64,000 nucleotides of DNA from positions 2,666,001 through 2,730,000 of the forward strand of contig NC_017243.1 in the NCBI RefSeq assembly GCF_000223215.1. Direction: 5' to 3'. This DNA is from Brachyspira intermedia PWS/A (GTDB taxonomy: Bacteria > Spirochaetota > Brachyspiria > Brachyspirales > Brachyspiraceae). The translations under genes were made by a program, and so were the position numbers. The notes beneath the pieces are model-generated. The model made no database searches. It saw only the letters and a list, made by a program, of their open reading frames with translations, and was not told where the DNA came from. Shown here piece after piece: positions 1 to 64,000 of this stretch (positions are counted from its first letter, which is position 1; each line of letters begins with the position of its first letter).

Positions 1-8
1 ATGACTCT

Positions 9-533
9 TTAACTAAGTTTTGATTTTTTTATTCTCATATAATTAATTCTTCTAGGTTCAAGTATAGCATTATATATTATAGCATTCTTTATATCTAATG
101 AAGATAACATATGATTAACTTGTCTTTTATTTTCTGATGTTCTAATATTATTAAAATCACTGCTGACTGTTTCTTCTTTTATAGCATTAATTTGTGACAT
201 TTTAGAATTATATTTTTCTTGAAGCTCTAATATTTCTCTGTCATTATTTGAAGTTTCATAACTACTAGTATACACTTCTTCTCTTTTTGTATTTTCTCTG
301 AGAACTTCTTCATTATAATTCTTTAAATTTTTAATATTTCTTTGTAATTCTTTAAATATTTGTTCTTCATTTTTATTATCATTAAATCTTTTATTATTAA
401 CTTTTTTATTATTTTGAGTATAAGTTTTTTGTTTTGGTTTTTTGTTTTGTTTATTTCCCTTTGTTGCTTTTTGAATCAAACTTACTATACCCCATATAAC
501 GGCTATTATTAAATATATAACTAATTCACTCAT
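9..533 (-). CDS. Hypothetical protein with N-terminal membrane anchor
   Basis: A 174-residue protein of unknown function. Residues 3-20 form one hydrophobic segment, followed by a strongly basic, Lys/Asn/Gln-rich stretch (about 23-50) and then a charged region rich in Glu, Asn and Lys that is probably helical or coiled. The layout suggests a membrane-tethered protein with a cytoplasmic tail. An AAAAGG Shine-Dalgarno precedes the ATG. It lies 17 bp downstream of another tiny membrane protein (551-697) on the same strand, so the two probably form an operon. I recognise no domain; the composition (low complexity) would make homology weak. Confidence 0.7.
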   Translation of the reverse strand: MSELVIYLIIAVIWGIVSLIQKATKGNKQNKKPKQKTYTQNNKKVNNKRFNDNKNEEQIFKELQRNIKNLKNYNEEVLRENTKREEVYTSSYETSNNDREILELQEKYNSKMSQINAIKEETVSSDFNNIRTSENKRQVNHMLSSLDIKNAIIYNAILEPRRINYMRIKKSKLS

Positions 534-550
534 TTTATACCTTTTATATT

Positions 551-697
551 TTATTCTTTTGAATCATTATCTTCTTCATAATTATTATTATTTTCTTTTT
601 TATCTTTATTTGCTCTACTATTTACAATTCTAGTTGTTATAGAATACACAGCCAGTAATATAAATCCAATAAGAAGCAGTAAATTTATATTAGACAT
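551..697 (-). CDS. Small membrane protein, 48 aa
   Basis: A 48-residue ORF read on the minus strand. It has a hydrophobic N-terminal segment (about residues 4-20, INLLLLIGFILLAVYSI) followed by a basic stretch and an acidic, Asn-rich tail ending in NDSKE. The AAAGAGAG sequence just upstream of the ATG is a plausible ribosome-binding site. It sits 17 bp upstream of the 9-533 gene and shares its single-pass membrane layout. No function can be assigned. A real gene is likely because of the binding site, the coherent topology and operon-like spacing. Confidence 0.55.
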   Translation of the reverse strand: MSNINLLLLIGFILLAVYSITTRIVNSRANKDKKENNNNYEEDNDSKE

Positions 698-777
698 AAA
701 AACTCTCTTTTTAATAAAATATTTTATTAGTTTAATATAAATTTATATTAATTTCAAGTTCTTTATAAAATTTAAAT

Positions 778-818
778 AATAAAAAAGGTGAAGTACTATT
801 AATAATACTTCACCTTTA
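778..818 (-). terminator. Rho-independent terminator of the flaA genes
   Basis: On the minus strand, AAAGGTGAAGTATTATTAA pairs with the following TACTTCACCTTT, giving a long stem with a small loop. A T-run (complement of the A6 at 781-786) follows. It lies 24 bp after the last flaA stop codon. Confidence 0.8.
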
Positions 819-841
819 ATATTCATTTCAACTGGTTATTA

Positions 842-1552
842 TTACCAAGTATCTAATGGGTCATCTTCTTCTCTATAAGTTTCTAAGTACATATCTGTTT
901 TAGCCATTAATTGGTCGAAATAGATATAGTATTTACCATAAGAATCTTTAGGATCAACTTTAACATGTATACCCATAAAGCTAATACCTTGTTCAACTTG
1001 ACCTCTGAATTCTTCTTGTCTTACATTAGCAGGAACTTGTACAGTAATGTTTTTCCAACCCATAAAGTTAAGAGCTTCATTACCAACAGATTGAGGTTTA
1101 CCATTTACATCGTAAATGTAGAAACTCATTTTGTTATTATGGTTACGTCCTGCTACCCAAACACTAAGTTCTTTAGTATAACCAGGTATTTTAACAGGTC
1201 TAGGAGGAGTAACAGAGAACCAAGGATAACCTGTTCTGAAGTACTCTACTTTAGCACCTAAAATATATTTATTATTTTCAGCACCTTCAGCTACAACATC
1301 AGCTGGACCGCCTTCACGACGAATAATACTAACTACACCATAATCTCTAGGCATAGAAGCTTGCCAAGTATTAGCAAATTCAAAATCATCTATTAAGTAA
1401 TTAGTGATAGCTTCAGTTACGAAATTATTACCATCTTCACCCTGATTTTGAGTAGTTTGCTCACCTGTTTGAGCCGCATCTTGGGCAAACAACAAGAATG
1501 CAACAGTTAGAATTAACATTGTTATCAAGATACTTAATCTTTTCATATTCAT
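842..1552 (-). CDS. flaA: Flagellar filament outer layer protein FlaA family
   Basis: Spirochaete FlaA proteins form the sheath around the FlaB core of the periplasmic flagella. This 236-residue protein has a Sec signal peptide (about 1-23, ending LLFAQ), a Gln/Thr/Gly-rich spacer and then the FlaA core. The core shows features shared with its upstream neighbour: YFRTGYPWFSVTPPRPVKIPG, the WVAGRNHNNKMSFYI segment, a GWKNITV strand and a C-terminal YFDQL strand. AAGGAG lies upstream of two close in-frame ATGs (1552 and 1546); I keep the first. It is 19 bp downstream of a paralogous flaA gene and ends at a terminator, so the pair forms an operon. It is shorter than classical FlaA1 (about 320 aa), suggesting a minor sheath subunit. 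Confidence 0.85.
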   Translation of the reverse strand: MNMKRLSILITMLILTVAFLLFAQDAAQTGEQTTQNQGEDGNNFVTEAITNYLIDDFEFANTWQASMPRDYGVVSIIRREGGPADVVAEGAENNKYILGAKVEYFRTGYPWFSVTPPRPVKIPGYTKELSVWVAGRNHNNKMSFYIYDVNGKPQSVGNEALNFMGWKNITVQVPANVRQEEFRGQVEQGISFMGIHVKVDPKDSYGKYYIYFDQLMAKTDMYLETYREEDDPLDTW

Positions 1553-1571
1553 TCTTCTCCTTACTTATACA

Positions 1572-2402
1572 TTATTGTTGCGCTTCTTGTGGCTGTTCTG
1601 TAGTAGTATCAGCAGTACCGCCATCTTCACCTACTACTTTAGCTCCGCCTTCTGTATATTGTTCAGAAGATCTTCCACCAACTTCCTGACCTAATGTAGT
1701 TTCAATATCAGAACCGTCATAAGCTTCTCTGAATGTATCTGTTACTGTTTGGAAGTAATCCAATAAAACTACAAAGTTATCAGCTCTTTCCTCTGGTGAT
1801 GACCAGAAACGGAAATTCATAAATCTTAAACCTTTAGCTCTAGGAACATAAGGCTCTTCTTGAGGAATGAAAGATGGTACTGCTGTACTCATATTTCTCC
1901 AACCTATATATCTTATAGATCCCAAAGGCAATGTATAAGTATAACCACGATAATCTTCAAATATCATTTCCATAGTATAGTCATAATTACCACCCCATAC
2001 CCAAACGTCGAAAGTTTGAGCTTTACCTGGTATGATTTTTTGTACTGTTGGAACTAAGTCAAAGAAGTTATAAGATTTTCTGAAAAAAGAAACACTTACT
2101 GATAATGAATTAGTTGAATTATAACTTTGGTTACCCATACCATATGGTTTTGTAGCGAACAATCTCATGTTAGGATATTTCATTACAACACCATTTTCAT
2201 TTGTTCTATCACCTCTAAACATAAAACGGCTAGCATTTGATATTGGTTGCCATTCGTCTAATGTTTCAAAGTTGTAAAGCAATCTAGTTTCCATGTAAAC
2301 ACTAGAAGTTTGTCCATAAACAGCAAATGAACATATGCTTATGAATAGACAAATGATTATGAGGTAGCGAGAAAAATCTCTCGTACTTCTATAGAATTTC
2401 AT
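1572..2402 (-). CDS. flaA: Flagellar filament outer layer protein FlaA family (paralogue)
   Basis: A 276-residue secreted protein homologous to the gene downstream. A signal peptide covers about residues 1-30 (basic n-region, LIIICLFISICSFAVYG, cleavage near GQT). The FlaA-type core contains FRKSYNFFDLVPTVQKIIPG, DVWVWGGNYDYTMEMIFED, GWRNMSTAVP and a final LLDYFQTVTDTFREAYDG segment, matching the equivalents in the 842-1552 protein. The last 45 residues are low complexity (Gly, Glu, Thr, Gln). AAGGAGAG precedes the ATG at the normal distance. First gene of a two-gene operon; probably a sheath component exported to the periplasm. Which numbered FlaA it corresponds to cannot be decided here. 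Confidence 0.85.
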   Translation of the reverse strand: MKFYRSTRDFSRYLIIICLFISICSFAVYGQTSSVYMETRLLYNFETLDEWQPISNASRFMFRGDRTNENGVVMKYPNMRLFATKPYGMGNQSYNSTNSLSVSVSFFRKSYNFFDLVPTVQKIIPGKAQTFDVWVWGGNYDYTMEMIFEDYRGYTYTLPLGSIRYIGWRNMSTAVPSFIPQEEPYVPRAKGLRFMNFRFWSSPEERADNFVVLLDYFQTVTDTFREAYDGSDIETTLGQEVGGRSSEQYTEGGAKVVGEDGGTADTTTEQPQEAQQ

Positions 2403-2618
2403 AGCGCACTCTCCTTAATATTTATAGCTAAGCAATTATATCCAATAACTTAGCACAATTATATTATAATCAACAAAAATTGTCAACTATAAAATATAAA
2501 ATTCTAATATATTATATCGATATCATAACTATATAATTTTAGTAAATATTATTAAAATTTGATTAAAAATTATATTATGTTAATATGTAAGCAAAATTTA
2601 TTAGAAAAAGACGGATAA

Positions 2619-3308
2619 ATGAGATTAAATAAATATATAGCATCTTTAAATATCGCAAGCAGAAGAGAAGCTGATAGGCTTATTCAAAATGGAAATGTTA
2701 AAGTTAATGGAATAGTAAATACAAATCCTGCTACACAAGTTGATGAAAATGATAAAATAGAATGCAGTATAGAACAATATAAAGAAGATAAAATATATAT
2801 AAAGCTAAATAAGCCTAGAGGTTATGTTGTATCATCAAATAAAAATGAAGGAAAACCTATATATAATCTTATAAAAAATGATTTTGATAATATATATCCT
2901 GTGGGAAGATTGGATAAAGACAGCAGCGGACTTATACTTCTTACTAATGATGGTGTATTTGCTAAACAAATAATAGGAGAAAATACAAACTGTGAAAAAG
3001 AGTACTATGTAAGAGTAAATGACAGTGTACCTGACGGAGCTTTGAAAAAATTAGAATATGGTATTTCATTAGACGGGCAAAAACTTAAACCTGCAAAAGT
3101 AAAAAGAGTTAATAAAAATTCATTTCATATAATATTAACAGAAGGCAAAAACAGACAGATAAGAAGAATGTGCCAGAAAATAGGTTTTGAAGTTATAATA
3201 CTTAAAAGGCTTAGAATATCCGGTATTTTATTGGGCGATCTTAAAGAAGGCTCCTTTCAAAATCTAACCAAAGAAGAAATAGACTCAATTCTAAAAAGCG
3301 AACTATAA
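2619..3308 (+). CDS. Pseudouridine synthase, RsuA/RluB/E/F family
   Basis: Isomerises a uridine in ribosomal RNA to pseudouridine. At 229 residues it has the family architecture: an N-terminal S4 RNA-binding domain (about 1-60, MRLNKYIASLNIASRREADR) and a catalytic domain with the motif GRLDKDSSGLILLTND, whose Asp (in RLD) is the nucleophile. The conserved KLNKPRGYV and EGKNRQIRRMC motifs are also present. The overall pattern (KNRQIRRMC and a short C-terminus) fits RluF or RluB rather than RluA types, but the exact target base cannot be read from the sequence. The gene is monocistronic, divergent from flaA. Confidence 0.9.
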   Translation: MRLNKYIASLNIASRREADRLIQNGNVKVNGIVNTNPATQVDENDKIECSIEQYKEDKIYIKLNKPRGYVVSSNKNEGKPIYNLIKNDFDNIYPVGRLDKDSSGLILLTNDGVFAKQIIGENTNCEKEYYVRVNDSVPDGALKKLEYGISLDGQKLKPAKVKRVNKNSFHIILTEGKNRQIRRMCQKIGFEVIILKRLRISGILLGDLKEGSFQNLTKEEIDSILKSEL

Positions 3309-3390
3309 TTATATTTTAGTCAAATTATAACAACTATATATCATTGAATAACTCTAGTATATGTATATAATTAATATATAGGAGTTTATT

Positions 3391-4017
3391 ATGATTGAAA
3401 TAGCAATGGCAGTTTCTATTTTATCAATTATCATTTTATTTTTGATATTCTTATCTAAAAAACAAAAAGATTCAAGTAGTAAAAAAGATGATGATAATCA
3501 AGTTAATAATAGTGATAAATACATATTCAATAAAATAACAGATCAAAGATTAAAATACATAGAAAGCGGAAATATAAAAACAAAAAAAGTTATGAATATA
3601 GAAGAAAATAAAATCTTTTATTCTATGGTGAAAATACTTAACAATTACAATATCAATCCTCAAGTGTCATTCAGAGCATTTTTAAAAGGAGAAGAAGATA
3701 CTGAAACTTGGAAAACTTTCAGAGATTTTTACTGTGATTTTTTAGTAACATACAAGAAAGGAAGTAAAATAAATGAACCTGTTGCTGTTATAGAATACCA
3801 TGGAGGAGGACATTTCGGAGATACTGAAAATCAAAAAAAGAAAGTAGAAAATAATGATTATGTAAGAGAAAAACTTTTTAATAAAATAGGACTTAAATAT
3901 TTTATAATAAAAGACTATGACATAAAAATGAAATCAGGATTAATAGAGGAAGAGAAACTAAACTTATTTCTTAATGATATTAATAACATTTTATCTAATG
4001 AATTAAAACAAAATTAA
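3391..4017 (+). CDS. Membrane-anchored DUF2726-type nuclease-fold protein
   Basis: A 208-residue protein with one N-terminal transmembrane segment (about 4-22), a charged linker (24-45) and a C-terminal domain resembling DUF2726, a family with a restriction-endonuclease-like (PD-(D/E)xK) fold. The visible core is DFYCDFLVTYKKG followed by PVAVIEYHGGGHFG, then an alternating basic helix and a GLKYFIIKDYDI strand, matching the D...E-x-x arrangement of the fold. The last catalytic Lys is not obvious, so activity is uncertain. GGAG lies upstream of the ATG. It is the first of a tandem duplicate pair, 10 bp from the next gene. Confidence 0.65.
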   Translation: MIEIAMAVSILSIIILFLIFLSKKQKDSSSKKDDDNQVNNSDKYIFNKITDQRLKYIESGNIKTKKVMNIEENKIFYSMVKILNNYNINPQVSFRAFLKGEEDTETWKTFRDFYCDFLVTYKKGSKINEPVAVIEYHGGGHFGDTENQKKKVENNDYVREKLFNKIGLKYFIIKDYDIKMKSGLIEEEKLNLFLNDINNILSNELKQN

Positions 4018-4027
4018 AGGAAAATAT

Positions 4028-4651
4028 ATGGCTATTATTGCATTAGTACTAATATTATTTTCAATATTATTTTTATTATCTAAATCCAATTATAAACAAG
4101 GGTACTATAAAGGGTACTATAGAAGAAATAAATATTATAAAAGACATAAAAAAACAGAAGCAGAAAGAATACAGGATATAACAGAACAAAGACTATCAAA
4201 CATGGAAACAGGCAATATATCAATAAAAAAAATTATGAACATAGAAGAAACAAAGATTTTTTATTCTATGCTTAATATATTTAAAGATTATAATATTTAT
4301 AAGCAGGTATCATTCAAAGCATTTTTAGATGCTGAAGAAGATACTGATGTATGGAGAAGCTTCAGAGATTTTTACTGCGATTTTTTAATAACATACAAAA
4401 AAGGAAATAAAATAAATGAGCCTATTGCCGTAATAGAATATGACGGAGCAGGACATTTCGGTAATACTGAAGATATGAAAGAAAGAATAAAAAACAATGA
4501 TATGATAAAAGAGCTGTTAATTAATAAGGCCGGAATGCAGTATTTCATTATAAAAGAGAATGATATAAAAATAGATTCAAAATTTATAGACGATAAAAAA
4601 TTAGAAAGCTGCTTATCTGATATAATGAACTCAATAAAAAATGATAACTAA
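4028..4651 (+). CDS. Membrane-anchored DUF2726-type protein, tandem paralogue
   Basis: A 207-residue paralogue of the gene immediately upstream, with the same layout: one transmembrane segment (2-18), a Tyr/Lys-rich linker (KQGYYKGYYRRNKYYKR) and the nuclease-like domain (SFRDFYCDFLITYKKG, PIAVIEYDGAGHFG, GMQYFIIKENDI). In this copy the acidic pair EYD occupies the catalytic-looking strand where the first copy has EYH, so this copy looks nearer to a canonical E-x-D/K active site. AAGGAAAAT precedes the ATG; the gene starts 10 bp after the previous stop, so both are co-transcribed, and a strong terminator overlaps its end. Function is unknown. Confidence 0.65.
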   Translation: MAIIALVLILFSILFLLSKSNYKQGYYKGYYRRNKYYKRHKKTEAERIQDITEQRLSNMETGNISIKKIMNIEETKIFYSMLNIFKDYNIYKQVSFKAFLDAEEDTDVWRSFRDFYCDFLITYKKGNKINEPIAVIEYDGAGHFGNTEDMKERIKNNDMIKELLINKAGMQYFIIKENDIKIDSKFIDDKKLESCLSDIMNSIKNDN

Positions 4652-4690
4652 TTCTATATAAATAAAAATTAGTTATCATTTTATAAATTT
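4640..4690 (+). terminator. Rho-independent terminator after the DUF2726 pair
   Basis: A perfect 14-bp inverted repeat, AATGATAACTAATT (4640-4653) and AATTAGTTATCATT (4667-4680), with a 13-nt loop and a T-rich tail. The stop codon of the upstream gene lies inside the first arm. Confidence 0.8.
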
Positions 4691-4756
4691 TATTAATCTT
4701 TATTAGACTTGTTTCAAAACTAAAATAATAAATATTTACACTGTTTAATTTTAAGT

Positions 4757-4900
4757 GCTTTTTATTTTTGTAGTTGGGGCTTTGCTGCGAAGCACACATA
4801 CGTGCCAAACCCCACTTCTTTTGCGACCGAAGGAAGTACCTGTGGTATTGGCACAGGCGAAGCCCGCCTACGGCGAGAAGCAAAAAGACTGCAATTTATC
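4757..4900. repeat. GC-rich structured intergenic element
   Basis: About 140 bp of distinctly higher GC than its surroundings, in the 350-bp gap before the RNase R gene. It contains several small inverted repeats: CCTGTG/CACAGG (4840-4858), CGCC TAC GGCG (about 4866-4876), CTTC/GAAG (near 4818-4835) and TTGGGG/CCCCA. Base composition so unlike the neighbours suggests an inserted dispersed element or a structured RNA. Open frames across it on the minus strand look like artefacts of the higher GC. No second copy exists in this window. Confidence 0.45.
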
Positions 4901-5001
4901 ACAAAAGCATAGATTATACAGAATATAAAATATAATACCTTCTTAAAATTATGCTGAAAATTTTTCAACTAATATTGTTAAATAGTTTTAAAATAAGTCT
5001 A

Positions 5002-6741
5002 TTATAAAGAGAAAAATATTTTTCCGTTTTCAACATTAGAGCTGGCAACTAAAACTTTTACTCTATCACCCAACTCATAAGCCTTTACTTTATCAACATA
5101 TACGCTTTGCATATCCTGATAAAATCTATAATTAGAACCCACATAAGTAGCCTCAATAAAACCTTCTATTTCCAAACCTTCTATCTCAACATATATTCCC
5201 TTTTGAGTTATAGAACTAACCGCTCCATAATACTCATCACCGAGTCTATCTTTCATGTATCTTGCTGCTTTTATTTGAATGAGATATTTTTCAGCCTTCT
5301 TTGAAGTTTTATCAAGCAGAGATAAACTTTCAATAGAATCCTTACATATATTTTTTAATTTTTCATTTATTACATCTTTATTAGATAAAATAGTATCTTT
5401 AACTATTCTATGAATGAGTAAGTCTGCATATCTCCTTATAGGCGAAGTGAAATAAGTATAATAATCAAGTCCCAAACCAAAATGGCTCTTATTAACTATA
5501 CTGTAAGATGAAGGAGTCATAGAACGAAGAAGTACAGGTATAAGCAAATTTTCTTCAGGTTTTCCTTTCACATTATCAATGAATCCTTTTATATCATAAG
5601 TTTTATCAGGATTTTCTTTTAAATTATAACCTTTAGTATGTGCAAGTATTTTAAAATTATTGAATCTGTATTCATCAGGAAGTCCATGATAGCGGAATAT
5701 AACTCCATCATAACTTGATAATTTTTCAGCTATTTGACTATTAGCAAGAAGCATTAATTCTTCTATTATAGCCATAGATTCTTTTTTTTCTTCTGCATAA
5801 AACTCTATAGGCATACCTTCATCATTGAGAACTATTTTTATATCCTGATTTTCAAACTCTACTCCCCTGCCCTCTTTTCTTTTTTTATACAAAATATTTT
5901 TTATATTTAAACCATTATCAATAAGCTCTAAAAGCCAATCCTCATCGCTTTCTTCTTTTTTTATAAGCTTTTCAGCATAATCATAAGATAATTTTCTGTC
6001 GGATCTTATAACGCTTTTACATACAGATGAAGATAATATTTCACCTTCATTATTTATATCAAAAATAAAAGTAATGGCAAATCTATCCTCATTTTCATTT
6101 AAAGAAATTATATTATTAGACAAAACTTCAGGAAACATATTATAAACTGTATCAATCAAATAAGTAGAATTTCCTCTTGCCCTAGCCTCTAAATCCAAAG
6201 GAGAATCAAGCTCTATAAAATGGCTTACATCAGAAATATGAACATACACTTTATAATTATCAGTTTTTTCTATACTGAAAGCATCGTCCAAATCTTTTGA
6301 ACTTTCACTATCTATAGTTATTGTTTTTAAATTTCTTAAATCAACTCTGTCATCTTCTATATTTGTGAAATCAGCTTTATTATTAATTTCTTCTGCCAAT
6401 TTTAAAAGCTCTTCACTGAAATCTAATTTTATATTATAAGATTTAGCTATGATCTTAGAATCTGATTTAGCATCTTTAGGATCAACATTTACCCTTACAG
6501 ATTTTACAGTTTTAGGAGCTTCCTCTTTACCTTCTAATTTATTAATATATTGTCTGCCCTCTTTTGTTACACGAAGTAAATTACCTGCTGTTTTTTCTAT
6601 ATATCCGCTGCTTATGGCTTTTCTTATCAAATTAGTAAGAGATGTTTTTTCTAAAGCTGTTTTTGAATTAAATTTTATAAATATATTATAATCCATTTGA
6701 TTTTTCATTAATTTTTTTATTAATTCTTCTGCAGTTTTCAT
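5002..6741 (-). CDS. rnr: Ribonuclease R family exoribonuclease (short form)
   Basis: A 3'-5' processive exoribonuclease of the RNB family that degrades structured RNA. Residues 1-75 look like the N-terminal winged-helix region. The RNB catalytic domain follows, with the metal-binding acidic motif TIDSESSKDLDDAFSIE (Asp146, Asp152, Asp154, Asp155 counted from a start two codons upstream) and the YYTYFTSPIRRYADLLIHR motif. An S1 domain occupies the C-terminus (about 500-579, EYYGAVSSITQKGIYVEI). At about 579 residues it is far shorter than E. coli RNase R (813); the cold-shock OB domains before RNB appear to be missing. I choose the ATG at 6741 because AGGTG lies 5 nt upstream; a GTG two codons earlier is less likely. 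Confidence 0.88.
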   Translation of the reverse strand: MKTAEELIKKLMKNQMDYNIFIKFNSKTALEKTSLTNLIRKAISSGYIEKTAGNLLRVTKEGRQYINKLEGKEEAPKTVKSVRVNVDPKDAKSDSKIIAKSYNIKLDFSEELLKLAEEINNKADFTNIEDDRVDLRNLKTITIDSESSKDLDDAFSIEKTDNYKVYVHISDVSHFIELDSPLDLEARARGNSTYLIDTVYNMFPEVLSNNIISLNENEDRFAITFIFDINNEGEILSSSVCKSVIRSDRKLSYDYAEKLIKKEESDEDWLLELIDNGLNIKNILYKKRKEGRGVEFENQDIKIVLNDEGMPIEFYAEEKKESMAIIEELMLLANSQIAEKLSSYDGVIFRYHGLPDEYRFNNFKILAHTKGYNLKENPDKTYDIKGFIDNVKGKPEENLLIPVLLRSMTPSSYSIVNKSHFGLGLDYYTYFTSPIRRYADLLIHRIVKDTILSNKDVINEKLKNICKDSIESLSLLDKTSKKAEKYLIQIKAARYMKDRLGDEYYGAVSSITQKGIYVEIEGLEIEGFIEATYVGSNYRFYQDMQSVYVDKVKAYELGDRVKVLVASSNVENGKIFFSL

Positions 6742-6908
6742 TAACACACCTTTAATTAAATTTATAAATAATAATATACTTTTTTTATACTTATTTCAAA
6801 TTAATGCTTAAAAATATAAATCTTTTAATTACTTTATATGGTAATTTTTATTTTTTAGATTATAATATATATTCAAAATGAAAATAGATAATAGAGAAGA
6901 ATAAAATT

Positions 6909-8030
6909 ATGAATGAAAATGATATAGTTTCTAAATTAACAAAAATATACGAGCAATACGGATACAAGAAAATTAAATTAAGTAAATTTGAAGATTATAA
7001 TTTATATAATAATTATAAAGATTTTCTTCAAACAGAACATATATTAACATTTATGAATTTAAATGGTAATTTGCAGTCATTAAGACCAGACGTTACATTA
7101 TCAATAGTAAAAAAAGTTTTGAAAGATAATAATAAATACACAAATAAAATTTATTATATAGAAGATATTTATAAAATAGACAGCGTTTCAAATGAATATG
7201 AGGAAATTCAGCAGGTAGGAGTGGAAATAATAGGAACTCTAAGCACATATTCAAATTTAGAAATAATCAGTATGGCAGTAGATAGTTTAAAATCTATAAA
7301 TGATGAATATATATTAGAAATATCAAGTATAGATTTTATGTTCGCTTTGATAGATGAACTTAATTTAGATGAAGATAAAAAACTAGAAATACTTAATTTT
7401 ATATACAGCAAAAATAAACATGATTTAGAAAAAACATTAATAGCTAATAATATAGATGATAAATATAAAAATAATATAATATCATTAATAGACTTATGCG
7501 GAAACTATAGAGAAATATTAAAAAAAATAGAAAGCATAATAATAAATGATAAAATGCAAAAAGCATACGATGAATTAAAAAGCCTTTCAGCTGTATTTGA
7601 AAATTATGATAACTTCGATAAAATTTTATTAGACTTTTCAATAGAAAGTAAATTAGGTTATTATAACGGAATAATTTTTAAAGGATATATAAAAGGCAAC
7701 AATGATGCTGTATTATCAGGCGGAAGATACGATAAACTTCTTGCGAAATTCAATGCTCATACACAAAATGAAAAAAATAAAAAGAATGCAATAGGTTTCG
7801 CTGTTTATATGGATAAGCTATATACAAATGACACAATAAAAAATGAATATGATTTTGATATACTTATACTATATAAAAGTGGTGATGAAAAAATTTTATT
7901 AAGCAAAGTACAAAGTTTAATAAAAGAAAATAAGAAAGTAAGAACAGATATATACAGCGATGATTATAATACAGATTATAATTACAGAGAGAAATACATA
8001 TTTGAAAATGATGCTTTAATTAATTCATAA
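6909..8030 (+). CDS. hisZ: ATP phosphoribosyltransferase regulatory subunit HisZ
   Basis: HisZ is a catalytically inactive histidyl-tRNA-synthetase-like protein that activates the short form of HisG in the first step of histidine synthesis. The 373-residue protein shows class-II synthetase core motifs: LRPDVTLSIVKKV (motif 2-like, about 58-70), LGYYNGIIFKGY and AVLSGGRYDKLLAKF (motif 3-like, about 265-295). A dedicated histidyl-tRNA synthetase would be longer with a complete anticodon-binding domain. The short hisG lies downstream on the same strand, supporting the pairing. The last 46 codons plus the terminator hairpin are repeated three more times immediately downstream (see the repeat entry), so only the first copy is part of the gene. 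Confidence 0.85.
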   Translation: MNENDIVSKLTKIYEQYGYKKIKLSKFEDYNLYNNYKDFLQTEHILTFMNLNGNLQSLRPDVTLSIVKKVLKDNNKYTNKIYYIEDIYKIDSVSNEYEEIQQVGVEIIGTLSTYSNLEIISMAVDSLKSINDEYILEISSIDFMFALIDELNLDEDKKLEILNFIYSKNKHDLEKTLIANNIDDKYKNNIISLIDLCGNYREILKKIESIIINDKMQKAYDELKSLSAVFENYDNFDKILLDFSIESKLGYYNGIIFKGYIKGNNDAVLSGGRYDKLLAKFNAHTQNEKNKKNAIGFAVYMDKLYTNDTIKNEYDFDILILYKSGDEKILLSKVQSLIKENKKVRTDIYSDDYNTDYNYREKYIFENDALINS

Positions 8031-8740
8031 AAATTGCGAATGCCTGACATTTGTAAAAATGGCAGGGATTGTAAATGAGCAATTTTTATTAGCAATAATA
8101 TAAAAATTTTATTAAGCAAAGTACAAAGTTTAATAAAAGAAAATAAGAAAGTAAGAACTGATATATACAGCGATGATTATAATACAGATTATAATTACAG
8201 AGAGAAATACATATTTGAAAATGATGCTTTAATTAATTCATAAAAATTGCGAATGCCTGACATTTGTAAAAATGGCAGGGATTGTAAATGAGCAATTTTT
8301 ATTAGCAATAATATAAAAAATTTTATTAAGTAAAGTACAAAGTTTAATAAAAGAAAATAAGAAAGTAAGAACTGATATATACAGCGATAATTATAATACA
8401 GATTATAATTACAGAGAGAAATATATATTTGAGAATGATGTTTTAATTAATTCATAAAAATTGAGAATGCCTGATATTTGTAAAAATGGCAGGGCTTGTA
8501 AATGAGCAATTTTTATTAGCAATAATATAAAAAAATTTTACTAAGCAAAGTACAAAGTTTAATAAAAGAAAATAAGAACAGATATATACAGCGATGATTA
8601 TAATACAGATTATAATTACAGAGAGAAATACATATTTGAAAATGATGCTTTAATTAATTCATAAAAATTGCAAATAACTAAGATTTAGAAGATATAAAAC
8701 AATTTTTATTAGTAATATTAATTATTAATTAGCGTTTATC
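7891..8740 (+). repeat. Four tandem copies of the hisZ 3' end plus terminator hairpin
   Basis: A unit of 213-215 bp is repeated four times. The common landmark ATTAAGYAAAGTACAAAG recurs with AAG starting at 7901, 8114, 8328 and 8543. Copy 1 is the real 3' end of hisZ. Copies 2-4 carry the same coding-like tail, stop codon and hairpin but no start. Copy 4 has an 8-bp deletion and a diverged hairpin, and single-base changes are scattered in copies 3 and 4. Accounts for the otherwise gene-free stretch from 8031 to 8728. Confidence 0.95.
8029..8092 (+). terminator. hisZ terminator hairpin (first of four copies)
   Basis: AAAAATTGC (8029-8037) pairs with GCAATTTTT (8079-8087). Inside lies a second stem, CCTGaCATT with AATGgCAGG. 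The T-run at the 3' side makes it a plausible intrinsic terminator. Equivalent hairpins recur in repeat copies 2 and 3, and in a diverged form in copy 4. Confidence 0.7.
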
Positions 8741-8863
8741 ACTTTCACATAATACTATTCTTGTAACTGTTGGATTAAGTTTTACAACTGTTCCATCATC
8801 TAATTTATGTTCGGTTAACATAACAGTAGAATTTTGTAATTTTTTAGTTTTTTTATTTGACAT
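8729..8863 (-). CDS. Small unknown protein, 44 aa
   Basis: A 44-residue ORF with an excellent Shine-Dalgarno (AGGAGGGC, 7 nt before the ATG), encoding a basic N-terminus (MSNKKTKKLQ), a central HKLDDGTVVKLNPTVTRI segment that looks like two short beta strands, and the end VLCESDKR. No signal peptide or membrane segment. It points toward the hisZ tail array and is divergent from hisG. The binding site and amphipathic pattern argue for a real gene, but I cannot name a family. Confidence 0.55.
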   Translation of the reverse strand: MSNKKTKKLQNSTVMLTEHKLDDGTVVKLNPTVTRIVLCESDKR

Positions 8864-9171
8864 ATAATGCCCTCCTAATTTAAAGTATATAAATCATGTT
8901 ACTATTGTCAAGAAAATATTAACAAATATTATTTTTATTAGTATTTTTTTACACATTATTTATAATTTTATATTAATAAAAGTCATATATACAAAATTAT
9001 TTATACACTATAGAGCTTAACAAACAATATATAAATACATTATTTCACATTATTTATTTTTTATACTATAAAACAAATATTTGAAACTTTTTAAATATTA
9101 CTATTTGAAAAAATGTCTTATTAATATTATAATATTTTCTAAAATTTAAAATATATCAAAGAATACAGATT
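8864..9171. other. Divergent intergenic region upstream of hisG
   Basis: About 308 bp of extremely AT-rich DNA between the small minus-strand gene and hisG. It presumably holds both promoters. I see no T-box specifier hairpin, his leader peptide or strong inverted repeat. No further gene is visible. Confidence 0.5.
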
Positions 9172-9792
9172 ATGATTAATATAGCATTACCAAAAGGAAG
9201 ATTAGTAAATAAAGTATATACTCTATTTGAAAAAATAGGTTATGAAAATAAAGAACTATTAGAAGATAATAGAAAATTAGTATTTGAAAATAAAGATAAA
9301 AATGTGAGATATCTAATAGTAAAGCCTTCTGATGTTGGAATATATGTTGAGAAAGGTGTTGCTGATATAGGTATTGTGGGAAAAGATATACTTCTTGAAA
9401 ATAATCATGATGTATATGAGCTTCTTGATTTGAAATTCGGAAAATGCAGAGTTTGTATGGCTTCTGTCAATGGATATAAAGAAGATATTGAAAGAAGATT
9501 AAGAGTTGCTACAAAGTATGTTAATATATCAAAAAATTATTTTAATTCTATTAATAGAGATGTTGAAATAATAAAATTAAATGGTTCTATTGAGTTAGCT
9601 CCTATACTTAATCTTTCTGATGTGATTGTTGATATAGTAGAAACAGGAAGTACTTTAAGAGAAAATAATCTCACAGTTATAAAAGAAATTATTGATTATA
9701 TAAGTGCAAGATTAATAGTTAATAAAGTAAGCTATAAGTTTAAAAATGATTTAATAAAAACTATAGTAAAGAATATAGAAGAAGTTTTATAA
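9172..9792 (+). CDS. hisG: ATP phosphoribosyltransferase, short form
   Basis: Catalyses the first committed step of histidine synthesis, joining ATP and PRPP to phosphoribosyl-ATP. At 206 residues it is the short HisG_S type, lacking the C-terminal histidine-binding ACT-like domain, and so depends on HisZ, which is encoded upstream. Visible motifs are the N-terminal ALPKGRL, the GVADIGIVGKDIL loop and DVIVDIVETGSTLRENNL, the PRPP-binding region. It is 10 bp upstream of hisD with the same orientation, so the two are co-transcribed. Feedback control would act through HisZ. No strong Shine-Dalgarno precedes the ATG. Confidence 0.93.
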   Translation: MINIALPKGRLVNKVYTLFEKIGYENKELLEDNRKLVFENKDKNVRYLIVKPSDVGIYVEKGVADIGIVGKDILLENNHDVYELLDLKFGKCRVCMASVNGYKEDIERRLRVATKYVNISKNYFNSINRDVEIIKLNGSIELAPILNLSDVIVDIVETGSTLRENNLTVIKEIIDYISARLIVNKVSYKFKNDLIKTIVKNIEEVL

Positions 9793-9802
9793 AGGAAATT
9801 TT

Positions 9803-11077
9803 ATGATAAAAGTAATTAATTATAAAGAATGCAAATCATTAGATGACATATTATTAAGAAGCCAATTCAGTCATGATGATGTTAATGAGAAAGTGAAGGC
9901 CATATTAGAAGATGTAAAACAAAATGGAGATAATGCATTAAAAAAATATTCTAAGATGTTTGATAATGCAGAAATAGAAACTTTAGAAGTAACAGAAAAA
10001 GAAATAGAAGAAGCATATAACAGAGTTGATGATAAGTTTAAAGAAACATTAAATCTAGCTTATAACAATATAGAAAAATTCCATAAAAAACAATTAAGAA
10101 ATAGTTATATAACAAATGAAGAAGACGGAATAGTAATGGGACAGATTATAAACCCAATAGAAAAGGTCGGAGTTTATATTCCAGGAGGCACAGCAGTTTA
10201 TCCTTCTACAGTACTTATGAATGTAATACCTGCAAAAGTAGCCGGAGTCAATGAAATAATATTGGTATCTCCTCCAAACAAAGAAGGAAAAATAAATGAT
10301 AATATATTAGCCGCTGCAAAAATATCAGGAGTAAACAAAATATTCAAAACAGGCGGTGCTCAGGCAATAGCAGCTTTAAGTTACGGTACAGAGTCCATTC
10401 CAAAGGTATATAAAATAGTTGGCCCTGGAAATATATATGTTGCTATGGCTAAAAGACTTGTATACGGTGAGGTTTCTATTGATATGGTGGCTGGTCCAAG
10501 TGAAGTATTAATAATAGCCGATGAAACAGCAAATCATATACATATAGCCTCTGATATGCTTGCACAGGCTGAACATGATAAATTAGCTTCAAGTATATTA
10601 GTAACTACAAGCAAAGACATAGCTGAAAAAACAAAAGAAGAATTATACAAACAATTAGAAAAATTAAGCCGTAAAGATATAGCTTTAGAATCTATAGAAA
10701 ATAACGGCAGAATAATAATAACTGAAACTATAGATGAAGCAATATATATAAGCAATGAAATAGCACCGGAGCATTTAGAGATAAGCATAAAAGAGCCTTT
10801 CTCTGTATTAAGCAAAATAAAAAATGCAGGATCAATATTTTTAGGAGATTATACTCCTGAGGCTTTAGGAGATTATTTATCAGGTGCTAATCATGTAATA
10901 CCTACAAGCGGAACAGCTAAATTTGCTTCTCCATTATCAGTAGATGATTTTATAAAGAAATCTTATATAACTTATTATACTAAAGATGCTTTGAGTAAAG
11001 TAAAAGAAAATATAATCAATTTTGCAGAGCATGAAAGTTTAGAAGCACATGCTAATTCTGTAAAAGTAAGATTTTAA
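9803..11077 (+). CDS. hisD: Histidinol dehydrogenase
   Basis: Oxidises histidinol to histidine in two NAD-dependent steps at the end of the pathway. The 424-residue length is normal. Diagnostic segments are [19 protein letters not shown], the [15 protein letters not shown] and [13 protein letters not shown] motifs, [13 protein letters not shown], the zinc-binding QAEHD and the EIAPEHLEI signature with the catalytic His/Glu region. The C-terminal [15 protein letters not shown] is intact. AAAGGAAA precedes the ATG 10 bp after hisG. Only hisZ, hisG and hisD are present here; genes for the middle of the pathway are not in the window. Confidence 0.95.
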
Positions 11078-11094
11078 TAGTATTTAATTTATAA

Positions 11095-11135
11095 AAAGTG
11101 AAAGTAAATTTTACTTTCACTTGCCCACCCTTTTT
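11095..11135 (+). terminator. hisD terminator
   Basis: The perfect palindrome AAGTGAAAGTAAA / TTTTACTTTCACTT (11097-11122) starts 19 bp after the hisD stop. A T5 lies 9 bp further on, inside the following 311-bp element, so termination strength is uncertain. Confidence 0.6.
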
Positions 11136-11434
11136 GATTTATAACTTCAATTTGTCATTTTTAGATTATTTTTCTTTTTAGCTTTTACTGTAATTATAAA
11201 GCCCACCCTAGTGTTATTTAAATTTATAATCTCCTCAGCGCACGCTGAACAAAATAAAAAATATAAATTGATTATAAAATTATAATTCTAATCATATATA
11301 AAATTTAGTTCACCGTGCGTTGAATGCATTTTAAATTTAATAAAAACTTGGGCGGGTGCTATAATTTCTTATTAAACTATAAAGATAATAAAAATTAGAA
11401 TTCCAAAATAAAATAAAAAATAATAAAGGGCGGG
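11124..11434. repeat. 311-bp paired-motif intergenic element, copy A
   Basis: A non-coding block bounded by CCCACCC (11124-11130) and GGGCGGG (11428-11434). An inner pair is CCCACCCTAG (from 11202) and GGGCGGGTGC (11350-11359), and a central pair is GCGCACGCTGAAC (about 11238-11250) and GTTCACCGTGCG (11308-11319). A second element with the same motifs in the same order and almost the same spacing occurs at 57110-57421. This occupies most of the 527-bp gap between hisD and the transporter; the remainder (11435-11604) is plain AT-rich sequence. Confidence 0.8.
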
Positions 11435-11604
11435 ATATGTAATTAAAGCTAAATAGAAAATATTACAATTTTTAATAATATATACCTAAACAATTATATT
11501 TTTTCAAAAATAATTTCTTACAAAATATAGTCGTTTAAGTATAAAATAAAAATATATTTATATTACTCTATTAATATAAATATATTTATTAATTATCAAA
11601 AATA

Positions 11605-12546
11605 TTATTTCTTTTCTTTTATAACATTATTGTGAACAAAGAACATCATATTAACAAATACATAAATTATCATCATACTTGCAACTATAAGCTCAAATAT
11701 AGAAACAATATTCCATATATAGTAATATTCTCCATTAACACTTTTAGAATAATTAGCATATTTTAATAATGCTTGAGCTCCAACCGCCAAAGGGAAAGTA
11801 TAAGCAGCAAATAAAGGTATAAATTTTATTTGAAAAGCTCTTATAAGAGATAAATATACTTTGAATGTGGTAAATAATCCCAATGCCAAAAGGAAATTAA
11901 GCAAAGCAGTATTATAATCAGTAAATGCACTTAAATAACCGCATAAACAAAGATTAGCAGGTGCTCCCATTACAGCAAATGCCGGAAATCTATCATCAGC
12001 CAAAGGATCATGAAAAATTATTCTATAAAATATAAATGGAAATAGTATAATATATAGAACTGTACCTATATAAACTATTACTTGCGATACTTGAGGAAAT
12101 CCCATATTAGTACCAGTAACAGCAGCTACAACTATTCCTACAGGAGGAACAAACCAGCTAGGAAGTATATGATGCAAATCTTTCAAATTGATTCTATGAG
12201 CTAAAAAAGTAAAAGCAAATATCACATGAACTGCAATCGCTGTAAACCACATAGCAACACCAAGCGGTTTTACAAATTGAACTACTGAAGATGATATCAC
12301 CATAACAGCCATATCAAGAGTAGGAATAGTGCTTCCTGCAACAGGATGTTCTAAATCATTAAGAAAATCTCCGAATGATGAAAATATTTTAGTTATAATG
12401 GTTAATATTAAAATAGATGAGATTAAAGCACCTACATAGGCAAAATATTTAATACCTGTGAATATAGTCCAAGCATTAAATATACCTCCTACACCAAGTG
12501 CTAAACCAGTGAGAGCCAAAGGCATTTTATTAATTTTACTTATCAT
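11605..12546 (-). CDS. TDT-family (TehA/Mae1-like) anion or dicarboxylate transporter
   Basis: A 313-residue integral membrane protein with about ten hydrophobic segments, beginning MPLALTGLALGVGGIFNAW, which is the characteristic start of the tellurite-resistance/dicarboxylate transporter (TDT, SLAC1-like) fold. Further family features include GSTIPTLDMAVMVIS, the WFVPPVGIVVAA segment and MGAPANLCLCGYL. Members transport malate, sulfite or other small anions; the substrate here cannot be told. Monocistronic by its surroundings, convergent with hisD. Confidence 0.8.
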   Translation of the reverse strand: MISKINKMPLALTGLALGVGGIFNAWTIFTGIKYFAYVGALISSILILTIITKIFSSFGDFLNDLEHPVAGSTIPTLDMAVMVISSSVVQFVKPLGVAMWFTAIAVHVIFAFTFLAHRINLKDLHHILPSWFVPPVGIVVAAVTGTNMGFPQVSQVIVYIGTVLYIILFPFIFYRIIFHDPLADDRFPAFAVMGAPANLCLCGYLSAFTDYNTALLNFLLALGLFTTFKVYLSLIRAFQIKFIPLFAAYTFPLAVGAQALLKYANYSKSVNGEYYYIWNIVSIFELIVASMMIIYVFVNMMFFVHNNVIKEKK

Positions 12547-12627
12547 TTTTTGTTACACTTTATTATTTAGATTTTTGAATTATTCATTATTAAGACTTTT
12601 TAAATTAGAAATTGATAATCAATATAA

Positions 12628-12668
12628 TTAAAGAGGTTTCCATAAATACTTATGAAAACCTCCTTTAT
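12628..12668 (-). terminator. Terminator of the rpoBC operon
   Basis: Just after the rpoC stop on the minus strand, TAAAGGAGGTTTTCATAA pairs with TTATGGAAACCTCTTTA around a 4-nt loop, followed by an AT-rich tail. Confidence 0.7.
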
Positions 12669-12681
12669 TGAAATGATTTAT

Positions 12682-15600
12682 TTATACAGTTATTTGCATA
12701 ACCTCTTCTTCTTTAGCACTATTATCTATATTATCTTTCTTATCCAAGTCTCCGCTTTGCTTGTTGTAGACATGAAGTTTGTTATACAATTTAACACCAG
12801 TACCGGCAGGTATTAAGTGTCCTATAATAACATTTTCTTTTAATCCAAGCAATTTATCAACCTTTCCTTTAATAGCAGCATTAGTCAATACCTTAGTAGT
12901 TTCTTGGAATGAAGCAGAAGATATAAAGCTTTCAGTATTAAGAGCGGCTTTAGTTAATCCTAAAAGTACAGGCTTACCGCTTGCAGGAGAACCGCCAGCC
13001 TCTTCATAGCGTCTGTTTTCTTCTTCAAACTCATATTTATCAACATACTGACCAACAATATATTTAGTATCGCCCGGATCAGTAATTTCAAGTCTTCTAA
13101 GCATCTGTCTTATGATAAGAGCGAAGTGCTTATCGTTAATACCTACACCCTGCTGATTGTATACTGTCTGAATTTCTTCAAGCAAATAAGTTTGTAAAGC
13201 CAAATCTCCCTGAGTTTCCAATATATCATGAGGGTTTATCTTACCAGCACATAATTGAGTACCTGTTTTTACTTGGTCGCCGTTTCTAACAAGAAGCATT
13301 TTACCATGAGGTACTAAGTGTTTAGTTTCATCAAATTCATTTCTGATTTTAACTACTTTTTTACCCTTATGAGAACCGCCTATTTCAACCTCACCGTCAA
13401 TACCAGCAATAATAGCAGTATCCTTAGGTTTCTGAGCTTCAAGCAATTCCTGTACTCTTGGAAGACCTCCTGTAATATCCCTACTTTTCTGCTGTATACG
13501 AGTAGTTTTAGCAATAACCTCTCCTATTTCAACTCTTTGGTTGTTTTCAACTAGAAGCTGAGCACCATTAGGTATGTCAGTTTCAAAAGGATCTCCCTCA
13601 CCTGTAATCAAGATTTTAGGCTGCATACTAGCATCTTTAAACTCTTGAATAATATTAGTTACGTTTCCTGTTTGATCGTCTATAGATTCAACTAATGTTC
13701 TTCCAGGAATGATGTCCTGCCATCTTACTATACCAGCTTTTTCTGAAATGATAGGCTCGTTATATGTATCAAAGCTAGCTATAACAGTATTAGGTTCTAT
13801 GAATACATGTTCATCAACTTTATACTCACTTCCAACTTTAATTACAATTGTGTGCTTATCACCTGTAATCATTATATATTTATCATCATCAGTGATTTTG
13901 AAAGTACCATTATGAGTAGCTTTAATTTCTGTACCGTCTTTAAGAGTAGCTATAACATCACCTATAAGAACTTTAGTATTCTGTTCAGTTAAAATATCTT
14001 TTAATGTAGATTTTTCCCATTTCTCTAAAACTCTTCTGATAATTAAATCACCTTTTCTAGCTGTGATTTTAACACCATTAGGCTGAACAACATAGTTAGA
14101 GAATTGTTCAATATATATAGGGTAGTTAACTTTAATTTCGTTTTCTTCTACCATCTGAGTAGCAACACCACCGATGTGGAAAGTTCTCATTGTAAGCTGA
14201 GTACCAGGCTGACCAATACTTTGAGCAGCAACTACACCAACAGCCTCACCTATAGAAGCTAAATTATTAGTAGATAAGCTTCTTCCATAACATTTCTGAC
14301 ATACCCCCATTCTGCTTTCACAAGTAAGAGGATGTCTTATGCTGATTTTTTCTATACCAGATTTCTCTATTAAATCACCTAATTCTTCTGTAATTTCAGT
14401 ATTAGCTGAACATATAAGCTCTTTAGTAACAGGATGATATATATGTTCACTTGTGAAGAAACCAACAACACGCTCTTTAAGAGATTTTTTGATTTCATCT
14501 CCGTTTTTTATGGCTTCTATAGCAATACCTTTAACAGTACCGCAGTCATGCTCTGAAACAACAACCCCTATTGCAACGTCAACTAATTTTCTAGTAAGAT
14601 AACCAGCACTTGAAGTTTTTAAGGCAGTATCGGCAAGACCTTTTCTAGCACCGTGAGTAGAAATAAAGTATTCCTGTACAGTAAGACCTTCTTTAAAGTT
14701 AGAAATAATAGGAAGTTCGATAATCTCACCGGAAGGCTTAGCCATCAAACCTCTCATACTAGCAAGCTGTCTTATCTGCTGTTTAGAACCTCTCGCACCA
14801 GAATCAGCCATTATGTATACAGGGTTAAATCCGTCCTGATCCTGTCTTAAGTTATCCATCATAGCTTCAGTTATTCTACCTTCAACAGTAGTCCAAAGGT
14901 CCATAACTTTCTGTTTTTTCTCATCAGTAGTAATAATACCGTTCATATACTGATTTTCAATAAACTCTACCTGTTTAGTAGCTTCCTCTATTTCATGTTT
15001 TTTCATTGGAGGAATAAGTATATCAGCAATAGAAATAGTAGAACCGAATACTGTAGCACTTTGATAACCAAGTTCTTTAATATCATCAAGCATATTAACT
15101 GTTACTGCTGTACCATGTTTCAAATATACTTCATGAATAAACTTAGCTAAATCTTTACTGTTAAAATCTCTGTTTTGATATCTAAAATCTTCAGGAATAA
15201 CTTCATTGAATTTTAATCTTCCCACAGAAGTTTCAATAAATTCTTCCTCTCCGTCTTTATTTTTCATAAGAACTTTAATTCTTGATTCAAGCTCTACCAA
15301 ATTATTATCATAAGCAAGTAAAGCATCTTTAGGAGATGAGAACATCTTTCCTTCACCTTTACTGCCTGTTCTTAATTTAGTAAGATAGCTGATACCAAGT
15401 ACTATATCCTGAGTAGGGTTAACAATAGGTTCACCGTTAGCAGGGTTCAATATATTATGAGGAGCAAGCATTAAAGTCCAAGCCTCAATCTGAGCCTCAG
15501 CAGAAAGCGGAGTATGTACAGCCATCTGGTCGCCGTCGAAGTCAGCGTTATAAGCGTGACAAACTAATGGGTGAAGCTGAATTGCTTTTCCTTCAACAAG

Positions 15601-16884
15601 TACAGGTTCAAATGCCTGAATACCAAGTCTGTGAAGAGTCGGTGCTCTGTTTAAAAGTACCGGATGCTCTTTAGCAATATCTTCTAATACTCCCCAAACT
15701 TCTTCTCTGCCCTCTTCTACGAATCTCTTAGCAGATTTTATATTATGAGCTGAATTAATTTCAACTAATTTTTTCATTATGAAAGGCTTGAATAACTCTA
15801 CAGCCATTTTTTTAGGAAGTCCGCATTGATGCATTTTAAGTCTAGGACCAGCAACAATAACAGAACGTCCTGAATAGTCAACACGTTTACCCAAAAGGTT
15901 CTGTCTGAAACGTCCTTGCTTACCTTTAAGCATATCTGAAAGAGATTTTAAAGGTCTATTTCCAGGGCCTTTAACAACTTTCTTTCTTCTGCTGTTATCA
16001 AATAAAGCATCAACAGCTTCCTGTAACATTCTTTTTTCATTTCTGATGATAATATCAGGAGCTCTTAAAACTAATAATCTTCTTAAACGAATATTTCTGT
16101 TTATAACCCTTCTATAAAGGTCATTCAAGTCTGAAGTAGCGAATCTTCCGCCGTCAAGCTGAACCATAGGTCTTAAATCTGGAGGAATTACAGGAACTAC
16201 ATCAAGTATCATCCAAGTAGGATCATTACCACTCGCTTTAAAATCTTCAAAGATTTCAAGACGCTTTCTTAAACGTCTATCACTCTTTTCACGTTTTTTA
16301 ATCATTTCCTCTCTGAGTTTTCTGATTTCCTCATCCATATCAAGGTCTTTAAGCATATCTCTTATGCCTTCAGCACCTATACCTATTCTTATATTATCGC
16401 CATATCTATCTAAAGCTTCATTATATTCATCTTCAGTTAAAAGATCGCCTTTAGAATAACTGCTATCACCTGGATCTATAACAACATATCTTTCAAAATA
16501 AAGTACGCTTCTTAAATGAGCAATATTCATGTTTAAAAGAAGCCCTATTCTTGAAGGAGTATTCCTATAGTACCAAATATGAGCAACAGGAGCAGCTAAT
16601 TCTATATGCCCCATTCTCTCTCTTCTAACTTTGAAATGAGTAACTTCAACACCGCATTTATCACAAACTACGCCCTTATAACGAATACTTTTGAATTTAC
16701 CGCAATAACATTCATATTCTTTAGTAGTTCCGAATATCTTCTCACAAAAAAGTCCGTCTCTTTCAGGTCTTAAAGTTCTGTAGTTGATAGTTTCAGGTTT
16801 TTTAACCTCACCATAACTCCATTCTCTCATAACCTGTGGGCTTGCTATACTAATTTTTATTTGGTCAAAGTTTGAAAATTGCAT
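12682..16884 (-). CDS. rpoC: DNA-directed RNA polymerase beta' subunit
   Basis: The 1400-residue beta' subunit, forming the active site of RNA polymerase with RpoB. The catalytic triad motif [12 protein letters not shown] binds the Mg ion. The N-terminal zinc ribbon ([24 protein letters not shown], about 58-82), the [21 protein letters not shown] clamp segment, the bridge/trigger region ([19 protein letters not shown]) and the second zinc cluster ([13 protein letters not shown]) are all intact. It follows rpoB by 19 bp and ends at a strong terminator. No unusual insertion is seen. Confidence 0.98.
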
Positions 16885-16903
16885 ATACTTAAACTTCTCC
16901 TAA

Positions 16904-19900
16904 TTATTTAAAAATCTTGGTTTGTTTCTTAGTTTTTTGTCTAAGCTCTTTTTCAGTAGAAGGAAGCTGATTGCCTTCTTCATCATGAATAGTAATATTA
17001 AGACCCAAACCTCTAAGCTCTTGAACTAATACGTTAAAGCTTTCTGGTATACCCGGAGAGGATATAACATCACCTTTAACAATGGATTCATATATTCTAG
17101 CACGACCTGTCATATCATCTGATTTAACAGTTAAGAACTCTTGAAGCATATTAGCAGCTCCATAAGCCTCTAATGCCCAAACTTCCATCTCTCCTAATCT
17201 CTGACCTCCGAATTGAGATTTACCTCCCAAAGGCTGCTGAGTAACAAGTGAGTAAGGACCTGTACTTCTAGCATGTACTTTATCTTCAACCAAGTGATTA
17301 AGCTTAAGCATATACATATATCCTACAGCTACATCATTTTTGAAAGGCTCTCCTGTTCTTCCGTCATAAAGTCTAACTTTACCATTAGGATTCATACCGC
17401 TTGTAACGAATGCTTCTCTTAAAGCCTCCTCTTTAGGGCCTTCAAATACCGGACAAGCATATTTAAGTCCCATTTTATGGCCAGACCAACCAAGCAACAT
17501 CTCAATAACCTGACCAATGTTCATACGAGAAGGTACACCTAATGGGTTAAGACATATATCTACAGGAGTACCATCTTCTAAGAATGGCATATCCTCTATA
17601 GGCATGATTCTAGCAACAACCCCTTTGTTACCGTGACGTCCTGCCATTTTGTCGCCTTCCTGTATTATACGCTTCTTAGCAAGGAATACTTTTACAACTT
17701 CCTCTACACCAGGCTTTAATTCATCGCCATTTTCTCTGCTATATACTCTAACATCAATAACAGTACCATCTTTACCATGCGGTACTCTTAAAGAAGTATC
17801 TTTTACATCTCTAGCCTTCTCACCGAATATTGAGTGAAGAAGTCTGTATTCAGGAGTTATTTCTGTTTCTCCTTTTGGAGTTACTTTACCAACTAATATA
17901 TCTCCTGCTTTTACTTTAGCACCTATTCTTACAATACCTCTTTCATCTAAGTTTTTGAAAGCAGCATCTGATACATTAGGTATATCTCTAGTAATATTCT
18001 CTTTATCTAATTTTGTTTCACGAGCTTCAACTGAAAACTCTTCTATATGTATAGAAGTAAATACATCTTCCTGAACTAATCTTCTGCTTAAGAGAATAGC
18101 GTCCTCGAAGTTATAACCTTCAAAAATCATGAAAGCAGCAAGAACGTTTCTTCCCAAAGCTAATTCACCATGATCTGTTGCAGGGCCATCAGCTAAAAGT
18201 CCTCCAGCCTTAACAACATCACCAACATTAACTACTGGTCTTTGGTGATAATTTGTATCTTGGTTAGTTCTTTGATATTTTACTAATTCATAAACATCTA
18301 AATCATCATCACTATTTTGTTTAGTAGGCTTAATTATAATTTCATCATGAACTACTTTTATAACTTTACCAGCTCTTTTAGCATGAACTGCTATACCTGT
18401 TCCAGGCTGACAAATCTTAGCCTCTACACCTGTTCCTACTATAGGAGCTTCCGGATACAATAAAGGTACACTTTGACGTTGCATGTTTGAACCCATCAAA
18501 GCCCTGTTAGCGTCGTCATGCTCCAAGAATGGTATCAAAGAACTTGAAAGTGAAACAATTTGCTGAGGTGAAACGTCCATATACTGTACCTGATCTGGTG
18601 AAGAATATGGGAATTCACTTCTGAATCTTGTTGAAATAAGATTGTCTTTGAAAGTTCCGTCCTCATTTAAAGGAGCATTTGCATCGGCAATATGGTATTT
18701 TTCCTCATCATGAGCTGTCAAATACTCTATTTCATCTGTTACTTTTCCATCAATAACTTTTCTGTATGGAGTTTCTAAGAATCCATGCTTATTGATTTTA
18801 GCATAAGTAGCAAGTGAAACTATAAGTCCGATGTTTGGACCTTCAGGAGTTTCAATAGGACATATTTTACCATAGTGAGTATGGTGTACGTCTCTTACTT
18901 CAAATCCTGCTCTGTCTCTAGTAAGACCGCCCTGACCTAAGGCATTTAATCTTCTTTTATGTGTAATCTCTGATAATGGATTGTTCTGATCCATGAACTG
19001 AGATAATTGGTTTGTACCAAAGAATTCTTTTATTACAGCCTGTATAAGTTTAATGCTTACAAGAGATTGAGGAGTTACTGCCTCCATATCCTGCATTTGC
19101 ATTCTTTCTTTTGCTATACGCTCCATTCTAGTGAAGCCGGCTTTTATTTGTATAGATAATAATTCACCTACGCTTCTTACACGTCTGTTTCCTAAATGGT
19201 CAATATCATCTAATTGTTCTTCATTTATGAATACTTTTATCAAAAAGCGAATAGTTTCTACTATATCTTTATGTCTTAAAACTTTATCCTGTTCGCTTTC
19301 TGGGAAATTCAATCTTTTATTTAATTTATAACGTCCCACATCTCCTAAAGCATAGGATTTAGGGTCAAATACTAAGTCATTACAAGTTCTTACAACGTTT
19401 TCTATTAAAGCAGGCTCACCAGGTCTTATAACATTATAGATTTTAGTGCATGCTTCTTCTTGGTTTTTTGTTGTATCTTTATCTAAAGTATTAATTATGG
19501 TAACATTGTCTTTTATTGCTTCCATATTTAATACGGATATTTCTTTAATACCGCTCATTAAAAGTCTTTCAGCCAAGTTAGGGTTGATAAGTTCGCCTGG
19601 ATTCAATATTATTTCATCAGGGTTTTCTGTATCAAATACTGTAGAATAAGATCTTCTGCCTATTAAAGCTTCTTTAGCATCTTCATCTGAAAGTTTTTCT
19701 AATGATATATTATCTATTTCATAAAATAATTTCAAAATTTCTTCATTAGTTGTGATACCAATAGCTCTTAAAAATACTGTAACAGGAAGTTTTTTCTTTC
19801 TGTCTATTCTTACATACATTATATCTTTTTTGGTATCGAGTTCGAATTCAAGCCAAGTACCTCTATCTGGAATTATCTTAGCTACGAACATAGCATCTCT

Positions 19901-20425
19901 GTCGCTGCGGTTGAAAACTACACCTGGAGATCTATGAATCTGAGAAACTATAACACGTTCAGCACCATTAACAATAAATGTACCTCTATCAGTCATAGCA
20001 GGTATATCACCCACAAATATTTCCTGTTCAATGATTCTTTCAGGGTCTCTTACAGTTAATTGTACTTTTATTTTAAAAGGATAAGAATAAGTTTTATCTC
20101 TTCTTCTAGCCTCTTTTTCTGTCATTTTAGGCTCGCCTATAGAGTAAGAAATAAATTCTATCTGCATCTTCTCATTAGAAGCTACTATAGGGAATATAGA
20201 AGTTAAAACTTCTTGTAATCCTTCATTTTTTCTCTTATTTTCAGGTACATCCTTTTGAAGGAAGCTTTCATAAGATTCTTTTTGTATAGCGAGGAGATCG
20301 GGAGGTTCTATTACAGAAGCGGTTCGTGAAAAGTTTACACGTCCGTTTTCTATCCTATATTTTTTTGCGAACTCTACCCCTCTTTCCGGATATACTTTAT
20401 TATCTATCTGAATATTATTGGCCAT
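16904..20425 (-). CDS. rpoB: DNA-directed RNA polymerase beta subunit
   Basis: The 1173-residue beta subunit. Motifs include the rifampicin pocket ([20 protein letters not shown]), [19 protein letters not shown], the [15 protein letters not shown] segment, [15 protein letters not shown] and [20 protein letters not shown]. Within the pocket, the residue aligned with E. coli Ser531 is Asn494 (codon 18944-18946) and the residue aligned with Pro535 is Gln498. Asn at 531 is known in naturally rifampicin-tolerant spirochaetes. It follows rplL with a 130-bp gap that carries a hairpin and precedes rpoC. Confidence 0.98.
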   Translation of the reverse strand: [1173 protein letters not shown]

Positions 20426-20481
20426 ATTAAAAGATCTCCGCTTTTACGCTTTTAGTTTTACTAATTGATTAAATACACTAA

Positions 20482-20512
20482 TAAGAAGGGTACAAAGACT
20501 CATACCCTTCCT
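20482..20512 (-). promoter_or_regulatory. Hairpin between rplL and rpoB
   Basis: GAAGGGTA and TACCCTTC form a clean stem in the 130-bp rplL-rpoB gap. No T-run follows on the minus strand, so it is better read as a partial attenuator or RNA-processing site than a full terminator. Such an attenuator at this place is well known in other bacteria. Confidence 0.5.
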
Positions 20513-20555
20513 ATATACGAATCATTAATTGTTAATGATATATTTACAAAAATAA

Positions 20556-20942
20556 TTATTTAACTTCAACTTTACCACCAGCAGCTTCTAATTGTTTCTT
20601 AATAGCTGCAGCTTCTTCTTTAGAAACGCCTGATTTGATTGTTTCTCCGCCTTTTTCAACAGCATCTTTAGCTTCTTTTAAGCCTAAGCCGCTAACTGCT
20701 CTAACTTCTTTAATAAGAGCGATTTTTTGAGCTGCATCAAAACCAGTAAGAATGATATCAAATTCATTTTTCTCTTCTTCAGCTGGAGCTGCTGCACCGC
20801 CTGCTGGAGCTGCTGCTACTGCTGCAACTGGCATAGCTGCTGTTACATTGAATTTTTCTTTAATAGCTTCTACTAATTCATGAAGCTCTATAACTTTCAT
20901 TTCTTCTATTGCTTGTAATATTTCTTCTTTACTTAAAGCCAT
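20556..20942 (-). CDS. rplL: 50S ribosomal protein L7/L12
   Basis: The multi-copy stalk protein that recruits translation factors. The 128-residue sequence shows the N-terminal dimerisation helix ([27 protein letters not shown], shown in part), an Ala/Gly/Pro-rich flexible hinge (about 36-54) and the C-terminal factor-binding domain ([35 protein letters not shown]). It lies 56 bp downstream of rplJ, whose product anchors it. AAGGAG precedes the ATG. Confidence 0.98.
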
Positions 20943-20998
20943 TGTTTATCTCCTTAAAATTGTTAAAATAGTTTTTTAATTATTAATTTGTCAGCATA

Positions 20999-21523
20999 TT
21001 AAGCTGATTTTTTCTTTTCTTCTTCAACACTGTCAAGCACATAAGCAAGTTCTGATATAACGCTTTGCAAGCTGTTTGCCAAGCCAGATATAGGAGACTC
21101 GAGTGCTGTAACAAGATGAGAAAGTAAAACTTCTCTTGGCGGAATATTAGCTACTACTTGAACATCTGCTGGGTTTAGCAAATCTTCACCCATATAGCCG
21201 CCTTTGATTTTAATTTTATCATTTTTCTTAGATGCTTCACTTATAACTTTAGCTGCACCAGGAACATCTTCCTTAGCAAATACTACAGCTGTAGGATTAA
21301 TGAACATCTCATCTTTTACTTCTCTGCCTAACTCTTTTAAAGCAATATCAACTAAAGAGTTTTTACATATTTTCATTGAAGAAGAAGTCTTTGCTAATTC
21401 ACGTCTTAAATCTGTAAGCTGTGCTACTGTTACTCCTCTATAATCGAAGAATACCAAACCAGCACATGCTCCCATAGTTTCTTTAAGCAATGATACTGTT
21501 TCAATGTTTTTCTTATTAGGCAT
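20999..21523 (-). CDS. rplJ: 50S ribosomal protein L10
   Basis: Anchors L7/L12 dimers to the ribosomal stalk. About 174 residues. The N-terminal region (VSLLKETMGACAGLVFFDYRGVTVAQLTDLR, in part) is the conserved RNA-binding domain and the C-terminal helices bind L7/L12. I choose the ATG at 21523 because GAGGTGG lies 5 nt before it; a GTG three codons upstream overlaps that binding site. It is 105 bp downstream of rplA; that gap may contain the L10 autoregulatory leader, but I could not fold it convincingly. Confidence 0.97.
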   Translation of the reverse strand: MPNKKNIETVSLLKETMGACAGLVFFDYRGVTVAQLTDLRRELAKTSSSMKICKNSLVDIALKELGREVKDEMFINPTAVVFAKEDVPGAAKVISEASKKNDKIKIKGGYMGEDLLNPADVQVVANIPPREVLLSHLVTALESPISGLANSLQSVISELAYVLDSVEEEKKKSA

Positions 21524-21627
21524 AAATACCACCTCTATTATATTAAACTATTTTGATAATACTATTCATATAATGGGATCACAAAATATGACTTCGCTTA
21601 AGCAAAATAAGTTTATCGCTAAATTAA

Positions 21628-22329
21628 TTACATTTTGATTCTTTTATGATCTATTTTTATACCTACACCCATTGTAGATGTTACACCTACTGCTTTAATA
21701 TATTCACCTTTTAAATCTGAAGGTTTTTTTCTTAAAATTTCATCATAGAATACTTTGAAATTTTCATTTAATTTGTCAGCAGTCATAGAAGCTTTACCGA
21801 TTCCCATTCTTACGATACCGTTTTTATCAGCTCTGTATTCCATTCTTCCGGCTTTGAAACTTTTTACTGCCTGAGCTATATCAAGAGTAACAGTTCCTGT
21901 TTTTGGGTTAGGCATAAGTCCTTTTCTTCCAAGAATTTGTCCCAATTTACCTACTTCTTTCATCAAATCTGGAGTAGCTATAGCAACATCGAAGTCTGTA
22001 TATCCGCCTTTAACTTTATCAATTAAATCTTCAAAACCAACTTCCATAGCACCAGCAGCTTTAGCCTCATCAGCTTTTTCTCCTTGTGCAAATACAACTA
22101 CTCTTTTTTCTTTACCAAAAGCATTTGGGAATGATAATGTGTCTCTTATTGAGTGTTTAGGTAAGATATTAAGGTTTATTGTTACCTCAATAGTTTCATC
22201 AAATTTACAGGTAGCGTTTTTCTTAGCTAATTCAATAGCTTCATCTACGGAATAGAGTCTTAATTTCTCTACTTGCTTTCTTATAGCGTCGTAACGTTTG
22301 CCACCTATTTTTTTCTCTTTTGTAGCCAT
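21628..22329 (-). CDS. rplA: 50S ribosomal protein L1
   Basis: The L1-stalk protein, 233 residues, typical length. Recognised by the N-terminal KRYDAIRKQVEKLRLYSVDEAIELAK, the PDLMKEVGKLGQILGRKGLMPNPKTGTV signature (about 126-153, quoted in part) and the C-terminal end ...GVGIKIDHKRIKM. It lies between rplK and rplJ, the usual order, and probably represses its own operon by binding the mRNA, as in other bacteria. Confidence 0.98.
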   Translation of the reverse strand: MATKEKKIGGKRYDAIRKQVEKLRLYSVDEAIELAKKNATCKFDETIEVTINLNILPKHSIRDTLSFPNAFGKEKRVVVFAQGEKADEAKAAGAMEVGFEDLIDKVKGGYTDFDVAIATPDLMKEVGKLGQILGRKGLMPNPKTGTVTLDIAQAVKSFKAGRMEYRADKNGIVRMGIGKASMTADKLNENFKVFYDEILRKKPSDLKGEYIKAVGVTSTMGVGIKIDHKRIKM

Positions 22330-22403
22330 AATTGTTTTCTTCCTTTTCTTTCAAACGTTTACTCCCATTTATTATACTAAATAAATGGTATGCTTCTTAA
22401 TTA

Positions 22404-22826
22404 TTATTCTACTTTAATACCCATAGCACGAGCAGTACCCGCAACTATTTTCTTTGCTGCTTCTATATCATTAGCTGACATATAAGCCATTTTTTCCTGA
22501 GCAATTTCTTCAAGCTGCTTTTGATTGATTGTAGCAACTTTAGTTTTGTTAGGCTCTCCAGAACCTTTTTCTATGCCCAATTTCTTTTTGATTAATGTAG
22601 AAGTAGATGTTCCTTTAGTAACGAATGTATAAGTTTTATCTTCATACACTGTTATGTAAGTATTTAATAGCTGACCTTTCATTTTAGATGTTTTAGCATT
22701 AAAATCCTTAACGAAAGCGGCTATTTGTATCTGCTTCTGACCCAATGCAGGTCCTAATGGAGGAGCAGGAGTTGCCTCTCCGCCTGGTATGCGAACCTTT
22801 ACAATACCAACCACTTTTTTAGCCAT
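22404..22826 (-). CDS. rplK: 50S ribosomal protein L11
   Basis: Part of the GTPase-associated centre. The 140-residue length and the motifs KVRIPGGEATPAPPLGPALG, FCKDF-equivalent FVKDFNAKT and the C-terminal AAKKIVAGTARAMGIKVE are diagnostic. Normal position between nusG and rplA, 46 bp after nusG. Confidence 0.98.
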   Translation of the reverse strand: MAKKVVGIVKVRIPGGEATPAPPLGPALGQKQIQIAAFVKDFNAKTSKMKGQLLNTYITVYEDKTYTFVTKGTSTSTLIKKKLGIEKGSGEPNKTKVATINQKQLEEIAQEKMAYMSANDIEAAKKIVAGTARAMGIKVE

Positions 22827-22871
22827 TTTTACTACCTCTTGATTTATTTATTTTTATAATATCTTATTAAA

Positions 22872-23459
22872 TTATAACTTTTTTACTTTACTAAATTCTA
22901 ATTCTGTAGGAGTACTTCTTCCAAATATCTCAATTTTTACTGTTACTCTTCCCTTATCAGAATTAATATTTTCTATTATACCATTAAGTCCATTGAAAGG
23001 TCCGTCTATTACCTGAACCTTTTCACCTATATCAAATTCCATTCCAATAATTTCATTGATACCTGTTTTGGATTTTTCTTCTCTATTTTCAAATATACGT
23101 GCAACATCTGATTCGCTTAAAGGAGTAGGAATAATATTACCTTCTTCTTTAGTTGTAGCATGACTTCCTATAAAGCCTGCAACTCCGGGAGTTCTTCTAA
23201 CCATAGACTGTGTAGCATCATTCATTATCATTTTTACTAAAACATAGCCAGGATAAAAGAATTCTTCTTTAGATACTTTTTTACCATTTTTTGTAGAAGT
23301 TACTGTTTCTGAAGGTATATATATATCAACTATTAAGTCAGTCATACCATTTTCTTTAGCTCTTTTCTCTATACGTTCACGAACTTTATTTTCATAACCG
23401 TGCTGAGTATGAACTATATACCATTTATAATCTTTTATATCAGATATTTCTTCAGACAT
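22872..23459 (-). CDS. nusG: Transcription termination/antitermination protein NusG
   Basis: Binds RNA polymerase and modulates elongation and Rho-dependent termination. The NGN domain starts WYIVHTQHGYENKVRERI and contains the FFYPGYVLVKMIM segment; the KOW domain near the C-terminus has GEKVQVIDGPFNGLNG. About 195 residues. I prefer the ATG at 23459, which has AGGTG 6 nt upstream. A GTG at 23468 overlaps the secE stop (the two genes overlap if that start is used). Between secE and rplK as in most bacteria. Confidence 0.96.
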   Translation of the reverse strand: MSEEISDIKDYKWYIVHTQHGYENKVRERIEKRAKENGMTDLIVDIYIPSETVTSTKNGKKVSKEEFFYPGYVLVKMIMNDATQSMVRRTPGVAGFIGSHATTKEEGNIIPTPLSESDVARIFENREEKSKTGINEIIGMEFDIGEKVQVIDGPFNGLNGIIENINSDKGRVTVKIEIFGRSTPTELEFSKVKKL

Positions 23460-23464
23460 GTTTT

Positions 23465-23785
23465 TCACCTATTATATCTATTTTTTCTCATATAGCGAAT
23501 AGCAAAATATATCACAAACAAAACAACTACAGCAAGAATTAAAACTAATGTGATTTTAGAAGATATTAAGCTACCCAAAATAGAACCGTCTAATAACGCC
23601 CTTGTCAAAAATGTTACTACATAATCAGCAGCACCTAAAAAAGCCGATGCTAAAATAAGCAATATTATAACAACAACTGTCTGATTTATTACATCTTGAC
23701 GAGTAGGCCAAACACTTCTTTCAAAGAGTTCTTTTTTTATCTCTTTGATAGAATCAATTATATTATTTTTCTTTTTATCAGCCAT
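23465..23785 (-). CDS. secE: Preprotein translocase subunit SecE
   Basis: Essential SecYEG channel subunit. The 106-residue protein has the conserved amphipathic helix and kink, EIKKELFERSVWPTRQDV (about 14-31), followed by a transmembrane segment (33-52). An extra hydrophobic segment at about 78-98 makes it longer than the usual single-span bacterial SecE of about 60 residues. Directly upstream of nusG, overlapping or abutting it, and downstream of tRNA-Trp. Confidence 0.93.
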   Translation of the reverse strand: MADKKKNNIIDSIKEIKKELFERSVWPTRQDVINQTVVVIILLILASAFLGAADYVVTFLTRALLDGSILGSLISSKITLVLILAVVVLFVIYFAIRYMRKNRYNR

Positions 23786-23827
23786 AAATATTACCTTAAA
23801 TTATATTACAACAATTTAGAAAAGAAT

Positions 23828-23900
23828 CAGGTCAGACAGGAGTCGAACCTGCAACACCCGGTTTTGGAGACCGGTGCTCTACCAATTGAACTACTGACCC
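23828..23900 (-). tRNA. tRNA-Trp (CCA anticodon)
   Basis: A 73-nt cloverleaf on the minus strand: acceptor GGGTCAG pairs with CTGACCT (with a terminal G-U), D arm with AGTTCAATTGGTAGAGC, anticodon loop CT-CCA-AA between GGT and ACC, and T arm GCAGGTTCGAGTCCTGT. The discriminator is G. CCA is not encoded. It sits between secE and rpmG, the common rpmG, trnW, secE, nusG order. Confidence 0.95.
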
Positions 23901-23936
23901 AAAAAATTTATAAACAATCTTAATTAAAAGAATTAT

Positions 23937-24113
23937 TTATCTTGATACTTTTAATTCCTTATGAATTGTATGTTTTTTATCATGAGGGCAATACTTTTTT
24001 AATTCCAATTTTTCTGGAACATTTTGCTTATTTTTTGTTGTTATATAATTTTTTCTTTTGCATTCTGTGCATTGAAGATGTATTTGTTCTGTTTTTACTT
24101 TAGCACCTGCCAT
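23937..24113 (-). CDS. rpmG: 50S ribosomal protein L33
   Basis: A 58-residue ribosomal protein, read directly on the minus strand. It shows the L33 features [21 protein letters not shown] and [14 protein letters not shown]. The first zinc pair CTEC is present, but the second, normally CPxC, reads CPHD with only one cysteine. AAGGAG lies 6 nt before the ATG. It sits upstream of tRNA-Trp and secE, a common arrangement. Confidence 0.92.
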
Positions 24114-24320
24114 TTTTTGCTCCTTAAATTTATCTTAAACAAATTTCAGATAACCTATAATTTACAAGGTATGCTATTATATACCTAAATAAATTTTATG
24201 TCAATATAAAAACACAAATAAATATATTATATTTTATAAACTTTTCTATTGAAAAAGAATAAATTAATATATATAATCTATACCAAAAAATTTAATAAAA
24301 TTTAGATAAATGGAATAAAA

Positions 24321-24680
24321 ATGAAACTTATTAAACAATTTGCTATAATATTTTCTATTTACTCAATATCTGATATTCTAAGTAAAACTCTAAAATTGCC
24401 TATACCCGGAAATGTAATAGGTATGATGCTTCTATTTATATTATTATTAACAGGAATAGTAAAAGAAAGCCATATAGATGAAGCAAGCGACTTATTAATA
24501 GCAAATATGTCATTATTATTCATACCGGGAACTTTGGCTATAATAGATGAATATCAATATGTAAAAGCTGAAATTATACCATTTGTAGCAATATGTATAT
24601 TTATGGCAATAATTATTATGATAAGTACAGGATTATCTGCACAGTTCTTTGAAAAGTTATTTTCAAAATTTAGAAAATAA
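24321..24680 (+). CDS. lrgA: CidA/LrgA family holin-like protein
   Basis: A 119-residue membrane protein with about four transmembrane helices. The signature LKLPIPGNVIGMMLLFILLL (about 25-44) and the FIPGTLAIIDEY segment identify the CidA/LrgA family, holin-like proteins that form pairs with LrgB and affect murein hydrolase activity, pyruvate or glycolate transport and cell lysis. The partner lrgB lies downstream on the same strand, but the two are separated by 494 bp containing a repeated GC-rich element instead of the usual few bases. Confidence 0.88.
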   Translation: MKLIKQFAIIFSIYSISDILSKTLKLPIPGNVIGMMLLFILLLTGIVKESHIDEASDLLIANMSLLFIPGTLAIIDEYQYVKAEIIPFVAICIFMAIIIMISTGLSAQFFEKLFSKFRK

Positions 24681-24789
24681 TACTTTAATTAAATTGTTTG
24701 TAAATATTTAGTTTATTAAATAAGCAAACCAAGAATACAAACAATGAATTATTTATAATTGAGAACATAGAAATAAATAACAATCTGAA

Positions 24790-25165
24790 CGCCGAGTAAT
24801 AAAATTATTTTGGGACTATTTGGCTTGTCGAGCATAACAACAAAAAAAGTGAGCCGAAGCAGCCAGTAACTTCAGTTAATGGCTTATAATAGCCAACCAA
24901 GTAGGCACCTTCGGCGGGCGAACATAGCAATAAACAAGCGAGACAAGCCGCCGAGTAATGAAATTACTCGGGACTATTTAACTTGTCGAGCATAACAACA
25001 AAAAAAGTGAGCCGAAGCAGCCAGTAACTTCAGTTAATGGCTTATAATAGCGAACCAGGTAGGCACCTTACGGTGGGCGAACATAGCAACAAACAAGCGA
25101 GACAAAGCCGCCGAGTAATGAAATTACTCGGGACTATTTGGCTTGTCGAGCATAACAACAATAAG
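24790..25165 (+). repeat. 160-bp GC-rich tandem element inserted between lrgA and lrgB
   Basis: A unit of 159-160 bp is present 2.3 times. The landmark GCCGAGTAAT starts at 24791, 24950 and 25110. The second and third units contain a perfect hairpin, CCGAGTAAT-GAA-ATTACTCGG, degraded in the first. Each full unit also holds GCTTGTCGAGCATAACAAC and a GGCACCTT(A)CGG(C/T)GGGCGAACATAGC segment. Much higher GC than the flanks. It has no coding capacity of its own, but keeps a spurious open frame into lrgB. Confidence 0.9.
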
Positions 25166-25174
25166 GATCAATAT

Positions 25175-25885
25175 ATGAAAGAATTATTTATACAAAACCC
25201 TATTATACCAATAGTGATAACTTTAATAGCATATATAATATCATACACTATATATATAAAAACAAAATTACCTATTTTAACTCCATTAGTAACAAGTGTT
25301 ATATTAGTAGGTTTTTCTCTGTATTTTATGCAAGTTCCATATAGTGTTTATAATGAAAGCGGCGGTAAATTTATAAATGCCTTAGTCGGACCTGCTACAG
25401 TTGCTTTAGCTCTTCCAATATATAGAAATCTTCCTATATTAAAGGCTAATTTAGCTGTAATATTTATAAGTATAGCTATAGGAAGTTCAATAGGAATAAC
25501 AGGAATATTTATATCTGCTAAATTGTTGGGTATATCCGATGCATTATTTCCTTCTTTACTTACAAAATCTGTAACAACTGCTATTGCTGTAGATATCACT
25601 GCTAGTATGGGAGGAATAAGATCTATAACTATTTTGTCCGTTATTATATCAGGAGTTACAGGAGCTATTGTTGCCCCTACTGTATGCAAAATATGTAAAA
25701 TAAAATCATCATTAGCTATAGGTCTTTCTATTGGAACTGCATCTCATGCTGTAGGAACAAGTAAAGCTATAGAATTGGGAGAAACTGAAGGTGCTATGTC
25801 AGGACTTGCAATAGGTATTGCCGGTGCTTTATCTGTTGTACTTATACCAATACTATATAAACTTCTTTTGATAATATGGGGATAA
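25175..25885 (+). CDS. lrgB: LrgB family protein
   Basis: Partner of LrgA: a polytopic membrane protein of 236 residues. Family features are PLVTSVILVG, the GPATVALALPIYRNL segment, LTKSVTTAIAVDITASMGG and the C-terminal GTASHAVGTSKAIELGETEGAMSGLAIGIAG (quoted across two blocks). I choose the ATG at 25175 (AAGGA, then MKELFIQN), which gives normal LrgB length. An open frame continues 46 codons upstream to 25037, but those codons lie inside the repeat element and encode nothing family-like. Expression with lrgA must cross the element. Confidence 0.9.
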   Translation: MKELFIQNPIIPIVITLIAYIISYTIYIKTKLPILTPLVTSVILVGFSLYFMQVPYSVYNESGGKFINALVGPATVALALPIYRNLPILKANLAVIFISIAIGSSIGITGIFISAKLLGISDALFPSLLTKSVTTAIAVDITASMGGIRSITILSVIISGVTGAIVAPTVCKICKIKSSLAIGLSIGTASHAVGTSKAIELGETEGAMSGLAIGIAGALSVVLIPILYKLLLIIWG

Positions 25886-25887
25886 AA

Positions 25888-26316
25888 TCATCTTATTCTT
25901 GATTCCATTATATCAATTATATCATTATTCTTGAAATATACACTGAATATATTTTCATCATCTCCGCAGTCAACCTTGGAATCTATACTGCCGTCTTCAT
26001 TAATTTTTATTAGTATTTTATATATCTCCAAATTATCATACCAATTATCATCTACATCTATAAACATAAAATCGCCGTAAGCTGTTTTTAATTGATCTCT
26101 GGAATCTGATAATATAGAAATATGATCTTTTAAATTATTAATAATATCTTCTAACTTCCAAACTTTATGAATACCTATATCAAATAAACTTTCTAATTGT
26201 TTACCAAAAATTTTCATAGGTTTAAATACTTTATATAATTTCCAATCATCTTCATTTATATTTGCAGCTTCTACATCTACTAAGTCTTCTACATTTATCA
26301 TAATCTTCTCCGTCAT
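25888..26316 (-). CDS. Hypothetical acidic protein, 142 aa
   Basis: A cytoplasmic acidic protein with no signal peptide or membrane segment. The pattern (many Asp/Glu, Trp and aromatic positions such as DDWKLYKVFKPM and DVDDNWYDNLEIYKILIKI) suggests a small globular alpha/beta protein. It is convergent with lrgB, 2 bp between stops. I do not recognise a family. Next to another short minus-strand gene (26356-26586), possibly co-transcribed. Confidence 0.6.
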   Translation of the reverse strand: MTEKIMINVEDLVDVEAANINEDDWKLYKVFKPMKIFGKQLESLFDIGIHKVWKLEDIINNLKDHISILSDSRDQLKTAYGDFMFIDVDDNWYDNLEIYKILIKINEDGSIDSKVDCGDDENIFSVYFKNNDIIDIMESRIR

Positions 26317-26355
26317 TTTAGAATAGTTTTTATAAATAGTTTTTAATTGATTTTC

Positions 26356-26586
26356 TCATTTATCATATATTTTGTTTATTACATATAATGAAGGTAATGT
26401 AATTACTGAAAATATAATTATACTATAAAAAATACCCTCTACATCTAAATTATATTTTTTACTATAAATCATTTCTGTTTCTTTTCTAAAAGGTGTTGGC
26501 TTGCTGTCTCCATCAGGTCCTTTGCATTCTTTTTCTGAAAACATTACAAGAAGCATAAATGATAATATAAATAAATATTTTTTCAT
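26356..26586 (-). CDS. Small membrane protein, 76 aa
   Basis: Residues 3-17 are hydrophobic (YLFILSFMLLVMFSE) and look like a signal peptide or first anchor; a second hydrophobic segment (about 51-70, IFYSIIIFSVITLPSLYVI) is a clear transmembrane helix. Between them is a charged loop (KECKGPDGDSKPTP). No function can be assigned. It lies upstream of the 25888-26316 gene in the same direction. Confidence 0.5.
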   Translation of the reverse strand: MKKYLFILSFMLLVMFSEKECKGPDGDSKPTPFRKETEMIYSKKYNLDVEGIFYSIIIFSVITLPSLYVINKIYDK

Positions 26587-26723
26587 AAATAAAATCTCTT
26601 TTAGTTTTACAGCATATAATTTTTAGTATATTAAAAAAAGTTAATATGTCAACACTTGAATAAAAGCTAAATAAAATTTATTTACAATATAGAATAATGA
26701 TTATTACAAATATAAAATGTAAA

Positions 26724-27596
26724 TCACCAGTTTTTACTTATAACCTCATTATAAGTTGGTATGGAATCTATTGCCCCTTTTCTAGTAACAGTTATATTAG
26801 AAACTTTTGTAGCAAAAATTATAGCTTCTTCTATAGATTTATTATCAGCTATCATTCTTACAACTCCACCAAGAAAACTATCACCTGCTGCAGTAGTATC
26901 AATTACATCAACATCATATGCATCAAAATGTTTTCTTCCTTCTTTATTTATAAAATCGCATCCATTAGCACCTAGAGTAAGTATTATATTTTTAACTCCG
27001 CATTCAAATGCATAATCTATGCCTCCTATAATATCTATCTCTGTTTCATTAGGTATCAATATATCAACATAGCTTAAAAAATCTCTGCTTAGCTTTACAG
27101 ATGGAGAAGGATTTAGTACAACTGTTTTTCCTAGCTTTTTAGCAATATATGCAGCATATTCAGCTATTTCTAATGGAATTTCAAGCTGCATTACTATAAT
27201 ATCATATAAAGATATTAATTCTTCTTTTATATCATCTTTTGTAATTAAAGCATTAGCTCCTTGCGCCACAATAATATTATTTGCTCCATAATCAGTAACA
27301 GTAATAACAGCAATACCGGTAGAAACATTATTTTTTATTATTAAATTATCAGTATTAACATTATTAGAAATTAGAGCATTGCATAAATCTTTCCCGAAAC
27401 TATCATCTCCTACAGCTCCGAGTATGCTTACATCACCGCCTAATTTTCCTATAGCACAAGCCTGATTTGCACCCTTTCCTCCATTTCCTGTATAAAAATT
27501 GCTTCCTAATATAGTTTCTCCTTCTTTAGGAAAACGAGGAGCTGTTACTACTAAATCTTTATTTATGCTTCCTATAATTAAAATCTTTTTACTCAT
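26724..27596 (-). CDS. rbsK: Ribokinase (PfkB family sugar kinase)
   Basis: Phosphorylates ribose to ribose 5-phosphate. The 290-residue protein carries the ribokinase signatures: the N-terminal GSINKDLVV, the GGKGANQACAIGKLGGDVSILGAVGDDSFG block (about 39-68) and the C-terminal DTTAAGDSFLGG, whose Asp is the catalytic base. I chose the ATG at 27596 with AGGG 7 nt upstream. Not accompanied by a ribose transporter or RbsR in this window. Immediately downstream of the RND pump but probably independent in function. Confidence 0.9.
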   Translation of the reverse strand: MSKKILIIGSINKDLVVTAPRFPKEGETILGSNFYTGNGGKGANQACAIGKLGGDVSILGAVGDDSFGKDLCNALISNNVNTDNLIIKNNVSTGIAVITVTDYGANNIIVAQGANALITKDDIKEELISLYDIIVMQLEIPLEIAEYAAYIAKKLGKTVVLNPSPSVKLSRDFLSYVDILIPNETEIDIIGGIDYAFECGVKNIILTLGANGCDFINKEGRKHFDAYDVDVIDTTAAGDSFLGGVVRMIADNKSIEEAIIFATKVSNITVTRKGAIDSIPTYNEVISKNW

Positions 27597-27625
27597 ATAC
27601 AAACCCTAATTCATTTAAAAATTTA

Positions 27626-30600
27626 TCATTTTGCATTTACAGTGTTATTTAAAGCAAAATCATTAGCACTTTCTTGATCTTTTTTATCATAATCTTTAAG
27701 AGGTATTTTATTTCTTATAGCAGCGTAAATTGTAGGAACTATGATTAATGTAAACATAGTAGAAACAACAAGCCCTCCTAATAATGCTATAGCTAAAGGC
27801 TTATACATTTCATTTCCGCTTCCTATACCCAAAGTCATAGGCAATATACCTAATATAGTGGTAAGAGTTGTCATAAGTACAGGTCTTAATCTTCTTTTTC
27901 CAGCAAGCAATGCAGATTCATCTCCATTTATATGTTTTTCATGCATAAGCTGATTCATATAATCTATTAATACTATACCATTATTAACAACTATTCCAAT
28001 TAAAACTATAAAACCTATAGCACTATAAGCATTGAGTGTGGTATTAGTTATAAATAAAGCAATTAGAGAACCGGCAAATCCGAAAGGTATTGCAAATGCT
28101 ATTACAAATGGTGCTATCAAAGATTCAAATTGACTAGCCATAATAGCATAAACTAAAACTAAAGCTAAAACCAAAGCCTGTATTAGCTGAGAAAAAGCTT
28201 CATTCATATCCTCATAATCTCCGCCATAATTTATAGATATGCCGTTTGGTATGAATACATTATTATCTATATTATCTTTTATTTCAGAAATAACCTCATT
28301 TAAAGGTCTTTCATAAACATTAGCGATTACAGTTGTAAATCTTTTTCTGTCTTTTCTATATATTCTATTAGGTCCATAACTTTTTACTATATCTGCTATT
28401 GAGGATAATGGAATCAATACTCCTTTTACAGGTATACTCACTTTTTTTACATCATCTATTGTAACCTTATCAATATTTTCTAATTGAACATTAACATCTA
28501 TATCTGTAAAGTCAGAATTTTCAGGTGTTATTGTAGTAGCTGTTCTTCCTGCAAAACTTGTATTTATTATTCTTGCTACATCATTAACTTTAAGCCCCAT
28601 TTTAGCAGCTATATTTCTATTAACATATATTTGAAGTTCTCTGTTTGATTCATCAATATCAACCATTGCCCCTCTGACACCTTCTATATTTGATATTGCA
28701 CTAACTATTCTATCTCCAAGTTCTTTTGCCTGAGCAGCATCATCTCCAAGCATCTCTATTCTTATAGCCTCGCCTGTTCCTCCTCCTGAAGCTGAACCTA
28801 ATGCATTAATATTTATTCTGGCTGGATATTTCTGTAGTTTTTCTCTTGTAAGTTCAACATAATCTTCAATAGTACCTTTTCTTCCTTCGCTTTTAGATTT
28901 TAATTCTATTCTTATATTAGCATTATTTGCCTCATCACCTTTTCTTATTCTTGACTGAATTTTTACTAAATCATCTTTAACTATTTCTCTTATATCATTT
29001 TCCATAAGTTCAATGAATGACTGAGTCTGTTCGTATTTGGTACCTATAGGCATAGTTATACGAACCATAAACTGACCTTCATCTGTTTTAGGAAATCCTT
29101 CCTTGCCAATAAACATCACTCCTAAAAATATTACAGTAAATACTAATATCATAGATGGTATTAATACAGTCTTTTTTCTTCTTATTGAAAAATGCAAAAT
29201 TTTATCATAGAGTTTACTCATATTATCATGTATGTATTTATTGCTTAAAGCTTCAAATTTTGAAAAAAGTTTTAATTTTTTATTCGTTATAAGTCTTGCA
29301 CCAAGCATAGGCACTATTAATATAGCAACTAATAAAGAGGCTATCATTGATACTGTAACAGTAATGCATAAATCTCTGAAAACCTGACTAACCATACCTT
29401 CAATATATAAAAATGGAAGGAATACGGCAATAGTTGTAAAGGTAGAAGCTGAAATAGCAAGCGATACTTTATGAGCTCCATTAATAGCTGATGAATACTT
29501 TCCATATCCATGATGTCTGTAATAAAATATATTTTCAAGCACTACAATAGAATTATCAACCATCATTCCTATTCCAAGTACAAGCCCTGAAAGAGATATT
29601 ACATTTAAAGTAACTTTCATAAAATACATAAGTGTAAAAGTTACTATTATAGAAATAGGTATTGATATAGCTATTATTGATACAGTTCTTATATTCCACA
29701 TATAAATCATAAGCACTATAACAGCAAAAAGTCCTCCCTGCCAAGCAGCATCAAGAACTCCTGCTATAGCCTCATTTATACTATCGGCTGTATTAAACAT
29801 TATTTCATATTTTACGCCTTGAGGAAAATTATATTCTTCTAATTGCCTTATTACATTTTTTGAAACTTCTGCTGTATTAGCTCCGGATTCTTTACTTACA
29901 GCTATTGATATAGAATTTTCTCCATTAATCTTTATTATATTAACATCATCATCATAACCCTGATAAACTTCTGCTAAATCCTGTATTTTTACTACAGAAG
30001 CATTTCCCATACTATCTTTTTTTAAACTGATAATTGTATTTTTTATATCATCAACACTATTTATCTCTCCCATTGTTCTTATTGTATATCTGTAAAAACC
30101 CTGATTAGCCTGCCCACCTACTAAGTTATTATTATCTCTTGCAAGTACAGAAGCTATTTCATTAATATTTATATTATATGCTTTTAATCTATTCAAATTA
30201 ACATCAATTTTTATCTCATTTTTTAATCCGCCTAAAACTTCAGCCTGAGCAACACCTTTAGCCTGTTTTATTTGCGGAGCTATTTGATTATCTGCTATAT
30301 TATATAAAGCTGCCTGATCATTCATTCCATAAACAGCAACTTCCATCAATGAAATATCATCTGTGCTGAATTTTCTTATTATAGGTTTTTCAGCATTATC
30401 CGGAAGCAAATCTACAACCTGTTCCAATGCCTCTCTTATATCTTCTGAAGCATCATTTAAATCTGTTCCCCAGTTAAATTCTATAGTTACATCTGATGCA
30501 TTCTCTCTTGATGTTGAAGTGATTTCTTTTATATTATTTACTGTAGCTACAGCACCCTCAATGATTTTTGTAACTGATTTTTCTATCTCTTCAGGACCGG

Positions 30601-30763
30601 CATTTTTATACCTTGTATATATGCTTACATAAGGAACTTCAATACTAGGCATAAAATCTATTGATAGTTTTGATAGGCTTACAATACCTAATATAATTAC
30701 TGATACAATAACCATAAGTATAGTTACTGGTCTTTTTACAACTGTTTCTATTATTGTCTTCAT
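27626..30763 (-). CDS. RND efflux transporter, AcrB/HAE1 or MdtB type
   Basis: A 1045-residue proton-driven inner-membrane pump. Domains follow the RND pattern: TM1 (residues about 10-30), a large periplasmic loop with porter subdomains, TM2-6 with the GLVLGIGMMVDNSIVVLEN motif (proton-relay Asp followed by Asn), a second large loop and TM8-12 with GFIVLIGIVVNNGIVLIDYMNQL and LRPVLMTTLTTILGILPM. It is alone: no membrane-fusion or TolC-type partner is adjacent, so those must be encoded elsewhere. The ATG at 30763 lies two codons after a TTG. Confidence 0.92.
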   Translation of the reverse strand: MKTIIETVVKRPVTILMVIVSVIILGIVSLSKLSIDFMPSIEVPYVSIYTRYKNAGPEEIEKSVTKIIEGAVATVNNIKEITSTSRENASDVTIEFNWGTDLNDASEDIREALEQVVDLLPDNAEKPIIRKFSTDDISLMEVAVYGMNDQAALYNIADNQIAPQIKQAKGVAQAEVLGGLKNEIKIDVNLNRLKAYNININEIASVLARDNNNLVGGQANQGFYRYTIRTMGEINSVDDIKNTIISLKKDSMGNASVVKIQDLAEVYQGYDDDVNIIKINGENSISIAVSKESGANTAEVSKNVIRQLEEYNFPQGVKYEIMFNTADSINEAIAGVLDAAWQGGLFAVIVLMIYMWNIRTVSIIAISIPISIIVTFTLMYFMKVTLNVISLSGLVLGIGMMVDNSIVVLENIFYYRHHGYGKYSSAINGAHKVSLAISASTFTTIAVFLPFLYIEGMVSQVFRDLCITVTVSMIASLLVAILIVPMLGARLITNKKLKLFSKFEALSNKYIHDNMSKLYDKILHFSIRRKKTVLIPSMILVFTVIFLGVMFIGKEGFPKTDEGQFMVRITMPIGTKYEQTQSFIELMENDIREIVKDDLVKIQSRIRKGDEANNANIRIELKSKSEGRKGTIEDYVELTREKLQKYPARININALGSASGGGTGEAIRIEMLGDDAAQAKELGDRIVSAISNIEGVRGAMVDIDESNRELQIYVNRNIAAKMGLKVNDVARIINTSFAGRTATTITPENSDFTDIDVNVQLENIDKVTIDDVKKVSIPVKGVLIPLSSIADIVKSYGPNRIYRKDRKRFTTVIANVYERPLNEVISEIKDNIDNNVFIPNGISINYGGDYEDMNEAFSQLIQALVLALVLVYAIMASQFESLIAPFVIAFAIPFGFAGSLIALFITNTTLNAYSAIGFIVLIGIVVNNGIVLIDYMNQLMHEKHINGDESALLAGKRRLRPVLMTTLTTILGILPMTLGIGSGNEMYKPLAIALLGGLVVSTMFTLIIVPTIYAAIRNKIPLKDYDKKDQESANDFALNNTVNAK

Positions 30764-31183
30764 AATCAAACTGTTTTCTTAATTTGTATTCTATAATACC
30801 TTATCAAATATTATAGCATATTAGACGGTAAAATGTAAAAAAAGTTTCAGGCATATACTAATAAATTAAATAATCTATATTAATTAAACCATTTTTTAAT
30901 TACATTTCAATGAAATATCATAGAATACTTATTCAAATATTATGCCATTATTGATATTTAATACATTATAGCAAGTAAATATCATTTAATAATAAATATT
31001 AAAAAATATATAAAATTGTATTGATTTTTTACAATATTTATTTATAATAAAATAAATTTAATAATACATTTAAATTCGTATTTAAATGTGTAAAAGCATG
31101 TAATTATATTTTACGTTTACTACAATTATATGAAATAAACATTAATAATGTTTATATAAAAACAATCAAAAGGAGTTCAAATT
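30764..31183. other. Gene-free AT-rich region
   Basis: About 420 bp between the divergent RND gene and the next lipoprotein gene. I read it on both strands and see no ORF with a binding site, no strong hairpin and no repeat shared with the elements elsewhere in the window. It presumably contains promoters; AAAAGGAG before the lipoprotein start is its Shine-Dalgarno. Confidence 0.5.
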
Positions 31184-31879
31184 ATGAACAAAAAAATTTT
31201 ATCTATTATTTTCACTTTATTTTTAGCAGGGCTTTTATCTGTAAGCTGTTCTAATAAGGACACAACAGGTACAGGCGGAAACAATGACAATGGAGGCGCA
31301 AGTACTACTACAACAATTCCAACAGGTACACAAGATGGCGAAGGTGTAGATACAAGTTATCAATATAAATATGCTTCTACTGCAGATTACGGCGGTCTTG
31401 AATTAACAGTTGATGGCAAACTTAGTCAGACTCTTACTACTCAAGATCAATTACAGATAAGTACTTCTACAGACAAAGATCCAAATTTACAAGGAGAATA
31501 TGTTGGAGGAGTATTAATAAAAATGCCTCAATTAACATCCTTAGGATTTAAATCAGATCTTATAAGAATACTTCCTAAAAATATAAAAAGAAATCCTGGA
31601 TATGGATATGATATACATGCAGTTTATGTAATCAATAATACTAATCCGGAAGAAAGATTAGAATATGTTGAATTACAAACTACAGGAATACAATTTGGTA
31701 GTAGTTTCATAACTATGAATGGCGATATTACATTAACAAAAACTACAATAGTAAAAGAACAAGATAAAGATCCTGTTACAACTAAAGTTATTTATGCATT
31801 AAAAGAGAACAAAATAAAAGCAATTGAAAAAGCTAATAGTGTAACTCCTATAGCAGGTACTCCAGTAAATCCTCAATAA
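31184..31879 (+). CDS. Surface lipoprotein, unknown function
   Basis: A 231-residue lipoprotein with a type II signal peptide and lipobox LLSVSC, giving a lipidated Cys22. It continues with a Gly/Asn/Thr-rich, disordered spacer (about 24-57) and a beta-rich domain (YGGLELTVDGKL, GYGYDIHAVYVINN, LEYVELQTTG). AAAAGGAG precedes the ATG. A terminator follows. The domain resembles the downstream exported protein at 32052 in its HAVY strand and short length, so the two could be distantly related. Probably periplasmic or outer-membrane attached. Confidence 0.7.
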   Translation: MNKKILSIIFTLFLAGLLSVSCSNKDTTGTGGNNDNGGASTTTTIPTGTQDGEGVDTSYQYKYASTADYGGLELTVDGKLSQTLTTQDQLQISTSTDKDPNLQGEYVGGVLIKMPQLTSLGFKSDLIRILPKNIKRNPGYGYDIHAVYVINNTNPEERLEYVELQTTGIQFGSSFITMNGDITLTKTTIVKEQDKDPVTTKVIYALKENKIKAIEKANSVTPIAGTPVNPQ

Positions 31880-31919
31880 ATAAGACAATGGCTTCCTATT
31901 TATAAATAAAAAATATTAA

Positions 31920-31966
31920 AAAAGGGTTTTACTTTATTATACAAGTAAAACCCTTGATTTTTAGTA
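31920..31966 (+). terminator. Terminator after the 31184-31879 lipoprotein gene
   Basis: AAGGGTTTTACTT (31922-31934) pairs with AAGTAAAACCCTT (31943-31955), followed by a T-rich tail. Confidence 0.85.
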
Positions 31967-32051
31967 TCAAAATAAAATTATAATTAATAAAAATGGGTTA
32001 ATATTATCTTTTAATAATAAATTTACAAATATAAAAAGGATTATAAAAATA

Positions 32052-32558
32052 ATGAAAAAAATAAATATACACTTTATTTTTGCTTTATCTTTAATATGTT
32101 TATTTTATTTTAATAAAAACTCATATACTCAATCAAAACAAAATACTATCAAAGTGCCTGAATATGGAACAGGTATAAATAAAAGCTGGAATGACAGATT
32201 TTGTGTAGGGTTTGTACAAATAACTAAAAATGGCTCCTCTTTAGGTGAAACACAAATGAGAGTTTTAGGTTCTAAAAATACATACAGAGATAACGGCACT
32301 TTATTAATAAAACTGCCTTTAGAAGATCTATATATAAACAGTGAAATACAGGCAAAAAATATAGTTGAAATGTCTTCATCAGAATTTTCTGTACATGCAG
32401 TAATATATGCAGAAAATAATGATACGCCTATAATATTTAAAACATCAACTTTTATATATGAAAGATCAGAGCTTTATATAAATGCTTCTCTCTCTATAAA
32501 AAATGATGTATATTATATAAAAGGCACATTAAAACATAATCCTAATTTTAGAGAATAA
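32052..32558 (+). CDS. Exported protein, unknown function, 168 aa
   Basis: A signal peptide covers residues about 1-27 (INIHFIFALSLICLFYF then NSYTQ). The mature part contains beta strands such as FCVGFVQITKNG, RVLGSKNTYRDNGTLLIKL and FSVHAVIYAENNDTPIIFK. The strand spacing is similar to that of the preceding lipoprotein (HAVY), but the protein lacks a lipobox. AAAAGGA lies 11 nt before the ATG. It precedes another lipoprotein gene by 57 bp, so the two may be co-transcribed. Function unknown. Confidence 0.65.
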   Translation: MKKINIHFIFALSLICLFYFNKNSYTQSKQNTIKVPEYGTGINKSWNDRFCVGFVQITKNGSSLGETQMRVLGSKNTYRDNGTLLIKLPLEDLYINSEIQAKNIVEMSSSEFSVHAVIYAENNDTPIIFKTSTFIYERSELYINASLSIKNDVYYIKGTLKHNPNFRE

Positions 32559-32615
32559 AAAATAATTAATTATTTATAGGAATTTTTAATAATTAATATT
32601 ATAAGGAGAATACAT

Positions 32616-33044
32616 ATGAAAATAAAATTATTAATAATCTTTTTTGCATTAGTGTTTATTTCATGTCAAAGCAAAGAAGATGGTTGGTTTAAAAATGCCG
32701 GAAATAAATTTTATACCAATACAAAAAATCAATCTATATTATTCATAGCCGATAAAGTATTAGTTGGTGATGAAAAAACTATAATAGATCCTCTAGGTTC
32801 ATTAATAACTTTAGCTACAACTTATGTTAAAGAAATAAAAAGCAAAAACGAAGCAACATATACTATGGAGTTTTTTGGAAATCAGGATTTTAATTTCAAG
32901 CTTGAAGGAAATACTCTTAATGCTTTAATCAATGGAGAAGATGTAAAATTTTATTATAATGATGAACTTACTAAAAAATATTATACTAATATAACAGCTA
33001 TGCAAAAATGGATTGAAGAGTATAATGCTACTAATACCAAATAA
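32616..33044 (+). CDS. Small lipoprotein, 142 aa
   Basis: Type II signal peptide with lipobox LVFISC (Cys17) and the acidic sequence QSKEDG after it. The mature domain is about 120 residues of mixed beta structure (YTMEFFGNQDFNFKLEGN). AAGGAG lies upstream of the ATG. Gene ends just before a bidirectional terminator shared with the opposite-strand genes. Function unknown. Confidence 0.7.
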   Translation: MKIKLLIIFFALVFISCQSKEDGWFKNAGNKFYTNTKNQSILFIADKVLVGDEKTIIDPLGSLITLATTYVKEIKSKNEATYTMEFFGNQDFNFKLEGNTLNALINGEDVKFYYNDELTKKYYTNITAMQKWIEEYNATNTK

Positions 33045-33074
33045 TTAATTCTTCTATTATTCAAATATTCAAAG

Positions 33075-33126
33075 CTGCAAAAGTATTAAATATATCATTA
33101 TAATACTTTTGCAGTGATTTTTTTAT
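33075..33126. terminator. Bidirectional terminator between convergent genes
   Basis: CTGCAAAAGTATTA (33075-33088) pairs with TAATACTTTTGCAG (33101-33114), followed by a T7 run on the plus strand and an AT-rich stretch on the other. Confidence 0.8.
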
Positions 33127-33133
33127 AATAAAA

Positions 33134-34177
33134 TCATCTAGTAAACATCTTTATAAATCTTTCTCTATATTTGTAAGTAAGTAATTTTTTATTATATAAT
33201 TCTGCTAATTTTTTTATTTCTGTATTATCCATTTTTTCTGTATCTATTGCATATATATAGCTGTCTTCTTTGAAACCCTTTACCATAATATTAATATAGT
33301 TATTAAATTTCTTATCTAAGAATAATTTAAAGAACATTATAGAGCTTGTAAGTATAATAGAATTTACTATAACATATATAAGTATAAACATATAATAAGG
33401 ATAAATAAATTCCTTACCGCTTCCCATAAATAAAAATCCGTTTCCCTGCATTATAGCAACTTCAAAAAGCAAATGCATACTTTCAAAATTATCCCAATCT
33501 TCTGCTCTGTATTTTAGATCATTATCATAATACACAATAACCATATCATAACTTTTAGCAAAACCCTCATATTCAAGATCATCAGTTTCTGCATTCTGAG
33601 AAAATGCAAGTCCTGCTTCATATATTATTTCATTCTTTTTATCTCCATATGAAGTGATTATCTTATCATCAAATACCCAATTTATTATTCCATACAATAC
33701 TATAAATATAACAGCCATTATCACAGAAACAACTATAATAAAATTTGAAGATATCAAAGAATAAAAAGTGTTCTTATTTTCAATGCTAAACAAATAGAAA
33801 AAGTATATTATATGAGATATATAAAAAACAAATAGAACATGATAACCTCTAGTGAGAAAAGAAGCTATAAGATTCTCTCTCAAAAAAACTCTGTTCAAAG
33901 AAAAAAAGTTAGTAATATAAAAAAGTCCTAATATAGACAGTATAAAAGGTACTAAATATATTATTAAATAGAAAAAAGTTTCAATTCTAGAATATCTATT
34001 TAATTTATAAAAAAACACACATACAAAATAAAAAGAGCATACAAACTCTATAATCATTAATACCCTCATAATATAAGCAGGTACATTCAAAATCATATAT
34101 GCACACATTGATATTATAGTCAAAGATGATACAGCAGATACTATAAAGGTAATATTATATTTACTTAATTTTTCCAC
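33134..34177 (-). CDS. Multi-pass membrane protein with HAMP-like tail
   Basis: A 347-residue integral membrane protein with about five transmembrane segments in the N-terminal 165 residues, a soluble extracytoplasmic-looking stretch (about 170-260), a further transmembrane helix (about 262-285) and a short C-terminal cytoplasmic tail. That tail (KKFNNYINIMVKGFKEDSYIY) follows the last helix as HAMP linkers do, but no kinase or methyl-accepting domain follows. It overlaps the upstream gene by 13 bp, so the two are translationally coupled. I do not recognise a family. Confidence 0.6.
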   Translation of the reverse strand: MEKLSKYNITFIVSAVSSLTIISMCAYMILNVPAYIMRVLMIIEFVCSFYFVCVFFYKLNRYSRIETFFYLIIYLVPFILSILGLFYITNFFSLNRVFLRENLIASFLTRGYHVLFVFYISHIIYFFYLFSIENKNTFYSLISSNFIIVVSVIMAVIFIVLYGIINWVFDDKIITSYGDKKNEIIYEAGLAFSQNAETDDLEYEGFAKSYDMVIVYYDNDLKYRAEDWDNFESMHLLFEVAIMQGNGFLFMGSGKEFIYPYYMFILIYVIVNSIILTSSIMFFKLFLDKKFNNYINIMVKGFKEDSYIYAIDTEKMDNTEIKKLAELYNKKLLTYKYRERFIKMFTR

Positions 34178-34917
34178 TTTATTTCTCCTGTTTTTGCTTT
34201 ATCATATATAACTCTAATCATCTTATAATCCAAACCTAAGAAAGAAGCATTATTAACTAAATTATACAAAGCACTTGAAAATATAGGCTGAGTATTTTCC
34301 ATAATTTTATCAGTATAAGGATATGATGCCATTATCCTTGACAAATTAAAAAGTATTGCTATTAACTTAGATGAAGAAGAAAGCTCATCATTTGTCATAG
34401 AATAAGGAATAACACTTTTTGCTGCTATTGCTATGAATATAGGATTAATATGCTCCAAAGTAGATATATTAGATATAGAATGTTCTATCATTTCTCTAGC
34501 TTTATCTATGAATTCTTTTTGTTCATATTTATATTCATAGTATATTGGAAGAGATGCTATATAGCTTGTATGCATTACATCTCTTAATACTAAAAGTATA
34601 GAGATATAATTAACTAATTCTTCATTATTTAATTCAAACTTATCATCATTTATTATTTTATCTTCTTCACCATTTCCTTTAATCCAAGATATGGATAATA
34701 TTTGTTTTATTATATCATTTTCAAATATAGTATATGTGTACGATATGTAATCCAAAAAAGATTCATTAGTATTTGATCTTTTTACTATATTAATGATAGA
34801 CTCCCTTTGCATTTCTATAGTATCATCAGAGCCGGGTATATGAGATAAAAAATTAAAGTTTATAACATTCTCTATATAGTCTATAAACTTTTCATAAGCA
34901 TCATTTCCTACAAGCAC
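34165..34917 (-). CDS. Hypothetical helical protein, 250 aa
   Basis: No signal peptide and no certain transmembrane helix. The sequence looks mostly helical, with hydrophobic stretches such as LVNYISILLVLRDVMHTSYIASLPIYY and AIAAKSVIPYS. It overlaps the start of the following membrane-protein gene by 13 bp on the same strand, so the pair is surely an operon. No Shine-Dalgarno of note. Function unknown; the pairing with a five-span membrane protein is the best clue. Confidence 0.55.
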   Translation of the reverse strand: MLVGNDAYEKFIDYIENVINFNFLSHIPGSDDTIEMQRESIINIVKRSNTNESFLDYISYTYTIFENDIIKQILSISWIKGNGEEDKIINDDKFELNNEELVNYISILLVLRDVMHTSYIASLPIYYEYKYEQKEFIDKAREMIEHSISNISTLEHINPIFIAIAAKSVIPYSMTNDELSSSSKLIAILFNLSRIMASYPYTDKIMENTQPIFSSALYNLVNNASFLGLDYKMIRVIYDKAKTGEIKWKN

Positions 34918-35091
34918 TTTTTAATATCCTAAAAATTAAATTTTCCTTATATGTTTGTACCATTTTCGGAAACTTTAAAAAAATCACTAAATATTTTAAA
35001 ATGTATATATATTTTCAATATTTTTTATAATAGTTGATTTATTTATATTTTATGGTATTTTATTATAAATCATTAAATTGGACTTCTTTAT

Positions 35092-35769
35092 ATGGAAAAC
35101 GAACAAAATAACATTAATGATAATAATCCTAAGAATCGTAAAAAAATTAGAAGAAAAATCAAAAAAATTCTAAAGAAACGAAGAAAACAAAAAAGAATCA
35201 ATTATATAAATAATCTTCCATTGATAAGATTTATGTCCAATATAGACAGCAAATTATTTTTAAAAATATTCAAAGATAATAGAAAAGGTCCTGTAAAAAG
35301 CTTCATGAAATTCATGAGCAGAATGGGAGACGGATATATATGGATGATAATCTATTTAATATTCTATATGTTCAGAATAGATTATGCAGCTTTATATTTT
35401 TCAAGAGCAGTAACAGGAATTTTTATATGTATATTTTTATTTTTATATATAAAAAGTTTCTTCAGCAGAACACGCCCTTATAAAAAACATCAAAAAACAC
35501 CTATTATGTATCCGCCCGATAAACATTCTTTTCCATCAGGACATACAATGGTAGCTTTTTCGGTATCATTTTCTATGGGCAGTTATAGTTTATATTCAGC
35601 TTTGTTATTTTATCCTATAGCTTCTCTTATAGCATTCAGCCGTGTATATGTAGGGCTGCATTATCCATTTGATGTAGTATTCGGTATAATTTTTGGTACT
35701 TTAATAGGACTTTTAGCAAATGTTATATTCTTCTATATTACCGGACTTCCTATAATAGGTCATTTATAA
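35092..35769 (+). CDS. PAP2-family membrane phosphatase
   Basis: A 225-residue phosphatidic-acid or undecaprenyl-pyrophosphate phosphatase-like enzyme. The three catalytic motifs are present: KSFFSRTRP (C1), PSGHT (C2) and SRVYVGLHYPFDV (C3, with the nucleophilic His in LHY). About four transmembrane segments follow a very basic N-terminus (KNRKKIRRKIKKILKKRRK, about 15-33). The substrate is not decidable; cell-wall lipid carrier recycling or phospholipid turnover are both possible. Confidence 0.85.
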   Translation: MENEQNNINDNNPKNRKKIRRKIKKILKKRRKQKRINYINNLPLIRFMSNIDSKLFLKIFKDNRKGPVKSFMKFMSRMGDGYIWMIIYLIFYMFRIDYAALYFSRAVTGIFICIFLFLYIKSFFSRTRPYKKHQKTPIMYPPDKHSFPSGHTMVAFSVSFSMGSYSLYSALLFYPIASLIAFSRVYVGLHYPFDVVFGIIFGTLIGLLANVIFFYITGLPIIGHL

Positions 35770-35785
35770 TTCTTTTTATTAGATT

Positions 35786-36394
35786 TCATACTTTTAAGAA
35801 TTTCTCTATTTTCTTTTTTAATTTTTTCTTTAATTTATTTGAGTCAATCATATTTCTCTTTTCAGATATAAAAATATAATATCCATTTTTTTCTTTTACT
35901 TTTACTCCTCCAAATACAGATGAAAGTTTATTTTTATACCAATCAAGCCTTTTAGTTACCATTATAAATTTACCATTCAATGCTAATTTATAAAATCCTG
36001 ATTCTATAAAATGCTTTGCCACAGAAAAATCCGTATGATAAGGAGGATTTGAAAGTATCATAGAAAAGTCTTTATCTGCTATATTTTTTAATCCGTCGCT
36101 TTGTATAATATTAATATTTGAAACATCATTTAAAACAGCATTATGCTTTGACATTTCCACAGCTTCAGTATCTATATCGCACATAACTACCTTATCTTCG
36201 CCTATTATTTTTGCCGCTAATATGCCTACAAAACCGTATCCGCAGCCTAAATCTAGGATTTTACTTTCATTTTCAAAATTCACCTCATCAATCATAGATA
36301 ATGTTCCTATATCTATATTTCTAGGCGAAAAGAGTTTATCACTTGAATTAAATTTTAAATCAATATTTTTTATAGTAATTTCAATATCATACAT
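35786..36394 (-). CDS. Class I SAM-dependent methyltransferase, RsmC/YbxB-like
   Basis: A 202-residue methyltransferase corresponding to the C-terminal MTS domain of RsmC (16S rRNA G1207 methylase), the same size as the YbxB proteins. Visible motifs are the SAM-binding LDLGCGYGFVGILAAK, DIDTEAVEMSKHNA (acidic residue binding ribose) and the catalytic NPPYHTDFSVAKHFIE. Target presumably a purine in rRNA, by family. Convergent with the PAP2 gene, which ends 16 bp away. Confidence 0.8.
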   Translation of the reverse strand: MYDIEITIKNIDLKFNSSDKLFSPRNIDIGTLSMIDEVNFENESKILDLGCGYGFVGILAAKIIGEDKVVMCDIDTEAVEMSKHNAVLNDVSNINIIQSDGLKNIADKDFSMILSNPPYHTDFSVAKHFIESGFYKLALNGKFIMVTKRLDWYKNKLSSVFGGVKVKEKNGYYIFISEKRNMIDSNKLKKKLKKKIEKFLKV

Positions 36395-36481
36395 TTAAAG
36401 TATTTTATAATCGTTTATATAAATTGTCAATTTTTATTTATTGGTATAAATTCAATAAAATATATTTCCGATAATTTATAT

Positions 36482-36760
36482 ATGTTTAAAGTAGATATTA
36501 TATTAAAAGGAAGAGTTCAAGGCGTAGGCTTCAGATACTATGCTAAACAGGTGGCCGATGAAATGAAAATCGGCGGAAAAGTGTGGAATAATTATGACGG
36601 TTCTGTAGAAGTAATAGGATATTTACAAACTAAAAATGATATTGATGAGTTTGTAGAAAAAATAAAAATAGGACCTCAAATGTCAAGCGTTAAAGAGGTA
36701 ACTGTTACGGTTACACCTTCAGACCCTCTTGTAGATGAAGTTTTTGAAATAGCAAATTAA
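36482..36760 (+). CDS. acyP: Acylphosphatase
   Basis: Hydrolyses acyl phosphates. The 92-residue protein shows the family motif GRVQGVGFRYYAKQ, whose Arg binds phosphate, and the GGKVWNNYDGSVEV segment with the catalytic Asn region. Its stop codon is followed in the same reading frame by the open frame of the next gene, and only 31 nt separate it from the ATG at 36792, so the two are probably co-transcribed. Confidence 0.92.
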   Translation: MFKVDIILKGRVQGVGFRYYAKQVADEMKIGGKVWNNYDGSVEVIGYLQTKNDIDEFVEKIKIGPQMSSVKEVTVTVTPSDPLVDEVFEIAN

Positions 36761-36791
36761 AGCCTTTATATTGAACTAAAAAATAACAATT

Positions 36792-38626
36792 ATGAAAATA
36801 TTTTTAAATATGCTTCCATTATAGGATGCACCTTTGCCTCGCTTAATTTCGCGGCTGATTATATAGATTATAAAGTAAAAAACGGAGATACTTTATTCGG
36901 AATAGCATTCGCTCATGATATGAGTGCAAGCGAATTTTTAAAAATTAATAATATAAAAGATCCGGATAAATATAATCTTAAAGTAGGAGAAGTTTTAAAA
37001 GTAAAAGAGAAAGGCTACACCCTTGTATATGATACTGATAATAAAGTTTTCGGCTTGAAAGGAGAAGAAGGAAACTCATATAAAGATTATAAAGTAAAAA
37101 ACGGAGATACTTTATTCGGTATAGCATTTGCTCATGGAATGACTGCTAATGAATTCCTAGCTATAAATAATATTAAAGATGCCAATAAATATAATCTTAG
37201 AGTGGGACAAACTCTTAAAGTGGCAAATAATCAAAAAGAAACTAATTCGCCTTCAAATAATATAATAAATAACAGCAATAATAATGATGATAATAATACA
37301 GAAAATTATGATACTTATAAAGTACAAAGCGGTGATACTTTATATGGAATAGCTTTCTCTCATGGTATGACAGCAAGCGAATTTTTGAAAATCAATAATA
37401 TAGATGATCCTGATAAATATAAACTATATGTAGGTAAAACTATGTATGTTAAATCATCTAAAAAAGAAAATAATTTAAACACTAATAATGAAAAAGATAC
37501 AGTAAAAGAAATTGAATATTATACTGTAAAAAGCGGCGATACTTTATACGGTATAGCATTTCAAAATGATATTAGTGTAAATGATTTTCTAAAAATTAAT
37601 AATATAGATGATCCTTTAAAATACAAATTAAGAACAGGCGAAAAATTAAAAATATATGCAAGAGCAAGTGCCTCTAATGCACAAAGCAAAACTATAAAAA
37701 CATATAAAGTAAAAAGCGGAGATACACTTGGAGAGATAGCATTAAAGAATTCTATGTCTTTAAAAGATTTGCTTCAGTTAAATAATCTCAAAAATAATTA
37801 TGTACTTAAAGTTGGGGACACTTTAAAAATATATGATAATATTAGTATAGGAAATTCTTCACAGACAACCGCATATAGAACTTTAGAAAATTATAAAGTT
37901 AAAAGCGGTGATACTTTAAGCGAAATAGCTTTAGCAAGAGGAATGGATTTAGTAGAATTATATTCTATAAATAATATAAATGATAAATATATTTTGAAAG
38001 TTGGAGATACTCTCAAAGTATATGCTAATCCTAAAAAAACAACTACTTTAGTAATATCAAATTATAAAGTACAAAGTGGTGATAGTTTATATTCGATAGC
38101 TAAAAAGCATAAAATGGATTTAAGAGATTTAATGCAGCTTAATAATATAAAAAATGCCAATGAATACAAATTATATGTTGGTGCTAATCTAAAAGTAAAA
38201 ACAGCTAAAATGGTCCCATATTCTTTTAATGATGATTCTATATTGCCTGAAAGTTCTTTTATATGGCCTTATAAAGGTATAATAATTTCAGGATATGGAG
38301 TAGCTTCTGATAAACTTGCAAATAGAGGAGTTAATATATTAGGAGATGTTGGAGATAAAGTTGTAGCTTCCGATGACGGAATAGTAGAATATGCTGATAA
38401 TATAAGAGGATTCGGTACTGTTATAATACTTAAACATAAAAATGGATATAATACTTCTTATGCTCATCTTTCTAAGATAAATGTAAAACTTGGAGATATA
38501 GTAAAAAAAGGAGATTATATAGGCGATATCGGTGATACAGGCATGATAGACAGAAGCGAATTATACTTTAAAATTTCTTATCAGGGAAGAGCGGTAGATC
38601 CTGTAAAACTTCTTCCTAAAAGTTAA
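36792..38626 (+). CDS. Seven-LysM protein with degenerate M23/LytM domain (NlpD/EnvC-like); start frameshifted
   Basis: A secreted peptidoglycan-binding protein. Seven LysM modules begin near 36866, 37084, 37310, 37512, 37698, 37885 and 38057, each built on Y(K/T)V(K/Q)(N/S)GD(T/S)L. A LytM (M23) domain fills about 38260-38610. Its metal ligands are missing: the usual HxGxD reads NRGVN and the usual HLHFE reads SELYFK, so it is probably an amidase activator rather than an endopeptidase. The only in-frame ATG (36920) falls inside LysM 1. One extra T in the T5 tract at 36801-36805 would give the start MKIFFKYASIIGCTFASL, a good signal peptide, beginning at 36792. Alternatively a non-ATG start such as ATT is used. 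No terminator lies between this gene and acyP upstream. Confidence 0.8.
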
Positions 38627-38663
38627 ATAAAATTATTCCTACAAAAATAGAATTTTATATAAT

Positions 38664-38712
38664 AAAAAAATAGTAAAACAATTTAATATCTATTGTTTTA
38701 CTATTTTTTTAT
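38664..38712. terminator. Bidirectional terminator between the LysM gene and the MCP gene
   Basis: AATAGTAAAACAAT and ATTGTTTTACTATT form a 14-bp stem, flanked by A7 on one side and T7 on the other. It serves both convergent genes. Confidence 0.88.
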
Positions 38713-38743
38713 TTACTCTCAATTTATTTTATTTAATATCATT

Positions 38744-40564
38744 TTACTTACCATGACCAAATTTAAAGAATGACAATTCTTTCACTATATCTTCAGCCAT
38801 TTTTGAAGTTTTAGCACTAGCTTCAGAGGCTTGTTTTGAAAGTTCTTCATTTTTGATCATTATTTCATTAATAACACCTATATCATTATTAATATTATTT
38901 ATACGCTCTATCTCTTCATTTGAAGAAGCTGATATATCCAAAAGTATAGAAGAAGTTTCAACAGAACTTTTTGCTATACTATCCAATGTTTTAGAAGTTC
39001 TTGAAACTGAAATACTTCCATTATCTATTTTATCTACAGCATTTTCAACTATAACAGTAATGTCTTTTGTAGCCTGTGAAACAGTAGTAGCCAATTTTCT
39101 TATCTCACTTGCAACAACCGCAAAACCTCTGCCCTGCTCTCCTGCCCTTGCTGCTTCTACTGCCGCATTGAGAGCTAGTATATTAGTCTGCAATGCTATT
39201 GATTCTATAGACTTTGTTATCTCGAATATCTTTTTACTTGAAGCCTGTATTTCATTCATATTGCTTTCTATTTCATTTATAGTTTGAACACCTGTTTGAG
39301 TTGTATTCTCCATCTTTTCCATAGAATCTTTAGAGGTAGCAACACTTATTGATGATAAATTAATTGCTGTTGCTATATCTTTTAAAGCCTCATCAAGTTT
39401 TTCAAGATTAACCGCCTGTATATAAGCTCTTTCAAGCAGCTTCTCACTTGATTGTGATATCTCTACACCTACAGCATTAATATCTTCTATTGCTTTTTTT
39501 ATTTTAAATATTAATTTTCCAATATTCGCTTCCATTTTATCTATAGCACGAGCTAAATCACCTGCTCTATTACCCTTTGATAATATAGATTTATCTATTC
39601 TATATGAAAAATTACCGTCTGCCATATTATCAATAGCCGTAATTGCCATATCCAAATATTTTGAAAGAGGAAGCAGAACAATAGTTGTTAAGAATAATCC
39701 CATAACTAATAAAAATATAAGCATCAATAAAAATATAAAAAACGTTTTATTAAAAATAGATTTATAATCGTCTAAATTTCCTTTAACAGCTAAAGCCATC
39801 TTAGTATTAGGTATTTGACGAATAGAATACCAATTATTATTTTTTATTTTAATAGGCGAAGCTATATTATTAACATATTCTTCAGCACCTTCAAATGTAT
39901 TATCAGTATTAAATATAGTAACTCCTTCTTTTAGCACATAATCAGGATTGCTATGCTTAATATAAAGACCATCAGATGTAATAATGAATATATTATTTTT
40001 ATCTATATTGCCCTCTGTTCTTACATTACTTACACTTGAAAAATCTATGCCCATAACACCTTTCAATCTTCCATTAGTATAAACAGCCTTTGAAAAAGTG
40101 ATTAAAAGTTTTTGTGTATTAAAATCTATATAAGGCTCTGTAATATATATTCCATTAGTACTTAAAGCACCTTTATACCATACTCTTGAAGTTTGATCAT
40201 AATTAGTAGGATATTGATGTGTTACACTTAAAAATAATCCGCCTTCTGAAAATGGAACTGTAGAACCATAAAGTATATCAAAAAATTCCTGTCTTTTATT
40301 ATAAACATTACTCATAGATAAACCAATTTCATAAGGAGTTAAATCAGCTACGGCATAAGAATCAAGCATATTTAATACCAAATTTACATTATCAATATCT
40401 CTTTGTATATAGTATCCGATTTTATCTATATTTATTGATATCTGTTCTAAATAATCAGATTTATAAGCTTTCGTAAACAAAACAAATATAATAGCAGATG
40501 TTATTATAATAAATAAAGAATATGGAATTATTAATTTTAATAAAAGCTTAATATTATTTTTCAT
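38744..40564 (-). CDS. Methyl-accepting chemotaxis protein (dCache sensor)
   Basis: A 606-residue chemoreceptor. It has an N-terminal transmembrane helix, a periplasmic double-Cache sensing domain (with the [19 protein letters not shown] and [13 protein letters not shown] patterns), a second helix (about 275-298), a HAMP region and the cytoplasmic signalling domain with the hairpin tip [20 protein letters not shown] and EIRKLA. AAGG precedes the ATG. It is 6 bp after the paralogous receptor upstream, so the two form an operon. The ligand cannot be predicted; the sequence similarity between sensors suggests related ligands. No methylation-site count was attempted. Confidence 0.92.
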
Positions 40565-40570
40565 TTTATT

Positions 40571-42388
40571 CTAATCCTTATTTGAACTTTTAAACTGAAA
40601 GAAAGAAAGTTCATCTACTATTTCATTTACTATTTTAGAAGCTTTAACACTAGATTCAGCACTTTCATTTGCAAATTTAGCATTGCTCATTGTAATATCA
40701 TTAATCTTTGCTACTATATTATTAATATTATCTATGCCTGATTTTTTATCATTAGACATTTTGTATATTTCTGATAAAGAATTTGAAGATTCTAAAGAAG
40801 ATGATTCTATGCTGTTAAGAACTTCAGATGATTTGCTTACGAATTCACTTCCATGCTCTATCTTTGAGACAGCACCTTCAACTATACTTGTAATATTATC
40901 AGCCGAATTAGTTACTGTTTGAGCAAGCGAACGAACCTCACTAGCAACAACAGCAAAACCTCTTCCTTGATCTCCTGCACGTGCTGCTTCTACTGCCGCA
41001 TTAAGAGCAAGTATATTTGTCTGCGAAGCTATTGCCTGTATGGTTTCTATAATATGAGCAATTTGATTACTTGCCTCTGTTATCTCATTCATATTATCTT
41101 TTATTTCACCAATCATTTTAACACCAATTTTAGTGTTCTCAAAAGATTCATCACTCATAGTCTTTGCATAGTCAGTTTTTTTAGAAGCATATTCTATAGA
41201 AGAAGAGATTGAATTTATAGCATCTATTAAATTATTTAAAGACACACTCTGTTCATTAGCCTTATTTGATAATTCAATGCTTACATTTGCTATAGCTTCT
41301 CCATTTTTATTAACCTCTTCAACTCCTGTTTTTATTTTATACATAGTCTTTCCAATATTTCTCTGCATCTTTTCCATAACACTAGAAAGTCTTCTTGCAC
41401 TGCTATCCATTAATTTATGCTCTTTGATTCTTGAAGTAAAATCGCCATTAGCCATATTTTCTAGGCTAACTATAATATCATCTAATCTGTCAGAAATAGG
41501 AATCAAAGATATAGAAACAATTATAAGCTCTCCGATTATAAATAATATTCCAAAAGCAATTAAGAATAATATTAAATATCTAATTAAACCAAAATAATAC
41601 GATGCATCCCCCTTAACTGCTATATACCAAGGAGCATTATTAACTTTTTTTACTGTATACCAATAATTATCTTTTATATATATTCCTGAGTCTTCCATAT
41701 TATTTTTATATGATGAAAATAAATTATCATTAAAAACAAGCATCTTAGGATTCATAAGATATTCATTATTTTCATGAGTTATGTATAATCCATCTTCAGT
41801 AATTACATTTATAGAATCTATAAAATCATTATTAGCATTTCTAATAACAGTATTCATATTATCAAAATCAATACCAAAATATCCTGCTAATCTATTATTA
41901 ATCATTATCTTATTTATAAATGTTATAACTAAATTACCTGAATTAAAATCAATATACGGTGCTGTTATATATAAACTATTCTGACTTTTTGAAGCATTTA
42001 TATACCATTCTCTTGCTGTTTGATCATAATTACTAGGATATGTTATTCTTGAACTTATAAATGTACCTCCTCTGCTATAAGGTACTGTATTGCAGTAAAA
42101 TACATCAAAATAATTACCGAATTTTTTTACATTAGTAATACTTTGCGCTATATTCGGAGTATTAATGCCTATTTCTGCATAAGAACTTAAAAAGGTTAGA
42201 GAATTTACAATATCATCAACTCGGCTTTCTATATCACTTTTTGCTAATTCTACATTTAATGATATTCTATTGAAATAGAATTCTTTATTTAAAGGAATAA
42301 ATATTGAGAGTAAAATAACAGCTATTATTGATATAAAAATGATGTATGGAATTGTAAAACTTAATATTAGTCTAATTCTATTTTTCAT
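40571..42388 (-). CDS. Methyl-accepting chemotaxis protein (dCache sensor), paralogue
   Basis: A 605-residue chemoreceptor paralogous to the next gene: N-terminal helix, dCache periplasmic domain ([23 protein letters not shown] and [12 protein letters not shown]), a second helix, HAMP, and signalling hairpin [21 protein letters not shown] use the ATG at 42388; another ATG two codons upstream follows GGA closely. First gene of a two-gene operon. cheW lies 20 kb away in the same window. Likely feeds CheW-CheA control of the periplasmic flagella. Confidence 0.92.
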
Positions 42389-42496
42389 AATCATTCCAAA
42401 TATACGTTTTGAAATATGATATAAAATTTAGCGAAAAAATTCAAGATAAAAATATCTAAAAAAGATATTGTTTTAATTTTTAATATAATTTTAATG

Positions 42497-42524
42497 TTGA
42501 CAATTTTTTTATAAATGATAAGAT
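42497..42524 (+). promoter_or_regulatory. Probable ssrA promoter
   Basis: TTGACA (42497-42502) is a perfect -35 box, with a plausible -10 TAAGAT at 42519-42524 after a 16-bp spacer. Transcription would start near 42531, about 17 bp before the mature tmRNA 5' end. The -10 match is imperfect. Confidence 0.6.
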
Positions 42525-42547
42525 AAACTAATATTTGTTCTTTGAAA

Positions 42548-42897
42548 GGGGATGCTCCGGCTTCGACTGCGATGGTTGGAACATATTTTGCATAGTCGTG
42601 CTAGGTGTATGCACGTTAATATCATACCGAAAAATAAGTGCAGACGAATATGCACTCGCAGCTTAATTGAAGTTGCCGCTGATTAAGTGATTTGTCTATG
42701 GGTTACTTTTTCGGTGCCAAAACACATAGAACTTGTATTAGGTGCCGTATGAGCCTAATATTACGTACACTCATGCTAGTCTTATAGTTTTTCTGCTTGT
42801 CTTCTACCTATAAGGCGAAACCTTCAAAGATAAGATATGCTATGTAGACGAATATGGTACGCTTCGTAGGACGCGGGTTCGAGTCCCGCCATCTCCA
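42548..42897 (+). ncRNA. ssrA: tmRNA (ssrA)
   Basis: Transfer-messenger RNA that rescues stalled ribosomes. The 5' end GGGGATG pairs with CATCTCC near the 3' end to form the tRNA-like acceptor stem, and the T arm GCGGGTTCGAGTCCCGC is intact. The tag-coding part runs 42640-42666 and reads ADEYALAA followed by TAA, with the usual ALAA ending. About 350 nt, the usual size. The CCA end is not encoded. Its partner smpB is not in the window. Confidence 0.97.
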
Positions 42898-42933
42898 ATT
42901 TTTCTTGTACCGCTATTTAAGAGATTTTCAATT

Positions 42934-43341
42934 ATGAAAATAGATTTTAATCTTATCAAATATATTTTTGATTTTATAGATAATAGTTCTTCTTATCAAA
43001 TCATTGGAAGCAGTTTGTCAAAACAATTTGATGTATACAATGAAAATAAAATACCAGAAAATGATTTAGATGAATCAAATCAAGAAATAGAAAAAGATTA
43101 TCAAAATAAAAGAATTAATTTTATAAATCACATACAAGTTTTATATGATAATAAATGTTTAGGAATACCTTATTATCCTGTAAGTATTGAAGATTTATCA
43201 GACGCTTATATAAGAATAATGCCTAATGGTTATGAATTATTATACATATTAAATAATTATAATCTTGAAGAAGAAATAAATAAAAATATACCAATATCAA
43301 TCATAATAAAAAAATATCAAAATGAAATATTAAAAAAATAA
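42934..43341 (+). CDS. Hypothetical protein, possibly DUF2513-like
   Basis: A 135-residue cytoplasmic protein that starts 37 bp after the tmRNA. Its ends recall DUF2513 proteins of phages and mobile elements: MKIDFNLIKYIFDFIDN at the start, a central FINHIQVLYDNKCLGI helix, and IRIMPNGYELLYILNNYN near the end, where DUF2513 has the pattern RLTxxGHEFLxxI. This is similarity by eye, without a search. tmRNA 3' ends are frequent integration sites, which would fit a mobile remnant, but no integrase or attachment repeat is visible. Confidence 0.5.
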   Translation: MKIDFNLIKYIFDFIDNSSSYQIIGSSLSKQFDVYNENKIPENDLDESNQEIEKDYQNKRINFINHIQVLYDNKCLGIPYYPVSIEDLSDAYIRIMPNGYELLYILNNYNLEEEINKNIPISIIIKKYQNEILKK

Positions 43342-43427
43342 AACTATTAGTATATTTCTGTAATATTGATTATTTTTACATAAGTGATATTATTTAAATA
43401 AAGTTTCTTAATTATATGGTTTTCACA

Positions 43428-43952
43428 ATGAAAAATATTTCAAAAATTACATTAATAATATTATTTATTTTATCTTCAACCCTTTTAGCTCAATGGGAAG
43501 TTAATATTGATAATGACTTAATGTTTATGATGAATTTTGACAAAGAAAATGAATCTGTATTGGCTATTGGTGTAGATACTTCTATTGTTGATGATATTCT
43601 ATCAGTATATGATGATAGTCAAATTGCTGCGGTAGCATTTTATAGTGATAAAATAATACCTAATGATAATTTATATTTACGCATAAAGAAAAAATCTAAT
43701 AATTATATTACTTACTCTATTTCTGAGGAGGATATAATTGAAAATGATGAATCAATATATATTGGTATAGGAATAAAAACTGAAAATGGTATCAGAGCCA
43801 ACAATCTAATAAATATACTGCTTGATTCATCAGAGCTTGAATTGTATAGAGATGATGAATTATTAGGATATTTTAACTTAAAAGATTTAAAAGATATATT
43901 AAAGGAAAATCTCGGTAATACAGAGTGGTATAATCAAAAAATAAAGAATTAA
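43428..43952 (+). CDS. Exported protein, unknown function
   Basis: About 174 residues with a clear signal peptide (MKNISKITLIILFILSSTLLAQ, cleavage after LLAQ). The mature protein has a beta-rich pattern including YDDSQIAAVAFYSD, NYITYSISEEDI and IYIGIGIKTENG. An in-frame ATG 12 bp upstream (43416) adds four residues; neither start has a good Shine-Dalgarno, but the later ATG gives the best signal peptide n-region. Function unknown; located beside the DUF2513-like gene. Confidence 0.6.
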   Translation: MKNISKITLIILFILSSTLLAQWEVNIDNDLMFMMNFDKENESVLAIGVDTSIVDDILSVYDDSQIAAVAFYSDKIIPNDNLYLRIKKKSNNYITYSISEEDIIENDESIYIGIGIKTENGIRANNLINILLDSSELELYRDDELLGYFNLKDLKDILKENLGNTEWYNQKIKN

Positions 43953-44051
43953 CATTTTTAAATAGTGCTGCATTATTTTTTACATTATATTAAATAACCA
44001 TATTTTAGTAAAATAAATTAAATAAAATGTATTTTTTATTAAAAAGCAATA

Positions 44052-44095
44052 AAAAAGAGTATGCATATTAAATATACATACTCTTTTATTTTTAA
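44052..44095. terminator. Bidirectional terminator
   Basis: AAAAGAGTATGCATATT and AATATACATACTCTTTT form a stem of about 17 pairs (one mismatch), with an A-run on the 5' side and a T-run on the 3' side. It terminates the minus-strand glycoside hydrolase and the plus-strand gene upstream. Confidence 0.85.
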
Positions 44096-44119
44096 TTACT
44101 TTCACTTAAACAGAATAAT

Positions 44120-45706
44120 TTAACTGTATATTCTGAAATCCATTTCTGGGAATATATCATCACGCCATTCTATTTTGCTTAGCCATTCTTCGTTTAAATC
44201 TCTGTTTTTAATAGCATAATAAAGATCAGTAAATCTTTTTATATATAATTTTGTAGTATTAACAGCATAATCAACCATAGTACCTGTATGCATAATGAAA
44301 GCCCAGTCACTACTTTGAGCAAGAAGCAATTCACGGGCTGCCTGATTCAATGCTCTCTCATAAAGACCTGTTTCATTATAGTAGTCATGAGCTAATTCTA
44401 TCATTCTTTCAGCAGCTTTATGCAAGTGTCTGTATATCCAGCCATTAGTACCATTAAGCCATACTTCTCCGTATCCGTTAGCACCCCAGCTTGACATTGA
44501 AGGCATTGATATTTGGTTTACCGGATGTCTTTCCAAATATTCTTTAGGTGTAATAGTTTCTATTGTATTTTGATCATAATGAATCTTTCTCATTAAGAAC
44601 TCTATAAACATAGGGCCTTCATACCACCAGTGTCCGAATAATTCAGCATCATAAGGAGATACTACTATAGGAGGTCTGTCCATAACAGAATCTAAATATT
44701 CAATTTGCTTTTCTCTATTGAACATAAAGTTTCCAGCATGATCTCCTGCAGCTTCCATAGCCCATTCAGGATTATAAGGTTCTTTAGCACAGTCTTTACC
44801 TGTGATTCTATAGTATTTTATTCCTGTATTCTTTCTAAGTCCATTGCTTTGTATGAAATCCTTAATATACTCGAAAGGCAAATCATAACCTATATCTCTA
44901 TAGAATTCTCTGTATCTGAAATCGCCTGGATAACCTACTTCGGCACTCCATACACTTCTTGAACTCTCTATATCTCTTCCGAAAGCTGCAACCCTACTCT
45001 CTCTAGAACAGTATAAAGGAGCATAAACACCATATTTAGGTACTTTATCAGCATACATTATACCATGAGTATCAACAAAGAAGTATTTAATACCATTATT
45101 GGCAAGATGCTTTTCAAGTCCTGGGAAGAAACCGCATTCACCAAGCCATATCCCTGTAGGCTTTCTACCCAAATGTTTTTCATGGGTTTTTACAGCCATT
45201 TTTAATTGAGCTTCTATTGCCTTAGGATATTCCTGCATAAATGGGAAAAATCCATGAGTAGCACCGCAAGTAATTATCTCTAAATTACCTCTTTCTAAAA
45301 AATATCTGAATCCATTTAATAAGTTTTTATTATACTTATAAACAAATATATCTCTTATCTTTTTAAACTTATCTCTGTAAAATTCAGCTGTATGATGAAA
45401 GTTAGGATCTAATGAAGTTCTCTCACATTCCAATTCTGACAATTTTATTAATTTCTCTATATATTTAACATATCTATTTTGAAGCAATTCATTAGCTAAC
45501 ATATTCATAAGAGGTGGAGTTACACTCATAGTTATTTTAAAGTTTACTCCATCATTAACCATTCTATCATAAGCATCTAATAGAGGTATATACGTTTCAG
45601 TTATGGCCTCATATAACCATTCTTCCTCCAAAAAATTTTCATGTTCAGGGTGTCTCACATAAGGCAAGTGAGCATGCAGCACTAAAGCTAAATAGCCTTT
45701 TGACAT
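44120..45706 (-). CDS. GH57 family alpha-glucan branching enzyme / amylase
   Basis: A 528-residue GH57 enzyme of the 1,4-alpha-glucan branching type, the same length as AmyC of Thermotoga. Motifs in order: HAHLPYVRHPE (11-21), WLGECGFFPG with the nucleophile Glu190, SPYDAELFGHWWYEGP with the acid Asp353 and SMSSWGANGYGEVW. The nucleophile and acid positions agree closely with characterised family members. Acts on glycogen-like alpha-glucan in the cytoplasm (no signal peptide). Neighbours do not form a glycogen operon. Starts 14 bp after an AAGGAAT sequence on the minus strand. Confidence 0.88.
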   Translation of the reverse strand: MSKGYLALVLHAHLPYVRHPEHENFLEEEWLYEAITETYIPLLDAYDRMVNDGVNFKITMSVTPPLMNMLANELLQNRYVKYIEKLIKLSELECERTSLDPNFHHTAEFYRDKFKKIRDIFVYKYNKNLLNGFRYFLERGNLEIITCGATHGFFPFMQEYPKAIEAQLKMAVKTHEKHLGRKPTGIWLGECGFFPGLEKHLANNGIKYFFVDTHGIMYADKVPKYGVYAPLYCSRESRVAAFGRDIESSRSVWSAEVGYPGDFRYREFYRDIGYDLPFEYIKDFIQSNGLRKNTGIKYYRITGKDCAKEPYNPEWAMEAAGDHAGNFMFNREKQIEYLDSVMDRPPIVVSPYDAELFGHWWYEGPMFIEFLMRKIHYDQNTIETITPKEYLERHPVNQISMPSMSSWGANGYGEVWLNGTNGWIYRHLHKAAERMIELAHDYYNETGLYERALNQAARELLLAQSSDWAFIMHTGTMVDYAVNTTKLYIKRFTDLYYAIKNRDLNEEWLSKIEWRDDIFPEMDFRIYS

Positions 45707-45840
45707 AATTATTCCTTAAATTTAAAATGTTATATAAATAGTATATAAAATATAAATATTAAAATCAAGACTTTCAATATACTTATTATTAAAAAATAAA
45801 AACCATTAATAAATTTATGCTAAGAATATGCACATATATA

Positions 45841-46227
45841 TTACAAATCTTTACAATTCTTACAGATACCAGTGAATACAATATCATGCTTGAATATTTC
45901 TACATCATATTCTTTGGAAACTAATTCATCTAGTTTCTTCTGATATTCCATAGGTATATCTGATAATTTTTTACATTTACTGCATTGAAAATGATAATGA
46001 TCATTTGTTATATGATCAAAACGAACAGCATCATCTATTATAGATAATTTCTGTATCTCTTTAGTTTCTGACAGTAAATTCAAATTTCTGTATACTGTGC
46101 CCAAACTTATAGATGGGAAGTTTGGTTTTATATGATTATAAACTTCTTCTGAAGTAGGATGATTTTTTAGCTCTCTTACAGCATTTAAAATAACTTGTTT
46201 TTGTATTGTATTTCTTGTATTATTCAT
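45841..46227 (-). CDS. perR: Fur-family peroxide-stress repressor PerR
   Basis: A 128-residue metal-dependent repressor. All five PerR regulatory ligands can be matched: His23, Asp71, His77, His79 and, decisively, Asp90 (equivalent to B. subtilis Asp104, where Fur has Glu). The structural zinc site is Cys82-xx-Cys85 and Cys122-xx-Cys125. The recognition helix LGTVYRNLNLLSE is intact. So it should be an Fe-dependent H2O2 sensor rather than an iron-only Fur. Monocistronic; its regulon is not visible. I looked for but did not identify a clear Per box nearby. Confidence 0.88.
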   Translation of the reverse strand: MNNTRNTIQKQVILNAVRELKNHPTSEEVYNHIKPNFPSISLGTVYRNLNLLSETKEIQKLSIIDDAVRFDHITNDHYHFQCSKCKKLSDIPMEYQKKLDELVSKEYDVEIFKHDIVFTGICKNCKDL

Positions 46228-46345
46228 AACCCTAATTTCCTTGCTAAAGCAATTAATAATTAATCTTATTTAGTAATATTATATCAAGTAAATTATTTGT
46301 CAGGAAAAAAATCATATTTTATACAAATAACACAGAAAAAAATCA

Positions 46346-46898
46346 TTACAATGGCAATAAATTAACATAATCTATGGATAAATTAATAGTATTTGATACA
46401 TAAGTTTTTGTTATTACTATTTTATAGTTATCAGTTTTATGAGTATAGATTTCAGCTAAAAGGTTTCCATTTTCATCATCTAAAGACTGTTTTTCTAATT
46501 GAGTATTGTTAGAAGATAAACTATCAAAAACGTTTTCAAATAAATTTTCAACATTATCATAACTATTAACTGTTATTTGAGATATAGAATTGCTTCCTGT
46601 AAATACTATTAACTCCGCATCATCTTCTCTAATTTTTATATTTTTTTAAAATATTATTAGGTACAAAAGATCTATCCATATCGAACATTTCTGAAAGACT
46701 TTCAAAAGAATCTTTAAAAGAAATAGAAGCTAGAGACTTAATATCATTATTACTATAAGCTATCAAATTATAATAAGTAAAAGGATTCTTTATATTGACA
46801 ACTTCATAAGAATTCATATTTTTATGAATTATATTAGCTATAACTATAAAAATAACTAAAAAGCATGCAAATACTATAAATCTAATTACTCTCATCAA
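46346..46898 (-). pseudogene. Membrane-anchored protein with a frameshift in an A7 tract
   Basis: The N-terminal part (from 46898) has one transmembrane helix (residues about 4-25, IRFIVFACFLVIFIVIANII) and ends prematurely at KKYKN (46629). Directly beyond, the next frame continues KIREDDAELIVFTGSNSIS to the end LLPL (stop at 46346-46348). Removing one A from the run at 46641-46647 (T7 on the plus strand) joins both parts into one frame, reading ILKNIKIREDDAEL, total about 183 residues. So the gene is either phase-variable, expressed by slippage, or carries a sequencing error. Function unknown. Between perR and the ComFB-family gene. Confidence 0.75.
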
Positions 46899-46956
46899 CT
46901 TCTCTTCAAATCTTTAAACAAACAGCATATATTTGACAGCAGTAAATATATTATAG

Positions 46957-47631
46957 TTAGCTAGGTATATTATGATTTTCTATAAGTAGTATATCATTAA
47001 CCTCTTCTATAGAGAATAGAGGCATATCTCCTGCATTATAGTATGAAGGCTTTAATTTAAAAGTTAATACACTTTCATATTGCATAAATTTTTCTGATTC
47101 AACAACTATATCAAGTTTAACTTCAACCTCAGTATTAGAATCCACTCTTTTAGGCATAAAGCAGAACATAAATTTACCAGGAACATTACTTGATACTATA
47201 GCAGGATTAGGGAAATTAACTCCATAACCTTCTAATATTTTTCCATCTGAGAATATATAAACTAAAGCATTTTCTATTCTTTCAAAATTATTAGAAGCTG
47301 TAATATTACCCATTATACTAGGATAAGTTAAATAATATCCGCTTTCATCAATAGAAGGAACTGACTCCAACAATGTATTTTCTTTTCTTCTAGTAACTAT
47401 TTCACAAGCATCTGCTATGATACTTAATATTTCGGTATTGCTTTGTATAGGATCTTTATTATAACTATGAAGAACTCCTCTTGCACTTGTAACATACTGA
47501 GGCTGAACTCTATTTAATGTATACGCTATTATATCCATACGCATATTAGTGTTAACGGGAATATTTTTTTCTCTTAAGTATGAATCTGCTAGTTTTGAAA
47601 CTTTCTGTTCCATAAGGTTTACTAAATACAT
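46957..47631 (-). CDS. ComFB-family protein, probable c-di-GMP-linked regulator
   Basis: A 224-residue protein whose N-terminal 60 residues match the ComFB family pattern: LVNLMEQKVSKLADSYL, MRMDIIAYTLNRVQPQYVTSARG. ComFB proteins have been reported as c-di-GMP receptors, so a link to that messenger is plausible but inferred. The remaining about 140 residues are a beta-rich extension (GKFMFCFMPKRVD, VLTFKLKP) that I cannot assign; it may have its own binding role. AGGAGG lies about 10 nt before the ATG. The Cys residues seen in many ComFB proteins are absent. Confidence 0.7.
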   Translation of the reverse strand: MYLVNLMEQKVSKLADSYLREKNIPVNTNMRMDIIAYTLNRVQPQYVTSARGVLHSYNKDPIQSNTEILSIIADACEIVTRRKENTLLESVPSIDESGYYLTYPSIMGNITASNNFERIENALVYIFSDGKILEGYGVNFPNPAIVSSNVPGKFMFCFMPKRVDSNTEVEVKLDIVVESEKFMQYESVLTFKLKPSYYNAGDMPLFSIEEVNDILLIENHNIPS

Positions 47632-47924
47632 AGAAAAAACTCCTCCTAATTAATATATATTATACAAAATAAACTGTTATTTGTCAAAGCAAATTCTATT
47701 AATATGAAATAAATTTATGAATTGTCATATAAAAGTTGTTTTATTTATATAATTTTTGTATTAAAATATATTTTTATAAAGAAATTGCTAAAAAATTAAA
47801 TATAAAATGTATTCTTTACTTGAATATATAAGTGTTTGTATGTATAAAAAACAATGATCTAATATAAGAATATGGTTTTTATAATTAGTAATACAAATCT
47901 ATCTATTAATTTTTTATTATAATT

Positions 47925-48941
47925 TCACTTTGTTATTGTAAACAAGAATAATTCAAAATGTGCCTTGAATATATTAACCGGTGTTGTAACACTTAAAGTA
48001 TTTAAATATGATATTTTCGATATTATGTTCACTACTTCTTCTAATGAAAACAGTTTCAATGAAGTTTTTTTCTTTTTTAAGATAAATTCTGGTATTTTTG
48101 TTAATTTACTTATTTCGCCTAATGTAGTTTGAGGAGGAAATATTTTCATATAATAAATAGCCAAGAAATTATTCATCATCAAAGTTAAAGAACTTGAAGC
48201 GTCTTGATCCAATCTATGCATTATACTAAAACATTTTTTTCTATCTCTTTCAAAAACAGCATCTAGAAAATCAAATATATTCCTATTTTTAGATACATAA
48301 GTAAAATCTGCAATATCTTCAACATTCAAATATTCTTTATCATTATAGCTGCATATTTTTGCTAGTTCCGAATAAAGAGAATCATAATCCAAATTTATAT
48401 TATTAATAAGATATTCTATAGCTTCAGAAGATATTTTTTTTCCCTGTTTGATAATATAAGCATTTATAAGTCCTCTAAAATCTTTTTCATCAGGAAGCGG
48501 AAAATCTATAAAATATATATTATTAACATCTTTCTTTTTTGAAAAATATTTATATATAGGATCTTCTTCTAATGAACTTTCTGTTTCAAGTATAACAATA
48601 GATGTTTTTGACGGATTTGAACAATAATCTAAAAAATCTTCCTGAAAATTATTATATTTATAAATTACAATAAGTCTTAATTTAGAGCCAAATGGAGGAG
48701 TATCAGCCACCTCTAATGGCATAAAGCCCACAGCATCATTTTTATCATAAAATACACTGTAATTCATCTCGCTATCACCTTCATCTGAAAACATACTTGA
48801 ATGCATAGCCGCTACAAATGCTTTTTTAAAAAGTCTTTCCTTACCTGTTAGTACATAAATACAGTGTTTAAATGGCTCTTTTATATAATTATCTTTGACT
48901 TTTTGAAATTCTATCTCTGTTTTTACTGAAACTTTATTCAT
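47925..48941 (-). CDS. holA: DNA polymerase III delta subunit
   Basis: Clamp-loader subunit that opens the beta clamp. The 338-residue protein has the HolA fold: an N-terminal AAA-like domain (HCIYVLTGKERLFKKAFV), a central RLIVIYKYNNFQEDFLDY and SIVILETES segment, the helical lid (NINLDYDSLYSELAKICSYN) and the C-terminal collar domain. As in other delta proteins the P-loop is degenerate. 45 bp upstream of the HIRAN gene on the minus strand lies no clear promoter, so the two may be co-transcribed. Confidence 0.85.
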   Translation of the reverse strand: MNKVSVKTEIEFQKVKDNYIKEPFKHCIYVLTGKERLFKKAFVAAMHSSMFSDEGDSEMNYSVFYDKNDAVGFMPLEVADTPPFGSKLRLIVIYKYNNFQEDFLDYCSNPSKTSIVILETESSLEEDPIYKYFSKKKDVNNIYFIDFPLPDEKDFRGLINAYIIKQGKKISSEAIEYLINNINLDYDSLYSELAKICSYNDKEYLNVEDIADFTYVSKNRNIFDFLDAVFERDRKKCFSIMHRLDQDASSSLTLMMNNFLAIYYMKIFPPQTTLGEISKLTKIPEFILKKKKTSLKLFSLEEVVNIISKISYLNTLSVTTPVNIFKAHFELFLFTITK

Positions 48942-48986
48942 AATAAATATATAATATCATATATTTTTTATATGCAATATTATAGA

Positions 48987-49409
48987 TCACATAGCTTTTT
49001 TCTTCTTCTTGGCTATATCTATAAAAACTCTTATTTCTATTTTACATTCATCTGTAGCATCTAATTTCACATTCTTGATTCTTGCATATACTCTGTTTCT
49101 TTTATCTTCAAGTTTATATGATATTAGAGGAGAAATAACACTTGGAACATATCCTAATCTGAAATCAAAACTTCTATCATAAATAGCTATGGCAAACCTG
49201 TCATAAGGATTTGTTATATCACGAAGCAAATTTATAGGCTCATTTTTAAGCAGTAAATCTATAACATCTTTTCCATTATTATATTTATATCCTGCAACAA
49301 AAAAATCTATATAGTATCTTTTTGTTTTGTAATTTCTATTTATGATGATTCTTTTGAAACTCTCTTCATGATTAATTAGACAAGTGATATGTTCTGTATT
49401 TTTATCCAT
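48987..49409 (-). CDS. Stand-alone HIRAN-domain protein
   Basis: A 140-residue protein made almost entirely of a HIRAN domain (about 28-130): YYIDFFVAGYKYNNGKDVID, LLRDITNPYDRFAIAIYDR and FRLGYVPSVISPLISYKL. HIRAN domains bind single-stranded 3' DNA ends in HLTF/Rad5-type proteins, and bacterial stand-alone copies are known but uncharacterised. A basic tail (AKKKKKAM) ends the protein. The position directly upstream of holA suggests a role in replication or repair, which is inference. No catalytic motif is seen. Confidence 0.8.
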   Translation of the reverse strand: MDKNTEHITCLINHEESFKRIIINRNYKTKRYYIDFFVAGYKYNNGKDVIDLLLKNEPINLLRDITNPYDRFAIAIYDRSFDFRLGYVPSVISPLISYKLEDKRNRVYARIKNVKLDATDECKIEIRVFIDIAKKKKKAM

Positions 49410-49706
49410 AAGACGAAAGATTTACCTTAATTTCTTTAATGCGTATTTAAGAATTTTACTTCAATTCAAATTTTCTGTCAAGCATTATATAATACAATTA
49501 ATAAAAATATTTATAACACATATTTTTCATATTAACATATTATAAAAACAAATAAAGATACACTAAAAAACTATATTTTAATAATTTCTGATATTAAATT
49601 TTAATGTATATATATCCGAGTTTATATAAGTGCATTTTATTTTAGTTGTTTTTATAAATAAAAATTATATAATTAAACTATGATTTTTATTTTAGGAGAA
49701 CATATA

Positions 49707-50258
49707 ATGAAATTTTATAAATATGCCTTAATAATTTTTATTTTAATAGCATCATTTTCATGCAAAAAAACAGAACTTACAATAACAGCTCCAGGTCCTG
49801 ATTTCTTTTTAGGAAAAATGGAAAATGGTAATTGGGGAGGTGTTACAGTAAATGGAGATAAATTAACAATTGATGGAAAAGGTGATTATACATTTGAAGA
49901 GCCTATATTAGGAGTAGGCGGAATATATAATGATGGTAACGGAGGATATCTTGTAACAGTACCTGCCGGAGATAATTTAGGAACTGTTGAAATGACAGAG
50001 AAAGGCAAACAAGCTGTTGATGAAATATTGGGAATAGTAGGAGAGGAAAATGCATTAGGTGCTATTAATGGAATAATCAATAGTAAAGATCCTAACAATA
50101 TTAATGTTGATGAAATAGTAGGCAATGCAAGTGTTACAGAAGAAGAGAAAAAAAGAATAGAAGATATAGTTATTGGATTAAATGGTGGGAATAATTTTAA
50201 AAATCCAGAAACTATAGGTCCTAATGGCCCTAATACACCTAGTATCCCTAATCCGTAA
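49707..50258 (+). CDS. Lipoprotein heading the surface-protein locus
   Basis: A 183-residue lipoprotein with signal MKFYKYALIIFILIASFSC (Cys19). The mature part is Gly/Asn-rich and ends in a Pro/Asn tail (GPNGPNTPSIPNP). Repeated alternation (GKMENGNWGGVTVNGDKLTIDGKGDYTF) suggests beta-strands. I use the ATG at 49707 with GGAG upstream; a further ATG at 49680 adds nine residues in front of the signal peptide and is unlikely. First gene of a plus-strand run of outer-membrane proteins. Confidence 0.75.
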   Translation: MKFYKYALIIFILIASFSCKKTELTITAPGPDFFLGKMENGNWGGVTVNGDKLTIDGKGDYTFEEPILGVGGIYNDGNGGYLVTVPAGDNLGTVEMTEKGKQAVDEILGIVGEENALGAINGIINSKDPNNINVDEIVGNASVTEEEKKRIEDIVIGLNGGNNFKNPETIGPNGPNTPSIPNP

Positions 50259-50285
50259 CAAAAATATATGAAACAAGGTTAAAAT

Positions 50286-51214
50286 ATGAAAAAATCCTTA
50301 CAGCTATCATAGTATTTAATATATCATTTATTAATCTATATGCTAATGGGATACCTTTATCTACGCAATCGGATACAAATACTTATAGCTGGATTAAAGG
50401 CAGACAGATAATAAGCGTAAATCTTAATCCAGGATATGCTGGATTGATTCCGCCTATGATTAGCACTATATTTGATAATTTAGAAACATTCAGCGGATTG
50501 ACAGGATTTGATTTGGGAGAAAATAAAAAATTCCTTGATGCTATAAATGTAAAGGGAAGTTTTTGGTATGTACCAACTATATCATACACATTACTGCTTC
50601 ACCCAAGAATAGGTGTAGAAGTTGGAGTGGGTGTTCAATCTATGTCATTTAGTTTAACTATACCAAGAGATAAAGCTGGAGAATTAGTAGATTCTACTGT
50701 TAATACAGGTAATTTAGGAAATATAGGCGGATTAATAGGTTCTGATACCACATTAAAAACATCATTAATATTTATTCCTGTAACTTTCGGTATAACATTT
50801 TATGGCGGAAAAAATAGACAGGTTCTTAATACTTTCAGATTTGGTGTAGAAGCTTTAATATCAGATGTAGAAACAGAAAATGGTGTAACAGGATTAAAAA
50901 CTAAAAGACATACTGTTGACACAGGGATGTATATCTCTTATGAGCTTGGTTGGAGTATAGAATTGTTTCCTACTAGAGAATGGCCTGTAAAACCTTATAT
51001 AGATATATCATTATTTGAAATAGGATATTATGTGCGTTCAGGACTTCCTGGAGTATATGAAGATATGAGAGAGGGTATAAATTTCTTTGGCGGCGGATTA
51101 GTAGATTTGACTGCTAGTATACCTGCTTGGAGTTCTTTTCCTTCTTGGATTAATTATGTTTCAGCAATAAGATTTTCTCTATTCCCTAGAATAGGTTTCA
51201 GTTTGAGATTTTAG
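50286..51214 (+). CDS. Outer-membrane beta-barrel-type protein; start frameshifted at A6
   Basis: The likely start is the ATG at 50286, with AAGG 9 nt upstream. As written the frame reads MKKSLQLS and stops. One extra A in the A6 tract at 50289-50294 would give MKKILTAIIVFNISFINLYA, a textbook signal peptide running into the long downstream frame. The only in-frame ATG in the remaining frame is 50444, after the mature N-terminus has begun. The protein (about 310 residues once restored) shows beta-strand alternation and ends in RIGFSLRF, a terminal Phe as in barrel proteins. It resembles the next gene (51228), so the two are paralogues. Confidence 0.75.
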
Positions 51215-51227
51215 TGAGGTATAAATA

Positions 51228-51938
51228 ATGAGAAAGAATATATTGATAATTTTATTTTTATTTATACTTGCTAATATTACATTTGCTGATGATGTTTCAA
51301 ATATAGTGGTAGAAAAATATAAAAATAATAGCACAAATGAATCTGCATTAAACTCTCATAGAAATTCTATAGGTATAAATTTCGGATCTACAATTTTTTA
51401 TATGTTGGTAGCTCCTTCCGTTTTTAATCTATTAATGCCGCTTAATGATAACGGAAATTTAAAATTGCAAGGTGATTTCGGATTAGATATTACATATACT
51501 TTTAGAGCAGCTGAAAAAGTAGATATAAATGTAGATGCTGGTTTTTATGCTATGAAAACATATTATAATAATACTTCAGCTGAATATAATGGAAATGTGT
51601 ATGGACTTGGATTCTCAATTGGAGGAAGATTTTATTTTAATGGCAAAGACAGAGCCTCAGGTTTTTTCTTAATGCCTAAAGTAGGTACAACATTATTTAT
51701 CACTCAGGGAAGAGAATTACAAAAAAGTACATCAACATATACTAATAGAAATACTAATATATGGGACTTTTATATATCTGGAGAGATGGGGTTTAGAATA
51801 GATATTTCAAGAGGATTAGGTGTAAATAGCGGAGTTCGTCCTTTCTTTGATATATCCATACTTGATATAGGTTTTTCATATAGAAGTATAATAAGAATTG
51901 TTCCGCTGCCAAGATTTGCTATAGGCATATTGTTTTGA
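51228..51938 (+). CDS. Outer-membrane beta-barrel-type protein
   Basis: A 236-residue protein with a signal peptide (MRKNILIILFLFILANITFA), amphipathic beta-strand pattern and the C-terminal strand ending RFAIGILF, with a terminal Phe. Related to the preceding protein through the segment pairs YISYELGWSIE and FYISGEMGFRID, and DISLFEIGYYVRS and DISILDIGFSYRS. Starts 13 bp after the previous stop with GAGG upstream. Probably a minor outer-membrane protein of the same operon. Confidence 0.75.
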   Translation: MRKNILIILFLFILANITFADDVSNIVVEKYKNNSTNESALNSHRNSIGINFGSTIFYMLVAPSVFNLLMPLNDNGNLKLQGDFGLDITYTFRAAEKVDINVDAGFYAMKTYYNNTSAEYNGNVYGLGFSIGGRFYFNGKDRASGFFLMPKVGTTLFITQGRELQKSTSTYTNRNTNIWDFYISGEMGFRIDISRGLGVNSGVRPFFDISILDIGFSYRSIIRIVPLPRFAIGILF

Positions 51939-51959
51939 TGTTTTTAAGGAAATCATGTT

Positions 51960-52625
51960 ATGAAGTTTTTGATAAGGAAATTTTTATTAATATCTATATT
52001 ATCAGCATGTTTCACTAATATGCTTATGTCTATGGATATAGGAGCTTATTTAGCGCCTAAATTTATATTTAATGTAGGTGATTCTAAAATAAAATTACAA
52101 GGAAATAATAAAAATACTTTAAACATGTATGTAGGCGGAGGACTTGCTTTAGGTTATAACTTTGATATATTTCATAAGTATAGCACTGTAAGAGTAGAGT
52201 TTGAATATTTATATAGAAATGCATTACCTGGAAACGCTTATAAAACAGATATAAAAACTATAAATTCACATACTTTTTTAATAGGTGCATATTATGATTA
52301 TAATTTCTTATATATAAATTATGATAATCCTGATTCTATAAGAAGCCAATTAAATGGAGGAAAAAGACCTGTTATGTCTGTTTATGCCGGATTTATATTA
52401 GGCGGACAATTAGATTCATATATTACTTGTGAGAATTTTGAGTATCATGGACTATTTAAAACAAGTAAATATTACAACAAAGCTCAATTTGTTTATGGTT
52501 TTGGAGGTGGTTTAGCATTCCATATAACTGAAATAGTTAGTATTGATTTAGGTTACAGATTGCTTCTAAATACAAGTTCTCAATTAAGTCATGATGTTGT
52601 GGCATCTGTAAGGCTAAATTTCTAG
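51960..52625 (+). CDS. Outer-membrane beta-barrel-type protein, paralogue pair member 1
   Basis: A 221-residue exported protein (signal MKFLIRKFLLISILSACFTNMLMS). Strand-rich, ending SVRLNF. It shares aligned blocks with the next gene: YLAPKFIFN with YITPKFAFA, VGGGLALGYNF with LGGGFALGYSI, RVEFEYLYR with RFEFEYLGR and DLGYRLLLNT with DIGYRYLLDT, so the pair arose by tandem duplication. AAGGAAATC precedes the ATG. Confidence 0.75.
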   Translation: MKFLIRKFLLISILSACFTNMLMSMDIGAYLAPKFIFNVGDSKIKLQGNNKNTLNMYVGGGLALGYNFDIFHKYSTVRVEFEYLYRNALPGNAYKTDIKTINSHTFLIGAYYDYNFLYINYDNPDSIRSQLNGGKRPVMSVYAGFILGGQLDSYITCENFEYHGLFKTSKYYNKAQFVYGFGGGLAFHITEIVSIDLGYRLLLNTSSQLSHDVVASVRLNF

Positions 52626-52635
52626 GAGTTGACTA

Positions 52636-53274
52636 ATGAAAAAAAATTATATAATAATATTTATGTTTATATTTTTATTTCATAGCACTCAAAAGCTATT
52701 TTCAATAATTCCAGAAGGTTTGTATATAACACCTAAATTTGCATTTGCTCATAATGGAAATGATGCTTATATAAAAGATAATGGAGAAAAAGGGTATTTC
52801 AATTATCTGGGAGGCGGTTTTGCATTAGGATACAGCATACCTACTATAAATAAATCATCTCCTGTAAGATTTGAATTTGAGTATTTAGGAAGAAAATTAG
52901 TTAGTATGTCGGATGATTTACAAATGCATACATTACTAGGATCTGTATACTTTGATCTAAATTTCTTATTAACTAAAGAAAAATTGACAGATGAAGTTTA
53001 TAAACAAACTATGCTTACTCAGTATGCACCTTTCACAATATATTTAGGTATTTCTATAGGAAGCAGAATAAATACTGGAATTCCAGAAGAATTAAATGGG
53101 GTAAAATTACAAAATTCTTCAAGTACTTTGGTTTTTGGATTTAGCGGAGGTATGGCATTTAATGTACTTCCTTATATGTCAATAGATATTGGATATAGAT
53201 ATCTGCTAGATACAAAAGCACAAGGATATCATGAAGTATTAGCAGGATTAAGATTTAAAGTACCTAAAATATAG
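52636..53274 (+). CDS. Outer-membrane beta-barrel-type protein, paralogue pair member 2
   Basis: A 212-residue paralogue of the preceding gene with a signal peptide (about 1-23, MKKNYIIIFMFIFLFHSTQKLFS) and beta-barrel-like alternation. It ends GLRFKVPKI rather than in a terminal aromatic, which differs from its neighbours. AGGAG lies upstream of the ATG and the gene starts 10 bp after the previous stop. Function is probably that of a surface or porin-like protein. Confidence 0.75.
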   Translation: MKKNYIIIFMFIFLFHSTQKLFSIIPEGLYITPKFAFAHNGNDAYIKDNGEKGYFNYLGGGFALGYSIPTINKSSPVRFEFEYLGRKLVSMSDDLQMHTLLGSVYFDLNFLLTKEKLTDEVYKQTMLTQYAPFTIYLGISIGSRINTGIPEELNGVKLQNSSSTLVFGFSGGMAFNVLPYMSIDIGYRYLLDTKAQGYHEVLAGLRFKVPKI

Positions 53275-53432
53275 TATTTATTATATAGGTAATAAGATTT
53301 CATATCATAAAAAATAATTATAGTATAAATAAACAAATAAAATAATTTTTATTCTTACTTGATTTTTTGTAATTTCAAATTTAATATACTAAAATACAGT
53401 CAGTAATATCAATATAAGCGGAGGTAAATGAT

Positions 53433-54431
53433 ATGAAAAAAATGATAAATAATATTATATTTATAGTCTTAATAGCATTTGTATATTCTTGTAATAATTC
53501 TTCAACAAATCCATCATCAAATAATCCAATAGAGGCACCTATTGAAAATGTTACTGACTACATTGTAAAAGCAAATACTACAGAAGCTGATATAGAAGCT
53601 AAAATGAAGAAATATTTTGAAGATAAAGGTTCTTATGCAGTATTTTTAGAAGATACAAAAGAAAACATTGCTAATAATAAAACATTAGAAATAATAAATA
53701 CTATAATCAAAAAAGATGTATACACAAAAGACGGAGTATATCTTGATTTAAGCAGAACAACAATTACAGAATTAGCAGATAATGTATTTAATGGAAATAG
53801 AAATTTAAATAAAATTACATTGCCGAATACTATAACAACTATAGGTGGATATGCATTTAGGGATTGTTCTAGTTTGAGAGAAATCAACTTCCCATCTTCT
53901 ATAACTCAAATTAAAGGCGGAGCTTTTCAGAGCTGTTTAAGTTTGCATACTGCTGATTTAAGCCAAACAAAATTAACCGTATTAGAACCTTATTTATTTA
54001 ATGACTGTTCTAGTTTAATTAAGGCTGTAATTCCTGAAACTGTTGTTGATATAAAAAACAACTCATTTGGCGATTGTTCTGCATTAAAAGAAATCAATTT
54101 ACCATCTAAGTTAATTAGAATGTATCCAGAGTCATTCGTTGGTTGCAAATCATTAGAGAAAATCAGTTTGCCTAGTACATTAATTTATATGTATGGTTAT
54201 ACTTTTGGTGAATGTGCTTCATTAAAAGATGTAGAATATTTAGGAAATAATCCCGCTACCATAAAAGTAGCAAATGGAGCAGTATTTGATGGATATACTG
54301 AAAATAGTACTCCTGTAAACTTATATCTTCCTAATGTTACTGCTGATCCAAAAGACGGAAGTTGGAATAATTTCTTGGGTTATGATTGGAGTAAGCAAAC
54401 TATAAATTATGGTAAGACTATGCCAAAATAA
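53433..54431 (+). CDS. BspA-like leucine-rich repeat lipoprotein
   Basis: A 332-residue surface lipoprotein with lipobox FVYSC (Cys20), then a linker, and from about residue 105 five to six BspA/LRR_5-type repeats (LNKITLPNTITTIGGYAF, LREINFPSSITQIKGGAF, LKEINLPSKLIRMYPESF). It ends with a domain (NLYLPNVTADPKDGSWNNFL...MPK) that is shared with the next gene. BspA-type proteins mediate adhesion in host-associated bacteria; here that is family inference. AGCGGAGG precedes the ATG. Confidence 0.85.
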   Translation: MKKMINNIIFIVLIAFVYSCNNSSTNPSSNNPIEAPIENVTDYIVKANTTEADIEAKMKKYFEDKGSYAVFLEDTKENIANNKTLEIINTIIKKDVYTKDGVYLDLSRTTITELADNVFNGNRNLNKITLPNTITTIGGYAFRDCSSLREINFPSSITQIKGGAFQSCLSLHTADLSQTKLTVLEPYLFNDCSSLIKAVIPETVVDIKNNSFGDCSALKEINLPSKLIRMYPESFVGCKSLEKISLPSTLIYMYGYTFGECASLKDVEYLGNNPATIKVANGAVFDGYTENSTPVNLYLPNVTADPKDGSWNNFLGYDWSKQTINYGKTMPK

Positions 54432-54449
54432 TAAGGGAAAAACATATAA

Positions 54450-55121
54450 ATGAAAAAAGCTATAATATTATTATTCATTTTTTTTATTTTGATTTCTTGT
54501 AAATACAAAATAACTTCTCCAAAAATACAATATGAATGCGGTACAACAGACAATATAAATGATAATAATAATTTATATACTGTTGGTGCCAATTCTACTG
54601 AAGAAGAAATAAGAACAGCATTAGCAAATAATAAAGAAATATCTGGTAAAAATATTATAGTTGTGACAGGCTATATTGATAATTCATCTAAAATTTTTGA
54701 TAATATAAAAACGGTTATTCAAAATGAAAAAAATATAATATTAGATTTATCAGGAAGTAATTTAAATGCAGATAATAAATTTACATTAAATGATGTTACT
54801 TCATTAATAACTATATTGCTTCCTAATATGCAAGACATTATTGAGAATTTTTTAAGCGGATGTACTTCATTAACAAGTATTCAAATACCTAATGGAATGA
54901 CAATAATAAAGGATTCATGCTTCAATAATTGTACTTCTATAAAAAATGTTGAATATTTAGGGACTGCTGCAAATGCTATAACAGCAACTCCATTTACTGA
55001 TTCAAAGCCTACAGATTTATATTTACCTAATGTTTCTTCAGATCCTAATGATGGCAGTTGGGATAATTTTTTAAATGTTGCTTGGGCTAATATACATTAT
55101 GGTGCTTCTATGCCTAAATAA
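54450..55121 (+). CDS. BspA-like lipoprotein, shorter paralogue
   Basis: A 223-residue lipoprotein with lipobox FILISC (Cys17) and a shorter repeat region of about two LRR_5 units (TSIQIPNGMTIIKDSCF, and the SIKNVEYLGTA strand). The C-terminal module DLYLPNVSSDPNDGSWDNFL...MPK matches that of the upstream paralogue. It starts 18 bp after that gene's stop, so both belong to one operon. Adhesion or surface exposure is inferred from the family. Confidence 0.8.
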   Translation: MKKAIILLFIFFILISCKYKITSPKIQYECGTTDNINDNNNLYTVGANSTEEEIRTALANNKEISGKNIIVVTGYIDNSSKIFDNIKTVIQNEKNIILDLSGSNLNADNKFTLNDVTSLITILLPNMQDIIENFLSGCTSLTSIQIPNGMTIIKDSCFNNCTSIKNVEYLGTAANAITATPFTDSKPTDLYLPNVSSDPNDGSWDNFLNVAWANIHYGASMPK

Positions 55122-55238
55122 TTAACATATTTTAACTTGATTATATACTTTTTGTATACTATAATTTATATATAGAATTTTTTAATTTTTTCTTAAAAAA
55201 TATTTTTAAATAAAATAAATATAGAGAGAGGTGCATAT

Positions 55239-56930
55239 ATGGAACAAGAAGTAAAAGCTAGAATTGACTCTTGGCTTAATGGTTCTTATGATGAAGAAAC
55301 CAAAAAAGAGATTAAGGCATTATTAGATGCTGGTAATGAAAAAGAATTAATAGATGCCTTCTACAGAGATTTAGAATTTGGTACTGGCGGACTTAGAGGT
55401 ATAATGGGTGTTGGTACTAACAGAATGAATAAATATACTGTTGGTGTTGCTACTCAAGGATTAGCTAACTATATATTGAAACAAGGCGGAAGCGATTATA
55501 AAGTTGCTATAGGATATGACTCAAGAAATAATTCTGATATATTTTCAAAAGCTGCTGCTGAAATACTTTCTTCAAATGGAATAAGCGTTTATTTATACGA
55601 TGATATTCACCCTATTTCACTTCTTTCTTATGCGGTTAGAAGTTTAGGATGTATTGCCGGAATAGTTGTTACTGCTAGCCATAACCCTAAAGAATATAAT
55701 GGTTATAAAGTTTATTGGACTGACGGTGCTCAAGTTATACCTCCTCATGACAAAAATATCATAGATGAAGTATTGAAAGTTAAACCTGAAGAAGTAAAAA
55801 TGGGCGATTCTTCAAAAGTTACTATCATAGGTAAAGATATTGAAGATAAATACATGAATGATTTAATGGGATATTTAGTTAATCCTGATATCATAAAAAA
55901 ACATCATGATATAAAAATAGTTTATACTCCTATTCATGGTTCAGGATATAAAATGGTTCCTATGGCTTTAAGAAAAGCAGGATTCACTAATTTGACAACA
56001 ATGGAAGGAGCTCAGCCGCCTAACGGTAACTTCCCTACTGTTGAATCACCTAACCCAGAAAACCCTGAAGCATTAAAAATTGCTGTTGATAAAGCTAAAG
56101 AAATAGGTGCTGAACTTGTTATGGGTACTGACCCTGACTGCGACAGAATGGGATGTGCTTTGCTTACTAAAGATGGTTCTTATATGTACCTTACTGGAAA
56201 CCAAATTGGTTCTATTATGGCTTACTATCTTATAACAAACAAAAAGAATGTTAAAAATCCATATATAGTAAAAACTATAGTTACTACTGAACTTGCAAGA
56301 GCTATTGCTGATGCTAATAATGTTAAGATTTATGATGTTCTTACCGGATTCAAATGGATTGCTGATGTTATAGAAAGAGATAAAGAAGGAACATATTTAT
56401 TCGGATTTGAAGAGAGCTTCGGATACTGTATCAACTCAAATGTACGCGATAAAGACGGTGTTAGTTCTTGTTTAATGCTTGCTGAAGTACTTGCTTATTG
56501 TAAAGAAAACAATATGACTTTAGCTGATTATTTAGAAAGCATTTATGAGAAATATGGCTATTTCTATGAAGAAACTATCTCTATAACTAAAAAAGGTGCT
56601 GACGGTGCTAAAGCTATAGCTGATTTAATGACTTATTACAGAAACAATTTACCTAAAGAAATTTCAGGAGTAAAAGTTGAAAGTATAAGCGACTATGAGA
56701 AAAAAGAAGTTTATGATAACACTGGTAAAAAAATAAAAGATATTACTTTACCTAAATCTAATGTTCTTCAGTACATACTTGAAGATAAAACTAAAATTAC
56801 TATAAGACCTTCTGGTACTGAACCAAAAATAAAATTCTATTTTGAAGTTTGCGTAAAAGAAAGCAAAGACAAGAGACTTGCAGTTGCAAAAGAAAAAGTA
56901 GCTAATTTCAAAAAGTTTATTAAAGAATAA
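55239..56930 (+). CDS. Phosphoglucomutase/phosphomannomutase
   Basis: A 563-residue alpha-D-phosphohexomutase interconverting hexose 1- and 6-phosphates. The active-site Ser loop is GIVVTASHNPKEYNGYKVY, the Mg-binding loop is TDPDCDRMGCAL, the sugar-specificity loop is FGFEESFGYC and the phosphate-binding loop is RPSGTEPKIKFYFEV. Normal length for the PgcA-like group; preference for glucose or mannose cannot be told. GAGAGAGGTG precedes the ATG. Followed by a terminator. Confidence 0.93.
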   Translation: MEQEVKARIDSWLNGSYDEETKKEIKALLDAGNEKELIDAFYRDLEFGTGGLRGIMGVGTNRMNKYTVGVATQGLANYILKQGGSDYKVAIGYDSRNNSDIFSKAAAEILSSNGISVYLYDDIHPISLLSYAVRSLGCIAGIVVTASHNPKEYNGYKVYWTDGAQVIPPHDKNIIDEVLKVKPEEVKMGDSSKVTIIGKDIEDKYMNDLMGYLVNPDIIKKHHDIKIVYTPIHGSGYKMVPMALRKAGFTNLTTMEGAQPPNGNFPTVESPNPENPEALKIAVDKAKEIGAELVMGTDPDCDRMGCALLTKDGSYMYLTGNQIGSIMAYYLITNKKNVKNPYIVKTIVTTELARAIADANNVKIYDVLTGFKWIADVIERDKEGTYLFGFEESFGYCINSNVRDKDGVSSCLMLAEVLAYCKENNMTLADYLESIYEKYGYFYEETISITKKGADGAKAIADLMTYYRNNLPKEISGVKVESISDYEKKEVYDNTGKKIKDITLPKSNVLQYILEDKTKITIRPSGTEPKIKFYFEVCVKESKDKRLAVAKEKVANFKKFIKE

Positions 56931-56972
56931 GTTATTATTATTGCTAACGATAAACTTATTATTAATAAAAAA

Positions 56973-57012
56973 TAAAAGAAGTCCTATTTTTTAATGGGGC
57001 TTCTTTTTTATG
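56973..57012 (+). terminator. Terminator of the phosphohexomutase gene
   Basis: AAAAGAAGTCC pairs with GGGGCTTCTTTT around an AT-rich loop, followed by T6. Confidence 0.8.
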
Positions 57013-57109
57013 CGATATTTTTCATCATAATAAATCACAATAAATTTGAAGGTTTATGATACAGATTATAATAGTTATATACTTTTATATTGTCAATTTT
57101 ATTCTCACT

Positions 57110-57421
57110 CCCCGCCCTTTTTTCTTATTAATTTTAATAAGAATATTTAAGTATAGTTTTCTTAAAAATCTAAAAAGAAAATATAGCACCCACCCTAGAT
57201 TTATTTAATTTTTAGTAACATTACCGCACGCAGAATAAAATAAAAAATGTAGTTTAATTATAATTCTAATTTTAATCATGTATAAAATTTAGTTCACCGT
57301 GCGTAAAGTAAATTTTTAAATTTAACAAACACTTGGGCGGGTGCTAAAATTTCTAATTATTACAATAAATATAATTAAAACTGAAATTTATAAATAAAAC
57401 AATAAGACATAAAGGGCGGGG
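57110..57421. repeat. 312-bp paired-motif intergenic element, copy B
   Basis: Second copy of the element at 11124-11434. Outer motifs CCCCGCCC (57110-57117) and GGGCGGGG (57414-57421) pair perfectly. Inner motifs GCACCCACCC (57186-57195) and GGGCGGGTGC (57335-57344) pair with one mismatch, and central GCACG and CACCGTGCG motifs are also present. It has no ORF. On the minus strand the mismatched positions become G-U pairs in RNA, which favours a minus-strand transcript. It accounts for most of the 520-bp gap between the phosphohexomutase and AbiF genes. Confidence 0.8.
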
Positions 57422-57450
57422 TATGTAAATAAAATTACATAATATAATAA

Positions 57451-58344
57451 CTACTTTTTTAAATAATCTTTCCATTCTTTTGGAAATCCTATATGAACAA
57501 AATCTATATAATTTTCATATTCATCAACAAGATTAATAAAATTTGGAAGTATATCATAATCCCATTTATCTTTAAAAGGATACAATTCCTTAACTGCCAA
57601 AATAGCTCCCCATAATTTCCTTTCTGAATTATTATTTAAATGATTCATTTCTTTTGGAATAGATGAAAAAATTCTATAATAAAGTCTACCATAATGAGCA
57701 CAAATATTTCTTAAATCCGTACAGCAACGAAGCCAACTTTCTAATTTTTTAGCAGTAATGTTATACATATCCTTTGCTAATATTTTCTGATCCTCTAATT
57801 TTAAATTGGCAAAAAAAGTTGATAACATACCAAAAGTAAATATTTCTGTTGCTACCCATATTGGAAAATTACTATTATATTTAGATATATGATGTTTAAC
57901 AAATAATACCTTTTGATTATTTTTTATTTCTCTTTTTAAGTTATTTATAAATTTTTTATGATAGTTTATCTTTTTATTTATATGTTTTTGATTTGAATTT
58001 GTATTATAAAAATTTTTTTCATCTAAATATCCTAATGCTCCATATTTATGAGCATGATAATATGCTATTTTAGCACGAATAAAAATTTCTATCTCTTCTA
58101 AAACATTGAACAATATAGTATGTAATTTTCTATCAAACTCATAAATATTAAAAACTTTTTCAAATGAAGTACCATAAATATAAATATCATTACTTTGTTT
58201 GAATGGCAAAAAATAAGCACTAAAACGATAATAATTTACTGATTCAAGTATAGACATACATTTTTTATCATCATTAATAATACAGCCTCTATCTTTCAAT
58301 TTTTGAAGCTGTTCTTCATATTTATAAGGACGCTTTATATCCAT
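57451..58344 (-). CDS. Abi_2 family (AbiF/AbiD-type) HEPN protein
   Basis: A 297-residue abortive-infection-type protein. The N-terminal part contains VNYYRFSAYFLPF and FEKVFNIYEFDRKLHTILFNVLEEIEIFIRAKIAYYHAHKYG, both standard Abi_2 blocks. The C-terminal part has WLRCCTDLRNICAHYGRLYYR, in which R212-N-I-C-A-H217 is the R-x4-H RNase motif of HEPN domains, so it is probably an endoribonuclease toxin. The ATG at 58344 has no Shine-Dalgarno. A promoter and a hairpin RNA occupy the leader (separate entries), suggesting a toxin with an RNA partner. No antitoxin gene is nearby. The genus-typical AT composition argues against very recent transfer. Confidence 0.85.
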   Translation of the reverse strand: MDIKRPYKYEEQLQKLKDRGCIINDDKKCMSILESVNYYRFSAYFLPFKQSNDIYIYGTSFEKVFNIYEFDRKLHTILFNVLEEIEIFIRAKIAYYHAHKYGALGYLDEKNFYNTNSNQKHINKKINYHKKFINNLKREIKNNQKVLFVKHHISKYNSNFPIWVATEIFTFGMLSTFFANLKLEDQKILAKDMYNITAKKLESWLRCCTDLRNICAHYGRLYYRIFSSIPKEMNHLNNNSERKLWGAILAVKELYPFKDKWDYDILPNFINLVDEYENYIDFVHIGFPKEWKDYLKK

Positions 58345-58359
58345 AAAATAACCAAAAAT

Positions 58360-58412
58360 AAAAAATGTCCCCCATGGTCCACGCCATAAAATGACGTGCT
58401 GGGGGTCCTGTT
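58360..58412 (-). ncRNA. Candidate small RNA in the leader of the AbiF gene
   Basis: From the inferred start at about 58412 the minus strand reads AACAGGACCCCCAGCACG, a loop, then CGTGGACCATGGGGGACA and a T6 run. CCCCCA pairs with TGGGGG and CACG with CGTG. The G5 arm ends 3 nt before the T-run, like an intrinsic terminator. The whole transcript would be only about 53 nt, ending 16 nt before the AbiF ATG. Some AbiF proteins are reported to be paired with adjacent non-coding RNAs; that this one acts as such is inference. Confidence 0.6.
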
Positions 58413-58418
58413 AATATA

Positions 58419-58446
58419 ATCATATATTATATGATGTTTTTGTCAA
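58419..58446 (-). promoter_or_regulatory. Near-consensus promoter upstream of the AbiF leader
   Basis: On the minus strand TTGACA (58446-58441) is a perfect -35 box, followed by a 16-bp spacer and the -10 box TATGAT (58424-58419, 5 of 6). Initiation is expected at about 58412-58411, immediately in front of the hairpin. Confidence 0.75.
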
Positions 58447-58530
58447 CATTGAAACAAAACATTTTATTATAAAATAAATTACTATAGTATGATTTTTTAT
58501 TTGTATAAAAATAATAAAATATATAAAAAA

Positions 58531-60621
58531 TCATTCATCTTTGACAATTCTTGATTTTAGATAATTAGCTTTTAATATAAACGCTTCATTTTCTTTATAA
58601 AAAGCTTCTCTAGAATTTTCATCTCTCAATAAAGAACGCATTTCATCTTTAGCCTTACGCATTATCTCTTTGTCTTTAATGATGTTTCCAAGTTTGAAAT
58701 CCGGTATTCCGCTCTGCCTGTCCCCCAAAAACTCACCAGCCCCCCTTAATTCCAAATCCTTTTCTGATATTTTAAATCCGTCAGTAGTTTCACATATTAT
58801 ATTAATTCTTTCTTTTATGATATCATTAAGCTCGCTATGTAGTATTAAATAGCAGTACCCTAATTTATCTCCTCTGCCTACCCTACCTCTAAGCTGATGA
58901 AGCTGTGATAAACCAAAACGTTCCGCACCTTCTATGAGTATTGTTGTAGCATTAGGATTATCAATACCAACTTCTATAACTGTTGTAGAAAATAATACCT
59001 TTATTTCACCTGAAGAAAATCTGTTCATTATATATTCTTTTTCTTCATCTTTCATTTTGCCATGTATTATTTCTATTTGAATATCTGAAAAATAAGTTTC
59101 TTTTGCTCTTTGAAATTCGCTTGAAAGGGTAATGAAGCTTGAATCATTATTTTCTATAAGAGGAAAAACTACATAACCCTGCTCGCCTTTTGCTATTCTG
59201 CTTTTTAAAAACTTGTAGCAATGATCCCTCTCATAAAGCTCTTTATACTTTGTAAGTACACCCTTTCTGCTGCTTGGCATACTCTTTATAATAGATAAAT
59301 CCAATTCCCCAAATAATGTTAATGCTAAAGACTGAGGAATAGGAGTTGCTGTCATAAGTAAAAAATCAACATTATTCCCTTTAGAAAGAAGTTTGTTTCT
59401 TTGTGCTGCCCCGAATCTTTGCTGTTCATCTACTATTGCATAAGAAAGATTTTTAAATATAACTTCATCATAAATAATAGAATGTGTTCCTACTAATATA
59501 TGACTTTTTCCCTCTCTTAATCTTTTTAATAAATATCCTCTTTCATTTTGATTAACTGAAGAAGTGAGTATATCTATTTTTATAATATCTTCTAGTCCAG
59601 CTGCTTTAATAAGTTTCTTAAAAGTATTATAATGCTGTAATGCTAATATTTCAGTAGGGGCTAAAAATGCAGTTTGAAATCCTGATTCTGCAGGTATTAA
59701 TGCAGTTAAGAAAGCTACTATTGTTTTACCAGCTCCAACATCTCCTTGAAGAAGTCTGAACATCTGCTTAGTAGAAAATAAATCATTTTTTATTTCTTCA
59801 ATAGTGTTTAATTGATCTGCAGTAAGTTCAAATGATAAACTTGATTTTACTTTTTCTAGTAAATTTAAAGAATTATACCTTTCTTCTTTTATAAGAATAT
59901 TAGGTCTTCTCTCACTTAAATGTATATACTGAAAAGTTAAAAACTCTTCAAAAATTAAACTCTCTCTAGCCTCAGCTAAAGCCTCAAAAGAAGTAGGAAA
60001 ATGCATCTCCATAATAGAAGGAACAAAACTTTTAAGCCTATACTTTTTTTTAATGACACTCGGAATATCATACTTCATATTTTTTTCAAAACTTTCAAGT
60101 TCATCTACAATCAAAGTTCTTAATTTTTTCTGAGAAAGTCCTTCTGTAAGCGGATATATAGGTACAATTTTTCCATAAGATAATGCATTAGAAGAAGGTT
60201 TTTCAAATTCAGTCATTCTGCATTGCAGTTTGCCTCTGCCGCTTCTTACAAACTTACCTGTTAAATAAAGTTTTGCTCCCTTAGTTACTCCTACAGGAAG
60301 CCTTCCTCCATAAATAGGAACTTCACACACAGCAATTCCATCTGTAACTATAACTAAAGGTTTACTCCTATATTGAAAGGTAAAACTTGATACATCTATA
60401 ACTTCTACATATACAACAGAAGTTTTATCTTTATTCTCCAATGCCTCATGAAGTTTTAAAGTTTTTCTCCTATCATCATAAGTTCTAGGAAAAAATGCTA
60501 TTAAATCATATAAAGTGATTATACCTTTTTTGGCTAGTATTTCTGCGTATTTAGGACCTACGCCTTTTGAATATTTTATACTTTTAGTAAATATATCCTT
60601 ACTATAATCATTATTTAACAA
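58531..60621 (-). CDS. recG: ATP-dependent DNA helicase RecG
   Basis: Branch-migrating helicase acting on stalled forks and Holliday junctions. The 696-residue protein has the N-terminal wedge OB domain (with KTSVVYVEVIDVSS and GRGKLQCRMTEF), then helicase motif I GDVGAGKTIVAF, motif II VDEQQRFGAAQRNKL (the usual DEQHRFG with His replaced by Gln), motif III TATPIPQSLALTLFG and motif VI QLHQLRGRVGRGDKLGYCYL. Full length. Begins 11 bp after the DUF1232 gene on the same strand, so the two form an operon. Confidence 0.95.
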   Translation of the reverse strand: MLNNDYSKDIFTKSIKYSKGVGPKYAEILAKKGIITLYDLIAFFPRTYDDRRKTLKLHEALENKDKTSVVYVEVIDVSSFTFQYRSKPLVIVTDGIAVCEVPIYGGRLPVGVTKGAKLYLTGKFVRSGRGKLQCRMTEFEKPSSNALSYGKIVPIYPLTEGLSQKKLRTLIVDELESFEKNMKYDIPSVIKKKYRLKSFVPSIMEMHFPTSFEALAEARESLIFEEFLTFQYIHLSERRPNILIKEERYNSLNLLEKVKSSLSFELTADQLNTIEEIKNDLFSTKQMFRLLQGDVGAGKTIVAFLTALIPAESGFQTAFLAPTEILALQHYNTFKKLIKAAGLEDIIKIDILTSSVNQNERGYLLKRLREGKSHILVGTHSIIYDEVIFKNLSYAIVDEQQRFGAAQRNKLLSKGNNVDFLLMTATPIPQSLALTLFGELDLSIIKSMPSSRKGVLTKYKELYERDHCYKFLKSRIAKGEQGYVVFPLIENNDSSFITLSSEFQRAKETYFSDIQIEIIHGKMKDEEKEYIMNRFSSGEIKVLFSTTVIEVGIDNPNATTILIEGAERFGLSQLHQLRGRVGRGDKLGYCYLILHSELNDIIKERINIICETTDGFKISEKDLELRGAGEFLGDRQSGIPDFKLGNIIKDKEIMRKAKDEMRSLLRDENSREAFYKENEAFILKANYLKSRIVKDE

Positions 60622-60632
60622 ATCTACATATC

Positions 60633-61100
60633 CTATTTGTCATCATCTTTTTCTTTATCATCTACTATTTCATAATCAGCTTCATCAGATTCACTACCAT
60701 CGTCTGTTACTTCTTCATCAGATTCTCCGTATTTCCAAATTTTATACTGCTCTAAATCAGTTGAAAAACATTTTATACATAAGCCTATAATGAATGCATC
60801 ATCTAATAATCCTATAAATGGAAATAAATCAGGAAGAACATCCAAAGGAAGTATTAAATATATTAATGCTCCCGCTACAGCAGATAAACTTTTCCAAGGA
60901 ATTTCTCTGTAATTTTTATTAATATAATCTCCTATCATATCCACCATCAATTGAATTTTATCTAAAAATTTAGAAAGATGCCTTGATGAAGAAAGATTCA
61001 ATATATCTTTTGTTTTATCAATAATAGATGTTAATTTATCAAATGTAGTTTCCAATGAAATTTTTTCCCATAATTCTTTAGATTTTTCTCTTATTCTCAT
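60633..61100 (-). CDS. DUF1232 (YkvA-like) membrane protein
   Basis: A 155-residue protein with the DUF1232 core: IYLILPLDVLPDLFPFIGLLDDAFIIGLCIK (about 85-115, partly quoted), which forms two membrane-associated helices, preceded by a helical N-terminus and followed by a very acidic tail (DEEVTDDGSESDEADYEIVDDKEKDDD). Function of the family is unknown. I use the ATG at 61100, with AGAGAG upstream. Immediately upstream of recG. Confidence 0.8.
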   Translation of the reverse strand: MRIREKSKELWEKISLETTFDKLTSIIDKTKDILNLSSSRHLSKFLDKIQLMVDMIGDYINKNYREIPWKSLSAVAGALIYLILPLDVLPDLFPFIGLLDDAFIIGLCIKCFSTDLEQYKIWKYGESDEEVTDDGSESDEADYEIVDDKEKDDDK

Positions 61101-61262
61101 AAACACTCTCTATAATTTTAATAATTTTATTTAATATGATTTATTATAACATATAAACAGAAAATATGAATAACTTTAGTCTTCTATTTTTTTATTCATA
61201 ATATTGCATAAATAATAAATTATGTTATACTTAATAAGCAAGTATTATCAGGAGAAGGAATA

Positions 61263-62018
61263 ATGGATAAAGAACAAGTAAAAGGTGTAATTATAGAAAA
61301 TAACCCCTCTATTTTAACCAAATACAAAAATGCTTTTAATAACATATTTGATATAAGTACTTTTAATGATACCAGTTCTTCTTTAGGTTATATAATAGAA
61401 AACAATTTAAGTATATATTTTTATATTATAAGATATAATGAAACTGAAAAAGATGGTATCAATTTATTTGTAGAAAAAGTAAAAAAAATTAACCCTCAAA
61501 TAAAATTGGTAATGACAGATGTTCCAGATAGTTTTGATGAAGCTGCTTATCCTTATGCTTTAATATTTCATAGAAATACAGATGCAAGCGTAATAGTACA
61601 ATCAATACAAAATGAAGTTTCAAAATTATTAGATGATGGAAGTAAAAAAAGAAGACAATATTCAAGAGTTAATTGGCCTTTAAATGTTATTATAGCATAT
61701 AAAGATAAAATTAGAGGAACTATTGATAGAAATATTCTTTCTATAAGCGGTAATGGAGCTTATATATCATCTGATACTAATATTCCTGATAAGGGCGATA
61801 TGTTAGGTCTTACTATATCTTTTAAAGATTTCAAATTATTTACTGAAGCTAAAGTAGTTTGGATAAATAATGAGAATCAAAAGCCTGATTTACCTAAAGG
61901 TTTTGCTGTACAATTTATTGATATAGGTATGGCATCACAAAAAATTATTGACCAGATTATTAGAGACAAGTTATTACAGGAATTATTAGTAGAATTGAAA
62001 GATGAAAACTTCTCCTAA
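61263..62018 (+). CDS. Degenerate receiver plus PilZ domain protein
   Basis: A 251-residue protein. The N-terminal 120 residues look like a receiver domain (VKGVIIENNPSILTKYKNAF, LSIYFYIIRYNETEKDG), but the phospho-acceptor Asp is absent and the conserved Lys site reads IFHRNTD, so it is probably not phosphorylated. From about 128 a PilZ domain follows, with the c-di-GMP-binding signature RRQYSRVNWPLNVI and later NILSISGNGAYISS. It overlaps the next gene by 17 bp. AGGAGAAGGAATA precedes the ATG. Probably a c-di-GMP effector for motility or surface behaviour. Confidence 0.85.
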   Translation: MDKEQVKGVIIENNPSILTKYKNAFNNIFDISTFNDTSSSLGYIIENNLSIYFYIIRYNETEKDGINLFVEKVKKINPQIKLVMTDVPDSFDEAAYPYALIFHRNTDASVIVQSIQNEVSKLLDDGSKKRRQYSRVNWPLNVIIAYKDKIRGTIDRNILSISGNGAYISSDTNIPDKGDMLGLTISFKDFKLFTEAKVVWINNENQKPDLPKGFAVQFIDIGMASQKIIDQIIRDKLLQELLVELKDENFS

Positions 62019-62604
62019 TGAAAATAATATTAAAGAAGCAAAAAATTTAATAAGAGAATCCTTTAAACTCATTAGAAATAATTTAGATTCGTACTTCATT
62101 AAAGAGAAAAGTGCTGTAATTTTTAAAAAATTTAGAAATATAGTGAATATTAATAAATTTCATTCTATATCAGTATATGTAGATTTCAATAATGAAGTAC
62201 CAACTAAAGAAATAATAGAATATGCTTTAAAAAATAATATTAAAGTATCTGTACCTTTTCTTATAGATAATCATAACATGAAATTAAAATATATAAATGA
62301 TTATGATAAAGATATCAATAGAAATACAAAATTCGGATGCGGAGAGCCTTTCGAACATTGTAAAGACTGCAATATTAACGAAATATCTATGTTCATTATC
62401 CCTGCTTTAGCCTTTGATGAGAAATGTAATAGACTCGGATTTGGAAGAGGATATTATGATAATATGTTAAAAAGAAATAAAAATGCTCTAAGAGTAGGCT
62501 TAGCTTATGATTATCAGATACTTCCATCAATACCTAAAGATAATAATGATGAGATATTAGACATTATTATAAGCGAAAGTAAAGTAATAACTGCTACTTT
62601 TTAA
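62002..62604 (+). CDS. 5-formyltetrahydrofolate cyclo-ligase
   Basis: Converts 5-formyl-THF to 5,10-methenyl-THF with ATP. At 200 residues it is normal length, with N-terminal helices (FKLIRNNLDSYFIKEKSAVIFKKFRNI) and the diagnostic C-terminal motif RLGFGRGYYDNML followed by RVGLAYDYQILPSIP. Overlaps the PilZ gene by 17 bp, so the two are translationally coupled. Confidence 0.9.
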   Translation: MKTSPNENNIKEAKNLIRESFKLIRNNLDSYFIKEKSAVIFKKFRNIVNINKFHSISVYVDFNNEVPTKEIIEYALKNNIKVSVPFLIDNHNMKLKYINDYDKDINRNTKFGCGEPFEHCKDCNINEISMFIIPALAFDEKCNRLGFGRGYYDNMLKRNKNALRVGLAYDYQILPSIPKDNNDEILDIIISESKVITATF

Positions 62605-62606
62605 TA

Positions 62607-63122
62607 TTAACTCTCAGCAGAAGCAGTTTCTTCCTCTTCTTCATCTGTAGTAAACAATTTTTCTAGGTCTAAAACAACTAATAATTTATCCTCTAATTTA
62701 CCTACACCTTTAATATATTTCTGACCTATACCGGAAAGCATTGGAGGAGGAGGCTGAATATCAGAATTAGAAATAGATACTACCTTAGAAATAGAGTCAA
62801 TAATTATTCCCATATCAACATCTTCTATTTTTACTATGATAATACCTGTATTTTTATCGCCTTCTGTTTCTTCTAAATTGAATCTCTTTTTTAAGTCAAT
62901 TATAGGTATAATATTACCGCGTAGATTTATTACACCTTCAACAAAATCTGGGGCATTAGGAATAAGAGTAATCTTTTCCATCTTGATTATCTCTTTAGCC
63001 TGCATGATGTCTATGGCATACTCGCCGCTGCCTAATCTAAAAGTAACAAGGTTTGTACTATCTTCGAGATCAACTCTATTTTCGGTACTTTCAATAGATT
63101 GTTGCTCTGTCTGCTCTGCCAT
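62607..63122 (-). CDS. cheW: Chemotaxis coupling protein CheW
   Basis: Scaffold linking chemoreceptors to the CheA kinase. The 171-residue protein has the CheW core: LVTFRLGSGEYAIDIMQAKEII, INLRGNIIPIIDLKKRF and the C-terminal GVGKLEDKLLVVLDLEKLF, with acidic tails at both ends. AGGAGG lies 9 nt before the ATG (GGAGGCATAATAAAA). It is convergent with the folate gene, and presumably serves the two chemoreceptors at 38.7-42.4 kb. Confidence 0.93.
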   Translation of the reverse strand: MAEQTEQQSIESTENRVDLEDSTNLVTFRLGSGEYAIDIMQAKEIIKMEKITLIPNAPDFVEGVINLRGNIIPIIDLKKRFNLEETEGDKNTGIIIVKIEDVDMGIIIDSISKVVSISNSDIQPPPPMLSGIGQKYIKGVGKLEDKLLVVLDLEKLFTTDEEEEETASAES

Positions 63123-63432
63123 TTTTATTATGCCTCCATAAAATTTACAGTTGTTCTATTATCGGAAATAATTTCTTATTTTTTACATATACAATAAATA
63201 TTTGCAATTAAAAAATCTGAAACGAATTTTGTAACTACTATCATTTTATTATATTTTTTGTTAAAAGTCAATCTATATATAAATTTTATTATTTTCTTAT
63301 TACTATAAAAAAATACATTATTTACTATAAATAATAAAAATTACTTATAAATATTGACATCATAATAAAAATATGTTATATATTGTTGTAATATTAATCA
63401 TTACAATGTTTTAGAATATACGGAGTATACCC
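63123..63432. other. AT-rich divergent intergenic region
   Basis: 310 bp between cheW and the antiporter gene, with no ORF or hairpin of note. It must hold both promoters. Plausible boxes TTGACA (about 63355) and TATATT (about 63377) lie upstream of the antiporter start. Confidence 0.45.
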
Positions 63433-64000
63433 ATGAATATAAAAAAAATCAATACATTTTGGAAATTATTTCCTCTATTATTCATACTTATAACTGTTTT
63501 AATCTTCACTGTAAAATACGGAGTTCCTATAGAGTTTTTGCTTACAATAGGCACATTGATAGCCTGTATAATAGCACATTTTGCAGGTTATAAATGGAAA
63601 GATATGGAAGAAGCCTTCATAAAAAAGATAGTAGATACTTGGCTTGGTGTACTGATATTTATATTAATAGGTATAGTAGTTGGTTCTTGGGTATATTCGG
63701 GAACTGTACCTATGCTTATATACTATGGTATTAAATTAATTCACCCTTCATTCATACCTTTAATGGCATTTATTATAACATCTTTTCTATCTATATTTAC
63801 AGGTACTTCTTGGGGTTCTGCTTCTACTGCAGGAGTGGCATTCATAGGAATTGCACAGGCTACAAATACACCTTTGCCATTGGTTGCTGGTGCTGTTATA
63901 AGCGGTGCATATCTTGGTGATAAAAACTCCCCTATATCGGATACAACTGTTTTGGCTGCTCTTGGTGCTGGAACTACTTTACAAAATCATATAAAAACTA
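63433..64000 (+). CDS. Na+/H+ antiporter NhaC family, partial
   Basis: Truncated by the end of the window after 189 codons. An integral membrane protein of the NhaC family: successive hydrophobic segments (LFPLLFILITVLIF, FLLTIGTLIACIIAHFAG, VLIFILIGIVVGSW), the conserved SIFTGTSWGSASTAGVAFIG motif and GAYLGDKNSPISDTTVLAA, all characteristic of this antiporter group (Na+/H+ or lactate/malate). Position 63433 is chosen for the start because GGAG is upstream. Confidence 0.88.
   Translation, partial: MNIKKINTFWKLFPLLFILITVLIFTVKYGVPIEFLLTIGTLIACIIAHFAGYKWKDMEEAFIKKIVDTWLGVLIFILIGIVVGSWVYSGTVPMLIYYGIKLIHPSFIPLMAFIITSFLSIFTGTSWGSASTAGVAFIGIAQATNTPLPLVAGAVISGAYLGDKNSPISDTTVLAALGAGTTLQNHIKT

What the first reader, a model, noticed from the sequence alone, without database searches (positions are those of the whole stretch)
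57451..58446. AbiF-type HEPN toxin with a promoter firing directly into a hairpin small RNA
The protein carries the HEPN motif R212-N-I-C-A-H217 and Abi_2 blocks. Its leader has TTGACA-N16-TATGAT placed so that the transcript begins within a few bases of a hairpin (CCCCCA/TGGGGG and CACG/CGTG) followed by a T6 run, then a poorly primed ATG. That arrangement would make a short, abundant RNA that often terminates before the toxin gene, with only readthrough expressing the toxin. Recent work on Abi_2/AbiF proteins reports adjacent non-coding RNAs that restrain the HEPN RNase and proposes these systems as ancestors of Cas13 (recalled, not checked). Here the hairpin is a candidate for that RNA, in a genus where I know of no description.
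Basis: partly seen in the sequence, partly recalled or inferred. Interest (0 to 1): 0.85.

Follow-up and report, generated by a model that had tools for sequence, protein, structure and literature searches.

The report
AbiF toxin with hairpin RNA antitoxin
A gut spirochaete (Brachyspira) carries a known kind of bacterial self-poisoning and anti-phage module: an RNA-cutting AbiF protein whose own leader RNA folds into a hairpin that very probably restrains it, and that the public RNA-family library fails to recognise.

Summary
Window 57451-58344 (-) encodes a 297-aa Abi_2/AbiF protein with an invariant HEPN motif (R212-N-x-C-A-H217). Its only significant solved-structure match is 8vz6, the PbAbiF dimer bound to ncRNA (model TM 0.81). 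TTGACA-N16-TATGAT fires into a predicted 53-nt hairpin RNA ending in U6, 15 nt before the ATG.

The hairpin is homologous to the known abiF antitoxin RNA. Rfam's abiF model (RF03085) misses it. A covariance model built only from non-Brachyspira AbiF leaders finds it as the sole significant hit in the window and in the 3.3-Mb genome. In 26 Brachyspira genomes that model's nine significant hits are exactly the leaders of the nine abiF orthologues. Across 52 aligned RNAs, 98% of pair cells pair and 8 of 9 pairs show changes on both sides.

Termination before the toxin gene is supported comparatively. Of 50 leaders read, 45 have a U-rich tract after the hairpin and no second terminator; the other five each have a separate terminator hairpin, as in C. 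difficile RCd22.

It is a new member of the AbiF-ncRNA (type III-like) toxin-antitoxin systems, in Spirochaetota. No transcript, toxicity or binding was measured.

The parts
58441..58446 (-). -35 element TTGACA
   Evidence: conserved in all nine orthologous leaders
58419..58424 (-). -10 element TATGAT, spacer 16
   Evidence: AT-rich -10 region conserved in the orthologous leaders
58360..58412 (-). abiF antitoxin RNA (AbiFr-like), predicted about 53 nt: AACAG 5' end, hairpin, ACA, U6. Both ends are predicted, not mapped
   Evidence: hold-out covariance model R1 hit 58362-58412, 37.9 bits, E 3.9e-6; next best in the window 12.1 bits; sole hit at E<=5 in the 3.3-Mb genome
58369..58405 (-). 37-nt core hairpin: outer stem CCCCCA/UGGGGG, 1-nt 5' bulge, inner stem CACGUCAU/AUGGCGUG, 3' internal loop GACCA
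   Evidence: fold; same architecture as the Rfam abiF consensus shown; covariation
58360..58365 (-). U6 tract after the hairpin (ACA spacer between), probable intrinsic terminator
   Evidence: present in all nine Brachyspira orthologues; family-wide comparison
57451..58344 (-). abiF: Abi_2/AbiF HEPN protein, 297 aa, predicted RNase toxin
   Evidence: purifying selection, dN/dS about 0.08-0.4 for most pairs of Brachyspira orthologues
57694..57711 (-). HEPN active-site motif R212-N-I-C-A-H217 codons
   Evidence: aligned with RNSCCH of PbAbiF

Best explanation
This is a one-promoter AbiF toxin-antitoxin module with an RNA antitoxin (type III-like). The promoter makes a short hairpin RNA that usually terminates at the U6 tract just after the hairpin, so the RNA is in excess. 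Occasional readthrough makes abiF mRNA, and a weak ribosome-binding site limits translation. AbiF forms a HEPN homodimer that would cut single-stranded RNA. The hairpin RNA binds AbiF, most likely through its stems and the GACCA internal loop, and holds it inactive. If the RNA is lost or diverted, for example by phage takeover of transcription, AbiF would be freed and would stop growth. Shown here: gene, motif, predicted fold, promoter sequence, hairpin, homology of the hairpin to known abiF RNAs, covariation, co-inheritance of RNA and gene. Inferred from C. difficile AbiF/RCd22 and PbAbiF/AbiFr: toxicity, dimerisation, RNA binding, neutralisation. Inferred from sequence comparison: termination at the U6 tract. 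Speculative: the phage trigger.
For: Protein: Abi_2 and AbiD models; about 39-40% identity over its full length to phiC2 AbiF, which is 99.88% identical to the characterised toxin AbiFCd (PMC12373285); sequence match to 8vz6 at E 3.6e-24; AlphaFold model pLDDT 94 whose only significant PDB match is 8vz6, the PbAbiF-ncRNA complex, TM 0.81; invariant R-N-x-C-A-H. RNA: a hold-out model trained on 15 non-Brachyspira leaders hits 58362-58412 as the only significant match in window and genome; in 26 Brachyspira genomes the nine significant hits are exactly the leaders of the nine orthologues; 52-RNA alignment 97.9% paired, 79 cells with both-side changes against 22.7 in shuffles, register-shifted controls at most 57.5% paired; the AACAG start, inner C-G pairs, 3' internal loop and U tract recur in phage and plasmid relatives from several phyla. 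Termination: 45 of 50 leaders have a U-rich tract after the hairpin and no second terminator; the other 5 lack the tract and have a separate terminator hairpin. Experiment elsewhere: RCd22 neutralises AbiFCd in cis and trans by direct binding, and most transcripts stop before abiF (PMC12373285).
Against: No transcript, toxicity, binding or phage phenotype measured in Brachyspira. Rfam's own abiF model gives no hit. The apical part of the Brachyspira hairpin is an extended stem lacking the CCUCU/GAU loop common in relatives, so binding details may differ. The ACA spacer between stem and U tract could weaken termination. Among Brachyspira sequences alone the covariation is modest (2 pairs with both-side changes, a number reached by 130 of 500 shuffles). 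The 45-to-5 terminator comparison is not phylogenetically independent: about three separate origins of the second terminator.
Confidence: 0.86

Rival explanations
1. The hairpin acts only in cis, as a transcription attenuator of abiF, and does not bind or inhibit the protein.
For: Hairpin plus U6 sits between promoter and gene in all nine orthologues; RCd22 deletion also raises abiF expression 17-fold in C. difficile (PMC12373285).
Against: A pure terminator needs no conserved AACAG 5' end, inner C-G pairs or asymmetric 3' internal loop, yet these recur across phyla. In five relatives termination is delegated to a separate hairpin and the abiF hairpin is kept. An apparently toxin-less RNA with promoter persists in G024.
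Confidence: 0.07
2. Decaying or domesticated gene: the locus is inactive and the hairpin an incidental remnant.
For: Patchy presence in the genus (9 of 26 genomes); weak ribosome-binding site; dN/dS rises to 0.6-0.7 among the three closest orthologues L014-L016.
Against: dN/dS 0.08-0.4 for the other pairs and intact catalytic motif in all nine orthologues; promoter and RNA conserved even in the most divergent orthologue L017.
Confidence: 0.04
3. The leader is an mRNA structure that controls translation of abiF (thermosensor or riboswitch-like), not a small RNA.
For: Hairpin ends 24 nt upstream of the ATG within the 5' UTR; the C. difficile authors speculate on riboswitch-like readthrough control (PMC12373285).
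Against: The hairpin does not sequester the start region, no Rfam family reaches its gathering score at the leader, and the sequence-structure signature is that of the abiF antitoxin RNA family.
Confidence: 0.03

Closest known systems
C. difficile AbiFCd / RCd22 (phi027 prophage; also phiC2), PMC12373285
   Same: Abi_2/AbiF toxin, about 39-40% identity over its full length to phiC2 AbiF; one sigma-A-type promoter, ncRNA with abiF hairpin(s) upstream, premature termination, readthrough for the toxin.
   Different: RCd22 carries two abiF motifs and a separate terminator hairpin (88-132 nt transcripts) inside a prophage lysis module. Here one hairpin with its own U6 tract (about 53 nt) in a chromosomal slot between recG and a phosphoglucomutase/phosphomannomutase-like gene.
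PbAbiF-AbiFr (PDB 8vz6, Prevotellaceae; described in PMC12373285 and PMC12737573)
   Same: Same protein fold (TM 0.81), HEPN motif aligned, ncRNA bound to an AbiF dimer.
   Different: 24% identity in the structural alignment; RNA sequence not compared directly; complex not tested here.
Rfam RF03085 abiF RNA
   Same: Outer 6-bp stem, 1-nt 5' bulge, inner stem of at least 3 bp, 5-6 nt 3' internal loop, location upstream of abiF.
   Different: Not detected by the Rfam model; apical loop replaced by an extended stem.
Cas13 HEPN effectors
   Same: HEPN RNase superfamily; AbiF proposed as ancestor (PMC12737573).
   Different: No CRISPR array, guide or second HEPN domain; not a Cas13.

Membership tests
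AbiF/Abi_2 HEPN toxin | Pfam Abi_2 domain over cut-off | tested here: met
   182.5 bits against 25.6
AbiF/Abi_2 HEPN toxin | HEPN Rx4-6H catalytic motif in an AbiF fold | tested here: met
   R212-N-I-C-A-H217, invariant R, N, C, A, H; fold match 8vz6 TM 0.81
AbiF/Abi_2 HEPN toxin | RNase activity and growth arrest on expression | not testable with these tools
   growth arrest is shown for AbiFCd in PMC12373285; nothing measured for this protein
abiF antitoxin RNA (RF03085 / RCd22 / AbiFr) | Matches Rfam RF03085 above gathering score | tested here: not met
   no RF03085 hit, although the same model hits relatives L037, L040 and L043 above its gathering score. A library threshold rather than a biological feature
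abiF antitoxin RNA (RF03085 / RCd22 / AbiFr) | Homologous sequence and structure under a wider family model that excludes the query genus | tested here: met
   R1 hold-out: 37.9 bits, E 3.9e-6, unique in window and genome
abiF antitoxin RNA (RF03085 / RCd22 / AbiFr) | Covarying stems across the family | tested here: met
   8 of 9 pairs with both-side changes, score 0.508 against 0.194 shuffled
Type III toxin-antitoxin (RNA antitoxin binding a protein toxin) | Antitoxin RNA and toxin co-transcribed with a terminator between | tested here: inconclusive
   the sequence layout fits; transcripts were not measured
Type III toxin-antitoxin (RNA antitoxin binding a protein toxin) | RNA binds and neutralises the protein | not testable with these tools
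   needs trans-complementation or co-purification
Type III toxin-antitoxin, ToxIN subtype | Tandem repeats in the antitoxin gene | tested here: not met
   single hairpin; most AbiF leaders read here also have one

The most novel reading that the evidence does not exclude
One hairpin performs antitoxin and terminator functions at once, and AbiF binding to the nascent hairpin changes how often transcription reads through. Toxin level would then tune its own expression, a protein-responsive attenuator built into the antitoxin.
Probability: 0.12. Interest if true: 0.6.

Novelty: new member of a known kind. Interest (0 to 1): 0.38.

Why it matters
It carries the AbiF-ncRNA system, the proposed ancestor of Cas13, into Spirochaetota with strong RNA evidence. 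It shows that the current Rfam model misses a divergent branch, so such antitoxins are under-annotated. The comparison of leaders suggests that the abiF hairpin doubles as terminator in most systems and hands this job to a second hairpin in a few, including the C. difficile system whose transcript ends were mapped. Two AbiF classes with different antitoxin hairpins occur in one genus (both in genomes G004, G020 and G021), a natural setting for testing RNA-toxin specificity.

Tried and rejected
Rfam at gathering and relaxed thresholds found no abiF hit at the locus; the best at the leader was a sub-threshold leu-phe_leader match of 25.9 bits against 70. The RF03085 search of 61 whole genomes gave only weak matches, none over cut-off, with weak matches also in 4 of 14 control genomes. 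The first Brachyspira leader alignment ignored strand and was discarded (redone). The first structure string for the Brachyspira-only alignment was mis-indexed (corrected). The L021 stretch folded missed the class-2 hairpin and was not used. The promoter score alone was rejected as evidence because chance gives as many sites. Weak R1 hits in G001, G018 and G013 (E 0.9-2.3) were judged chance: the stretches show no promoter, hairpin and U-tract arrangement of the abiF kind. Class-2 model hits of 24 bits or less were judged chance; the three read are ordinary palindromes or unrelated sequence. Literature searches found no description of AbiF in Brachyspira or other spirochaetes in the held library; the 2017 paper that I recall as the source of the abiF motif is not held.

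Full report
What is there. The reported interval holds, on the minus strand, a sigma-70-like promoter (TTGACA 58446-58441, 16-nt spacer, TATGAT 58424-58419), a hairpin, a U6 tract and a 297-aa gene. The gene is Abi_2 in Pfam (182.5 bits) and AbiD in PADLOC (327.6 bits). Its HEPN motif R212-N-I-C-A-H217 is as stated; R, N, C, A and H are invariant in a 39-sequence alignment. An AlphaFold model (pLDDT 94) has one significant match among solved structures, 8vz6, the PbAbiF dimer bound to its ncRNA (TM 0.81); sequence search also finds 8vz6 (E 3.6e-24). It is the only Abi_2 gene found in this 3.3-Mb genome. Named relatives include Brachyspira hampsonii and B. innocens.

Is the hairpin more than chance? 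Its folding energy is only moderately unusual (z -2.2 to -2.8), and a promoter match of this kind is expected by chance in AT-rich DNA, so neither settles the matter. Conservation does. All nine Brachyspira orthologues, down to about 64% protein identity, keep promoter, AACAG, hairpin, ACAUUUUUU and start codon in the same order and nearly the same spacing. The apical part of the hairpin varies with largely preserved pairing and is much shorter in the most divergent member.

Is it the known abiF RNA? Rfam's RF03085 does not report it, nor any of the other Brachyspira leaders, even at permissive E-values. The same model does find RNAs upstream of abiF in phage phiC2 and in Exiguobacterium, Metabacillus, Cytobacillus and Alicyclobacillus plasmids. 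Placed side by side the architecture is the same: an outer stem of about 6 bp, one unpaired base on the 5' side, an inner stem opening with C-G pairs, 5-6 unpaired bases on the 3' side (GACCA here, GACCA or UCCCA in relatives), then a short spacer and a run of U's. I built a covariance model from 15 leaders of other bacteria and phages, with no Brachyspira sequence. It finds 58362-58412 with 37.9 bits, E 3.9e-6; the next match in the window has 12.1 bits. In 26 Brachyspira genomes its significant matches are exactly the leaders of the nine orthologues, and no genome without the gene has a significant match. On 52 family members aligned to the model, 97.9% of pair cells pair, 8 of 9 pairs show changes on both sides, and the covariation score is 0.508 against 0.194 in shuffles and at most 0.076 in shifted registers. 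That alignment was fitted to the structure, so its counts lean towards it; the 15-sequence MAFFT alignment gives the same picture (0.461 against 0.173). Brachyspira sequences alone show little covariation because they are close.

How it works. In C. difficile the AbiF protein (phiC2's copy is 99.88% identical to it) is toxic. Its upstream RNA RCd22 is made from the same promoter, mostly stops before the gene, binds the protein and neutralises it in cis and in trans; mutation of R202/H207 abolishes toxicity (PMC12373285). The present locus has the same parts, so the same mechanism is the best explanation. One feature differs: RCd22 has two abiF hairpins and then a separate terminator, while here a single hairpin runs into U6. 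I asked whether this is general. Of 50 leaders read, 45 have a U-rich tract (6-11 T in 14 nt) directly after the hairpin and no second terminator-like hairpin. The five that lack a tract (L037 phiC2, L056, L096, L108, L110) each have a second hairpin followed by U's. This inverse relation argues that stopping transcription before the toxin is selected and that the antitoxin hairpin usually does it itself. The caveats are that L096, L108 and L110 look related, so there are about three independent cases, and that the leaders of L108, L110 and L037 were placed by eye or from the Rfam hit rather than by the R1 model.

Distribution. Eight of the nine orthologues sit in the same slot, downstream of recG; closely related genomes (for example G005 and G013, RecG C-terminal fragment 99% identical) have that slot empty. 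On a tree of the recG region presence and absence are intermixed (7 changes). Most pairs of orthologues show purifying selection (dN/dS 0.08-0.4; 0.6-0.7 between the three closest). The module therefore looks like a self-contained cassette that is gained and lost, as expected for a toxin-antitoxin or defence unit.

A second AbiF class. Other AbiF proteins in the genus are only about 31-36% identical to this one and have a different leader hairpin, CCGCAGGGCUUA...UAGCUCACUCUGCGG, of the same architecture (6 bp, 1-nt bulge, at least 3 bp, 5-nt 3' loop). Three outer pairs show changes on both sides. A model of it finds ten strong matches in the genus, most of them the sequences it was built from. 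In L024 and L029 the protein is interrupted but the RNA remains. In G024 the RNA and a promoter-like sequence stand without a recognisable AbiF gene. Keeping the antitoxin after losing the toxin is what a toxin-antitoxin reading predicts, though so few cases prove little.

Verdict. It is a new member of a known kind, with a divergent RNA that current models miss and a compact antitoxin-plus-terminator hairpin. Expression, toxicity, binding and phage defence are not shown for this locus.

Noticed in passing
window 57095-57436; second copy at about 11107-11447: A dispersed intergenic element of about 340 bp with inverted ends (AATTTTATT...CCCCGCCCTTT) lies directly downstream of abiF; 75 matching stretches in the genome, many matching in both orientations, so roughly 40-50 places. 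It is also present at the empty recG slot in other genomes.
   Followed up: partly
L020, L021, L022, L025, L027, L028 and L031 leaders: A second Brachyspira AbiF class (about 31-36% identity) with its own covarying leader hairpin, not found by Rfam.
   Followed up: partly
L179 about 1490-1560 (genome G024 C8:2120146-2120197): Apparently solitary class-2 abiF-type RNA with a promoter-like sequence but no AbiF gene downstream; a copy of the same dispersed GC-box element follows directly.
   Followed up: partly
L024 and L029: Class-2 abiF genes broken by stop codons while the antitoxin hairpin remains.
   Followed up: no
L069 1356-1404 and 1418-1463: A viral-contig AbiF leader with two abiF hairpins, as in C. 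difficile RCd22, so the two-motif layout may not be unique to C. difficile; its host was not checked.
   Followed up: no
L148 (genome G008), recG downstream region: TTTTATTTACATA occurs on both sides of the abiF cassette, possibly a trace of its insertion or of recombination.
   Followed up: no
window 53433-55121: Two adjacent predicted lipoproteins with leucine-rich-repeat-like segments and similar C-termini, probably related.
   Followed up: no
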